From contig JAJQJQ010000040.1 in assembly GCA_028622995.1 (NCBI GenBank), positions 930,001 through 994,000 on the forward strand: 64,000 nucleotides of DNA. The letters run 5' to 3'. Position 1 is the first letter of the stretch. Every line of letters starts with the position of its first letter. Made by a program: the position numbers and the translations under genes. Below are positions 1-64,000 of the stretch, piece after piece. The notes below the pieces were generated by a model. That model was not told the DNA's origin, made no database searches, and saw nothing but the letters and a program-made list of their open reading frames with translations. The DNA comes from Panagrolaimus kolymaensis. Taxonomy: Eukaryota > Nematoda > Chromadorea > Rhabditida > Panagrolaimidae.

Positions 1-245
1 GGAAAGCCGTAATATAAATGTTGCATTTTGGAGAGAGAAATAAAAATGAGTCAAAAAATTGCGATAATTCATTCACATCGCCCTAAACTTCTCCAACCAA
101 AATCCCACATTTTGCCAGAGATTTGTAAATTCTTTAAATTTGCATACCCTTCAATTTCTTACTTACTTTTTTAAACTATTTCTCACTTGTAATTTTTTGC
201 GCTCCTCTGAATCAGTTTGAAACCTTTTTAGACGTAAAACAAAGA

Positions 246-858
246 ATGGCAACTCAAAAACCTGTCACTTCAAATTATGGCAACATTGTTGGTCAACTCC
301 GCATTGCTGGACTTGTTACTCTTGGTCTTCAAGTATGGAATGTTTTTTATTGGCTGTTTTTACTATTATTTTTTTAGGCCATCACACTCTTTATGGAATC
401 TGATCGAATTGGGCTCGTTGGTTTCTTCATTCCTTTTCTTTTTATCGTCGGCAATTTATTCCTTTCTGGTAAACGCTGGTACAATGAAATCGATGGTCGA
501 TATGATGGTGAGTGAAAATAAATATATTTAACTCAATGATTTTTTGTTTGTTTTAGCTCAACAACTTGTCAACGTCGCTGACCCATCTTTGAAAGCTCAA
601 TATGCACTTGGTAAGTTTTAATATTTGAGATTTTTGAGGTCAAAATTGTATGATATACCATGTTATTGTTAATTTTATTGTATTTTAGCTTTGTTCGGTG
701 GTCTTGTATTAGCAATTATCACTCATTTCATCACTCCAACAATTCCATCTGGTGTTTCATCCTTCGTTTATCATATTGTTGATTATGCCTGTATTGCTTC
801 AGCTCTCTCATGCGTCGGCTTAGAAATGTTTGAAGGTCTTCGTAGTAAACTTCAATAA
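246..858 (+). CDS. small four-helix membrane protein, unrecognised
   Basis: Four exons (246-332, 378-507, 557-610, 689-858) join in frame to a 146-residue protein. All introns are gt-ag and 45-78 bases long. Four hydrophobic stretches lie at about residues 16-35, 39-60, 85-105 and 112-135, separated by short charged loops (one containing KRWYNEIDGRYD), so a four-pass membrane protein is likely. There is no cleavable signal and no recognisable family motif. The ATG follows a T-rich leader, and a possible polyadenylation hexamer (aataaa) lies about 70 bases past the stop. It converges on the next gene (minus strand, ending at 1000). I see that it is a real gene from the clean splicing and frame; its function is unknown. 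Confidence 0.75.
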
Positions 859-999
859 ACCGATGGTGAACCAATTAATTTCACAAACAAAGCTATTTGT
901 ATTGATATATTCGCATTTATAAATTAGAAAATAAATCATTTTTATTTCATTTTTACCTCGTTTTTACATCAAATGTGTTAGAATCATTTTTTTTCCTGA

Positions 1000-2271
1000 T
1001 TAAAGTGTTGCCGCTGAATTACCTTCGGATGTAATGTCCCGTATGAGTTTCCCATGTTGTGATTCAAGGGTTGCCGAATGGGGTCGTGCCGGTCTTGGAT
1101 CATCGATGAGGTTGTGGTCATTTTGTCGTTGCCTTTTTTGACGAAATCGAAATATTCCTCGAATGGTTGCATATAAGCCTACCAGAATTACAAATAAATA
1201 TTCGATCGCTACTGTTAAAAGCCATGTTCGATCTATCAAATATGCAGTGGAATGTTCAGTACAATTTGGAGCTAAGATTGGCTGAAAATAATGCGTGAAT
1301 CAATCAAAATGATGGATCCCAAAAAAAATTCTAATAAAGATAGGTAACGAGTAAAATAAGCTTCTTTTTTTAATAAAATAAGCAATTTTAGAAAATGAAG
1401 TGTTGCTTTAAATTTTCTCCGTTAAGAAGTCTCTTATAACCCCAAGAGATTTTTGGATAAGTAAAGCAAAGCACAAAACACATTTTTATCATATGTAATA
1501 AAATTCAAAGCATTTTATTTGGTCTAACTTACATGATGTCGCCTTTGTGTATTACACACCGTTTCAATTACATCATCAATTGTACCATTTGGAACTCGAC
1601 AATGGAGGATAGGCTCCATCGCCACACAAAAAGCTTCGTCTGTTCTTATCACTTCTTCAATGAGCTTTTCAAATACTTCTCGTAACAAACTTTCATAATT
1701 TAAATAAAAAAGAAAAACAAAAAATATTGCACCATGAAAAAGTAACATCCATAAAAAGCAATATGCCTGTAAAAATTTCATATTTTGGGATTAATAAAAT
1801 ATACATAACCAAAATATTTACCGTAAAAAATAGCATGCTTTTGCGATTGAGACCAAAAGCAAGTGCAAGAATGCAAAGAATTAATTGCAAAAATGTAATA
1901 GGAACACTAAATTCAAGGAATCGGCAGTACTATAATAAATTATTAAAGTTTTAATTAATTTGATGTTAAACTTACATAAACAATTGGCATTGAAACATCC
2001 CTTATCTCTGGACTTCCATAAGGTAAATAATTATTAAAGATGCATAAGGGTTCAGCTTTACTAAGCTGAAAACTTATGAAGTTAAAAGCTTTTTTAAAAA
2101 TCTTCTTACTTGTTGAATAAAAAGTACGGTATTTACAGCTGACATAAGTCCAATTAAACATAAAAATCCTATTGAAGCTTTTGAATAAAGAAATGAAATA
2201 AGAAATACATCCCGATTTCGAACATTCACATATTTGGGACCATTACCAACGCTTGAAACACTTGCCTCCAT
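1000..2271 (-). CDS. four-pass membrane protein with tetraspan-like topology
   Basis: Five minus-strand exons (2110-2271, 1976-2065, 1822-1929, 1533-1766, 1000-1281) splice without frame loss to about 291 residues. Transmembrane segments are visible near residues 31-52, around 93-113, about 121-142 and about 222-244. The long loop between segments 3 and 4 holds several cysteines (AFCVAMEPILHCR, VETVC, APNCT) and would be extracellular in a tetraspanin-like topology. The canonical tetraspanin CCG motif is not seen, so I do not call it a tetraspanin. The C-terminal tail is basic then polar (RFRQKRQRQNDH). Function unknown. Confidence 0.75.
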
Positions 2272-3423
2272 TTTTTTATTTCTTTATTTTTTGACGTGCT
2301 TTTGTTTTTTAATTATACGAATAATTCAGCCAAAAAGTGAGCTGCGACAAATATCAAAGAAACATTTGAGACAAGCTGAAGAAGAAAAAAATATGTGAAT
2401 TTTCCAACAATAAAAAATAACAATGGCAAATGAACGGCAAAGAAGAAAATAAAAAATTGGAACAATGCCGCCGCAAAAAGGATAATTGGCATGAAAAAAG
2501 CGGGTGGAAGCTTTAAAAAGGGATACATACGTATTTTTTTGTCTATGAAAAGGCTGGCCATGGCTAAAGAAAGCCATGAAAAAAAAAATATTTGAAATAG
2601 AAATAAATAAACAAACAAATAAAAAAGATGAAAAGACGAAGAAAAAAACTAGTGTCACGCTTTTCTTATATGTATTTATTTGACAGAGAAGAAGATTTGC
2701 TGCTGCTGTTTCAACTCAAAACCCTAAAGAAAATTTTTTTAAAGGTTTTTTTACTCATTTTTGTCAAAAGAAAGATAGACGACGAGGACGACTGTTGACG
2801 ACGTAATAAATTATTCATTTTCCCATGAGAAAATGAGATACCGAAAAAGAATTTTTTTTTTTCAACGGCAGTATTAGATAAAACCCTGAAGCAATAACAA
2901 CTTACAGACTTTTTTATATTCCAATGCATTTTGAAGGAAGCTTTAAAGTTTTTAATGTTGCAAAAAATGAGTTCTTTTTTAAATCTTTTGCAAACGTTGT
3001 GTTAAACTCAATTTAAAATTGTTTTTAATAACCAATTTTCGTTAGGCTTTTAGCTAAAAAAAAGTTAGCTTAAAATATAAAAACAAGAAATTGAATAAAG
3101 AGAAGAGTGCAGAAAAAGATTTCAGAAAAGTGCAAACATGCGAAGGAAAAAAAATAGCGGCTGTCTCATATTCTTCATTTGATATTTAAAACACGGCTTT
3201 TTTACTGCATTTTAAAATATAAAATAAAAATAAATTTCTGATCTTTTAAAAAAAATTTGTTGCACCATTTTTGGGAAAATAGCAATCGATTGAAATGAAA
3301 ATGAAAAAAAGTCGAAACGAAAAAAAGTTTATCGCCACAAAAAAAAAAAAAATAATCAAGTTTTATAAAAAGCATTCCAAAAACAGAATAAACAAAACAA
3401 AAAAGTGATATAAATAATATTCT
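2272..3423. other. intergenic, upstream of the four-pass gene
   Basis: AT-rich spacer between the start of the four-pass membrane gene and the 3' end of SMNDC1, both on the minus strand. It holds long A and T runs and two hydrophobic open frames near 2313-2658 that look like T-run artefacts. No exon, RNA gene or repeat can be supported. Confidence 0.5.
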
Positions 3424-4283
3424 TTAAAACAATGAATCCATATTTCCACGATTGGTAAAGCCAAAGCCTGTATTTTTTCTAGAGCTTGGTAAAACTGAAT
3501 TAGAACCTGATGTTCCAGTACGCGGACCATCAGCGGAGGAGCCAGAAGCTTGAATCTTTTTGATACCCTGAAAATTAATGTTTAAACATGGACATGAGAG
3601 AAAGCAAAAGACTAACCTTGAAGCCTTTATTTAATGCCTTTTGATTGAAATTTTTCCAACTCTTTTTTTCTGCTTCTTGTACCTGTTCAATTTCCTTCTT
3701 TCGTTGTTCTTTCTTCTGCGCTCGAGCTTTCCGTCTTTCTTTTTCAAGTTTCCAATCTTTTTTAGCGATACCACCATGTTTATTTGATTGGAAAACATAA
3801 TTCTTTTGTTCTACAACAGGAGCAACTCCAAGTTCGCTTAATTTAACAATTTCTTTTGAACCATTATCTAAAATAAAATTATGATTTAGTAAAGAATGTT
3901 ATGAAATAAAAAGAAACAAACTTGTAAAAGTTATAGCAACTTTATCTTCAGTAATTCCGTCGATAATTGCAACCAACTTTTGTCCATTTTTGGAGCGAAC
4001 CATGCAATGCTCACCAACCTTCCATTTATGATTTGATAAGGCTTCAGTTCGAGAGGAGCGAGAAGTAGATGATTCTTCATTTGCAGTAAATTGAAAAAGT
4101 TCTTGAGTGACTTGTATGATTTCTTGTAAATCTGATTTTAATTTTAGTAAATCTTCATTTGTAGGATCAGCAGCCAATGCAACTTCGACCTGAAAAAAAT
4201 CATATATTTATATTGTAAAGCCAGAAAAGAAACCAACATACCTGCTCAAGTTTTATTTTGTGGCTAGCAAGTTCTTCACTCAT
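3424..4283 (-). CDS. SMNDC1: Tudor-domain splicing factor SPF30 / SMNDC1
   Basis: Spliced from exons beginning at 4283 (14 codons, MSEELASHKIKLEQ), 4189 and about 3868, with a last exon ending at 3424. The protein aligns end to end with SMNDC1: an N-terminal coiled coil (NEDLLKLKSDLQEIIQ), a Tudor domain starting WKVGEHCMVRSKNGQ, then the basic helix typical of the family (KKDWKLEKERRKARAQ) and WKNFNQKALNKGFKG. SPF30 is needed for tri-snRNP addition during spliceosome assembly in the nucleus. The family's aromatic cage for dimethylarginine looks largely lost here (see findings). It diverges from PCID2, whose ATG is about 300 bases away, so a shared promoter is plausible. Confidence 0.9.
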
Positions 4284-4580
4284 TCTTGAATTTTAAATGA
4301 ATAAATTATAAAATGAAAATAATACAGCGAAGATACAGATTGAATTGAAGAAGAGTCAAACCAACAATCGAAAATATGGAGAAAAAAAATTTCTAATAAA
4401 AAAAAATCGCTCATAGTTAATTTTGGCAATGTGTGTTGAAAATAAATTATGTGAATGGTTTTTTGAAATTGAAACATGAAAACTTTTTCAAACAAAGATT
4501 CTTCATTATTATTTTTTATGTAAGAAGTTCATAATCTCTTATTTATTTGCTGACATTTTGATTATTACTTCCTGATTATT

Positions 4581-6187
4581 ATGTCTACAAATACAAATGT
4601 CTTTGGTAAAACTTTGAGCTCAAATATGTCTGATGGAGCACCTCGATTTGGTAAAATGTTATCGGCACAAAGTGGCTCAATTTTTGGAAGTCCTACACAT
4701 CAAAATCAAAGTCCGTCAAGAATTAACAGCGATGTTCCTGAAGAAGAAATTACTGAATCCGATGGTGAATGCAGCGAATCAGAACTTGATCCAATGGATT
4801 TAGTTACCGATGAGCCATTAAATATTGATTCCGTGGATTCATTTGTTACAATAATAATGGAATATTTGCAATATCATGATTGGACTGCCACAACTCTTGT
4901 TGCACCTCTTTTTTCACTTGATGATGATCATGTCTTATGTGATTTCTTACAGGTTACTATCCTTTTCTCAAAAATGTTTTTCTCATTCAATGTTTTAGGT
5001 GGAACATCCAGATGTTTATACTGACATTAATTCTCCTGATGGTATTTATGCTGAATTCATTTCTGCTCATATTTCTGTTTGCTATTATGTTTCAAAAGAA
5101 GAATGGTACAAAGCTTATGCAATGCAAACTTCGATGGTTTCCATTTTTCTCAAAGAAATTATTCAAAAATCAAAAGATAGCAATTGGTTCTTGCCATTGC
5201 TTTATCCTCTCTGCTTTGATTTACGAAGATTGGCAAATAAAGCTCAAGCGGCTGAAATCAATATGGATGAAGATGCTGCTGAGGATTACAAAGAAGAGGT
5301 AGCTAATCAACTTATGAGTCTCTACCGATCATGCGTATCTGATAATCGACTTTCATTAAAACAATCGAAAAAGATGGCTATCTTTCCTCTCACTTTACTT
5401 TTAATGCAAACTTATTTTGAGGTATGATTATTTATTTTTACTTCATTTTTTTACCAACTGATTTTTTAGACAAACAAAATGGCATTGCTAAAGCCTCTCA
5501 TTCGAGCTGTTGATAATCTCAGTATAACATTTAGAGCAAGAATTACTCTATCTGAACTTGTAACCTATAATTTTTATCTTGGTAAAAAGGCTATGTTTGA
5601 TTCTGATCTTGAAACAGGTTTATTTTTTTTTATCACTTTGTTCATTTACCATAACCTTTCTTTTTTTAGCTGATAAAGCACTTGAATATGCATTTAAATA
5701 CTGTCCAGAAAAGTACATTGAAAATAAAAGAAAAATCTTAATCTATTGGCTTCCTGTAAAAATGTTTCTCGGAGAAATTCCTCTTGATACTGTGCTTGAA
5801 GATTACAATCTCAATGAATTCAAAATAATTGCTCAAGGTGTTCGTGATGGAAATATTCGATATTTGCGCCAAGGAATAGTTTCAAATCGTCGCTTTCTTA
5901 TGCAATCTGGTGTTTATCTTATGTTTGAAAAGCTTACTCAATTGACCTATCTTGCTCTTTTCAAACGATTATCATCAATAGTAGGAAAGGCTCAAATAAG
6001 ACTGGAAATGTTTATGCATCTTCTAAAGTTTCTTGGTGAAGATATCCGACATATCGACGAAGTTGTATGCATTGTTAGCAATTTAATTGCAAAGAAAAAA
6101 ATTAAAGGTTACATTTCAAAGACCTATAACACGGTAGTTCTAAGCAAGACATTCCTGAATGAATGTGAAGTACTTCATCATTTTTAG
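4581..6187 (+). CDS. PCID2: PCI-domain protein, TREX-2 subunit PCID2 (Thp1)
   Basis: Four exons (4581-4952, 4999-5421, 5470-5617, 5670-6187) give 486 residues. After a polar N-terminal extension of about 90 residues come the conserved helical repeats (CYYVSKEEWYKAYAMQT, SLYRSCVSDNRLS, KKMAIFPLTLLLMQTYFE) and a C-terminal PCI winged helix (YLPVKMFLGEIP-type block read here as YWLPVKMFLGEIP, then VVCIVSNLIAKKKIKGYIS). PCID2/Thp1 works in the TREX-2 complex that couples transcription to mRNA export at the nuclear pore. The acidic, serine-rich N-terminus is longer than I would expect and may be lineage specific. It converges with SMARCAL1, leaving a 278-base spacer. Confidence 0.93.
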
Positions 6188-6465
6188 AATTATTCATACA
6201 CTTGTTTTCTTTTTGTTAATATGAAAAATTTATTTGTACTTTAAATAAAAATGTTTTGAAATGTTTTTGTGTATTTAACCTTCGGAATCCTCGCACCAAA
6301 TATCTCATACTTTCTTTACTAAAAATTAAAAGCTTTCTTTTCTTCTTTCCTCTTATTTCAAACTCTTTTTGTTTGTTTGTTTCGAGCAGCTATATTTATC
6401 ATAACAACTTTATTTTGTGCAAACAATTATTTAATACAAACAAAAAAAAATACAAATAACATCCA

Positions 6466-9132
6466 TCATTTGGACCTTTTTACAGGAATATCATTATCAA
6501 TGCCATCGCTTTCCCTTTTCTTTGTTGTCGAGGATTCAGGAGGTTCACAGAAAATATCATCATCACCCCATTCATTTTGAGCATCATCATCTGCACCTTC
6601 GTCGTCTTCATCAAGAGTAATGACTTCTCCATCTTTAAATGAATTTCTTCTTATTTTATTTTCATTGTTTTCTTTACCTTCGTTCTCAGCAAGACTTTGA
6701 AAAAATTGTGTAATTTTTAAATTACCAGGTTCTTCATGGGATTCCTTCGTATGATCCAAAGAACCAGTATTAAGCGACACAGAGCTAAGAATACACATTT
6801 TTTGTTTGATTAAACGGAGCATTTGATCATCAGAAGTTTTATGAGCGATGAGATAATAAACATCAACAGGACGTGTTTGACCAACTCGATGAGCACGATC
6901 TTCAGCTTGCATTAAAGTCTAAAAATGAAGAAAAAATAATGTCGAATTTTTCAATAATAAACTCTCACCGAAGGATTCCAATGTAGTTCAGCAAACAAAA
7001 CAATGCTGGCACTTGTTAATGTAATACCAACACCGGCTGCGGTCATACTAAGGACAGCAACCTTACATTTTTCATCGGTTTGAAATCTTTCCACAAGCTC
7101 TGTTCTTTTTTGAGTGGCTCCATCAATTCGAATAAAATCAATTCCCTGTAAAAATATATTAATGAAAGTTTTAAAAAAAAATGTGGTTATTACTGAAGAA
7201 ATAAGCAGAGCTGAAACGGCATCAAGAACAACTAGGTGATGAGCAAAAATCAACATTTTCCGATTAATTCCATTATCGACGTATTCGTTTTTTACATAAC
7301 TTGTGACAGCAGAAGCTTTGACAAGCGCCGTCGTACGATAATATTCCATTAAAGTTTGATTTCTTTCTGATCCCTTTGCAGTTTCAACCATTTCTTTAGC
7401 TTCTTTAAGTTCTTTCATGTGAACATCGATATTCTTTTCAGATAAAAAAACCGTGTGACGAGTTTTTTTCGGTAGAGCGATATTTTCTTTAGTTCGTCTA
7501 AAAATAAAAGTATTAAATCAAATAAATGCTTCATAATTTAGTCTTACCTAATCAAAACAGTTTCTTGTAAGATTTTTGTTAATTCTTCTGTTCTTGTTGC
7601 TCCCCGCGCAATGAATCCTCGGGCAGTATCTTGACCATCGCAATAAGTGGTGGCAAATTCCATAAATTCAGGAAATATTTTAGGATTAACCATTTTAATT
7701 TGCGTAAATAATTCTGCTGGACGAGAGATGGCTGGTGTACCACTAAGCAAGATGACACGACTCGCAGCATGTGCAAGTCTGATAGCAGCTTTAGTTCTTT
7801 TAGCAGTTTGTTCTTTGAGCATATGACTTTCATCCTAAAAATTACAAGTTTTAAGGTTAATTAAATTTAAAAAAAACTAAACCCACAAAAATGATAACAT
7901 AAAAATTAGCTTTCAATAAATGGTCTAACTTTCTAACCATCATATCATGACTAATAATAATAACGTCATTTATGGCTCTAGTAGTTGGAATAATATCCGA
8001 AGTCTTTTCTATAATTGTCACTGAACACAGACCAGGTAAGAATGTTTTAAATTGCTAAAAAAACAAAATAGTTAATCCAAATAAAATGATAATGAAATAC
8101 TTCATTCCATGAACCTTTGACAGAAGAAGGAGCGACGATCAACAAAGGCCACTCGGTGCGATAATAAAATGCGAGACCAAGACCTTGAACGGATTTTCCC
8201 AATCCCATTTCATCTCCAATAATTATTCTTCCTTTATTTTCAACTCCTCGTCTAAAAGATGCTAGTTAAAAAAGAAATTATATAAGTTGAAACTCACAAA
8301 ATGCCGGCTTGTTGATAATCATAAAGTCTGTTCCACATTGTAACCTTTAAATTTGAAAGCAAATCATTATCAGGTTTTTCAACAGGTGGTTTATTGCAAA
8401 AGAACTATAAAAATTTGTTATAAAAGTAATCCAAAAAATGAATAAGCTACATACCTCGACAACCGATCTAGGACATTCTTCAATGTTGAATTCAACTTCT
8501 TTTTTGATCAATATAAGCTTGCTTTTAACATCTTGATACGTATTCCATGGAAAAGTCCAACATTTTTGTCGCGAATCATATGCACGATTAGCATACCCTT
8601 GTACAAAATTTTTCACAGGATCCAAGAATGGTTTCATATCCAACTAAAAATCATAAAATAAAAGTGCACAAATAAATCAAAATTAACTTACTTTAAATTT
8701 TTCAGAATTATAAACACTTATTGAAACAATGTTACCAAACTTCTGAGGTTTTTGAATTGGAACATGATTTTGGTTAAATGAAGAAAATCTTTGAGGCTGT
8801 TTTCCAAAATTATTCTTTTGATAATATCCAGGTCGTGGATGACGATAAAAGGATTGACGAGGATGAGAAAATGATGTTCCAGGACGACTTGATGAATTGA
8901 AAGCAGGACGATTGCCACCCATTGAAGCATTATGTTGGAGGAATGGAGCAACAGAAGGTCGAAGAGGAGCAACTGGAGCTCTTGCAGCTACATGAGCAAT
9001 TGGAGGAGCAACTGAACGTGGTGCAAGATTGGTTGGACGAGGATTTGGTGCATTTATACGTTGTTGTTGAAGTCGAATTGCGTTTGCTTTATTTGCAGCA
9101 ATTCTTTGTCGATCTGCTTCAGTTAATGCCAT
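6466..9132 (-). CDS. SMARCAL1: annealing helicase SMARCAL1 (HARP domain + SNF2 ATPase)
   Basis: Multi-exon minus-strand gene starting at ATG 9132. Order: an N-terminal helix (TEADRQRIAANKANAIRLQQ) like the RPA-binding motif of SMARCAL1; a Pro/Arg-rich linker; a HARP domain (first exon pair, 8455-8643, with KCWTFPWNTYQDV); then the SNF2 motor with Walker A GDEMGLGKSVQ, motif II DESH, motif III LLSGTPAISRP, and motif VI QAEDRAHRVGQTRPVDVYYL. The C-terminal tail has a PIP-like KITQFF and ends in a basic IPVKRSK, a possible nuclear signal. The enzyme reanneals RPA-coated single strands and regresses stalled replication forks. All expected ATPase motifs are intact. One HARP repeat is visible, versus two in vertebrates. 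Confidence 0.95.
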
Positions 9133-10005
9133 GAGTTTATAAAATAAATATACCCGTAGACTTCAAAAAACTAAAAGAATTTGAAGGATGAAATAATTTG
9201 GTTTGGAATTTCGAAGAAAAAAATGGGAAGAGTGAATAAAAAGAACTCAACGCCAAATTCATTCAAAGACTTTCGATGTTTATCAAAAATATTTGAAAAC
9301 TTTTGGAGTCTGTAAAAATGTTTGTTTATCGTCCGACTGATTTTTCATTTTTATTGTTTAATTTTTTTTGATAAACAACTTTATTCAAGATAAATAGGCA
9401 AGTAACATGGGTTACACTATCATAAATTTTTCTAGCTTTTTTATAATTGCTTTATTCATCTTTCTTAGAATTCAAAAAATAGGGTAACCATAAACACTAT
9501 TTTACAAGAGGTAATTTACCCAAATTACAAAATTATATTTTTTATTTTAGAATTTTTCGCTACATTCTTCCATTATGCTCTTTGCATATTATTTTTTTGA
9601 AGGTTGCGGAATTCTGCTCGAGTGAATGCTTCCTCGTGTTGTCTTCAAAGCGGCTTTTGATTCTTTTTTGAATGCCTTTTTTATTTAATACATTTTCTTT
9701 CCATTCTTATTTTACTAATAATTTTAGTCTGCTGTGTTCTTATTTTTTTTTTTTGATTTTATGACTCTTTGTAGCAGTTTAATTCGTTATAAATCATACA
9801 AGCCTCCTTGCATAAATCGCTTAAGATAATTGTGTGTCATGAAGCAGCTACTTTATCAAAGCTTTCTTCAACCTCTTTATCATCATCATATTTTGATTTA
9901 TCATAATCCGTTCTTTCCGGTATATTTTTGTGACGTTTTATAAATTAAAAGCAATTTTGTTGCTGTATTTATTACTTTTTATTTTGGTGGCAAGGATTTA
10001 AAAAG
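9133..10005. promoter_or_regulatory. divergent intergenic region, SMARCAL1 / RSPH3
   Basis: About 870 AT-rich bases between two divergently transcribed genes, so it must carry both promoters. I see T-rich tracts but no box I would name. Confidence 0.4.
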
Positions 10006-11965
10006 ATGACTCTTTCCACATCTCCTCCATCCAAGCCACCACATTTTTTAAATATAATGGCAGATCCTCGGGTATTTCGTGGCTCAGTTGTGGCCCGACA
10101 AAGAGAAGAAATAAGTCGATGTCGAAGAGAGCTTGAAGCTCGAAAAGCGGAAGAAAGATATCGAATGGAAGTGGTGAGGAATCGACTTTCCATGGCTTTG
10201 GGTAATGAACCGGTCAATCCCATTAATTATCGAAGAGCAGAAAATATTCAAGCTTCAACTTCTGCAAGATTAGCAAAACTTGCTGGTAAGACCGGAAGAG
10301 CCGCTATTACTGAATGGGTTGAAACTCAAAATGAAAAAGGAATTGATCGACATTCTCCGAGGAAAGTAACACCTCGACGTCTGAGTCCAATTGGAAGCAA
10401 CAGAAAGAAAATGGTGCCTTTGGAATCGCCCAAAATTAATGGATTTCATCATCGATCTATTGATGTTTCAATTAATGCAAATCGAAATGAAAAATTAAAT
10501 TTAAAAAATGTTCGTTTTATTCCATTAAAAAATGAATCACCAAGAAATGGACCTCGTAAGTCTTTTTTTTTTTATAGAATGGCCCATGTTTTTGAATTTA
10601 TGTGCTTCATCGAAAACCAAAGTGGGATTCCATTTTTAGTAAACAGCTTTTTTTAATTTGGAGTTAATAAGCTTATTTTTGTTTTTAAGATAAAGTAGTG
10701 CCTTCAATTCCTGCTTTTGCCTCATCTTTGGATGAAAACAAATTACTACTACGTCAAAGAGGGTTATCTCGTCGGCCTCGTTTTATTTCATCTACTTTAA
10801 CGCCACCCCAAAGCCCTTACGGTCCAATTTATCATAACGACGCTTGCGTACAAACTGAAGAAGGGTTTGAAGAAGCTTTCAATCCAATTGTTATGGAAAT
10901 GGCTGCAACAGCTATAAATGATGCTTTAAGAAATTTAAAAGAAGAAGAGGATTTTCATTATATGGAAGAACAAAATGAAAAACTTTTAAATATTGTTGTA
11001 TCAGAAAAGCGACGAAATTCTGAATTAAATTTAAGTATTTTAAAACATATTCGAACTGAGGTATGTCTTATTCTTACAATAATTTACGAATAAGCTGCAT
11101 TAATGAATAAAACAAAAGTTTTTAAAAAAATCGATACATCAGAAAAGAATATCATAAATAAATTTAAACTTTCTACCAAAATCTTTTTTTTTTTCTAATT
11201 TAGAAAAGGCTTTTAATGGTTTTAATTGATTGACCTGCTTTAAAACATATAAATACATAATTAATTTTCAAATAAATCAAAAATTATTTAAGCATGAAAT
11301 AGCACGAGAGCGAGAAATAGCGTGGCATCAACTTAAGGCCATAGATTCACATCAAATGGCAACACAAATAATTTCAAATTTAATTGAAACATGCACCGAA
11401 AATCTCGCTAATCGTGGACTCATTGAAGATACTTCTAAAGTTCGATCCATTGCAGCTGATACTAGGCAACTTGAACGGCATCAAGCTCAACTCAAAGCTG
11501 CGACAATGGGTAAAAATTATTACAAATTTATCATTAACCTAACTTTTTCAATCATTGTTTAGAAATTCAAAAAGATTTCTTTCCATATGTTTATGCAAAA
11601 GCCGAGCAAATATTCGTACATAAATTAGCCGACTCTTATCTTCGCGATGGTTAGTTACTCTTTTCTTTCCATTTATTTCCGGCTTAATTTCTTATACATT
11701 TTTTATTAGAGTATGTATGTAGCACAAATACATTTTAGCTATTCATAAATTTTAATATTTAACTATTGCTTTTTTTTAGCTTTATTTTCAAAAAACACGC
11801 AACATCGCAGTGAAGCTAGAACCCGACTAAATGGTAAGCTTTTTTACATGCATATTGAAATTCACTTTTACTTCTTTCTTTTTTATAGAACAAATTCAAA
11901 AATATCAAAAAATCACTAAAGGCATTTCACTTAGTGGATATCATAATCAAAATTATCATGTTTAA
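10006..11965 (+). CDS. RSPH3: radial spoke head protein 3 homologue
   Basis: Six exons; the first runs 10006 to about 10556 and the last ends at stop 11963-11965. The N-terminus carries HFLNIMADPRVFRGSVVA, matching the family's NIM-D-RVxRG block. Then comes ACVQTE (family VQTE), a long charged helix (ALRNLKEEEDF, REREIAWHQLKAID), and the conserved C-terminal block SHQMATQIISNLIE followed by EIQKDFFPYVYAKAEQIF. RSPH3 scaffolds radial spokes of motile axonemes and in other animals anchors protein kinase A. The third intron (about 11060-11292) is large for this genome. Some nematodes are thought to have lost motile-axoneme genes, which makes this homologue notable. Confidence 0.8.
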
Positions 11966-12996
11966 AAAATCTAATTTAATATATTTTTTATTATCAATTT
12001 TAATGGAAACAAATATCTGTAATATTTTTTTGAGAAATAAAGTATTTTACAAAAAAGTAAAGTAAAGTAATTACAAATGCATCGATTTTCTTTTAATACA
12101 AAAAGACGCTAAAATTTTGTATTTTTATAAAGATTGTATGGTATTATTATAAAATCATAAAGTGTCAAATGTCGTTTGTTTCTTAGCTTTCTTGTTAAAA
12201 CGATAAGCTTTGATTAAGTCACGTCATATTTATTAACATGCATCATCAATCAATCAGATTGTAAGCTGGATGGAAGGAAGTATGTACACAGTCGTGATTA
12301 AATTTTAAGGAACATTCAATAAGACACTACAACTAAATAAACTTGAAAAAAATAATAAACATTATTATTGTGGGTCGTTCATGGTTATGATAATTATTGC
12401 ACAAGCAATAAAAACCCTTATTCAAAATGTTTTCTCCATTTTTTCAGGTCACTTCTTCTTCGAATTATTAAACAAATTCTTCATGTATGAGAATAAGTCA
12501 TTGATTTTTCTTATTCACTGATTCAATACACATTTTTTTATAATAAAAATCATCTCTTGTTTTTCACCTCTGCTACTACCATCCATTATTTTTGCGACAA
12601 CCATTGCAAAGTTTATTTATCACTTCCATTTCTTTCATAATGCACGCATGCCATCACATATCTCATTCGTTACAACCATTTTTTTGATTACTATTAAACA
12701 AACAATAAGAATGACTTTTTTAAGGGTCAAATAAAAACTTTTGGCATGATTCTCATTTATTAAAAAACCTTAGGCGATAAACGTGCGTTAAGGAGGTCAT
12801 GAGTTTATGAGATACAAGCCTTAAGCCTTAACAGTTTCTATGGCAAAAAGAATAATATCAAAACTTAAAGGTTCACAAACAAAACAAAGTAATAACCATG
12901 GAAGAATAAAAATCATTTTAAACTTTTTGAAAATTGGAAGTTGTAGAATTGAGTTCGATTGCTTTAGGATTTGTTAAAAAATATATATATTTGATA
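11966..12996. promoter_or_regulatory. intergenic, upstream of the homeobox gene
   Basis: About one kilobase without a supportable exon, 3' of RSPH3 and 5' of the homeobox gene. It probably contains the homeobox promoter. It has many short A/T runs and no repeat that I can see. Confidence 0.4.
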
Positions 12997-13701
12997 ATGA
13001 ATATTGAAAATATTTTATCAAAAGATTTTTCATCATCTCCGTCTGCTGCAATGCAGCAAAATTGTGAACAAATATGGAAGCAATTTGCTAATTTTTTATT
13101 TCAACAACCACCGCTTGTAAATAATAATAAGCCACTTGCTTCAGTTTCGCCTCCTCCTGCAAACTCTTACAATCCTTTGCTTCAATGCAACATGTATTTT
13201 CCATTTATTCCTGGCTTGCCCGTAAGATTTTCCATCGTGGGAATCCATAAAAAATACCGTTAATTTTAGTTTCCATCACCTCCATCAATGTGTCATCAAA
13301 CAACACCTGCAATTCCGTCATCTCAATATTCAATTGAAAGCATTCTTTCAGCTCCTCAAATACTTGCTGCACAAATTACTCATCCTTTTGATGCTAGCCT
13401 TTTGGGTTTATTCCCTTCAAACTTTGATGAAAACTTTCAACGTCGGCAACCTCCTCCACTTCGAGCTCATGTGACTCGAGAATCATCAAAACCGTTGCGG
13501 GAATGGATGACTCAACACATTCATGATCCATATCCAAATAACCAAGAGATTCAAAAGCTTGCTGATATCACGGGATTTTCTCACAAACAAGTTCGTGATT
13601 GGTTTACAAATAATCGTCGTCGATACGAGCAAAAGCATTCCAATAAACCTTTGCCTTGGAAAAAACGCGAATCACCCAAAGCTTCTCCAATGTCATACTA
13701 A
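12997..13701 (+). CDS. TALE-like homeodomain transcription factor with eh1 motif
   Basis: Two exons (about 12997-13221 and 13270-13701), about 218 residues. The homeodomain sits near the C-terminus: PLREWMTQHIHDPYPNNQEI is helix 1 with the three-residue TALE loop (PYP), then KLADITGFSHKQVRDWF and TNNRRRYEQK. The recognition helix keeps W48, F49, N51 and R53, but residue 50 is Thr and 52 is Asn where TALE proteins usually have Ile and Ala. A YSIESILS motif about 80 residues before the homeodomain fits the Groucho-binding eh1 consensus. I see no Meis, PBC or Irx-specific domain, so the subclass is open. An upstream in-frame codon exists but ATG 12997 is the first ATG in frame near the start. 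Confidence 0.78.
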
Positions 13702-13810
13702 ATTACTGTATCACAAAGTTTCTGTTGTTTTTTTTTTATTTGCCAAAAATTATCAAAGAATAAAATGTTTTTATTAACTTTTGTAAATAATTTGAAATGA
13801 AAGAAATAAT

Positions 13811-15594
13811 TTAGTTTTTATTATCAGGATGATTGGTGCCAGGAAGGTGATTTTGGACGATAGTTGAATCTTTTACTCCCATTGACAATCTTGTGTTAAC
13901 ATCAAAATGCTCTCTATCAATTGTAGGATATATTGAAACATTTTTCTTACTTCCACCACCACTTTCGGCTTTGGTACTTTTTGATGATCGAAGTTCATAA
14001 TCAACCTGAAATTATTACACTGGTTTTTATTGAAAATAATAGATTAATTTGAAAATAAACTTACAAATTTTTCATAAGTCAATGCAGCATTTTTACGAGC
14101 TCTTTCATCAGAATAAATATCATTTGATCTTGCAAGAAGTTCAGATAAAGGTAACCAAGGATCATGAACAATATTAGATGGCTCTCGATCTTCTACTTTT
14201 AATTCAGATATCATTCGATTCACTTCTTCTCGATCAAGAATAACACCGCGCTAAAAAAACTTTTTTTTGTTATATATACAAATGAATAAGCATAAGTTTT
14301 ACCAAAGACCCTTGATCTTTTAATTCAGGTGGTTCAAGTAAAGGAAGTTCTTCAAATTTCTTTCCATTTGATGTTTGCCCAATCGAAGGTGAAGCATTAG
14401 GTTGTTCTAAAATGATATCATTTTCAAGTGAAGAAGGATCTTTAACATTTTTTTCTTTCTTTTCATGTTTTCTATTTGATTGTTTCTTTTTATTTTGAAT
14501 ATTTTTGTGATGTTGTTGCTGAACAGGTTTTTCACCACCTTCTTTCACAGTTGGAGATTCAGTTACGGTAGGTTCAAGAAGCATAGATCGTTGTTGTTCT
14601 GACGTTGATTTGGTTGTTCTTATATGTTTAACATTCTTTTGACGAACATGAGGTGTTGATTCAGTTGCAGCATGTCTTAATACTTTTGGGAAAATATCAT
14701 CACTTAAACGAAGGCGGCGAACTGGTTTTTTGCCATCCTAAAAAAAGCTGTTGAGAAAATTTAAAATCAAAAAGTTCAAATTCATACCTTTACTTTTCCT
14801 TTTTTGACTTTAGCTTCTTTATTCGCTGCATCGCCAATTGAAGCTCCTGTAGGTTCTTTAACATTTTCTGGACTTTTAGCACGTCTGAAAATATTTTTAA
14901 ATTTTTTCTTTGTTGAATTATCACTCGAAGATGGAGCTTTTGAATCAGGTGCGGCCGATGATGGTAATTTAGGCGTTGACGGTGATGGATCAATAAGATT
15001 TTCCTTTGACTTCTTCTTTTTTAGCTTTTTCGATTTTCCAGTGAGATCTTCGTCTTTGCTTCTATTTTGAGATGGTTTTTGTTTGAGTTTAGGTACTTCA
15101 TCATTTGAATTTTCACCAGGCTCTTTGAGATTTTCTGGATTTTTAGTTCGTTTAAAAATATTTGGGAATTTTTTCTTTGTTGAATTATCACTCGATGGAG
15201 GAGCTTTGGAATCTGGTAGAGCAGGAGATGGAGCTTGAGGTTTTGATGGAGATGGAGCAATAACATTTTCTCTTGATTTCTTCTTTCTAAACTTTTTCGA
15301 TTTTCCTGTTAGATCTTCGTCTCTGCTTCTATTCTGAGATGGTTTTTGTTTGAGTTTAGGTTCTTCTACAGTTGAATTCTCACGAAGTTCATGATTGCTT
15401 TTTTGTTGCACTGGTGGTTCTAAAAAGTTTAACTTTAACCATATCATATTACTTTGAAGAAGAAAAAAGAAAAGAAAATATAACTAACCAGTTATTGGTG
15501 GATTTTGTTGAGCTTCAGATTTTTGTTGAGTTTTATTTTGTTGTTCTTCATGTTTCTGACCAAATAATCCAAATACTCGCGTAAAAAATGACAT
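13811..15594 (-). CDS. lysine-rich low-complexity protein with internal duplication
   Basis: Start chosen at ATG 15594 (MSFFTRVFGLFGQKHEEQQ); the stop is at 13811-13813 after several gt-ag introns. The middle holds two near-identical blocks of about 89 codons (genomic period 267 bases). Each has PKLKQKPSQNRS, a basic SKKxxKKKSxEN, SDNSTKKKF and NIFxRxKxPENxKEP. The C-terminal part is less biased and looks folded (DREEVNRMISELKVED, IVHDPWLPLSELLARS, ALTYEKFVDYELRSS). I do not recognise the family. The basic bias suggests nucleic-acid, membrane or cytoskeletal binding; this is inference only. Confidence 0.7.
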
Positions 15595-16088
15595 TCCTCC
15601 AAAATTGTGAAAGATGAAAAGATGAAGAAAACTTTTTTGACAAAGGAAAATGAAAGCCATAGGAAAAAATAAAATAAAATCGAAAATTTGCATTTCTTAA
15701 AGTGTAATCTTTGATCAAAATAGTTAGAATTAATATGCAACACAGGGATTAAAATATGCGAAAAGCAGTACCTGTATTCGCCATGCAACGAAGTCAAGAT
15801 AATTTGATTTAACATACATACAGTGTTTACTTCTTTTTTTACAGAGCTCTTTTAGATAGTCAAACGCTTAATTGATGAGAATCCACGATAATTGTCATTA
15901 ACTTACCATACAAAATCACGGATTAGCTATAAAAGGAAGGTTAAAACAAGGAAATTCATTACAAATTAAATTATACAAAAATTTTATTGGCATAAAACAT
16001 AACAAAACATCATACACATAAGTATAAAAACAAAGTAGAAGAAAAGTATTAAAGCGATGAAGGTACTTTGAGATTGATGATGAATCCA
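15595..16088. other. intergenic between two minus-strand genes
   Basis: 494 bases between the unrecognised gene ending at 16089 and the lysine-rich gene starting at 15594. It is AT-rich and I see no exon or repeat. Confidence 0.4.
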
Positions 16089-17333
16089 TTATTTCTTTTT
16101 TGGGTTGCAGGATGGGCAAAATTCAATGATGTTGGTGCGAACTCTTTTATATTCTTCTTTTGATTGTCCTTGCAATTTTAAAGTCTTCACAAATTCTTCA
16201 TAAGCTTCGAGCTTTTCATAAGCTTTCTTCTCCATTTCTTCGAGGGTTTTGAATCTGAAATAAACACAAAAATTTAATAAAGATAAAAGAAAATTTTCTT
16301 ACTCAGTGTTTGTAATAGCATGTTTGGCACGGACAAGAACATCAGTTATTCTATGAGGAATATCGTGAAGTTGATCAAAGAAGTGGATAACCCATGTACT
16401 AATATCAGCCTAAAGTTGCTTAAGGTCAAAAATAAACATTAAAAAATGGCTTACAAAATGATTAGTAGGATTATCCAGAGCCGGTAAGTCATTCGGAGTA
16501 ATATTTCTTTTATCCATTTCCCAATCCACTAAAATATGTGCATTGTAACAAAAGATCTTCAAAATACAGTTAAAAGAGAACTTACAAACTTCGATACTGT
16601 TCTTCATGACCAGGAGAGTGGGACCAAGCTTGGGATTATTTTTCATTTCCAAATAGCCTTTTAATTCCTTCAAAAACAGGATTTCCAAGTGTCGCATTTC
16701 TACCACGAAATGTCCAATTTGACATCTGAAAAATAAAATCTTAACTGCAAGTTATTTGATTAAAAAAAACTTACGCTTCTGTACGCAAAGGTGGACGAAT
16801 AATACCCTAAAAAGAACGATGCATAAAAAAATCGTTAAAAGATATTCTTACAGCATTGAAATTTAGATGTCTCACATTATCCTTGAACATAGTCATAAGA
16901 TATCTAAAATAATAAAAAATTTCACATAAATAAGAGAATACTTTTAAACTAACGGAAAAGCGTCTTCATTGTCCAGAGTATAATGTTCAATATTGCGAGC
17001 GATTGATCTAGTTCTGCTACGTCCACTTCGGCTATTCTTTGGTTCTTTTTCAACACGATTTTTTGGTGTATATGAAGGCTAAAAGAAAAAATGTTTTATC
17101 ACTTGTTTAAAAATAAGAAAACAATCTCACGTAATAAGATTTGACTAAACTGCGTGTTCTAGTAGATCTGCGAGGATTGTTCTAAAAACGGCAAAAAAAA
17201 TTGAAAAATATTGGAAATACAAAGCAAAATTAAACAATCTCTTGATGTTTAATTGATTAGCTTAACTACGAAAATATGAGATATTAAAACTTACAGGTCC
17301 ATATGTACCATCATTGCCAGGTTCTCGAGACAT
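16089..17333 (-). CDS. uncharacterised helical protein
   Basis: Start ATG 17333 (MSREPGNDGTYGP, exon 17295-17333), stop 16089-16091, with six or seven short introns between. The N-terminus is basic and Arg/Ser-rich (NNPRRSTRTRSLVKSYY, NSRSGRSRTRSIARN). The rest is predicted helical (VVEMRHLEILFLKELKGYLE, VIHFFDQLHDIPHRI, EMEKKAYEKLEAYEEFVKT) and it ends CPSCNPKKK. I cannot place it in a family. The small exons, intact frame and consistent splicing argue for a real gene. The RS-rich start suggests a nuclear protein, which is inference. Confidence 0.65.
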
Positions 17334-18603
17334 ATTAACGATGAAAAGTAATAAAAGATCAAAAAAGAAGTAAGCAGCGTGGTAACAAGAATGTGCACTA
17401 TAAAAATTTCAGAGATTAACATGGAAAAAATAAAATGCGTGGTGTATACAAATAACTTCGCGGGAAATGAAGCTTTAAATGCTATTATTAATGTTAGGTA
17501 ATAGATAGAATATCGCGTACGTTAGAAAGCTTTAAGATATGGACAAACTTTAATTAAATATTCAAGGCCAGTCATCATCCCAAACTAATTCATAGCAAAA
17601 ATTGTAAAAATGAACTTTCCTTAGTTCAAACTTTATGTAACAAAATTTCTGATCAGTGGTACTGTTAATTCCGTGCGAGAACCATTGATTTTTCAAAATG
17701 TTTGAACCAAAAAAATCTTTCATTCACGCGCTTTCATTAAATCCCAATTTTATATGTATCAACCGGAATTTGACCATACTACATATCTGAATTTTTGTTA
17801 GCAAAAAGATCAACGTGGACTGTAAAGAAAATAAAGATATTAGAAAAAAATGTTTATAAAAAACTATAAAATGTATGGAGAAGTAAAAAAAGGTTTTTGC
17901 GTTCTGACAAAAAATCAACGCCTCCGATTTGGTGCAACAAGCTGAATGATAATTTGTACAGAGCAGGTTGAAATTCAAGGAATACATCGAGAGAGGTATG
18001 TCAAATAAACTAAATTAGAGGTTCCTGTATAAAAACGTGTTGAATAAAATAATAAAAAGGATAACATTTTTTAAACCTAAAAACATGAGAACGCAAAATT
18101 AATGAAACCATATTTTCAAAAACAAAGCATTTACATTTCAAATAGAATTAACAAAATTGTTTGATTGATGATACACTTAAAGATAACCTTCTTTTGAATG
18201 ACAGTAAATTCTTCAAATTTTGTTGATTTGTTTAACATTAAATGATTTAATGTTTGTTTGTGGAATAAGTTTGTTAGAAGGTTATATTTTGCTTCTTCTT
18301 TTTTTTCTTTATCCAACAGATGGGATGTGATGTTCATGGTTTAATATATTATGCCCACCATTTTTTAAATAACTATTGAATCTCAATTTTCAAAGATCGT
18401 TTGTCAAATAATTAGATTGCAATCAAAAGAGAAAAAATGAATGACGACCGATCAATGACATCAGGTTTTTATTTCACGCTTGTGTGATCGATTTTAAACA
18501 CGGTTGTGGTTGCGCACGATTGAATGATAAAAACATGGAATAAAAAGTATACTACTTGGTAATAATTAAAATTTATAAACGATTTTAACCTAAGCTTTTG
18601 AAA
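17334..18603. promoter_or_regulatory. divergent intergenic region before the ankyrin-SAM gene
   Basis: About 1.27 kb between divergently transcribed genes. It holds several open frames under 90 codons with AT-driven composition and no family resemblance; nothing supportable as a gene. Confidence 0.4.
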
Positions 18604-21344
18604 ATGAGTGCGAGTAAAGGACCTGATTGGTATAATGAAACGGATATTGATAAAATGCATATGTTAGCTGCTTGTGCTGAAGGAAATATTGATCAAATAA
18701 AAGAATTTATCGAACGCGGAGTTCTCGTTGATGAATTTGACGATGACCTTATAACGCCTTTACAAATTGCGGCTGCGAGAGGACACACCAAACTTGTAAG
18801 TTTTATAAATCCCCAGACCATAAAAGTTTTTATCGTTTATTATAGTTTTTTGAATAAATTTCATATACCTTTTCTTATAATGATTTTTTTGCTATTTTAA
18901 TTTCGACTATAAGCATTGTATACGGCAAATTTATTAATAATGTAATATTTGCAATATGTTTACTTTTTCTAAGCATTTTTAGACGGAATATTTGCTGAGC
19001 TTAGATCCAGAATTGGAATCTTGTAATGTTGTTGGATATACGCCATTGTTACATGCATGTCGAGAAGGCCATATTGAAGTGGTAAAACTTTTAATTCAAC
19101 GAGGAGCAAAGTTGGATGTAACAACCTTTATGGGAGCTTCTCCATTAACCCTTGCTTGCGCAGGAGGTCATTTTGAACTGGTTAAATATTTAATTACATT
19201 TAAAGATGTCGTAGAAATTAATCCCAAAAATCAAGAAGATGTTGCTCCTTCACCATTGATGGCTGCTGCATTCAAAAATCAGCCCGTTATAAGCTCATGT
19301 CTCGTAAGTAGAGGAGCTCGGATGGATTATGTAATGCAAAAATATTCTCTCGATATCATTTCATGCGTTGTTATGTGTAGTTCATCAACCATGTTTTCAA
19401 CCCTCTTGGATCTTGGAGCTAAAATTGATGGAATTCGAAATTATAAAAATACAAACATTGATGATTTAGTTAATATTTGTCAAAGGCATGACATTTGGAG
19501 AGTTTTAAATGATCATAAAAGGCAATATAAACGATGTAAGATGGTTTTAGATTTTGAAATTTAATAAAATATTTAAAAAATTATAGTAACACATAAATCA
19601 GCTGATATTCGTCAAGTGATTCTTGATGGCCAAATAATGGAATTGGTTGACCTTCTTAGACACCCAGAAAAATGGACAAAATTAGAAAATGGTGAAACAC
19701 CTTTAATGTATGCAGTTATTTTTGGACAAATTGATGCTGTACGAGCAATAATTGATGCCAAAGTTGATTTAAATGCTCAAGAATCAAAATTAGGATTAAC
19801 AGCTTTAATGATTGCAGCCATTTTGGGGTTTATTATCTTCGATTAAAGCTTCTTTTAACAAAAATAATTATAGTGATAACGAAATGATAATAACTCTGTT
19901 GCATGCTGGAGCAAAAACTTCAATCCAATGTGAATTTCGTTGGACCGCAATTGAATTCGCATATTGTGCAAGTAAGAAAATTTACACAAGCTTTGATTAG
20001 AACAAATGATTTCTTTTAAGCCGGTATGAATCCCAAAGTTATAGCATTAATGCATCGTCGACAAGCAAATTTGCCTCTTACAAATCGAAAAACTGTTGAA
20101 CTTACTTCTTTAGCACCTTCATTAAATCGTTCGGGTCGGGTAAGAAAGAAGCTTTAATATTAAAAGTTTTTTTTGATACATCACATTTTTTTAGTATACC
20201 TTTTCGAAGGTTCTTCAAAAAATAGGCCTTACTGAAACCGAGCATTTACCAAATAGTACACCACGAGAGGAATTACTTAGCGGTTTTGAAGTTGGAAATA
20301 TTAATTTTGCATCTTTCAATGAAAGATTCCTTATGGCTGATGATATTCTTAATGGAGATAAACGTAGAAAAAAATTTAGAAATTTATCAAATGATGATTA
20401 TATGAGAATGGTAAGAAATGTTGCAGCAAGTTGGAATCGAAATGGATTCTTGCTTAAACCCTTGCCTGTCGGAATTCCTTTCACTGGTGATTATGATAAA
20501 ATTATAAACAATATGATTGACAAAGTATCAGATGAAGAACGCGATTTTGATGGAAATTATTCAACATCGCAAAAAAATTGTGCCATTATGGTATCAATAA
20601 AAAAATTATTTAAACCTCCCTCACAATCGATTTTTTTAGATTGGACAAGCACCATCAACTAAAGCTTCATCCAATTCCCTTTCAAGTGCTTATTCGGATT
20701 CGAGTATGTGTTTTAATTTTAAATGCATGTAAAAGTTTTAAAATAAGTTTATAGGTTTCCTTCGTAAATCGGCAGCTTCATCACATTTGCAAAGGCATGT
20801 GAAGCCAGAAATATTGTCATCCTCAGCTTCTGGAGTTGTCATTTCACCATATGAAGCACCGCCATCTCCATCCGCTCATTCACTCAAAGAAGCGGGAGAA
20901 AAGCGGAATTCGGCAAAACTTTCAGTTTTACATTCTCATCTTAGATCAATGTCTTCCCAATCTTATCAATATTTAAATGAATCAACTTCATCACCAAGAA
21001 TTTCACCAAAAAGAAAATTGCAAAAATGCGGGTTGAATTTATCTTTTGGTGAGTATCGTTTTTGGTTTCATTTTTTATGACATAAAATGAAACTTTATCA
21101 TAATGGAATTTTTTCAATAAAAAAAATTCCAGATTTCATTCAACAAAAATTAAAGTTAATCGGTCTAAATCATTATGCACCTGTTTTTCGCGAGCAAGAA
21201 GTTGACGCTGCAACATTTTTAAAATTAAATGAATCTGATATCCGCGAAATTGTTAATACCGTATCTTCCAACGAAGCAGACATTGTGGCAATAGTTGATT
21301 TAATTGCAGAATTACGACAAAGTTATTCATCAAAATTAAATTAA
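18604..21344 (+). CDS. ankyrin-repeat and SAM-domain protein (ANKS3/ANKS6 class)
   Basis: The first ATG in frame is 18604 (MSASKGPDWYNETDIDKMH). At least six ankyrin repeats are readable, among them DEFDDDLITPLQIAAARGH, NVVGYTPLLHACREGHIE, TTFMGASPLTLACAGGHFE, NGETPLMYAVIFGQ and KLGLTALMIAAILG. A polar Ser-rich linker follows, then a C-terminal SAM domain (FIQQKLKLIGLNHYAPVFRE, FLKLNESDIREI). The ankyrin-linker-SAM order fits the ANKS3/ANKS6 proteins, which bind Bicaudal-C and work at the cilium base in vertebrates. Intron 1 (18796-18982) is longer than usual. Which paralogue it is cannot be decided here. Confidence 0.82.
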
Positions 21345-21414
21345 GTTGTAAAAAACAAATAAAGATTTATTACCCGAAAAATTTACAATAAATAAACAAG
21401 AGATTCACAAGTAA

Positions 21415-22952
21415 TCACCGATGAGTTCCATTTGAAATTCCATTGGAATGCGAGGAGCCATTGGTACGAGTATCTTGGGTATGAAGTTCAGAGCAACCAG
21501 AACAGATCATAGATTGATGATTAGATGCATCACATTCTTCACAGAAAGATTCTTGACAAAATCGACATTCATACACTTTTTCATCAGTTGTAATATCAGC
21601 GTTACATGAAAAACATTTGCTAAAAAAAATTTAGTAAGAGGCGAAAGAAAATTATAAGAAGTAAAACCAACATAGCCTTTTCCACTTGTTTTTCAGTATA
21701 TACTGGTAGAGGCATAATATGCATTTGAGCTTTAGCAATTTGAGTGGCAGAAACAAGTCTAAGGCCACAATTTGGACAATCCATAGGAAGAGAACAAATT
21801 CGAGTTTTACAATTGATACAAAGAAATCCAAATGGTTTAATCAGCGTATCCATATTATACATAGAAGAATCGGATGGCTTGAAATCTTTGAAATCGTCTT
21901 TGTGACTGAAAAAAAGGTTTGAAAATTTGGTTATGCATAAAAAAATAAGAGTAATTACCATGCACAAAACAAAACATCTTTGATTTTCTGTTTCTTTGGA
22001 AACCCCATTTTATAAAAGGTTTCAACATTTGTATGTTTTGCAAAGAGATGACCTTTGGGTGGAAGAATAAAATCAGATAAAACAACCTCAAAATGAACAT
22101 CATTGAGAACGACGGCATGTCCACCACGGGTTTTGGCGCAGAATTTACGCAAAACATATAATTCACAAGCAAGATGGATACCATGAACAATAATTTGATT
22201 CCTTTTAAAGTTCTAAAATAAAATTAATTGAAAAGAGCAAAACAAACAAAAAAGAGAACAGTCTTACTTCCATAGTAGTAAAGATATTGCTAAAATCAAC
22301 ACTCGTCATTGCACCCATTATAACGATGACTTCTCGATGAGCATGCATTGGAAGGCCTTGTAAGTTATGATAAGCACGAAGAACGCCATTTTGAAGTGAA
22401 AAATCTCCTTTACATTCAAATACATTCAGAGTGTCTAAGCCTTCTTCCAATTCTTTTACACTTGCTGTTAAATTAGTAACTATTATACTCGTTTTATCTT
22501 GAACAGCAATGAGCCCAAGTTGAGATAAAGGATTTTCACGAAAATAATTATGGATAAATTTCTTTAAAACCTTTTGAGTACATCGAAGTCTATCAGGTGC
22601 AAGAGATTTATCAGTCATTGCAGCGCTATTATCAATAACAATGTAAAGATATCGAAGCTGAAAACAAAAATAAAATATAAACTATTAACAAATGCAATAA
22701 ACTTACTGCTCCAATTCTTCGTTTAATAGGTCTTTCTGTTTCTCTTCGTTTCTTTTTTGCTTCTAAAACAAGCTTAGCAATAGCAGCCTCAACTGAACCA
22801 GCTTCATCTTCAGCAAATGCTTCACGAATATTAAGCCCTAAAACTTTTTTGTTTTGTGAGTGTTATTAACGTACAAAGAACAAACCTTCAGCGTATGAGC
22901 TTTCCCATTTGTATCCTATTTCTTCAGGTTCATCAACATCCATGGAATTCAT
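21415..22952 (-). CDS. GTF2H2: TFIIH core subunit p44 (GTF2H2 / SSL1)
   Basis: Start ATG 22952 (MNSMDVDEPEEIGYKWESSY), stop 21415-21417. The vWA domain opens RYLYIVIDNSAAMTDKSLAP and continues ENPLSQLGLIAVQDK, KGDFSLQNGVLRAYHNLQ and REVIVIMGAMTSVD. Then come HAVVLNDVHFEVVLSDFI and a C-terminal zinc region with CINCKTRICSLPMDCPNC and CFSCNAD, CRFCQESFCEECD and CSGC, the expected C4 plus RING-like set. p44 activates the XPD helicase in TFIIH for transcription initiation and nucleotide excision repair. It is co-resident in this window with ERCC1, another excision-repair factor. The final residues are Ser/Asn-rich and probably disordered. Confidence 0.95.
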
Positions 22953-23220
22953 TATTTTTTACGTTGAATTTCAATTTCATAAAATAAAAATTACTTCAAT
23001 CTTTTTTGTTTGAATTTTTTTATTTCATAGCTTTTTTACCATTCATAACAAAATGCCAAAAAAATGGCGAAATAATGTTGACATTCAAAAAAAAAACAAT
23101 AATAAATAAACATAGGTGATGAATTGAAATCAGCTGAGAGAATTAATTATGGGAATATTTCTTTATTGTTGAATTTATTATCATTGGTTTTATTTTTAGA
23201 GTTTATTATATACACATAAG
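22953..23220. promoter_or_regulatory. short divergent promoter, GTF2H2 / SERAC1
   Basis: Only 268 bases separate the two start codons, so the two genes probably share a bidirectional promoter. A ttttag lies about 20 bases before the SERAC1 ATG and could be a spliced-leader acceptor. Confidence 0.4.
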
Positions 23221-25183
23221 ATGAATCGAATATTACTACGACGTTTGATTGTTCCAACTGGAGCTGTAGCAGGGTAATTTTTTTTTTCTTTACAGTTTTA
23301 CTTTTATTTTATCAAGTTTTAGACTTTCTTTTATGTTCGCTCGACATGATAAATTTAATGATACTGTTTCAACAAAATATTGGATGAAGCATCTCTCTGA
23401 CGCATTTGAAACAATTAGAGATGGTCAACAAGCAAATTATCGACTTTTAAAACAACTGGAAGAATCTTATTATTCTGGTTAGTAGCTTGATATGCAAATG
23501 AGATTACCGTAATTTAATATTTTTTTAGGTCAGCTGAAGCCTCCGGAAAAGGAAGAAGACGTGGATGCAAGCATCTGGTGCCTTTTAGCTCTCTTTAAAA
23601 GTCCTTTAAGCAGTTTACATAGAATAACAACCCATCAAGAAAAATTTGACGATGAAGATTTCGATGCACTTTTACAACGAGTTGGTTTTTTTAGTTCTAT
23701 TTTTTTTTTAATGCAATCAAACTTTTAGCTAAAACTGGATAAAATTTGGTCAACTGCTTTAAATTGGTATTCTGTTAATCTATGTAGTGAAGGTGATGCA
23801 TTTAAATTTCTTTCTTATTCTAAACATTTAAATTTTTAGGTGATCTTGGTTGCGAAGATACTGCTCATGATGCTTTCAAACAAAAACCATCAAAGGTTCA
23901 AAGGCTTATCGCTCTAATGCAAGTATTACTATACCGTACTGAATTCGATAATTGTCAAAAATTAGTCAAACAAGGCGTATTACAAGCTTTACTAAATATT
24001 TTTCGACAGTTTCATGAATCGCAAAAAGAACTTTCAAAAATTGTTTTGAAGGTTATTGCAAATATTGCTTCTGAAGGGAAATTTTGTGCCGATGCTATTG
24101 TTGATTCTGGTATTATTATTTCTTTATTTTCATTTAATTGTTATTATTTTTTAGAATGGTATCCATTATTAGCTCAACTTATAAAAGAACCGTGTCACCA
24201 AGAAGAAGAAATTCTCGTTCATAAAATTTTCGTCAACCTTTTATATTCATATGGTTATGAATCTCATAAACTTCCGCCATCAATTTACGAACTTCATAGA
24301 CCGCCGCCAGGAGTAACACCTGTGATCGATATTGTATTTGTTCATGGGCTTCGAGGCTCTGCTTTTCGAACTTGGAGGCAAAGAGATCAAAAGAATGTAA
24401 AGACAACACAATTTTGGCCAAGAGTAAAAGCTTCTTTTTTATATTATCTTTAATATTTACCATTTTAGGAATGGCTTCATAAAGACATTAATTCTCCCGT
24501 TCGAATGTTAGCTCTCGATTACACTTCTCGATTATTACAATTTGGTCAAGTCATGGAAACGGTAACGGATCGATCTCGAAAATTTCAACAAAGTTTTAAA
24601 TATGCTGGTATTGGTGAACGCCCTGTGATTTTTATTTGTCATTCTATGGGTGGATTATTGGTATGCAATTATTCAATGAAAACGATAATTTAGTATCATC
24701 TTTTTTAGATTAAAAATATGTTACTTGAAAATGATAATCTTCGTGAAAAAACTATTGGAATTTTATTTTTTGCAACTCCCCATAAAGGAAGTCCATTGGC
24801 TACAGCATATTCGTACAATCTTTTGAGACCAACAGAAGATTTGAAGCTGCTTCGAGAAGAAAATGAAATTAATCGAAAAGTTTGTTTTTTTTGGTCTTCT
24901 AAGTTATTATTCGATAATAAATTTTCAGCTTCATAAAGATTTTCTGGATATCGTTGATTCAATTCCAATTATCGTAACTGTTATCGAACAAAAGGGAACT
25001 CCTGTATTTGGAAAACTTCGAACTTTTGTCACTCCTGATTCAGGCTGTCTTGGTCGAGGTGTAACTTATCATGTGAATGATCACCATCATAATGTATGCA
25101 AACCAACTGATCGCAATGCTCCAAACTATTCTATTGTCATCAATTTTGTCAAAGATGCTTTACACAAAATAGGTCAAATTTAG
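23221..25183 (+). CDS. SERAC1: SERAC1-type lipase-like protein
   Basis: Eight or nine exons. The N-terminus ([20 protein letters not shown]) is Arg-rich then hydrophobic, consistent with a mitochondrial or ER-membrane anchor. An armadillo-like helical region follows ([34 protein letters not shown]). The alpha/beta-hydrolase part starts [15 protein letters not shown] and has the nucleophile elbow [19 protein letters not shown] and a late DHHHNVCKP carrying the likely catalytic His. SERAC1 acts at mitochondria-ER contacts in phosphatidylglycerol remodelling, and the Ser-His machinery appears intact. I know no reason in the neighbours for co-regulation. Confidence 0.92.
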
Positions 25184-25284
25184 TCATAAATGTCTTTCAT
25201 TATTATTATTATTGATACCCATAATGTACATATATGTGAAAAATCAACAAAGTAAACTAAATAATCCTAGATAAAAAAAAATTG

Positions 25285-25766
25285 TTACAATGGTTTTATT
25301 GGTTCGGTTGACACATTTTCTTTTTTATTCACAGCTTGGAATAATTCAGAGAGACTTTCAAATGAATCACTATTTCCTTTTGATATTCTTAATCTATCAC
25401 CAAAGACATTTTTCATTTTTGCACCAAATTGAGAAGGCGTATGAACATCCATCAGCGAAGAAATACCCAATACAAAAAGTCCAAATCCGGAAACAGTTAA
25501 AAGAGTTGCAATTCCAAGAGCTCGAGATGCAAAACCAACACCATTCAAAACCTTAGCACGAGTTAAATCGGAAGAATCAAGAGGTTTAGCTTGCTTCCAT
25601 GCAGCTCTAATACCCAAACCAAAGAAAGTTGCGGTCGTTGCTGTGCATACTGAAAGATTTATCATATATATATTTTTACCTTTTATCGTTAAAACTTGCC
25701 TAATTTGATAACTGTAATCCATCGAGACTTTTCTTTATTATGTTGTTGTATAGCAGCATCGTCCAT
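25285..25766 (-). CDS. TMEM242: TMEM242 family, mitochondrial inner-membrane protein
   Basis: Two exons, 25700-25766 and 25285-25649, give 143 residues, close to the 141 of the human protein. They need a GC-AG intron: the donor reads ATTAG|gcaagt, and using the nearby gt instead runs into a stop in this frame. Two transmembrane helices (CTATTATFFGLGIRAAW and LGIATLLTVSGFGLFVLGIS) are followed by the conserved end SQFGAKMKNVFGD. TMEM242 helps assemble the ATP synthase c-ring and complex I. The start at 25766 (MDDAAIQQHNKEKSRWITV) is preferred over an ATG in the other frame because it gives the family's N-terminal length. Confidence 0.8.
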
Positions 25767-26405
25767 TCATAAAATAAGGCACACAAAAAAGGAATCAACA
25801 AAAAAAATAAGAAAGAATTTGTAAAATTTAATTTTCCAAAGTTTAAAAAAATTTGTTGAAGGCAAAAATTCAAAAATGCGCGCTGCTAATACCGTAGAAC
25901 CATCAAATGTTCCTCCTATTTTTTGAACAGAGCCCTATTTTTGTTGACGTTCTCGACTTTCTTTCTTTTTTTTCTTGGTTTGTCCGTGTATTTTTTATTG
26001 GCCGCCAATGTTTCATTTTTTTTTGTTCAGTGGTCATTAGCTTTTTTTGTCGATAGGTTTTAGGTTGAACGGCGCAATTCATAATAGGTTTTATATTTTG
26101 TTTCTAAAAAATAAATATGTTTAAATATTTTTGTTGACAAAATTTATTTTAAAATTAAAATTTGTTATTGTTTTTCTTTTTTCCATTTCTCCTCCCACTT
26201 TTTTGAAATTCTCGTAATAACCTTCGCTCGTCTGTTTCTGTTACCCTCACCAACCGCTTTCTTATGCATTTTTTTTCCGGCTCGACTTCATATTTTTTTC
26301 ATAATTTTTTACTAACCATCGTAACGGGGACTTCATCCACATTTTCTAAACAAAATATTACATTTTAGGCTTCGTTCTTTGAGTTACATCTTTGTTAGCA
26401 TAATC
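25767..26405. promoter_or_regulatory. divergent intergenic region, TMEM242 / FKBP12
   Basis: About 640 bases, T-rich on the plus strand, between two divergent genes. A ttttag at about 26365-26370 lies some 35 bases before the FKBP ATG and may be an acceptor. Confidence 0.35.
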
Positions 26406-26878
26406 ATGCCTGTTGATATTGAAAAGATTAAGGAAGGAAATGGTTAGTTTTTTTTATAACAAATCTTTGTTCATTTTTTCTTTCTTTCAGGAACCACCTT
26501 TCCTCAAAAGGGCCAAACTGTTACTTGCCATTATGTTTTAACTCTTGAAAATGGAAAGAAAGTTGATTCCTCTCGTGATCGTGGAAAGCCATTTCAATTC
26601 AAAATTGGTAAAGGTGAAGTCATCAAAGGCTGGGATCAAGGAGTAGCTCTTGTTAGTTTGCTTTTTTTGCTAATCATTGCTTAACTAATTTTATTTTTTT
26701 CAGATGTCCGTTGGTGAGAGAAGCAAATTGACAATTAGTCCTGATCTTGGGTATGGATCATCTGGAGCTGGCGGTATGATTTATGCTTGACTGTTTTTAT
26801 AGTACATGTATTATTTCAGGAGCTATTCCACCAAACAGCACTTTAGTCTTTGATGTCGAGCTCATCAATGTTCAATAA
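26406..26878 (+). CDS. FKBP12-type peptidyl-prolyl isomerase
   Basis: Four small exons give about 108 residues, the FKBP12 length. Conserved signature: [77 protein letters not shown] and FDVELINV. The pocket-lining D (DSSRDR), F (FKIGKG), EVI, W (GWDQG) and the IPPN loop are all present, so it should be an active isomerase that binds FK506. It is a cytosolic protein with a single FK domain and no signal peptide. In place of the usual His in the 80s loop it has GAGGA. Confidence 0.95.
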
Positions 26879-27003
26879 ATCAACTCATCTTTGTGCCTTC
26901 TTGTGGCATAATTTATTCTATTTTTATTTTAAAGTCGTTCCTTATGATTTTTCTTGTTAATAAACTTTATTAAAATTAACAACAATTTATATAATACAAA
27001 TAA

Positions 27004-28408
27004 CTAGAGATGTTTCATTCGTTGTGCCTTGAATTTCGATAAGGGCTTTTTGTCATCAGAGTTTACCATGGCAGAAGTACTAGGTTCGTTGGTGTGAGGA
27101 TTTCGTTCGACAAACACTCCTTTGAATGCCTAAAACAAAAACAAAACAAAAAATGACGTGCATTTGATAAGAAAAAAATAGTAAACAAACATCAGTAGCA
27201 GGCAATATTTTTTTTTCTGGTTCTTCCTCATTCATGATTTTGACGGCCATTTCATCAACTGGTATTTTCTCATCTTTGTTTCGAAGAATTGATTTTGGAG
27301 TCTCAGAATCTTCTGCTGCAGCCTTTTCGGTTGGACCAACTTCTAATTCTGTGGAAAAGCGAACACCGCGCTTTTTTGATGTACTTGCTTTGTTGAGGGA
27401 TGATTTGTGAAGAGATGTTTCAATTTTTTTCTTTTCAATTTCAGGTAAAGAGTCGTCTGAATCAAGGTCATCCTCGCCATCTTCATCTTCGTCTTCATAA
27501 TCCTCTTCATCACTTGTTACCATCATATCATCAACACATTTAATAAAGCGATTAAATTCCTAAAAAAGAATACAGATAAAATATCAAAGTAAATTTAATC
27601 CTACATCTTGAGATAAACCTTTCGGAAGGTTTTCAGCTTCATTTTCTTTTTGAGCCGCTTCTTTCTTTATTTCTACGATATCTTCTTCTTCAAGTTGAGG
27701 TTCTTTTGACTCTAGTGTATCATTTTTCTCCACTTCTTCTTTTTCCAATTCATTAAGTCTAGACATCATTGCTTCAAATTCATTATCGCAAACTTCTTCT
27801 TTTGAATGTTTTTTGACCCGAATTTTTTCTTCATCATAAGGTTCTCGAATCTCGACGACATCTGATTTTTGCTGTTCAAACAAATTTTCAACAAAATCCA
27901 GTCTACTTTTAGCAAGCTCTTTTTGCTTTTCGAATCCTTCTTTGACGTCATTAATAGCTAAAAAAAATTTACATGAACTCAATCGCGAGAAAAAAAAAAA
28001 TCAAACCTTTAATTTTTCGTTCAATGAATTGTACAGTTTGTGCAGCGGATTTTTCAGCAAAATATTTGCATCCAAGATGAGTATAAAACTTATTAGTGTT
28101 ATCATAAGTTCCTCGAATAAATGCATAATCGTTTATTGGAAGCCAATCATCCCGTCGAAGAAGTTTTGGAAAATCAGCTACTTTATTTCTTAATCGTTTA
28201 TGCTTTTCAAGATTGGTTTCTTGTTCACGGATCAATTCATCACATTTTCGAAGTTCCTTGAAATTGTTGGAAGCGTTAAAAAATGGAAATGATCCTTTCT
28301 AAAAACAGTAAAACTTACAACATTAGCATATTTTCTAAGAGTTTCAAGCCTTTCATTGAGATCTGGATCTATTTGATTTGGTTTATATAAAACGCCTTCT
28401 TTCGACAT
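27004..28408 (-). CDS. URI1: unconventional prefoldin URI1 (RPB5 interactor)
   Basis: Start at 28408 (MSKEGVLYKPNQIDPDLNER), stop 27004-27006. The N-terminal prefoldin domain is a coiled coil with the URI signature PKLLRRDDWLPINDYAFIRG and HLGCKYFAEKSAAQTVQFIE. After it come a coiled, acidic central part and an Asp/Glu run (SDEEDYEDEDEDGEDDLD), then the conserved AFKGVFVERN near the C-terminus. URI joins an R2TP-associated prefoldin-like complex that assembles RNA polymerase II, and scaffolds PP1; KKRGVRFS fits an RVxF docking motif. It lies only 161 bases behind the FOXRED1 stop, with gttttttag immediately before its ATG, so it may be the downstream gene of an operon. Confidence 0.9.
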
Positions 28409-28569
28409 CCTAAAAAACATGTATTATGATAAAAACAAAATAAACAATAAAAAGATGATAGATAAAAATGGAAAAGCCATTAAGTGATGAAACGAAAAAG
28501 CATAAAAAAGTTATTTATTAAAAACCTAATACGCGATAAAAAAACAATTTCCTAACAAAAATCAATCAA

Positions 28570-30406
28570 TCAAACGGCACATTTTAAAGGTTCTTTAATC
28601 TTTTGTCTATACATAATTCTTCTCATATCATATTTTCTAATGTTTGTAGTAACATAAGCTCCATCAAAAATCCTTTCTGCATAAAGTTTCCCAGCAGTGA
28701 TGGACATTTGAGGACCATAATTACCAAAACCAGCCATCGTATAAAAATTATTATATTTTAAATGTTCTCCCATGATTGGAATATCATCAAATACATTAAC
28801 GTCATTTAACATAGCCCAAGCGTTTACAACTTTAGCATCTTTAAAAGATGGTACACGTTTAACAAGAAATGGCCAAACATCATTATAAAATTCATTATAA
28901 TCTATGCTCATATCATTATGATCTGTTTTTGCATCATCTGCCTACAAAAAAAAAATATTGAGTTTATTGCATTATTTTAAAAGTACTAATTTCTTACTCG
29001 GGTTGGAATTTTTCCACAAACAAAATTATTACCAGCATCTTGAGGTCGACAAAAGATTCCATTGGGATCGGTAAAAGCGGGAATATCAAAACTAGGAACG
29101 TCAGGTGCATGAATGACATAATTAACTCTTTTTCTAGGTTCAATGGGAATAGGAACAGCTAAAAGTCCTTCACCCGCTCCACATCCAGCCATTCGAGCAA
29201 TCTCCCCAGCCCATGGACCAGCTGCATTAACAATAAAATGAGTTTCAATTGGTCGAGCTGAAGCTCCAACCATTTGAGGGCGAACCTAAAAAAATATTTA
29301 CAATATGGGAAGAATAAAAAATAATGCAAAAGCCATACTAAAACGAATTTAATTCTGCGATGATCAATCGCCCGTTCATCTGCGTCTTTTCCTCTATGGT
29401 AATAATGAGCTTCAGGATAAGCGGAATTACTTTCAAATTTAAATCCTTCAACTGTTCCTTTAACATATTGAACTCCAAGTGAAATATTCTTTTCACGAAT
29501 TGCTGAAAGTAGCTGCCAGCAATCAATAAGCCCTTCATTTTCTAAACCATAAGTCCCAACAACGACATCATCAAAATTCATGAAGGGAAATTTTGATTGG
29601 AGCTCTGATTTTGTATAATATGCTACTTTAGCCCCACGTTCGCTAAAAATAAAATTTTGATATTGGAAAATGAATGGAAGCGTTACATTTGAGTTTTCCA
29701 ATTTTCTCTCATTGTTTCAGCTTCTTGATCATTTCTTGCAAGATACATAAATCCAACAGGGAGAAGATTAATATCTGGTGGATCATTGTCTACAAAATTA
29801 CTATAGCTTTTAAGAATATAATTAAAGGAAGAGAAATAAATATACCTAAAATCTGGAGATGTTCTCCTGCATGTCGAAGGAATTCTGCAGAAAATAAAGA
29901 CATATCAACAAATTCAGGGATGGAAAATTGTTGAGTTATAGGGCCACTGGAAAGCATGGTCCTGCTAGTGTGCAACTAAAAAAAATTATGTAAGTCAAAA
30001 ACTTATAAAAGTATGTCCATACTCTATCAGGGCTTTCAATTACGGTAACTTTAAAATCTTCATCGCGGAATCGTTCTTTTATCCAATAAGCAGTTGATGA
30101 TCCAGAAAGACCTCCGCCAATAATACACACTTCTGTACGAAATGGTAATAACTCATAATCAAAAACGTCGCGTTTCATATGAGCAACAGGATTATATCTT
30201 TTAAAGGCATCATTTCTTGCATTATCGTAGCGCCGTTTCCATCGTCTAAAGTCATATGTTAAGCCATGCCATGATCTCGCAAAAATATCATCCCCAGGGG
30301 CATAATAACGCTCATTTTCATATTTATCCCAGCAACGAATTGCTGAAGTATGAATGGATCTAATATTTGACGAAGCTTTTCGAGAAATATGAGAAATGGA
30401 ATTCAT
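28570..30406 (-). CDS. FOXRED1: FAD oxidoreductase FOXRED1 (complex I assembly)
   Basis: Start 30406 with a good mitochondrial presequence (NSISHISRKASSNIRSIHTS). The dinucleotide fold EVCIIGGGLSGSSTAYWI gives the FAD GxGxxG. Downstream blocks match FOXRED1: QQFSIPEFVDMSLFSAEFLR, TYGLENEGLIDCWQLLSA, HFIVNAAGPWAGEIARMAG, FDIPAFTDPNGIFCRPQ and the C-terminal MAGFGNYGPQMSITAGKLYA. FOXRED1 is a mitochondrial matrix protein needed for complex I assembly. Five or six short introns are removed. The catalytic fold appears complete and nothing looks truncated. It lies upstream of URI1 on the same strand. Confidence 0.93.
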
Positions 30407-30883
30407 TTGAAGCTTGCTAACAAACTAACTATAAAACTATAATGATGATGAATGAAACAAAGCAAAGCAAAAAAGTGATTGAATTGAATTGGTGAAAAAA
30501 GCAATTTGAAAACTTCTGTGATTTTTTTTAGCGAATAGCTTACCTTTTGCCAAAAATTTTTGCTTTGAAGCAAACTTTTTGAAGATTGAAAAATGTTTTA
30601 AAAAATGCCTTTCGTTGAAATAAAAATAGAATATTATTTGTTTTTCTCTTTGCTCCATATATTTTATTAACAGAATAATAAGCCTGATAAAACAAATATC
30701 TTAAGGTTTAGTGTCCATTCCGTAGTTATTTGTCTCGTTTTTCAATTATTCACCATTCGTTGAAGTTTATTTATTTCGTTAAAAATTAACCGCCTTTTTC
30801 CCAAAATTTTCCAAAATATTTAATCGTGAACCATTTACCCATTGTTTAATTTACTTTTTCATTAATTTAGTTTGGTATTTTAG
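30407..30883. promoter_or_regulatory. divergent intergenic region, FOXRED1 / NUP93
   Basis: 477 bases between divergent genes. A ggtattttag directly abuts the NUP93 ATG, which suits a trans-splice acceptor. Confidence 0.4.
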
Positions 30884-33471
30884 ATGTCGGCTGATTTCAG
30901 TGAACTCCTCAACTCTTCTAAATATGCTGCTAATCGAACACTGGATTCCAGTGCTCTGGTAAGTATTTTCTTGTTATTTTCTTTCCTTGTAATTTTTTCT
31001 TCTTCAGAAATCATTGGAAATCAATAAACTTTCACAATTCCAAGATATTTTCAAATCAAGTGAAGATATTTGGAATAGAAAACAACTCAAAAGAAATGAT
31101 GGTCCTCAAAAATTTGGTGGAATTTCTGGGATTTTTAACGCTTCTTCAAAATCTTCAGCGGCTCCAACTCCTCCTTCAGCAAGAGATTACGACACCAGTA
31201 CCATTCCTGCTAATTATAATGTTAACTCTGCTCATGCAATCGAAGGTTATGTTAATGATACTATCGAAAGAACTCGATTTGAAGCTGAAAGAGTGTTTTT
31301 GAATCAACATATTTTTGAAGCAAATCAAGTTTTCACTCGTCGGTCTGAACCTTTTGTTGTTAAGGGAAAAGAAAATCTGACTACACCTGTTCAGCCATCT
31401 CATTTGCGACCATTAGATTCGTTTGTTGAAAATATCTTTGCTAAAAAGCTTGAAGAAGCCTTTTGTAATGGTGGAATGGAAAGAGTTTTATCATCACTTA
31501 AAGAAGCTGTTCGAGATGTCAATGATCCTGCAATTCAATCAATTTGGGATAAAATTTTTGCTGTTTGTAACAAGTCATTGTTAGAAGGTGATACCGGAAT
31601 CGATCAATTAAGAGCTTCAAAGTTATGGATGCAACATGTTGTTGAAAATGCAACGGAATATCTTCAAAATGAGTTAGTTTTTATAATTGTTTATTTACAT
31701 TTATACATACATAATTTAGGTATAAGCTATATATGGAAGGAATTATCGAAAGCAATTTGCAACAAGCACAACGTGGAGGAGTTCCTGGAACAATGACACT
31801 TATTGAAGCATTCTTAAATGTAGCAAAAATTAATCATGGTAAACCTCAAGTTCGTTATTTTTTTAATTCCATATTTTATTTTAAATTCTTTTAGAATGTT
31901 CTCTACGGTAGACATCCAGTTTGGTGTGTCCTTTTTCAAGCTATCAGACTTGGCGATTATACCACTGCTTTTAAAATTGCTGATGCACTTTCAAATGTTC
32001 CATCTTGTTCAGTTTTAATTAGCTCTATTAATAATCTTGCCAAAGATATGATGCTAGATCATTCAACACGAATCAAACTTTACGCTGAATGGAATCATGA
32101 AGAACGAACTTGCACTGATGTTTTCAAAAGAGCTGTTTATGGAATTTTCCTTGATTTTGATTGTACAGATGTTAACGATAACGTTGAAAATTGGCTTTGG
32201 GCAAAACTTACTAGTGTTAAATTTGATACTCAACATGCTCTTGATCGTTTTCAAAATTTGCAACGCTTAATTACTATCGAATATGGTAGGTTTATTTATT
32301 ATTATTTATCTTTAATTTTTATTGTATTTTAGGCGAGGAATACTTTCTTGATCAAGCTAATGGTGGAAGTAGTTTAATTTATTTTTCTGCTCTTCTTCTT
32401 TCTGGTCAAATTGAACGTGCGATTGAAATACTTCATCGAAGCGACATGCCTGTTTTTGCAACACATTTGGCTATTTTAAGCTACACTCTCAAACTTCTTG
32501 TTCTCACTGATAAAGTTAGTGATCCATTGTTCACTTCAGATCCAACTGATCCTACTCTCTGTAAATTCAACTTTGCTCGAATTGTTATTCTCTATGTTAA
32601 AAGATTTGAAATGATCAATATTTCATATGCCATCAATTATTGCTTTTTCCTCAATAAGCTTTATCTTGATTCCCAAAACACTGAAGATAGTAGCAGTCTT
32701 TTTGAAGCTTGTGTAAGCCGTCTTGTTTATGTTTCTAATCAACCTGATGCCATCTTGGGCAAACTCACATCAGATGGAAATAGAATTCCTGGATTACTCG
32801 ATCGATTTAAAAATATTAATGTCATTGACGTCATTGCTCGTGTTGCACTTGATACAAGTCTCAATGGGGATAATCTTACTGCTTGTAGCATTTATTGTTT
32901 AGCTGGAGTGAGTTTTACACTTTTTCTAATTAATCATTTTATTATTTTTTAGAGAATTAATGAAGCTATCAAACTTATGAACCGCCAGTTGAGCGTATGC
33001 ATTATTTCAATGTCACCTCAATCCGAATTTTCTGTTCGTCTTGCTGAAAAGTTACTCAAACGCTATAGTTCAACCCGTGATTCAACAATTGAGAAATATA
33101 ACTTATCCACTCTCACCACTCTTATTCGATGCTATGATATCTTCCGTTTTTTCAAAGGCGAACGTTTTGAAGATGCTTTAAATGAAGCCGTCCAAGCAGA
33201 TGTTGTTCCTTTAGATCCTGATGTTGTTTCAATAGATGTTGAACGCTTCAAACTTGTTCCAGAAGAAATTCGTAATTTGCTTCCTGATCTTTGTCTTACC
33301 TTAATGCAATCCGCCGTCAAATTGTTTCAAACTGCTCTTCCAAGAAGCCCAACTCAAATCAAAATGCAAAAATATACTGAAGCTATTTTGCTTTACGTTG
33401 CTCGAATTCCTTTCAGATTTCCAACTACCATCAATTCAAAACTTCTTCAACTTCAAGCTCAAGTTAAATGA
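30884..33471 (+). CDS. NUP93: nucleoporin NUP93
   Basis: Start 30884 (MSADFSELLNSSKYAANRTL), stop at 33471, with six or seven short introns. The N-terminal helix and linker are followed by the long alpha-solenoid typical of NUP93: SAHAIEGYVNDTIERTR, HPVWCVLFQAIRLGDYTTAF, TRIKLYAEWNHEERT and EQIERAIEILHRSDM-type blocks, then AVYGIFLDFDC and the C-terminal EAILLYVARIPFRFPTTI. NUP93 is the linker of the inner ring of the nuclear pore. No FG repeats are seen, as expected. At about 800 residues it is near family length. A start at 30884 is required by the acceptor that abuts it. Confidence 0.95.
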
Positions 33472-33849
33472 ATTAACATTATGTTTTTATGCTTTGAATA
33501 TTTTGTTTGTGTTACTTTGAAAAATTCATGTTTGTTGTATCTTTTCTTTTCTTGTAATTTGAAATAAACTTGATGTTTTTTTTGTGTCAAATTTTTTTAA
33601 CAGAGTCCTTGGATACTGCAAGAATAAAAAATCATTTGTTTGAAAAGAATTTAGGAAATGTTTCTTCACCATTAAAAACAAACAATAAAACCTGTTGAAA
33701 CATATATTTTCTTAAACGATAATATTTATTTTTGAGCAAAACTTTTGCTTGCTTGCTTTCTTTCGATAATCATTGATTGTATTGATAAGAGTAAAAAAAA
33801 CCTCAAAAACGCATAATATTTTTAGTGTTTATGTAATCAAAACGTTGAA
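33472..33849. other. intergenic, NUP93 to EGF-like gene
   Basis: 378 AT-rich bases between two plus-strand genes. It has a polyadenylation-like aataaa about 90 bases past the NUP93 stop and an ttttag near 33820 upstream of the next ATG. Nothing else is seen. Confidence 0.35.
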
Positions 33850-34813
33850 ATGAGTTTTCTTGCCTTTATTCTTTATATTTTAAGTTTTAGCGTTATTGAA
33901 AGCGCAATATGGAATATTCCTAAAGAGTATTCATCTTATCCCAAAAATTCGAGTATGTTTTGTTTTAAATATCAAAAGAATACTTTGGTTTTCAGCTTGG
34001 TGCTTTTCGCGCGGTGGAAAATGGAATAATGAGTTAAAACAATGTGTATGTTATAAAAATTATTACGGTAATTCTTGTGAACATGTACGAAATTGTCGAT
34101 TTGGTTCTCCAATAAATCATGAATGCATATGCAATTATGGATGGAGAGGAGATTCATGCGCTGAAATTGATTGCAAATTTGGAGTTTCTATTAAAAATAA
34201 CACTGAATGCGTATGTGATAATGGTGTTGGGGGCATTTATTGCGATGCTTGTATTGAAAGATATCGGTAAATTTTGTAGCAACTTTTTTTTTAATATCTC
34301 GCTTTGATTATAAATGTTTTTAGGAGTCCACCCAATTGTTTTGAAAGAGCCCCTCAACTAATAAATAAACAATCAATTCCACAATGTTCATCCAATTTAA
34401 TTAATTATTATTTAAATATTTTCCTTTTTGTTTTAATTGCCATTTATTTTACCATTAATAGAATTTATAAAAGGCGTAAGTGATTGCTTCCTATTGTTTT
34501 TTTTTTTTTTTCAAAAACACATTATTTATTATTTTTAGGAGAGCAACAACTCCTTCGAACTTTCAATACTGGTCCCATTTTAACACCTGAGATGGAAGCT
34601 CTTTTACTTGCAAAAAATCAAATTCATCCTAATTTAGTTCCGTGTCCTCGATATGATGAAGCCCTACATCATCCAAAACCAACAGAAACCTATCAATCTG
34701 CTGAACAAATGAGGATGATTACAATAAACGAAGAAGAGTCGCAAATGCCAATAACACAAGAAGAACTTCCAGAGAAAGAAATTTCTGTTAGAATTTATTC
34801 ACTTCATGTTTGA
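33850..34813 (+). CDS. EGF-like single-pass membrane protein
   Basis: Four exons start at ATG 33850. The signal peptide is MSFLAFILYILSFSVIESA. Three EGF-like modules follow: CVCYKNYYGNSCEH, CICNYGWRGDSCAE and CVCDNGVGGIYCDAC, then a transmembrane segment LNIFLFVLIAIYFTINRI and a cytoplasmic tail of about 90 residues. The tail has LTPEMEALLLAK and a PRYDEALHHP motif. The small size and a single pass fit a type I cell-surface protein. The family is unknown to me, and it could be a receptor or ligand. Its start is 378 bases behind NUP93. Confidence 0.75.
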
Positions 34814-34859
34814 TTTATTGTTTGCTCTTCACATGCAAAAAAATACACTAAAATTTAAT

Positions 34860-37129
34860 TTAATCAATCCATTGTGCAATAAATATGTTTAAATCAGTTG
34901 AAGTTTTTGCAGCTCGTGAACTTCCCCAAATCAAAAACCGCCCATCGCGACTCATCATGGGGAACGCTTCAAAGCCATTAGAGTTAGTTACCTTAAAATG
35001 TCAGCTTAATCTATGCCATATAAAATTGCGATAAAAAAACCTGTTCGAGTCCTGTTCCATCATCATTTATAACGTAAAGGTTAAAAACTCCAAAAGTTTG
35101 TTGACCCATGTTACTTGAAAAAATAATTCTGCGATTATCATTAAGATAAAAAGGTGCCCAATTAGAATTTCCAAGTTTGTTGATTTGACGCATACCTGTA
35201 ATTTATTTTTTTTAATATTCGATTAAAAATAAAATTATATGTAATACCTGAACCATCAACATTTATGGTGTATAATTCCATAGCTAAGGGCTCAACTAAG
35301 TTGTAACTAAAAATTATTAAGCGTTAATTTAAGCTTTTTTTAAACATTAAACTGCAAGAGACTATATATGTACCTCAAAAGTTGTTTGTATTTGGAAATT
35401 TCAGCTGGTGTTTGAGGTCGAGAAGCGCGAAATCCAATTTTTTGGCCATCAGGGGAGAAAAATGGACCTCCATCATATCCTAATTCATGGGTTAGCTGCT
35501 TGAATTCTTTTGTTTTAAAGTTATATAACCATAATTCAGGATCTCCACTTCGAACCGATGTGAAAACCATTAATTTTCCATCTGGAGAGATAGCTCCTTC
35601 TGCATCATAACCATCTGTGGTTGTGATTCTTTCAAGGAAATTACCATATTCATCCACAAGGAAAATATCATAGGATGGATGGAGATCCCATATGTATGAT
35701 GTATTGCCTAAAGTTTGTTAAATTTATTTAAAGCAAATATAATAAAATCGTTACAAAGTTGTTTTAAAATGGGATCAGTTTGAGCTTGAGGTGATTGGCA
35801 TTTCTTTTCAGCACATGTTCCAATTTTGGGGTCATTAATTTTGAGAGGATTTGCTGCAAGAAAAGTTGAAGCAAAGATGGCTTTTTTATCATTTGGGAAA
35901 AGATATGAGCAAGTGCAAGAACCTAGACCAGTACTCAACCGCTGTGGAGTAATGTCTTCCGAATCGGGGTTGTAATTGAGTCGATAAATTTGATCGCAAT
36001 GACTACCATAATCTCCACCAGCGGCTTGATAAATAATTGAATTGCTTTGGAATCTAAAATTATTATCGTTGTTTATTGTCTATTACCGCTGAACATCAAT
36101 TTTCTCTTTTAAAAAAGTCCTTACGCAAAATATCCTTCAGCATTTTGTCCAGTAAAAGTCAGCTGTCGAATATTTTGTAAATGTTTTTCTTCTCCATCAA
36201 AAATGAGAATGTTTGAAATGTTTGAGCTTATCATTCCAGCATAGCGGCTGCTTTTAGCTTTTGGTTTACGATGAACAACAACACTTTTAATTGGTTTCTT
36301 TTTTCGTAATTGATTATTTGTTACCCCAGCATTATCAACCCAATTTGCGGTAAAAACATCGGTAAATTCTTCATCCAATCTTACAAAAGTAATCATATTT
36401 CCATCTTTATTGAAAAAGGCATGAGCTCCTTGTACTCGATTTCCAGCAAGTAAAACCCATTTCATTACTTCCGTTTGATGATTGTATGTTGCCAAAAAAC
36501 AACTTTCCATATCTTCACCCGAACTGCAATGAGTTAAAATGATTCGAGATCCATCTTGGGTGACATCACTGAGGGCATAATATTCTTTGGGGGCTTTAAA
36601 GATGGAACGAATTCCAGTTCCATTTGAAAATACTGAAATTAATTCAGTTCCACCGCCAGACATCGTTTGAGTGAAGAATAGTCGATCGTGGTTTGGTGAA
36701 AATACAGCCGAAGTAACCCCTTCAGTAGTTGGAATGGAAGTTCGATTACCAGAAAAAATTTCAACAATTTGTAATCCATTTTCAAAAACAGCTAGATATT
36801 TTGCGTTTTTTGAAACTGCGACAATTAAAGTGGGCAAAACGGTTGCATACAAACGTTTAAAATTTCCAAGAAAGTTGGTTACTACGATATCAAAATGCTT
36901 CCGTTTTAGTTTTCCTTCCATAGTTGCATTGAAAGCTTCCGTGAGATTAGAATATTGGAAAGCATCAGTGGCATATACGAAATCTCCATCGGGGCGATAA
37001 TCCAATGGAATGGCATTACCAATCCCTGTGGAAATCCGATGTGGACGAGCAAATGGAATTTCAGTTGAAACGGTATAAACTTGTTTCAAATCTCCCAATG
37101 TTCCAAAGGCAATACGTTTTCCATCGGAA
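34860..37129 (-). CDS. TolB/DPP-like beta-propeller protein, 5' end unresolved
   Basis: Minus-strand exons from about 37129 to the stop at 34860-34862 encode repeated WD40-like (PD40) blades: GVTSAVFSPNHDRLFFTQ, AEGAISPDGKLMVFTS, GYDGGPFFSPDGQKIGFRAS, NSNWAPFYLNDNRRIIFSS and FEAFPMMSRDGRFLIWGS. The family occurs in periplasmic TolB and as secreted or lysosomal proteins in animals. The first clear exon begins inside a blade (SDGKRIAFGTLGD), so coding sequence is missing upstream. A candidate first exon at 37259-37317 (MKATKKSLSILTLQ) would join in phase, but its donor is weak. No hydrolase domain follows, so it is a propeller without an enzyme. The role is unknown. Confidence 0.8.
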
Positions 37130-37356
37130 CTAAAAATAAAATTTTATATTTCTGTAGTTTTTCATTTTTAATAGCTAATAACAAAAAAAAAACTTTTAAT
37201 AAAAAATTAGTAATGTAAAACCATTTAAAAAAATATTCCTCCGCGTGTTTTGGCAAACCGTTGATTTAATGTTAGTTGCAAAGTTAAAATTGACAAGCTT
37301 TTTTTAGTAGCTTTCATTGAATTGTATCATCATCTGTTCTCAAATCTCAATATTCA

Positions 37357-38193
37357 ATGATGGAAATTGTCAATGATGATCGTATGGATGGATCTCCCGT
37401 GAAAAAACGTCCCAAATCTGCAGAAGATGGTGAAATTGATTTTGCTGATCTTGATACTTCTTATCCTTACTTTCTTGATAAAAATCCTTTAAGCAGAGGA
37501 GCTGAAGCAACAATCTCAAAATGTATTTATCTTGGAAAACCTGCAATTATCAAACAAAGAATCCGCAAAGCTTATCGTCACCCAATTCTTGATCGTCAAC
37601 TTATTAAACAACGAATGAATTCAGAAATCAAAGGTATTTATAAATGCAAAACCGTAAGTTTTTAAGCTTGTTGAATACTATTTAAGCAGGAAAAGTTTTA
37701 GATTGGGGTACCTGTTCCAGCTATATATTTTACAAATGATGAAAAGAATGAAATTATTTTAGAAGAAATTATTGGTTGCAGTTTACGTGAACATCTTCTT
37801 CTCAAAGAACGAACTCTTTCAAAAGAAGAATATCAAAATCATTTCTCTGAAATTGGTATTCACCTTGGAAAAGTTATTGCGAAAATGCATTTTGGTGGAC
37901 TAATTCATGGTGACCTCACTTCTGCAAATGTTATGCTAAGAAATGATAAGATGGATCAACTTGTTTTACTTGATTTTGGCCTTTCATATCAAAAAGAAAT
38001 ACCTGAAGACAAAGCTGTCGATTTATATGTATTTGAAAGAGCACTTGCAGCGCTTCATGATGGCCTTGATAATACTACTTTTGATGCTATAAGAAATGGA
38101 TATGAATCATTTAATTCTGAACATGCAACAATTGTTTATAAAAAGCTTGAAGAAGTTCGATTGCGAGGAAGAAAACGAGATATGATAGGATAA
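37357..38193 (+). CDS. TP53RK: KEOPS kinase BUD32 / TP53RK
   Basis: Two exons with one short intron near 37653-37701. The kinase-like core is short, as in BUD32, with LSRGAEATISKCIYLGKPAI as the phosphate-loop region, AIIKQRIRKAYRHPILDRQL carrying the family lysine and arginine stretch, catalytic loop FGGLIHGDLTSANVMLR, DFG equivalent LVLLDFGLSY, and the typical basic C-terminus EVRLRGRKRDMIG. BUD32 works in KEOPS, which makes the t6A modification at tRNA position 37. An N-terminal extension of about 45 residues precedes the kinase (PVKKRPKSAEDGEID), with a possible nuclear signal. Its ATG lies close to the 5' end of the propeller gene, so the two may share a promoter. Confidence 0.93.
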
Positions 38194-38489
38194 TTGTAAT
38201 TAAGAAAACCTTTGTTTGTTGATCTATTTTTTGTTTTTGAAAAATAAAATTGTATTCAATATGTAAGATCTGTGTTAAAAGGAGTTAGTTTTGAAATACA
38301 AAACCCAAATGACGCCCTTTTTTTATATTTCAAACAGGCATCTTCCTCTTACACAGAAACTTTGTTCTGGTATACTGTACATAGGTTATGATTTTTTGTT
38401 GAGTCTGTATCAGATTCTTCGAATTCAAAAAAGTTGTTTTTTATTTCAAACGTTTAAACTTTAAAGTTAGAACTTTCTAACAACTAGCA
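38194..38489. other. intergenic, BUD32 to unknown gene
   Basis: About 300 bases between two plus-strand genes. Contains tail signals of BUD32 (aaaataaaattg) but no exon that I can support. Confidence 0.35.
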
Positions 38490-40202
38490 ATGGAAGAAAT
38501 TGGTATGTTTTTCTTAAAGGACCATATTCATTTGCTTCCCTTTTCAAACTCGCGGCTGGATATTCGTCCCCACAAGCGCCCACACTTTGCGTGGTCGAAT
38601 ATCCAGCCGCGAGTTTGAAAAGGGAAGCAAATGAATATGGTCCTTTAAATATTTTTTATGAACGAAATATATCCTAAAATTTTAGCTAGAGAAGAACAAG
38701 CTGAAATAGCAAGATCAATTGAACTCGACGCTGCATTGAAAGGTGAGTTGATTATTATCGCTTATTACTATTTTGTAATTTTTTACTTTAGCTATCAAAG
38801 ATGCCAGACAAGCTATTGATAAAGAAAATGAACAAGCTGAGCAAGAACTTGAATCAACACTATCCGAATATGCGACTTTGGGTAACTTCAGTGGACTCAG
38901 TCAAGAACAATATTTTTCTATGAAGGCAAAAAACTTTTCAATCCATGGAGAAGTACAAAGCATGCGGCAAGCTCTTAAGAAAGAAGATTACTCGGTAATA
39001 GTTACTCCTAATTTACTTAATTTATGCTTCTTCTTTTTTCAGCTCGCTTATTGGAGAAACAAACGCATTGAACAGGATGATAATTCAAAAGCTTATGATG
39101 GTTACATATCTGGCTTGCAACAAAATCCTTGGATATTTCAAAAACTTGAGGTAAGGTGATTGGATCTTCTTTTTTATACTTATTGTCATCTTTTAGCTTG
39201 AAAAAGAAGTTGAACGCCAGCATAAGATTGTTGAAGAAAAAGAACGCCAAGTTGTAGAGCTTGAAAACGCCAAAAAGTTCAAAGCTCGTAAGTTTATAAA
39301 CATGTTTTCTTTTATTAAAGGCTGGTTTTATAGCTAAAAATAGTGTTGATACTAAGACAATCGAAATGTTCCGTAACATGGTTCGCTCTGGACTTCGTCT
39401 CACCTCCAATCGCTTTGTTGAAATTCCTCCACGAAATGAACGCTTTCCTACTCGTGCTCCTGTTGAATCAACTCCAACTCGTAAACAAAAAGTTGTTTTT
39501 CAATCTCCTCCAGCTCCTGATAAATATGTTGAACTTGAACTTGAACAGGATGATGACATGAGTTACACTCACCTTGAGTTTGAAGAAGAACCACAAAATG
39601 AAGAGGAAATGGATGATACACTTCAAAAAGAAGATGAAGGAGAAGAAGAACCACTTGAGGAAGAAAACATTTTTGGTTCATCTGATGACAACGCAATTCA
39701 TGTTAACATCACTCAAGAGAAAGATGTTACTCCTCCTCCTACTCGGGTTAGTAAACCACTTACCCCTCCAAAAACTCCTGCTCCTACTAGAGTTCGGCCT
39801 GCTGCTCACACTCCAAGAAAAAATGATGATCATCTTTTCAAAGTTCCTGAACTTCCTCGTCAAAATTCTCCTCCTAAGACTAATAAAAGCACTGATGATG
39901 ATGATATCAACAACTTTCTCAACTTTGATAACTCTCCTGATGCTGGTGCTGAATCTCAAAGTAAGATATCACGCTCACATTTATTTCACTTTTTTATTAT
40001 TATCTTTTTAGATGGTGCTAACTATTTCAATTTCCTCGGCGATAGTAATGGTGACAATCCTGGTGCTGCTTTGTTCTCTTTTTTACAACAGGATGGTGAA
40101 CAACATACAAACACTAGTGGGAATGGAAACTTCTTTTCATTTGGTTCTAGCCCTCAAGCTCAAAAGAAAAATGAAAGTGGTGGAAATAATTTCCTTTTTT
40201 AA
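38490..40202 (+). CDS. coiled-coil / acidic protein, unrecognised
   Basis: First exon is 13 bases (38490-38502), then a 183-base intron holding a fold-back element, and exons from 38686 on. The N-terminal half is helical and charged (REEQAEIARSIELDAALKA, LEKEVERQHKIVEEKERQVV). The middle is Pro/Thr-rich with many TPxxPxPT units, then acidic (EEEPQNEEEMDDTLQKEDE). The C-terminus is Asn/Ser/Phe-rich and ends NFFSFGSSPQAQKKN, with two or three FG-like units. I do not recognise the family. A nuclear-pore or centrosomal role is possible but unsupported. The five introns give a clean frame. Confidence 0.65.
38514..38648. repeat. fold-back inverted repeat inside intron 1
   Basis: Two perfectly complementary 53-base arms (38514-38566 and 38596-38648) flank a 29-base loop. 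Both ends are TTAA followed or preceded by AGGACC/GGTCCT. Removing 38514-38648 leaves an intron of 48 bases, the usual size here, so the element looks inserted. It could be a small non-autonomous transposon; the TTAA ends recall piggyBac-type targets. The identity of the arms suggests it is recent. Confidence 0.85.
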
Positions 40203-41140
40203 GTTCATTGTTTGTTGATGGTATTACTGCTTTTTGTTGATTTTGTTATGTTATATAAATTTGTTAAATTTGCTTACCTAAATTTTGGATTGCTTGCTTG
40301 GAAACCGAAAGTGAGTTGATGAAGATTGTTGATAGAATCACACGAGCATTTTAGAATAAATAATAAACACACGAAATAGAGAACAATCAAACGGCCCATA
40401 TCCACAGCTCAACACTTGGCAATGGTTTGTGTATGTGTATGCTCCAACTATTTTTTTTTTCGAGCGCCAATAAATTTCCTGACCTAGGTTGTAAAAATCG
40501 ACATTCGTTTTCAAGTGCAATAAAAGAGCAAAAGCGTTTCTAATCGTGCTGCAAAGACCCCTGTTTTGTGCAATTGAAAGATCAATGATTTTTGATATTT
40601 GGGCAGGCATTAGCTTATTTTCATCCATCAATTTAGCTTTTTTTTTTTGTGATTTAAAAAAAAAGAATCCATTAATTAATGAGTCATTTTTTCAAAACAT
40701 AGCAAAACAAATAGATTTTTTGTTCGTCAAAACATGTTTACTATGAGATCTTTTCACCACCACAAACGTTTTATACTTGGGAAGGAGTGATTGTACGAAA
40801 CGAAGTGGTTACATCAGCATTTGCAGGAAGAAAAAAAAATCATTCTTTCACAGAATTATAACTTAAAAAGTGAAAAGGATACAGTTTCTCAATCATAAAC
40901 ATAGCAAAAAAAACTTTGCGACATATTTTTTTATTATAAAATTTTACAAAGTAAATAAATAACTGTAGCAATGTGTAAAAATCAATAATAAAAAATAATT
41001 CCATGAGTTATAAATTTGATATCATTTCTTTCTGAACAAGGTTATGAAAACTCTTGTTTGTTATCGTTTATCAAGCATGAACTTCCACAATCAAGGCAAA
41101 AAAAGGCCGACTAAAAATGTGTTTGTTGTCAATAATGGAA
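40203..41140. other. convergent intergenic region
   Basis: About 940 bases between convergent genes (plus-strand unknown protein and minus-strand UBE3D-like gene). It contains AT runs and small open frames without family resemblance; nothing supportable as a gene. Confidence 0.35.
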
Positions 41141-42346
41141 TTAAAAATTAAAAAACAAACATGCCTTCCATTCTCCACAACCAGCATTAAAAGGCTTATA
41201 AATTTCGTGTGATTTCTTAAGATATTCTTTAAAACTTTGAATTAGCGTGACAGGTAATCTTATTTTTGGAGTAAGTTTTTGGCTTCTAAAATCTTTTATT
41301 TTAAATAAATAATTTTAACACCTTGATTTACTTACGTAATTTGAATATTTTCAGTATAAAAAAAACACAACGCTTTTACTTTTTTGACATTATTGGTAGA
41401 AGAATCTCCAAGCCACAGCAATCTTCGAAAAAAGTATCCAAGTTGAATTACAGGATTATTACAGCCATCAGTGACCATGATATATGTTTCAAATCCATTG
41501 GGAATTAACAGACTTGCAAAATAAGAACCCCAACATTTGTAAGCATTCCTCAACAAAGATTTTCCATTTTCATCAAAAAAATCAGCTTTCACTGGTATGA
41601 TTTCAATATAATTCGATGGGCTTCTTTGAAAACCAAAATACTCAAGATCTTTTTGCTTGGAATTGAGATCACATTTCATGCATTCTATCAAAGGTTTATT
41701 TATTTGATGCATATACGAACCTTCTTTCAAATACTAAAAGACAAATATAAATAATAAATTTCAGTTAATTAAATGTTACCTTTTCAGTAATCATAACAAT
41801 ACCATCATCAATTAAAATTCTTCCAAAAAGTGCAGGCCTTAAATGGGCGCATTTAGTAACAGCAGCAGACGAGGAACAGCAACATCGACAACAACCCATT
41901 GCTGTTTCCATAATTTCTTCAGCAGCTACGTCTTCCACAGCATAATCCGAATTAGGATTAGCCAATATACTATCACATTCAAGACATTTTAAATAACATT
42001 TATTGAATGGTAATTCATGTAATTCGGGTGGAAGTATTGGATGTGTTAAATATTCATCATTCACATCAACATCAAAAATAATATTCTTTTCTTTTGGATA
42101 TTCAGCTGCTAGCGGATGTTCAACATATTTGACACCATCAAGAAGAATTTCAAAGCGCTTATTTAATTCAGGTAAAAATATTTCGATAACAATCCATTTG
42201 TTTTCATTTGTTTTGAATGAGACTTTTCTGAGTCCTTGATAAGCAGTATAAAGATGTAGTCGATGCCCTTTGAAATCTCTCTTTCGTTGGATATAAACGA
42301 GAATGCTGGTACATGAAGTTGAAGCGAAATCAAGGCACTTCTCCAT
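41141..42346 (-). CDS. UBE3D: UBE3D-like HECT-type E3 ligase
   Basis: Start taken as ATG 42346 (MEKCLDFASTSCTSILVYIQ), which follows an ttttag acceptor; an in-frame ATG at 42361 lies before that acceptor. The protein has an N-terminal beta-rich region, a ELHELPFNKCYLKCLECDSIL block with the LxCxxC typical of this family, and a late part ending GEWKACLFFNF. The last exon is 41141-41285, and its donor (ATTAC|gtaagt) would otherwise be read as a stop. An unusual Cys-rich insert (MGCCRCCCSSSAAVTKC) interrupts the middle. UBE3D binds E2 enzymes and ubiquitinates cyclin B and CPSF. The family assignment is moderate. Confidence 0.6.
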
Positions 42347-42698
42347 TGTTCTAAAAGTCATACATCAACGTTAAAATAATTTTTAAAAACTAAACGCGTC
42401 TAAAAAGTGGCACGATAAAAAAATAACAATTCAAAGCTAAAAAAAGCAAGCAACAAATTTTAAAATACGCTGAATAAACCTTTGTAATAAAAGGCATAAG
42501 GCCAACGAAATTCTCATTACTATAGTATGTATGAATTTATTTATCATATTCCATATAATATTCTGTAACATAGCTCATGATCTATCTTCTCGATAGGTTT
42601 AATTTGTCTAATTTATTATTTTGTTTTTATTTATTTGAAAAATATGGTGTGGTTTAGTGAAAGACTTATTTATTTATCATATTACTTATTTACATTTA
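42347..42698. other. intergenic between UBE3D-like gene and IP6K
   Basis: 352 bases, both flanking genes on the minus strand. It is AT-rich and includes an unremarkable stretch of short T and A runs; nothing else seen. Confidence 0.35.
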
Positions 42699-44367
42699 TT
42701 ACATAGCAAGAACGGAGTCTTCTAGAGGCGAAGGTGGAGTGGAAAGTGGCCTTTTAAGGGATCGCTGCTTTTTGATAGTAAAGTCGGGCACTGAAGCTGC
42801 ATCTGGTAAATGAGAAGTGAAATTTGGATTTGGATGTGAGCTTATAATATTTTCAAGAATATTGATGAGAGAATCGAGACCAAGAAGATAACCTTCATCC
42901 AAACCGCTATAAATTTTATCCTCGAGAAAACCATTGAATGTTGCATGAGCTTAAAAACAATCCAAATGATTCAAATGTATCTAAAAAATGAAACAAAAAT
43001 ACCAAAATCAATCATTTTTAAAACAATCGATTCTTTTTGATTGTGACTGTTTTCATGGATTTCATCCGATAAATGTCTTTCATTCTCCGATGCCCCGTCG
43101 AATGCGATTAAAAGTGAGCTTGAAAAGAAACTGAAAGATAAATTCCATTAATGATGATTACCATCAAGTCATGGTGGTATAAGACATACCGAAATCCTTC
43201 AGCTTGTGATAATATTATTCTGAGTTCTCTAAGTTTGCCAATCAACCGTTTAGTTCGACGCACACTCGCAATAGCAAAGAAATTTTCTAATGCCGCACAA
43301 AATCTAATTCTATCCATTCTTCTGCCTTCATATTTATTTACAAAAGTATAAGATTTTGTTTCACGATCGTAAAGTTGCATTCCAACCATTCGAACTCCAA
43401 GGGTTTCACTTGTGGATTGACGGCATTTTTGCATTTGGGTGAGACGTTTTTGGGCGCTCGAATCATCACCATGTTGCCTCGTTCCCATTTTTAAATCAAT
43501 AACACATGGCTTACGATAACCGCTTACAATATCCTCCAACATAATAAAACAACGATCATAGCCTTTTAAAAGCTTTTCCACTATCTAAAAATAATTATAA
43601 GCATGAATGAAAAAATTTGTTAATGAAATTTTTCATCGTTATAAACAGAGCTGTTTTTACTAGGTGTATGAAAAGCTTTATAAGTTTTAATTGCAGCAAT
43701 AAAACAACACAAAAAAAAATTGTTAAATGGGAAATAAGTTTTTAAATCTTTAATTTCAAAATAAATAATAAGAAATATTTAAAAGCCAGCTGCTGTATCT
43801 CAAAATAAAAAATTAATTTCTACATTAAATTTAAGGTTTATGTACATGTTTAAAGATTTTGCATTTCCATTTTAAAACAAAACATAAAATCTTCAACCCT
43901 AAAAGCTTTTTTTGTCAATAAAAACTTACTTTACTTTGACATTGCGCAGCAAACGAATTAATCATTGATTTTGCTTCAACTCGACCACTTTTACAAATTC
44001 GAAAAGTCATTGATTTTGCTTCATCATCATCGGCTTCTTCGATTTCATTATTCATATTTTCATATGAATTTATCGATGCTTCAAATCCTATTGCAGAGGC
44101 GTTTGTCGTGGATATTATATGAGGATGTAAAGAATGGCAGTCAACTGAAGCGTCTGTAGAAAGTGTTAATTGCCCTTCATCAACCCCAGATAAATTTACT
44201 CGAATACTTATTTGTCCACAATATTTTGCAGTAAAGGGAATTAAACGATCATCCATTGCTTTATAAAAATGAAATTCTCTATTATTTAATGGCTTTAAAA
44301 CATGCCCATCGCATTTAAAAATGCCAAAGTGGCCTCCAACTTGATGATGAAAACCCGCAACATCCAT
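42699..44367 (-). CDS. inositol hexakisphosphate kinase
   Basis: Start at ATG 44367 ([20 protein letters not shown]), which follows a ttttacag acceptor. Conserved blocks are [16 protein letters not shown], the substrate motif [15 protein letters not shown] (PxxxDxKxG), [30 protein letters not shown] and the late VLKMIDFAHATF. All catalytic features of an IP6 kinase are present. The enzyme makes the pyrophosphate IP7 from IP6, a phosphate and energy signal. The intron at about 43585-43929 (345 bases) is unusually long here. C-terminal extension of about 60 residues is Ser/Pro-rich. Confidence 0.93.
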
Positions 44368-45193
44368 TTGAGATTCTGTAAAATTTTGAAAGCTTAAAAT
44401 TTTTCGAAGCTGCCATCTCCACGGTCGTGAAAATTTTAAAATTAAGCGCAAAACAAATTAAAAGATTTTAATATAATTTAACTTTTTTATAGGAAACAAA
44501 AAAATTATGCCAACATGCATGGAAGTCAATGCCGAGTGTGAAATGGAGAAAGTTAAAGCGACGTTTTTTTTTGCGCACAAATAAAGCAATAATGAAGCAT
44601 TCAGAAAAAAGGCTTTTACGAGAACGTTGGATAAAAAATAAATGAAAAAAAGAGGTTAAAAAGCTGTCTGGCTGATGTGTGGCAGCAGCAGCATCGATGA
44701 TTTCAACAGCCGCTGCATTGACTTTTCAGTGAAAGTAGTCCTTCGCAAAGAAAAAGGTCGCACAATGTTAATGAAAAGCAGCTGCATCACTGAGAAAGTT
44801 TGTCCGGTGGTGTTTGGTTTTTCATTCGAGAAAGAAAGGAACTCAACCAGGAGGCAGCCTCACCCAAGGCAGTCAGTCAGCCAGCCGAATAAGCAAAAAA
44901 ACTTCTTCTTCCGCAGCAGTAATTGTTGGAATCCGACTGCCGCATTGAAACGAAAAGACAAGAACAACAAACAAAAAAGCAAATAGAATACTGGTGGCAT
45001 GCCATTGGCAAGCAGCAGGCGAGAGCAACATCAACAGCGGCGCCTTTCAACCTTTTTTTTTGCGTTTGGTCTTCTTTCCTTCCCATCGTATTTCCTTTTT
45101 TAAACTCAATTCAAATAAGTTCATCAATTCAATAATTTTCGCTTTTTCTTCTTCTTATTTATTTTTTGTTTGTTTATTAAAAAAATAAAGAAA
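44368..45193. promoter_or_regulatory. divergent intergenic region, IP6K / syntrophin
   Basis: About 830 bases with a somewhat higher GC than the surroundings, including CAGCAGCAGCATC at about 44680 and a CAGTCAGTCAGCCAGCCG run near 44870. It is the shared upstream region of two divergent genes. The open frames of 60-100 codons on both strands here overlap one another and have no conserved motif. Confidence 0.4.
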
Positions 45194-48100
45194 ATGCATA
45201 TTCGAAACTCATTTTTGGAAATTTTGGTGGATGAACAATGGCAAACATTCGAAGCATCCTTGGATGAAACGGCATTGACTTTAGCTCAATGTAATGAGCA
45301 ATTTATGGATGATACATTTGGAGCTAAAAAGCGAAATGTTAAAGTTGTAAAGGAAGAAGGCGGTGGATTGGGAATCAGCATTTTGGGTGGCACAGAGAAT
45401 TCAACACCCATAATGATAAGGTTCTAATCTATTTAAGCTTAAACGAAAATACAAAATAATATTTTAGCAAAATATTTCCGGGAATGGCGGTGGATCGTAC
45501 AAGGCAATTATTTGTAGGAGATTGCATTTTGGCTGTGAATGGAGAATCATTAGTCAATGCAAGACATGATGAAGCAGTGAGGGCATTAAAAAAGGCCGGA
45601 AAAGTTGTAAATTTAACAGGTTAGTCTACTGTACAATGATTCATTCACGTTCATAGACGACAAATAATTATTCAAAACTGCATTATTCAATAGATTCATT
45701 ATTTTTTTTTTAAATTATAGTGCAATACATGAAAGATCAACATATGAGGCGGGAAGATACACTTCAAAGATTATTATGGGATGATGATGAATGGTCACAA
45801 AATGAATCAGTTGATGGAACTCGAAGTTTTAGTCTTAAACTTGCTTTTGTAACTAGAACAAGCTTAGAACATGATGATGCAGAAAATAGAACTTTTGAAA
45901 TTCGTTCTCAATCAGGTCGTTATGTTTTAACTCTTCGATGTTCATCGGCAGTAGAAGCAGATGCATGGTTTGAATCTGTGCATGCCTGTGCTGAATCGTT
46001 AATGATCCAAGCTTTGGCTCAAGTCAATCTTGTTCTTGGTCAAAATCCACAAGTTCGACGAATGGGATGGCTCGCCGAGCAGGGAGTTACTGATGGAATT
46101 TTAGTTTGGAGACCTGTCTTTGTGGCCCTCACAACAAACGATTTACTTTTTTATGATTCTGTACCTGCAATAAAACATGAATGGGCAAGTCCGAGAATAA
46201 CTAGACCATTGATATGCACGCGAGTTGTGGATACTACAAGTCGAACATTCCCCGTCATTCCAGGATTATCCGATCTTATTTCATTTACAACTCGAACAGG
46301 TACATAGATTTAAGGATGAAAAAAGCTGTTAAAAACTTCCTAATTTTAGGAACTCAACAAGAACATTTGGGCCTTACCTTCGGTAAGTCCCTCAAACTAA
46401 ACAATCACACAAAAAAAATCTTCGGAAACGTTACATTTTTACAATCAAAACGTGGACATTAAACGCTTTAAAGTATTTTTTGAGAATCCTAGGGAGTGCA
46501 AATGTTTTTATGAATTCTAAAAAATTATCAAAGGGAAGATTATGTGCTTTTTTAGAGGGTGCAAAATTGGAAAAAATAGAGTGCTCAAACACCCATGTGT
46601 GTCTACAACAATACAATTAAAATAAACATCATTGTGCTTACACATTCCATTTTTCATGGTAAATTTTGGAGCCCTGCCTACGGCAGACCTCCTAAATTTT
46701 ACAAAAAGATCATTTACAATAATCAATGAGACATTTTACATAAAGAAAATCTACGGAACTGCTTACGGTAGTCTCAACATTATATATTTCATCACAATAA
46801 CAATAAACAATAGGGCCTTTCGGATCCCGAGTCAATCTTCACTCCATTCCATATCTCTCATATTCGGTTACATCTTAACCCATTCAAAGTCCATTCAATA
46901 GGCAAATTACACATGGGCCCATCAGGCCCCAAAACACATTTCAACCCAAAAACAACCAAATATCGAACCAAACACAATTAAACATTCGCCCGAACACAAC
47001 TAAACATTCACTCGAAAACAACTAAACATTCAACCAAAAACAACTAAATCTCCACCCAAACATCATCTTACATCTCACCAAAAATAACTAAATCTCCACA
47101 CAAAAATAATCTTAAATCTCACCAAAAATAACTAAATCTCCACCCAAAAATAATCTTACATCTCACCAAAAACAACTAAATCTCCACCCAAACATCCCAC
47201 CAAAAACAACTAAATCTCCACCCGAAAACCATCTTACATCTCACCAAAAACAACTAAATCTCCACCCAAACATCCCACCAAAAACAACTAAATCTCCACC
47301 CGAAAACCATCTTACATCTCACCAAAAACAACTAAATCTCCACCCAAACATCCCACCAAAAACAACTAAATCTCCACCCGAAAACCATCTTACATCTCAC
47401 CAAAAACAACTAAATCTCCACCCAAACATCCCACCAAAAACAACTAAATCTCCACCCGAAAACCATCTTACATCTCACCAAAAACAACTAAATCTCCACC
47501 CAAACATCCCACCAAAAACAACTAAATCTCCACCCGAAAACCATCTTACATCTCACCAAAAACAACTAAATCTCCACCCAAACATCCCACCAAAAACAAC
47601 TAAATCTCCACCCGAAAACCATCTTACATCTCACCAAAAACAACTAAATCTCCACCCAAACATCCCACCAAAAACAACTAAATCTCCACCCGAAAACCAT
47701 CTTACATCTCACCAAAAACAACTAAATCTCCACCCAAACATCCCACCAAAAACAACTAAATCTCCACCCGAAAACCATCTTACATCTCACCAAAAAAACT
47801 AAATCTCCACCCAAACATCTCACCAAAAAAACTAAATCTCCACCCAAAAACCATCTTACATCTCACCAAAAAAAACTATGCAGACAATCAGAGAAAAACA
47901 AATTTTTCACTTCCAAAATGCAACAGAAAAAACACAAAGGGAAATTTTCGTGTCGAGAAAAATTTTACAAAATGCAAATTTAAACTGGTCAAAACATATC
48001 AATGTTTGACTCTCCGAAGCGTGAGACCAACATATTCGGAATCAGCGTAAAAAACTGATCTAGGCTATCGGGACAAAACAAAACAAAAGCAGAACCGACA

Positions 48101-48580
48101 TACAGACAGACAGAAACGACACTCCAAATTAAAAAGGAAGACAGGGAATACGATCACATTTATTTCGAATAGAAACCCATCGAGATTTGGCATCGTGGGT
48201 GAAAGCCATCATTCAATGCACCTACGAAGCTTGTGAAGAAGTTGGACAATTGAGTACACGTAAGCATTTTAAAAAGTATTTTCAAAATTTTAGAGTATTT
48301 ATTTTCAGCTTGCGTGTGGCAAGAACGACCATGTGAACTTGTAATTAATCTTGAAAAGGGTATTTCTCTATTATCTCAAGATTCAGGAGAACTATTATGG
48401 CAGCATCCATTTTCATCCATTCGTGCTACAGGAGATGATGGAACAAAATATTTATGGGTTGATTTTGGGCCTCCAAATGGTGAGCAAGAAGTTGATTTGC
48501 TTGGTTCACCAAAACCTGTTGTATTTATTTTGCATACATTCCTTGCAACTAAAGTATTTCAACTTGGTCTTTATGCATAA
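45194..48580 (+). CDS. syntrophin (PDZ + split PH domain), alpha/beta class
   Basis: Exons 45194-45420, 45468-45619, 45721-46299, 46350-46382, 48173-48259 and 48309-48580. The PDZ domain has [20 protein letters not shown] and [20 protein letters not shown]; the PH domain ([29 protein letters not shown]) and syntrophin-unique end ([34 protein letters not shown]) follow. Syntrophins are dystrophin-complex adaptors at the muscle membrane. Intron 5 (46383-48172, 1,790 bases) is far larger than others and looks like an insertion into an exon (see findings). The predicted splice changes two or three residues relative to the family. If it is not spliced as drawn, the gene is interrupted. Confidence 0.9.
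46369..48161. mobile_element. candidate inserted element splitting a syntrophin exon
   Basis: ACATTT occurs at 46363-46368 and 48156-48161. Deleting 46369-48161 restores frame and the family consensus ([12 protein letters not shown]). The span holds a hairpin motif in three copies and the minisatellite but no transposase frame I can see. The ends are not inverted repeats. Its class is unknown; one donor site at 46383 lies inside it, and the acceptor used lies just past its right edge. Confidence 0.6.
46980..47877. repeat. minisatellite with 78-base higher-order unit
   Basis: The array core (about 47164-47790) repeats with an exact 78-base period; the cccg landmark recurs at 47221, 47299, 47377, 47455, 47533, 47611, 47689 and 47767. 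Each unit joins a 34-base and a 44-base half, both containing AACTAAATCTCCACCC. The flanks hold only diverged monomers of about 44 bases and, further left, about 25-base units with AACTAAACATTC. Confidence 0.92.
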
Positions 48581-49321
48581 TTTTTTTACTTGCATTTTCT
48601 ATTTCGTAAAAAAACAAACAATACAGCCTTAGAAAATATAAAATACGGTAGATAATAAAAAATTAATTCTTTTGTTTTATTTTATGCAACGAAAATATTA
48701 TAGTAATTATCGAAATACAATGATGGTCTACAAGAATATTGAAAAACTTAGAAAGAGTTTCTAGTCATTAATAAAATACGTTTATTCTTATCACGGAGAA
48801 AATGGTTGTATTGAGTTTCTGTCTAAATGAAAGCTCTTAAAAATAAAGTATTTGAAAAAGTGAATTGGTTATTATATGAATTGTATTAACGATCAAATCC
48901 AAAGATTTAAACAATTTCCACAAAATGCGTAAATGTGGAATTCGACAGGAAATTAATTGATATGTTTAAGATTCCGTGTTATCAGCGTATTCTTGGAAGC
49001 AGCCATGAGGAAATATTACGGTCATTTGCCTCTGTTAATTTATTTATATTTTCAAGTCTTTTTAGAATTTTACTTTTTTGGTTCCTCATTATTCTATCTT
49101 TTAATAAAAAAAATTAAAGTATGTTAAAAAGGCTTCATAAAAAAAGTTATAGAAAGCAACTATAAATAATTCAATGTTTACCTTTGCTTAAACCGGGAAA
49201 AAAAAGAATGCGTTAAAAAAGTCGAAGATTGAGTCGCATCGTCGTCAATCGATGAATCTTGGGTCAAAAAAGCGCAGCTCGTAAAGAGTCACTTTTGCTT
49301 TAAACGTGGAAGAAAGAAAAA
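48581..49321. other. intergenic, syntrophin to hydrolase gene
   Basis: 741 bases between two plus-strand genes. No exon or repeat supported; small open frames near 48935-49117 look accidental. Confidence 0.35.
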
Positions 49322-51251
49322 ATGTTGTTAAGGTTTAGCTTGATTTTAATTATTCCATATCTTGCATGGCAATGGTTTATGTTTTATTATATCCCAGAAT
49401 ATCCAATTCCAAATATTGAAACCGATGATTATTTTGGAGAAGGAAATCCTCGAGCTGATAACGAAATTATTAGTGATTATGAAATTTCCTTTGATATTCA
49501 GCGAGTATTAAAATTTAAAGATGGGATTCGAAAAGGAATTAAAGCTCTTCCAGATTCTTTCGAAGAAACAAACTTTGAACTCGGAGTTAGCATAAATTAT
49601 TTGCATTCTTTGAATAAATCTTTTGAAAGTTTCGATTGGAAACAACATGAACATTTTTTGAATACTTTCAAACATTTTAAGTTAGTTTTATATAATTCAA
49701 TAAAATGTTTTATACATTTAAAACATATGGTATTGTAAAAAAAGACTTCAATTATGCTTTTTAAACTAAAAAATTAAACAATGTTTTTTTGTATTTTTTG
49801 AAGTACCAAATTTCTTTGACCTCTTTTCTTTTTATTAAACAAACCTTTAATATTTTCCGTTTATTTTTTTTTTAAATGCAACCAATAATTTTCAAAAAAA
49901 AATTCTTCCACCAAAGATGTCGAATCTTGTTCATCTTTTATAAAATCGTTGCTTATTATAGGACTGAAGTTGAAGGCATTGACCTCCATTTTCTACGTCA
50001 TGATTTCCCTTTGAAAAAGAGTCAACGTAAAATTCCAATCTTACTTATTCATGGTTTTGGGAGTTCATTTTGGGATTTTTATAAAATCATTCCAATTCTT
50101 GCAAATCCCACTCGATTCGGGTATGACTTTGGAGCAGATGGTAAACAAATTATTTTTGATGTGATTGTGCCATCGCTGCCAGGATTAGGATTATCTGATG
50201 CTCCAAGAAAGCCTGGAGTTGGAGCAATTCAAGCTGCTCGAATGTTGGGGAAAATAATGGAAAGGCTTGGACATGGAAAATATTATATTCATGGTAGCAG
50301 CATTTTGGGAAGCCAAATTGCTTCAAATTTGGCGTTAATTCGGCCAGAAAATATTCAAGGCATTCATATATCAAATCCATTTTTGGATTTGAACTCGAAT
50401 ATTATAGCAAAAGTAAAATGGTTTGCATCGAATTTGTTACCACAAAAATTTTATGGGTTTAAATTACCAAAAAGTCTTGATACTTTCGAACGACCCGATT
50501 CTTACGGTACTTTATTTTTATTTTAGCTAAAAAAGTTTTATAAATAATCGTTTCTAGGTTTAATTTATGCAGATTCTTCGTTTGCTTCCACTGTGTTTCT
50601 TTTTGATCGATGGGCTAAAGGAATCAGTCATCCTGATTGGAAAACGCATCCACAAGGTGGACTTCAATCTCATAATACTGTTGATGAGCTTATCACAGAA
50701 GCACATATATTTTGGCTTACAGAAAATTCTCCACATTCACTTCGATTTATTCATTTTACAGAAAATGATTCACAAAAGAATGACTTTGAAATGTGAGTTT
50801 TTTAAACGGAAATAGCTTGCTTTAATGTTTATGTGTCATAATCCCTCATTTCTCACTTTTTTTTTATCAACAAAAAATATTTTGTGTTTCATTTTTTTGT
50901 AGCTAGCTATTAATAGTTTTTGAAGAGATGATGGCAAAACACAAACACATATTTAAAAAATGGACTTAGAGTTTTTTGTGGTAATGTTGGTAAAAATTAA
51001 ATCAAAAACCATTAAAAAATTTAAATTACTTTAAAGAAGTCTCCAATTTTAGAGCAACTCTCAATGTTCCAACTGGAATTTTGGTCACTCCTCGAGTTTC
51101 GCATACAACCACTCAATTTTTTTATTCTCATAAATTTCGATCAATTGTTCGTTTTGTTGAAGCTGAAAATGGAGGCGAATTCGTTGCCATTGAAAATCCA
51201 CAACTTCTTGCAAAAGAAATTTTTTCTTTTGTTGAATTAACTTTGCTTTGA
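49322..51251 (+). CDS. microsomal epoxide-hydrolase family, catalytic residues lost
   Basis: Exons 49322-49680, 49962-50506, 50558-50792 and 51053-51251. The N-terminal anchor is MLLRFSLILIIPYLAWQWFM. The EPHX1 N-domain is followed by HFKTEVEGIDLHFLR, IPILLIHGFGSSFWDFYKII and GLGLSDAP, and by the C-terminal VPTG and NGGEFVAIENPQLLAKEIF. Two catalytic residues differ: the nucleophile Asp (family GGDWGS) is read here as HGSSILGS, and the catalytic His (family GGHFAAFEEP) as GGEFVAIENP. This predicts a non-enzymatic relative. Three introns are 281, 51 and 260 bases. Confidence 0.85.
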
Positions 51252-51523
51252 CCCTTCAGACATTTTATTATTTATTCATATTTTTTTCTCATCGGGTGTC
51301 CATCTTTTTTTCGTCTCTCTTTCCTAAAATTTCTCGCCAGATGCAGTCTTATTAAACCAGCTGTCGTTGTTTTTACGTTTGTTTTAAATTGTTTTTATAC
51401 ATACTATGGATGTTTGTGTTGACCTTTACAAATCAAAAAAAATAATAATAAAATTAATAGACTCTTTCAAAATATAAAATAAAAAATAATACTGTAATTT
51501 GTGCAATTTTCTTTCCAAATTTC

Positions 51524-52795
51524 TTATTTTCGGATAATAATTTTTTGTCCTGGTCGAAGATTGAGATATACGGCTCCAACGACAAGTTCTAATGGTATTT
51601 CTGCTTCAGCATTATCGTCAACAAGCATCAAACGATAATTTGAACTAGATGAATTAATTCGGGCCATTTGAAGTAAAAGATGTATCACTTCAGTTACAGT
51701 TGTTCGAGGTGAAATGAGAAGAGATTTATAATTACTCTGCAAAATGAAATATTGATTTCTTCAAACAAAAAAAATGTATTCATGCGCTTTTTAATGAACC
51801 GAAAAAAAAAGATTGCAAATCGAGTTTTTTTTTCTTCTAAATTTTAATTTTGTTAATTGCACTCTTCTTGATTGAGCAGCAGCGAAAAAATAAGCAAATT
51901 GATTAAGCGCAAGTAATTCAATCAGAGTAAAGCTTGCTGCTATTGCTATTTCCGATCCGAATTTAATAGCCGGTTTTTTTGGATGAAAAACAAAAAATGA
52001 GAATAAATGAAAAGAGATAACTAAAGTACTCACTTCTGGACAAATTTCATGATCATGAATTCTAACAAGAATTCCATTTGAAGCTTGATGAAGGATAAAT
52101 CGGCTTTGATTTGGTGGATGACATCGTAGAAGTTCAAGAGGTCGAGAAGTAGAATCTTAAAATAAAATAAAGATTATCCTATTATTGACCAAAAAAGTCT
52201 AACCAAGTTCAAGAAGGGTTTTAATTTCTTCGCTTCCATTTCGAGTTGAAACTTCCATCCAAAGTTGAAATAAATTAGGATCTCGACATGAAAGCCGAAA
52301 TTTGGATAATAAAATTTCGATAACTTGTGAAACTATAGTTTGGGTGGAAACTTTTAAAGTTTTAAAATCAATTTCGGCTTTGATATTTCCGGTAAAAATT
52401 CGTAAATGTCCCTAAAATATATGACCAATTAATAAACTACAACAACCTTAAAAAATTAACTAATCAAATCTTCGATTAAATACAAGTTTTTTTAGCATGG
52501 TAAAAAAAAACACTGAATTGAACAAAATTTTCTCAGGAAAAAAACATACCCAATCAGCAAAATCTGAACTTTCAAGGGATGAAAGGGAAGAAATTGAATT
52601 TGAACGCGTTCGAAAATATCTTCGATTTGATGAGTTTGAAGCAAATGAACTTGTGGAAGATGAACAAAGGGAGGTGGTTGAAGCTCGAATGGTATCGTTA
52701 CCACCAATAGAAATGATGGTGCGATGTTGTGAAGTTGAAGGAGATGGAATTACTAATGTATTCTTGGTTGGAGCTCGAACTTGGTATTTTAGCAT
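51524..52795 (-). CDS. tandem Ras-association (RA) domain protein
   Basis: Start ATG 52795 after an ttttag acceptor (exon 52550-52795), stop at 51524. The N-terminal Ser-rich region (STTSLCSSSTSSFASNSSNR) leads into one RA domain (GHLRIFTGNIKAEIDF, TQTIVSQVIEILLSKFRL), then a second RA domain (SNYKSLLISPRTTVTEVI, LNLRPGQKIIIRK) that ends the protein. Afadin, RADIL and PLC-epsilon use paired RA domains, but no FHA, DIL or PDZ follows here. The two domains are separated by an approximately 290-base intron. It may be a small Ras/Rap adaptor. Confidence 0.68.
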
Positions 52796-55566
52796 TTTTG
52801 TTTTACACAAGAGGGTCTAAAAGTGAAAAAGAAATAAAAAATTGAAAGTGAGTTAGCTGCTTTCAATGAAAATAAGGAGGAAGAAAAAATTAAATACTTG
52901 ATAACAACACACTTTCCCTTTTTTAAGTGCTAACGCGCGATTCGATTCATATCTATTCCTGATTTTATTTTAGACTTATCTCACAACACAGCTATCTTTC
53001 TTTGTTAGTTAGCACTTTTCATCGCCAAAGGGAAAAAGAAAAAAAAATATATGCAAGTAAACCCTCCATGCGAAAAAAAAGTTTGTCAAAAATCCACGCA
53101 ACGAATTTTATTTTATTTATGAGTTAAAAATGGAACAATAATAAAAAAATTTATGACTCAATTTTATCTAAAAAGTCAATTTTGATTGAGGAGGAGAGAA
53201 ACGAAGGGGAGTGTTTCACACTCAAAATCTCAAGAACGTGTATGTAATGTATGTTTATGTCTATGATCGATGTGAATGACGCGTTTTTTTAAGCAATAGG
53301 AGGTCTTCAAAAAAATAATAAAAGACAATGATCATCTAAACCACAAAGAGTAAAATATTGATGAATGATTGAAAGACATAATCCTAAAATTACACCTCAA
53401 CCACGGCAAACAAACAAAAAATAAAATAAAATAGAGCGCGAAAATACGGAAAAAAGATTGAAGGAGGGAGAACTCTTGGAATTGGAAGAAAGAGAGGTGG
53501 CGATGGTGGTAGTGGTAAACCGATAAGAATCAACAACGGTCGACCCGGATTAGATTATACTCCTTAAAAATAGCTTTTTTCTTTTGCTTGGTTTAAGGCT
53601 TTGTAACATAAGAAGGCGATTTTCTCGATGTGGCCGGAAACTTTTGACACTAATCCTTTTCCTTCCTTTAAGCAATCCCCTTTGGTTTATTTTTCTTAAA
53701 GTCTTTCTTTTTTCTTGTGGTAAAAGAGAACGAAAAATAAAAAATAATATTTGTGTTTTTCGGGGCTGCGCAGAATAGAAAAAAAGGTGTTTTGTGTTTG
53801 TTTTTAGTCTTTCTCCACCCTTCAGGGTGCCTGCCTGATTGACGCTTCTTTAGGCCTAATTTGGAAGAAATGAAGAAAAGAGGGAAAGTCAAAGACAAAA
53901 GACGTCAATCAAAAAAGGCAACAAAAAATCATCAAAAATTTATTTTGGCCTGCGCAATTGTCAAATTTTCTTGAAAGCACCACGAAAGTGACCGCAATCC
54001 AATTCAATTTTTTTCTTCTATTGGACCGGTTTATTTTTTTAGGAATGTAAAAAGTATGAAACCAGCCTCCTCCTTCTTCATTCTCAATGCCTTGAAAAAG
54101 AAATATTGTTGTGGAAAAGGGTGGAGGATAAAATATAAAGCACCAACTTAAGGAAATCTTTCTAAACCTTTTTATTAAATTCGATTTATGTATAACATTT
54201 TTGTTTTTTGGAAATTTAAACTAATAATAAAAACAAAGTGTTGAAAGTTTTTGTGAGAAAGAAAATAAGTTTTTTTGGAATTTGTTGTATTCATTTTATC
54301 ATAACAAAAAAATGTAAATAAAAATGATGTATTTGAAGCCAATTTTTTTTGAGGCTCCCACTTTAAAAATTTATGAAAAGCAATCGAAATTTGAGTTCAT
54401 CCATAAAAAACTAAAATAAAAAAAGATTGTGTTTCATCCAAACAAAAAGTTGACAAAAAGAAAGGGTGAAAAAAAAGTGATTGAGTTGAAAATGATTTGG
54501 TGGACATCGGTAAATTTCAAAAAGATTCAATCAAAAAAAGTTTGCGATCCCCTCAATTTACTTTTTAGCCGCGGCATCGCTCAATATGTATTTTTTCTTC
54601 TTCTTCATTTCCATCGATGATCGCTGCTGACCGGAAGGAAATGAAAGACACCATGTTTTTAGAAAAAAAAAGAACGGCGATGCTTTTGCTCAATCGTATA
54701 AGCTAGCTCTTAAAAAAAATGAGACAGCAAAAGCAGTGGCTGAAATGATTGTCAATTTTACGAATGTCCGAAAAAAGGAAGATTTAAAAAATATAAAGTT
54801 TTCTTTCAAAAAATAAACAAACGATAATTTTTTTTATCTTTTATTTGCCAACTGCTTTTTACGAATGCTACCAAACAAAAAAGAAATGTGCCCAAATTAG
54901 CCGTTCGCTTTTATTGTTTGACTCACAAATAAACATAGATAAGCTTATAATATTTCGTGACTCAACATTTTAGAATAATTAAATGATAAAGAAACCCTTT
55001 ACACAAACAATCAAAAAAATTGTGAGTCATATTAATTTGATAAAATAAAAAATTATCAGGCAAAAAAAAAAGTACAAAAAAGAGATAATACCTACCTCAA
55101 CTTTATTTCATTGCATAACAGACAAAAAAAATCAATTACTCTTTTTTTTAATAAGGTTGAAATGTATTTGGAGTTATAAATCCGGATTAGATTCAAGGCA
55201 AAGGCCAAAATCCCTTTCACAAAATAATAAACAACAAAAAAAACTCGTTTCCGGAAGCGACAAACTGACTGCTATGTCACAATAGCCTGTCATTCAATCA
55301 ACCACGAGGTGATGGTGCTGGTGTTAAACAAAAGAAGAGAAAAAAACAGGCGGAGAAAAAGTGTGATGGAATGGCACAATCGGAAATGGCGCCAATCAAA
55401 ACAAAGATGACCTTGCCTTTGAACTACTTTAAAAAAATGTGTCATTGAGTTTTATTCAACAATAAAAAAAATACAACAGTAAATAATAACAAAAACAAAA
55501 TATGACAATTTGGATAAAATAAACAATATCAGAGATTCATAAAGTGAAGAAGAATTTTCAGACCCT
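52796..55566. other. long non-coding gap
   Basis: About 2.8 kb, the largest gene-free interval in the window, between the RA gene (minus) and the zinc-finger gene (minus, transcribed toward lower coordinates from 56295). I see A and T tracts and a few purine-rich runs (GGAGGAGAG, GATGGTGGTAGTGG) but no exon or duplicated block. It might hold unseen 5' exons of the RA gene or regulatory DNA. Confidence 0.35.
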
Positions 55567-56295
55567 TTAATAGAAAAATTCTGAATGGATCAATTTTTTC
55601 AATGCTTCTTCTTTTAATGGCTCCTTCTTTTTATTTATCATAGCTTTTTCCATTGCATTTTGAACAACCAATTTCTGCCCATCTTTCCCATAATATTCAC
55701 CTTCAATATACATATATTGTCTACCATCATTTCCACCCGTATGATTAACACTTATGGGTTTTGGTTTCTTTGAAGTCTTGATAGTTTCTTCCCATTCTTC
55801 TGTTGCTTCTTCTAAATTTTCTCCAGGATTATCTTCCCAATAATATAGTTGAAGAGTAGTAAGAATATCATCATGAACAAGCAAGTGACGATCAAAGCTT
55901 TGCTTGGTTACACAATGTTTATAACAAAGGGGACAAGTAAAAGAATTTTGTTGTTGATTTTGATGTTGGTAAAGGGTTTGTTGAATCGTTGGGATTTTGT
56001 AAGCTACATTGTTATCTTCAACCATCATTTCTTTAACTTCTTTGGTAGAATGGGCAGAATCAAATCGAGGTTTTTTGGCAACGGGTTCTTCTGGACTTGG
56101 TATTCTTTTAGAAAAAGCGGAAGTTGATTTTCCAAGGCTTTTCTTATTTTTATCGAATTTTCTTTCATCCGTAACATTTATTTCCTCATCTGAAGATTCC
56201 TCATCAACTCCATCTTCATCGTCTTCATCATCGTCGATGTATATTTTCCGCCCAAAGTCCTCTTCCTCATCTGTGCTAAGTTCATAGTCAGACAT
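55567..56295 (-). CDS. C2H2 zinc-finger protein, acidic
   Basis: Single-exon frame; start taken at ATG 56295 (MSDYELSTDEEEDFGRKIYI), which follows acttttag by a few bases. The first 60 residues are highly acidic (DDDEDDEDGVDEESSDEE). A classic finger, CPLCYKHCVTKQSFDRHLLV (C-x2-C-x12-H-x3-H), sits at about residue 135, followed by a conserved-looking C-terminus (GRQYMYIEGEYYGKDGQKLV, EEALKKLIHSEFFY). The family is not recognised. It is the last of five same-strand genes. Confidence 0.75.
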   Translation of the reverse strand: MSDYELSTDEEEDFGRKIYIDDDEDDEDGVDEESSDEEINVTDERKFDKNKKSLGKSTSAFSKRIPSPEEPVAKKPRFDSAHSTKEVKEMMVEDNNVAYKIPTIQQTLYQHQNQQQNSFTCPLCYKHCVTKQSFDRHLLVHDDILTTLQLYYWEDNPGENLEEATEEWEETIKTSKKPKPISVNHTGGNDGRQYMYIEGEYYGKDGQKLVVQNAMEKAMINKKKEPLKEEALKKLIHSEFFY

Positions 56296-56518
56296 TGTTA
56301 TACTAAAAGTTAATATTAATTTACTCAAAAAACTATTTAAAAATTGCAAACACGCATTAATAATGATGATCACAAAAGGGAAAATAAAACACATTTTTTA
56401 GATAAAAAAAGCGAAATTTCATAATTATTGTTTGGAAAAGTATCCAAATAAAAGGTTCAATACAGACATTTAAAAAAAATTTGTTTATTCAACTAAAAAA
56501 TAAAATATAAAACATTAT

Positions 56519-57955
56519 TCATTTCCTAAATTCAGCTAAACACAAAGAAACAAAAGCTCCTCCAAAACCAAACGAATTCATTAACGCAATTCGACGATCC
56601 TCAGATTTCCATTCAATAAACGGAGAGTTTTTCGTTGAAATCAAATCGACATCAGCAGAAATATCACTTTCTTTAAGGTTTTTAGTTCCAATAATAATAT
56701 TATCTCGAAGGCTCAAAGCAGTTGCAATCGTTTCCAAAGCACCAGCAGCTGCGAGAGTATGACCATTATGACCTAAAATTTTATAGATATTTTTTACGTT
56801 TAAATACAGAAATTTCACAAACCCTTTATACTTGAAACGGGAATTCCTCTTTTCAATGTAGCAATTGAAACGGCTTCAGCTTTATCACCAACGGGAGTCG
56901 ACGTCGCATGAGCATTCACATATCCAATTTGTTTGCTATCAATTTTAGCATCCTCTAAACATCGTTGCATACACAATGTCGAACCATAACCATCTTCACG
57001 GGGTGATGTTAAATGGAAACAATCATTCCCTGTACCATAGCCAAGAATTTCAGCGTAAATTTTGACATTTCTTTCCAGTGCATCTTCGAGTCTTTCAAGA
57101 ATCACAATACCAGCTCCTTCACTTAAAACAAATCCCTCTCTTTTTGAATCAAATGGCCGCGATATTGTAGGATCATTAGAAGTTGCTAGGGCTCTCATTC
57201 TTTTGAAACCTTCGATTGCGATAACTAAAAATCAGATTATAATTTAAACTCTTCTAATATTTATGAACAACAAAAAAATTACCGTGTAAGCAACTTTCAA
57301 CAGCTCCAGCAATAGCTCGTCGAGTGTTTCCATATCGAACAGCTTGAAACGCTTCCGTGATGGAACTTGCACCAGTTGCACATGCTGTAGTTGTTGATGA
57401 ATTTCCGCCACGTAATTTAAATCTGGAAAAAATGTTTATAATTCTAGTGAATATTTTAATCAAAGACAAACTTTAAACTGACATAGCTTGCAGGAATATT
57501 GGTTAAAATTCTTGGAACAAAATAAGGAGAAATTCGACGTTCATTGCCATTTTTACATTTTTCACCAGCATCAGAGATTGCTTCCAAATCAGCTACACCC
57601 ATTCCTAAAAAAATCATTTAACAATTGGGTTTAATTATGGACCGAATATATACAAACCAATATTAACTGATGTATTTTCATGATCAAAATTTTCATGCAA
57701 TCCAGCATTTTTTAGAGCTTCTGTTGCTGCTTCAACAGCAAATACACTTCCACGGCTCATTTCTCGAAGCTGTCCCGTTGAATAACTTGCACATGGATCA
57801 GCATCATTGGGTACAGCGCCAACCACAGCTTTTAAAGCTTCACTAAATGCAAGAGGATTTTTCCCCGTTCGAAGACCATTCCAAAATACTTGAGCTCCAC
57901 TACCAAAAGGTGAAATAACTCCAATGCCCGTAATAACTACTCTATGAGGTGCCAT
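56519..57955 (-). CDS. OXSM: beta-ketoacyl-ACP synthase, OXSM type
   Basis: Start ATG 57955 (MAPHRVVITGIGVISPFGSG). The thiolase fold has the nucleophile TTTACATGASS (active-site Cys), VNAHATSTPVGDK (first His) and KGHNGHTLAAAGALE (Lys and second His, made by splicing at about 56816), plus GFGGAFVSLCLA. The triad is complete. OXSM is the condensing enzyme of mitochondrial fatty-acid synthesis that supplies lipoic acid. No clear presequence precedes the MAPHR start; the upstream frame lacks an ATG. It lies 219 bases behind NUBP1 on the same strand. Confidence 0.9.
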
Positions 57956-58174
57956 TTTCTTTAAAGCATAAAATAATAAATAAGCACACAATCCTTTGTA
58001 TGAAAAATCACAGATACTTGTTTTAATCGGATAAATTTCTTTACCGAAGTGAATAATATCCAAAATATCAAAAGTTAAATAAAAATAATAAAATCTTTAT
58101 TCAAATTCAACAAGAAAAAAATATCATGAAAAATAACAATTTTAATAGCAAAGGCCTAATACAAAGAATAGTTA

Positions 58175-59263
58175 TTACTCGTCTTTTGTTTCTTCACATT
58201 TTTCAATAATTGCTCGGGCAATTTCAGCAAATTTAGAAGTCAAAATTGAATCGGAATGTTTTTCAGCAAAAATTTCGCCATTATCAAGAACGGTTGCTAG
58301 TTTAGTATCATGAGGAAGTTGACCGAGAAGTTCCAAATCCAAATCTTCACACATTTTTTTAGCTCCACCAGTTGTTGATGGGAAAATAACAATTCTTTCA
58401 TTACAGCATGGACAAACGTGATACGACATACTAAAAACAAATATATAGGAATGAAAAAAATTTATGCCATACTTTTCAACAACACCAAGGATTGGTACTT
58501 TAGTTTTTCGACAAAAACTAATTTCCTTTCGAACATCTAGTAGAGCCACTTCTTGAGGAGTAGTAACAATAACTGCACCATCGAGTGCACCAGCTTGAAG
58601 TAAAAGTTGAACAATGGAAATATGCTCATCGGAGGTTCCAGGAGGTGTATCAATAACCAAATAATCAAGATCTTCCCAATTAACATCTTTAAGAAATTGT
58701 TTGATTAAAGCATTTTTTCGAGGTCCGCGCCAAATAACAGCTTCGTCACGGTTATCTGAAACGCAAAAACATTTATTAAATAACAAAAGACGTGGAAAAC
58801 AAACCTAAAAGGAAGGCGATACTCATTACACAAAGATTATCTTTGACGTAAATAGGAGACCATCCTGATCCTGAACTATGAACGGTTTGACCTTCAACTC
58901 CAAACATTCTTGCTTGAGATGGTCCACAGATATCAACATCAAGAACTCCAACTTGATATTTTCCATCAGCAGCTAGAGCGTAAGCAAGATTTGTTGCAAC
59001 ACTTGATTTTCCAACACCTCCTTTGCCACTGAGAATCAAAACCTTTAAAAAATTGGTAATACAGTATTCATTTATTAACAAAAGCTAACCTTGTGTTTAA
59101 TTGCAGACATTCGGAATTGAATACTATCAATATCAGGATCGACGGGTTTTTCACCACTTGCGCAAACTTTTTGATTGGGACAACCAGCGCAAGAAGAAAC
59201 TTTGCCGGCATCCTCTGTTCCAGCTACGCAGCCTTCGTTCGCATTTGCAGGAATATCTGACAT
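58175..59263 (-). CDS. NUBP1: cytosolic Fe-S scaffold ATPase NUBP1 (Nbp35)
   Basis: Start ATG 59263 with an ttttag directly before it. The N-terminal cysteines are [17 protein letters not shown] (four ligands; first spacing one residue shorter than the usual 13). The P-loop is [47 protein letters not shown] and a C-terminal CxxC ([13 protein letters not shown]) follow, all Nbp35 features. NUBP1 with NUBP2 assembles [4Fe-4S] clusters for cytosolic and nuclear enzymes. About 320 residues. Clustered with ERCC1 and katanin on the same strand. Confidence 0.95.
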
Positions 59264-59412
59264 CTAAAAGAAAGCAAGCATAAATTATTAAAATACATAT
59301 TAGAACCATAACAAAAAATATTCAATCGTTCTAGACAATTAAACCGAAATATCTTCATATGTGGAAACAATAAGGCTTTATTATAACATAACAATACATC
59401 ACCAAAAAAAGT

Positions 59413-60266
59413 TTAGGTTTTCATAGGCGTTCGGAAAAAGGTGTAAACATTTTGAGCTTTAACCGGGCCTAATCCTTCACAGCTTGATAAATGATCCTTG
59501 TTAGCTTGTGCAATATTCTTTAGAGTTCCAAAAGAAGCCAGTAAGCGTTTAGCATCAGTTTGAGTGACAGCACGAATCGAAGTAAGAAATTTTACAGCTG
59601 CATCATAAGCTTGCTTCTGTTTTTGTCGATCTGAATTTTGTTGGCGTGAATTTCCTGCAATCATTTTTTGTTTCCATTGTTCTCTTCCTTGAATAACTTC
59701 TTCAGGCTTCTTTCTTTCAGAAATTTTAAAATTCTCAATATATTCAGCCGCTTCTTCCACAGAATAACATAAAATTAAGGTCCATCCACCACGATAGCAA
59801 AACATATTCAAATCACGAAGCAGAGCAGTTGGATCATCAACGTTGACATAAACAAGCAAAACTTTGATTAAATATCCTGATCCATCAGAGAATCGAGTTT
59901 CGATATAGTTTTGGTGAAGCTTGTGCCATTTCCTGAAAAGCAGGGAAAATTAAAATTTATGGAGCAACAAAAAAGAGATATTTACAGAGATAAATAAAGT
60001 AAACCGCAGTTTCTTCCACATTCAAAATCAGCTTTGATATCACTTAATTCATATGGAACATTTCGAATATATTTTACGACTGGATTTCCTTCTTGACGGG
60101 TGCGGTTAACTTTGATGGAATTAGAATATGTTGCTGTTCTGTTTACAGCAGGTCCATTTGTAGGCAGAGGTTGTACAATTGAAGCTAAAAATTTAACGAC
60201 TATCATTAAACCACAAAAAAGAAGAAAATGCTTACTAGATGGTTCGGGTGGTACAGAAGGATTCAT
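59413..60266 (-). CDS. ERCC1: DNA-repair endonuclease partner ERCC1
   Basis: Start ATG 60266 (MNPSVPPEPSS), behind ggttatag. Central domain: GNPVVKYIRNVPYELSDIKA, DFECGRNCGLLYLSL, YRGGWTLILCYSVEEAAEYI. C-terminal (HhH)2 domain: KRLLASFGTLKNIAQANKDH and CEGLGPVKAQNVYTFFRTP. ERCC1 has no nuclease activity and pairs with XPF in excision repair and crosslink repair. About 250 residues, near the family core. A short first exon ends at the conserved linker (SK). Confidence 0.95.
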
Positions 60267-60529
60267 TGGCCTATAACCATATAGCAAATTAAGTTAAGTA
60301 AAATGATCTAATATGTTAGCAAATATTATCGCAACAAACGAACAACAAACACATTTATAAATAAACAAAAAATTAGTTTATTCTCGCCAATATATACACA
60401 AAAAAATTCAAAAAATACAAGCAAACATGGGAAAAATGATTATTATGCATACAAGTGAAAGTTATGTTAAACAAAATATTGCAAATTAAGTGAAAGAGAT
60501 AATAAACCCAAAGTTATGTACATAGTTGC

Positions 60530-62323
<1,794 letters not shown>

Positions 62324-64000
62324 ATTGATGATTGATCCCTGCAAAAGAAATATCATTATTATAACTATCTTTCTTTTTTATTATTATTAACAATTCACGA
62401 TTAAAAAATAATATCGCCATATAAAAAAATCGTTGTCAAAGTTTCTTTTCTTCGAAGCTTTCACTTTCTTTCAAGGTGGTTGAACAACAAAATAAAACTT
62501 CGTCTCTCGCTTCATGTTACATAATGAGCCACGAGTGAAAGTTTCCGCGCAGGATTGCATGACTTTCGAATTTAAAAAAAAAGAGCTTCATTCAAGATTA
62601 GGCTTGTTTGTTAATACTTTAATTAATTTTATTTTATTATTAATGTGCTTTTTTTTTTGGTTGCCCTTTTTGTGCTTATTTTTTTGCTTATGGCATTCGT
62701 GATGGATGAGTTTTTCCCCTCTCGTCTTTAATGGAGAAATATTTGAGAAAAAAAGTATTTGTGGACTTTGTTGAGTGCCTTTTTTAAGAAATACATCAAC
62801 ATGCGACGATGAAAGGAGGTACTTATTTGGTAGCGATCAAGTTGCAAAAAGCTTCTTTTTCCATCCATCTTTATAAAGCTTTTTTTGGCTTATATCCAAA
62901 GGGGCTTTTCTTTACTTTGCCCCATTACTTTCTTTTATATTTTTAAGGTCGTCAAAAAAGTTTACACATAGCAATTCTGTATTGATTAAGAAGGGCAACA
63001 AACAAAAAAATTTTACAAACAAAGTAAAGCCTTAGATGGCGGCGGTCGTCAATTTTCGTTTCTGCCGAATATGTTTTTTTTTTCGGGAAGAAGCAGAAAA
63101 AATGATGCAATGAATGTCCTTACTATATATTATTCCCATTTTTTCTCTTTTTCTTTTGGCACTACACTAAAATGGTCCTATTCTCAAAATAAAAAAATGT
63201 GTTCACAATGTCATTTTAGACTTGGTTGTGTCTTTTAGTAGTAGCGGCGCTCTGACGCGCATATATATATTTTTTCCCCTTACTTTTTTGAAGTCCATTT
63301 TTCATGGAAGGTTGTGGGCGTGTCATTTGTTCGAGGCACGCTCTCTATTTTATTTTTTTTATTTCGTCAAAAGCGGCAAGCATCTATCTCACAATCAATT
63401 CCCGTTATCCTTTTTTGGAGCGCCCCTTCAACAACCAAAAATGGGGAGAAGAAGAAAGAGAAAAAAAAACTTTCAAAGGGCGGAGAAAATGTTTTTAAAA
63501 AAATAGAGAAGAAAGGAGAATATTGCGGCAGCGGCAACAGCGACGACAACTTTTTTTCTTCTTCTCTTCTTTGCATGTGAGAGTGTTATGGCTGTTGGTG
63601 GCAGCGCATATTGGAAAAAATGGGGAGACTCGCAAGAGTGAACACATTGAATGTGATGGCGATGGATGCCCCTCTTCTTTGCCGCTGGCCTTTAAGACTT
63701 CCACTATAGAAGCAATAATATGCTTTTGCTGCTTTCGAATGCCATCTTTTTTCTTATTCTTCGTCTTCTTCTAACCAAGAAGAAAATAGAAATTATGTGA
63801 TCGCGCCCGTGTCCATTTTTTCTTCATTTGATCTTTTTTTGCTTTTCATGTTGTTTTAAACATTTTGCATTAATTTTCAGCTTTCGCCTTTTTAAGGCAT
63901 TTCCATATTTCGATTTTATTCCTTGATTTTTAATTTTTTAATTTTTTATTTCAAATCCATTCTTTTACGACCGTCCTAACTAAATGGGACTAAAGTCGTC
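62324..64000. promoter_or_regulatory. upstream of katanin; no gene seen
   Basis: About 1.7 kb past the katanin start, to the window edge. It includes T-rich tracts and open frames of 60-100 codons on both strands that overlap one another. I find no supportable exon. It probably holds the promoter of the possible operon. Confidence 0.4.

Follow-up and report, generated by a model that had tools for sequence, protein, structure and literature searches.

Among the rolling-circle transposons described so far, Helraiser/Helibat1 of bats offers the closest parallel to the element reported here; the part of PMC4778049 that deals with its termini and movement describes a palindrome 11 nt before the end, insertion at AT, and the formation of head-to-tail circles. 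Introners provide another point of reference, and in the portion of PMC9860276 concerned with their splice sites some of them are said to carry a 5ʹ site only and to use a 3ʹ site of the host. In maize, Helitrons can shape spliced transcripts, with captured gene fragments and read-through in the excerpt of PMC4528327 that bears on this, whereas the syntrophin case presented below is a bare element in an exon. Helitrons were also reported in Panagrolaimus sp. PS1159, in a brief section of PMC10879605, and the relevant excerpt of PMC10487979 mentions introners and Helitrons without linking the two.

We analysed a 64,000-nt stretch (hereafter the window), which is part of contig C39 of Panagrolaimus kolymaensis. 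The pertinent sections of PMC10374039 describe this nematode as a triploid parthenogen kept in culture, with a triploid, HiFi-based assembly of 266 Mb in 856 contigs and with 49 mitochondrial contigs; the genome searched in our study comprised 265.8 Mb in 807 contigs. Exon 4 of a syntrophin gene in the window is very probably interrupted by a Helitron with ends at 46358 and 48141, in one of three homoeologous copies of the gene. For the insert, the identity, the ends, the empty sites, the copy number and the coding relatives are established. As far as Helraiser is described in the part of PMC4778049 mentioned above, the two elements share a 5ʹ TC, a hairpin 11 nt before the 3ʹ end, a T after the 3ʹ end, the lack of a target duplication, precise head-to-tail junctions and, in coding relatives, a Rep frame with HUH-like motifs. 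The Panagrolaimus element differs in ending with CTTG instead of the CTAG of Helraiser, in a 5ʹ flank that is A in only 15 of 27 cases, in an internal 78-bp array, and in the GTAAGT located in its hairpin. Like the introners in the same portion of PMC9860276, it is a multi-copy element in a coding exon with a donor-like site; unlike them, most of its bounded copies are outside exons, there is no sign of a preference for exons, and splicing is a candidate only.

We regard this locus as a natural experiment, in which a near-unmutated Helitron occupies a conserved exon of one homoeolog and the exact empty site is present in two others. It shows recent movement of the Helitron family in the P. kolymaensis genome, and it suggests how polyploidy can hide broken exons. 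Our reading is that this is an ordinary, recently active Helitron family, and that triploidy can mask its insertions into exons.

The syntrophin gene and the limits of the insert

The gene and the insert are arranged in the window as follows.

45194 to 48580, plus strand: syntrophin gene, 451 aa without the insert, with PDZ and PH domains
45194-45420, 45468-45619 and 45721-46299, plus strand: syntrophin exons 1-3
46350 to 46357, plus strand: first 8 nt of exon 4, upstream of the insert
46358 to 48141, minus strand: non-autonomous Helitron of 1,784 nt, 5ʹ end at 48141 and 3ʹ end at 46358, with termini common to many copies and with two empty homoeologs
48142 to 48259, plus strand: remainder of exon 4, downstream of the insert, containing the right ACATTT (48156-48161), host sequence
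48309-48580, plus strand: syntrophin exon 5

With the insert removed, the predicted protein was 92% identical to the syntrophin of Panagrolaimus sp. PS1159, and a PDB search with its C-terminal part as the query returned 0 matches. The gene was found at three places in the genome, on C39, C15 (99%) and C16 (97%), in agreement with the three homoeologs expected in a triploid genome; single bases of exon 4 distinguish the homoeologs, such as G/A in TCG/TCA and T/C in TGT/TGC. The insertion point is located 8 nt past the start of exon 4, at CTCAA^CAGGG. In both other homoeologs this site was intact letter for letter, with GGAACTCAACAGGGAATACGATCACATTTATTTCG uninterrupted (19 residues encoded), and the peptide of the empty site begins with GTQQ^ at the insertion point. 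Joining position 46357 to 48142 in the window gave the same exon reading, and this, together with the empty sites on C15 and C16, defines the insert as 46358-48141. An alignment with 15 of the 115 syntrophin relatives found, which had been suggested as a check, showed their counterpart of the exon to be uninterrupted as well, at the level of proteins, in which intron positions are invisible.

The sequence-only reading of this DNA had noted ACATTT at 46363-46368 and 48156-48161, gtaagt at 46383 and an ag ending at 48172, and these letters and coordinates were correct. It also rightly described the introns of this genome as short: the other four introns of the gene measure 47, 101, 50 and 49 nt according to the exon coordinates, and the median for the window was 53 nt, as calculated from a noisy set of 139 putative introns. 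However, it interpreted the two ACATTT as a target duplication and placed the insert at 46369-48161, both of which are contradicted by the empty homoeologs. The left ACATTT is the end of the Helitron itself (its copies begin with CAAGAACATT and then G or T), whereas the right one is old host sequence, present in both empty homoeologs; in comparison with the empty sites on C15 and C16, no target duplication was found at the syntrophin insert. Judging from these alignments, the ACATTT pair at the edges of the insert is to be read as a coincidence. The ancestral reading of the exon had to be amended too, as the version proposed earlier was taken in part from the element and missed GIRS, and the true reading is that of the 19 residues in C15 and C16. 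The proposal that a mobile piece had recently entered a coding exon was borne out by the empty sites in C15 and C16 and by near-identical copies elsewhere.

With regard to age, the insert was compared with the C44 and C4:645k copies; it had a single mismatch to either of them over 1,628 aligned nt, and its 78-bp array was longer by two units. Given the empty sites on C15 and C16, the insertion would most simply be younger than the split of C39 from both, and we infer that the element entered the syntrophin gene recently.

Termini, copies and coding relatives of the element

The element contains the following features.

48137 to 48141, minus strand: 5ʹ end of the Helitron, TCTTC..., with the right terminus CTCCAANTTAAAAAGGARGA at 245 places genome-wide
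46369 to 46391, minus strand: 3ʹ hairpin, with a single mismatch in its 9-pair stem and its end 11 nt away from the 3ʹ end
46358 to 46368, minus strand: 3ʹ tail, AAATGTTCTTG, which includes the left ACATTT
47116 to 47878, no strand assigned: 78-bp tandem repeat array of 9.8 copies within the element
46925 to 47881, plus strand: 957-nt stretch without an AG dinucleotide

Read on the minus strand, the layout is 5ʹ-TC, the body of the element, the hairpin, 11 nt ending with CTTG-3ʹ, and then a host T. The hairpin folded with -8.1 kcal/mol vs -2.75 for shuffles (z -3.8; 0 of 200 shuffles as good), and its stem varied on both sides, as CTTACC/GGTAAG or CCTACC/GGTAGG, and as CTGCC/GGCAG in a sister family. 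The 5ʹ TC end, the precise head-to-tail joins and a hairpin at about this distance from the 3ʹ end are characteristic of Helitrons. The usual Helitron 3ʹ end, CTRR, was not found, and because the element ends with CTTG instead, we class it as a Helitron only in the broad sense. The 78-bp array is nearly free of G, and its copy number varies, with two units above the nearest relatives in the syntrophin insert.

With up to three mismatches allowed, the left terminus matched 288 places in the genome (153+135), compared with 3 for a reversed-pattern control; the right terminus, with at most one mismatch, occurred at the 245 places listed above (control, 0). Tandem units are included in both counts. 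A 592-nt part of the insert yielded at least 27 full-length matches with 93-100% identity, plus partial ones, among 40 scored of 304 candidates. A genome search for the ends of the insert had also been suggested earlier, and it revealed many copies.

The base outside the left end was a plus-strand A (minus-strand T) in all 25 distinct flanks from loci L001-L060, which form an unbiased set, since they were fetched without the outside base in the query. The 22 flanks from L061-L090 also had A, but the pattern used to fetch them contained that A (46 of 46 distinct flanks overall). Outside the right end, the plus-strand base was T in 15, C in 8, A in 4 and G in none of 27 flanks, corresponding to a minus-strand 5ʹ flank of A in 15, G in 8, T in 4 and C in none; this set consists of 32 machine-picked flanks minus the chance matches L021 and L047 and the sister-Helitron ends L039, L061 and L067. 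Of 61 instances of head-to-tail tandem junctions, with overlapping loci counted repeatedly, 57 were seamless, and the remaining four represent one place on C3 with altered letters.

At that place (G000:C3:142551; L058, L078, L079, L080), GGATTAACAAG stands in place of GGARGACAAG. A sister Helitron, with the same CTTG end and hairpin plan and another stem, has its end (e.g. CAAGATATAAGAAGGGGCCTGCCTACGGCAGTCCCC) directly behind the right end in L039 and L061, and the start of it was also seen in L067 and L070. Two pairs of loci, L006/L007 and L009/L010 (G000:C662 and C319), are inverted copies about 7 kb apart with an identical left flank, in a palindromic duplication on short contigs. The two copies at L003 and L017 (G000:C4:645k and 1767k) have identical flanks on both sides, and the frame beside them resembles what we take to be a hAT-type transposase; these copies were probably carried along within another transposon, or converted.

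Longer relatives with the same ends (5.8-8.3 kb) carry a Helitron Rep frame. Pairing by eye the matches listed for the left end, the right end and PF14214 gave at least 12 elements in which a PF14214 match is enclosed by both ends: nine measure about 6.5-6.9 kb, one 5.8 kb and two 8.3 kb. As expected, the domain of each of the 12 is on the opposite strand from the termini as given here. The element at C4:6930356-6937003 has both termini exact. Of the two adjoining stretches read in it, one contained a 499-aa open frame (C4:6934200-6935700) that matched Helitron_like_N above the cut-off with E 6.2e-36, and the other a 304-aa frame with PHIH and YLFKYLFK, presumably the HUH and two-Tyr motifs. 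In a C44 element, a helicase-like frame at a distance of about 0.9 kb inward from the hairpin end scored 23.2 bits for Pif1_2B (cut-off 23.9), and two further helicase Pfam families likewise remained below their cut-offs. Full-length relatives with the same ends, an HUH Rep and a putative helicase are present, the helicase part being the weaker one. Genome-wide, PF14214 gave at least 150 matches, all above the cut-off (150 scored of 426 candidates), and 0 matches in 14 control genomes. At least 18 of them, counted by eye among the matches listed, had an 1,800-aa open frame; one such frame, at C44:1444117, is located 3.79 kb from the hairpin end of a unit tandem-joined to that C44 copy which most resembles the syntrophin insert, and this offset equals that in the C4 element.

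In the model we propose, exon 4 of one of the three syntrophin homoeologs received a non-autonomous Helitron in minus-strand orientation, and the Rep/helicase that mobilised it was most likely supplied in trans by full-length relatives with shared ends. In rolling-circle strand transfer, the 5ʹ TC end would be joined to host DNA and the transfer would stop at the 3ʹ hairpin and CTTG end, leaving no duplication. The C39 exon is broken in this way, and the two intact homoeologs most likely buffer the loss.

An artificial join of a repeat and the syntrophin gene during assembly deserves mention, as the repeat has many near-identical copies. Both junctions are, however, base-precise at termini found across the family, and the published assembly is HiFi-based according to the pertinent section of PMC10374039, so that we consider such a join extremely improbable. 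Another type of transposon, inserted at 46369-48161 with 6-bp duplications, could be suspected from the ACATTT at both places. It is refuted by the empty homoeologs, which have GGGAATACGATC ahead of ACATTT, and by other copies, which show CAAGAACATT at the left end amid unrelated flanks, and has virtually no probability left. A tyrosine-recombinase circle with an ACA core was also considered and rejected, as the right flanks are not only C and the coding relatives carry the Helitron Rep frame.

Exon insertions elsewhere in the family

Twenty-four insertions were bounded on both sides in the sequence fetched, and uniting the flanks produced an open frame of 100 aa or longer in six of them. The same test was positive for 102 of 2,400 shuffles and for 1,073 of 2,000 random positions in the window, which may be gene-rich. 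Three of the 24 (L061, L067 and L070) abut a sister Helitron and several flanks are short; 24 further distinct left ends, with no right end in the sequence fetched, were left out. In view of the false-positive rate in shuffles, only the four insertions with other support were counted as exonic, and L003 and L052, which lack it, were dropped.

The four supported insertions are those in syntrophin, L048, L086 and L089, and one more is likely. In L048 (G000:C2:7568891-7571211) a two-unit Helitron tandem interrupts a DNase II-like exon (YYEH^RVPDEY), the gene being supported by Pfam; no homoeolog of this stretch was found in the genome. L086 (G000:C3:3856376-3857736) is a Helitron in a Cys-rich gene with uninterrupted homoeologs on C5 (100%) and C11 (95%), and the complete identity of the C5 homoeolog across the site suggests that this insertion is very young. 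L089 (G000:C3:5432535-5434979) is a Helitron in a glycosyltransferase-like gene, uninterrupted on C5 (97%) and C40 (96%). The L086 and L089 genes had no Pfam match, and their names are our own reading. The donor hairpin was in sense in three of the four supported insertions and reversed in one, L089 being in the opposite orientation. Exon insertions recur in this family, with no sign of a preference for exons.

At L083 (G000:C3:2584071-2585532), uniting the flanks gives ELLAQQLHEATAAVLAKTEMVNKAIKYDMASSP when the opposite strand is read, and from this reading it is probably another exon insertion.

Splice signals and the fate of the transcript

Whether the hairpin of a Helitron can act as a donor bears on intron gain, and the following sites were compared.

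46383 to 46388, plus strand: GTAAGT, donor-like site in the hairpin arm, 77.7th percentile of the donor model
48135 to 48136, plus strand: AG at the edge of the element (AAAAAG/GAAGA), 1.4th percentile, rank 22 of 46 AGs
48171 to 48172, plus strand: AG, the acceptor proposed in the sequence-only reading, above 0 of 139 putative acceptors, rank 30 of 46 AGs

The splice model was trained on the 139 putative window introns, which were picked by open frames rather than RNA and are noisy, and the percentiles are rough. The insert does bring a donor-like GTAAGT, as had been pointed out; the site is in the Helitron hairpin and occurs in most copies seen, being lost in the CCTACC/GGTAGG variant. The best AG in the stretch was at 46671 (73rd percentile), with which the frame is lost from donor 46383, and the native acceptor at 46349 was intact (64.7th percentile). 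From donor 46383, the frame stays intact and free of stops with seven acceptors, 48172 included. Only 48136 among them preserves GIRSHLF, and 48184 and 48238, at about the 15th percentile, score above 48172. The splice from 46383 to 48172 does keep the frame and yields EHLGLTFETHRDL, as stated earlier, but with seven such acceptors this is not a distinctive feature and gives no evidence of an intron. The product would be without GIRSHLFRI, mostly conserved residues of the PH domain, whereas a splice from 46383 to 48136 would keep all host residues and gain ten. Skipping of exon 4 also keeps the frame, and an unspliced C39 transcript reading into the element meets a stop after 356 residues. A spliced product from the C39 copy is possible: the hairpin contains, by chance, the GGTAAGT at 46382-46388, and some transcripts may splice from it or from the native donor of intron 3. 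With two intact homoeologs on C15 and C16, splicing of the C39 copy would be unnecessary for the tolerance of the insertion by the worm.

Three fates of the RNA were weighed, all of which are compatible with a Helitron insertion in one of three homoeologs. According to the sequence-only reading, the insert became a new intron, spliced from the C39 transcript between the hairpin donor and the host acceptor 48172. The donor is good and the splice is in frame, but the acceptor scores above none of the 139 putative acceptors, six other acceptors keep the frame as well (two with higher scores) and conserved residues are lost, which leaves this proposal unsupported and, in our estimate, very unlikely. 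The native intron 3 could alternatively be lengthened, running from its donor at 46300 over the Helitron to 48136. The insertion is merely 8 nt into exon 4, neither a stop nor a frame shift arises, and the product would be near-normal and one residue shorter (450 vs 451 aa); against the poor score of acceptor 48136 and the intact native acceptor 46349, we consider this course unlikely.

Splicing from the hairpin donor to the AAAAAG edge would leave 25+5=30 nt of the element, i.e. ten codons, in any insertion phase, so that the Helitron would behave as an introner. In each of the three element variants tried, no frame of these 30 nt contained a stop, and the host residues stay whole. On the other hand, the edge acceptor is at the 1.4th percentile, a multiple of three arises by chance in one case of three, no exon enrichment was seen (the 6 of 24 joined frames vs the 1,073 of 2,000 random window positions), and the hairpin mismatch that gives GTAAGT is also present in three sister hairpins without GTAAG; we find this route quite improbable. 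A broader form of the idea, in which the termination hairpin also serves as a 5ʹ splice site (G/GTAAGT) and the termini are frame-neutral, would make the locus a Helitron-type introner at the moment of its origin, with one homoeolog occupied and the two empty sites still preserved, and this too appears unlikely. If it were true, rolling-circle transposons of Panagrolaimus could enter exons and leave as ready-made introns. Selection for the donor as the cause of the hairpin mismatch was rejected, since the three sister hairpins (L039, L061) keep the mismatch without that motif.

Two further repeats were noticed in the window: an inverted repeat at 38514-38648, with 62-nt arms that are 95% complementary and an 11-nt loop, and a 267-nt unit at 14822-15355, present in two direct copies with 79% identity.
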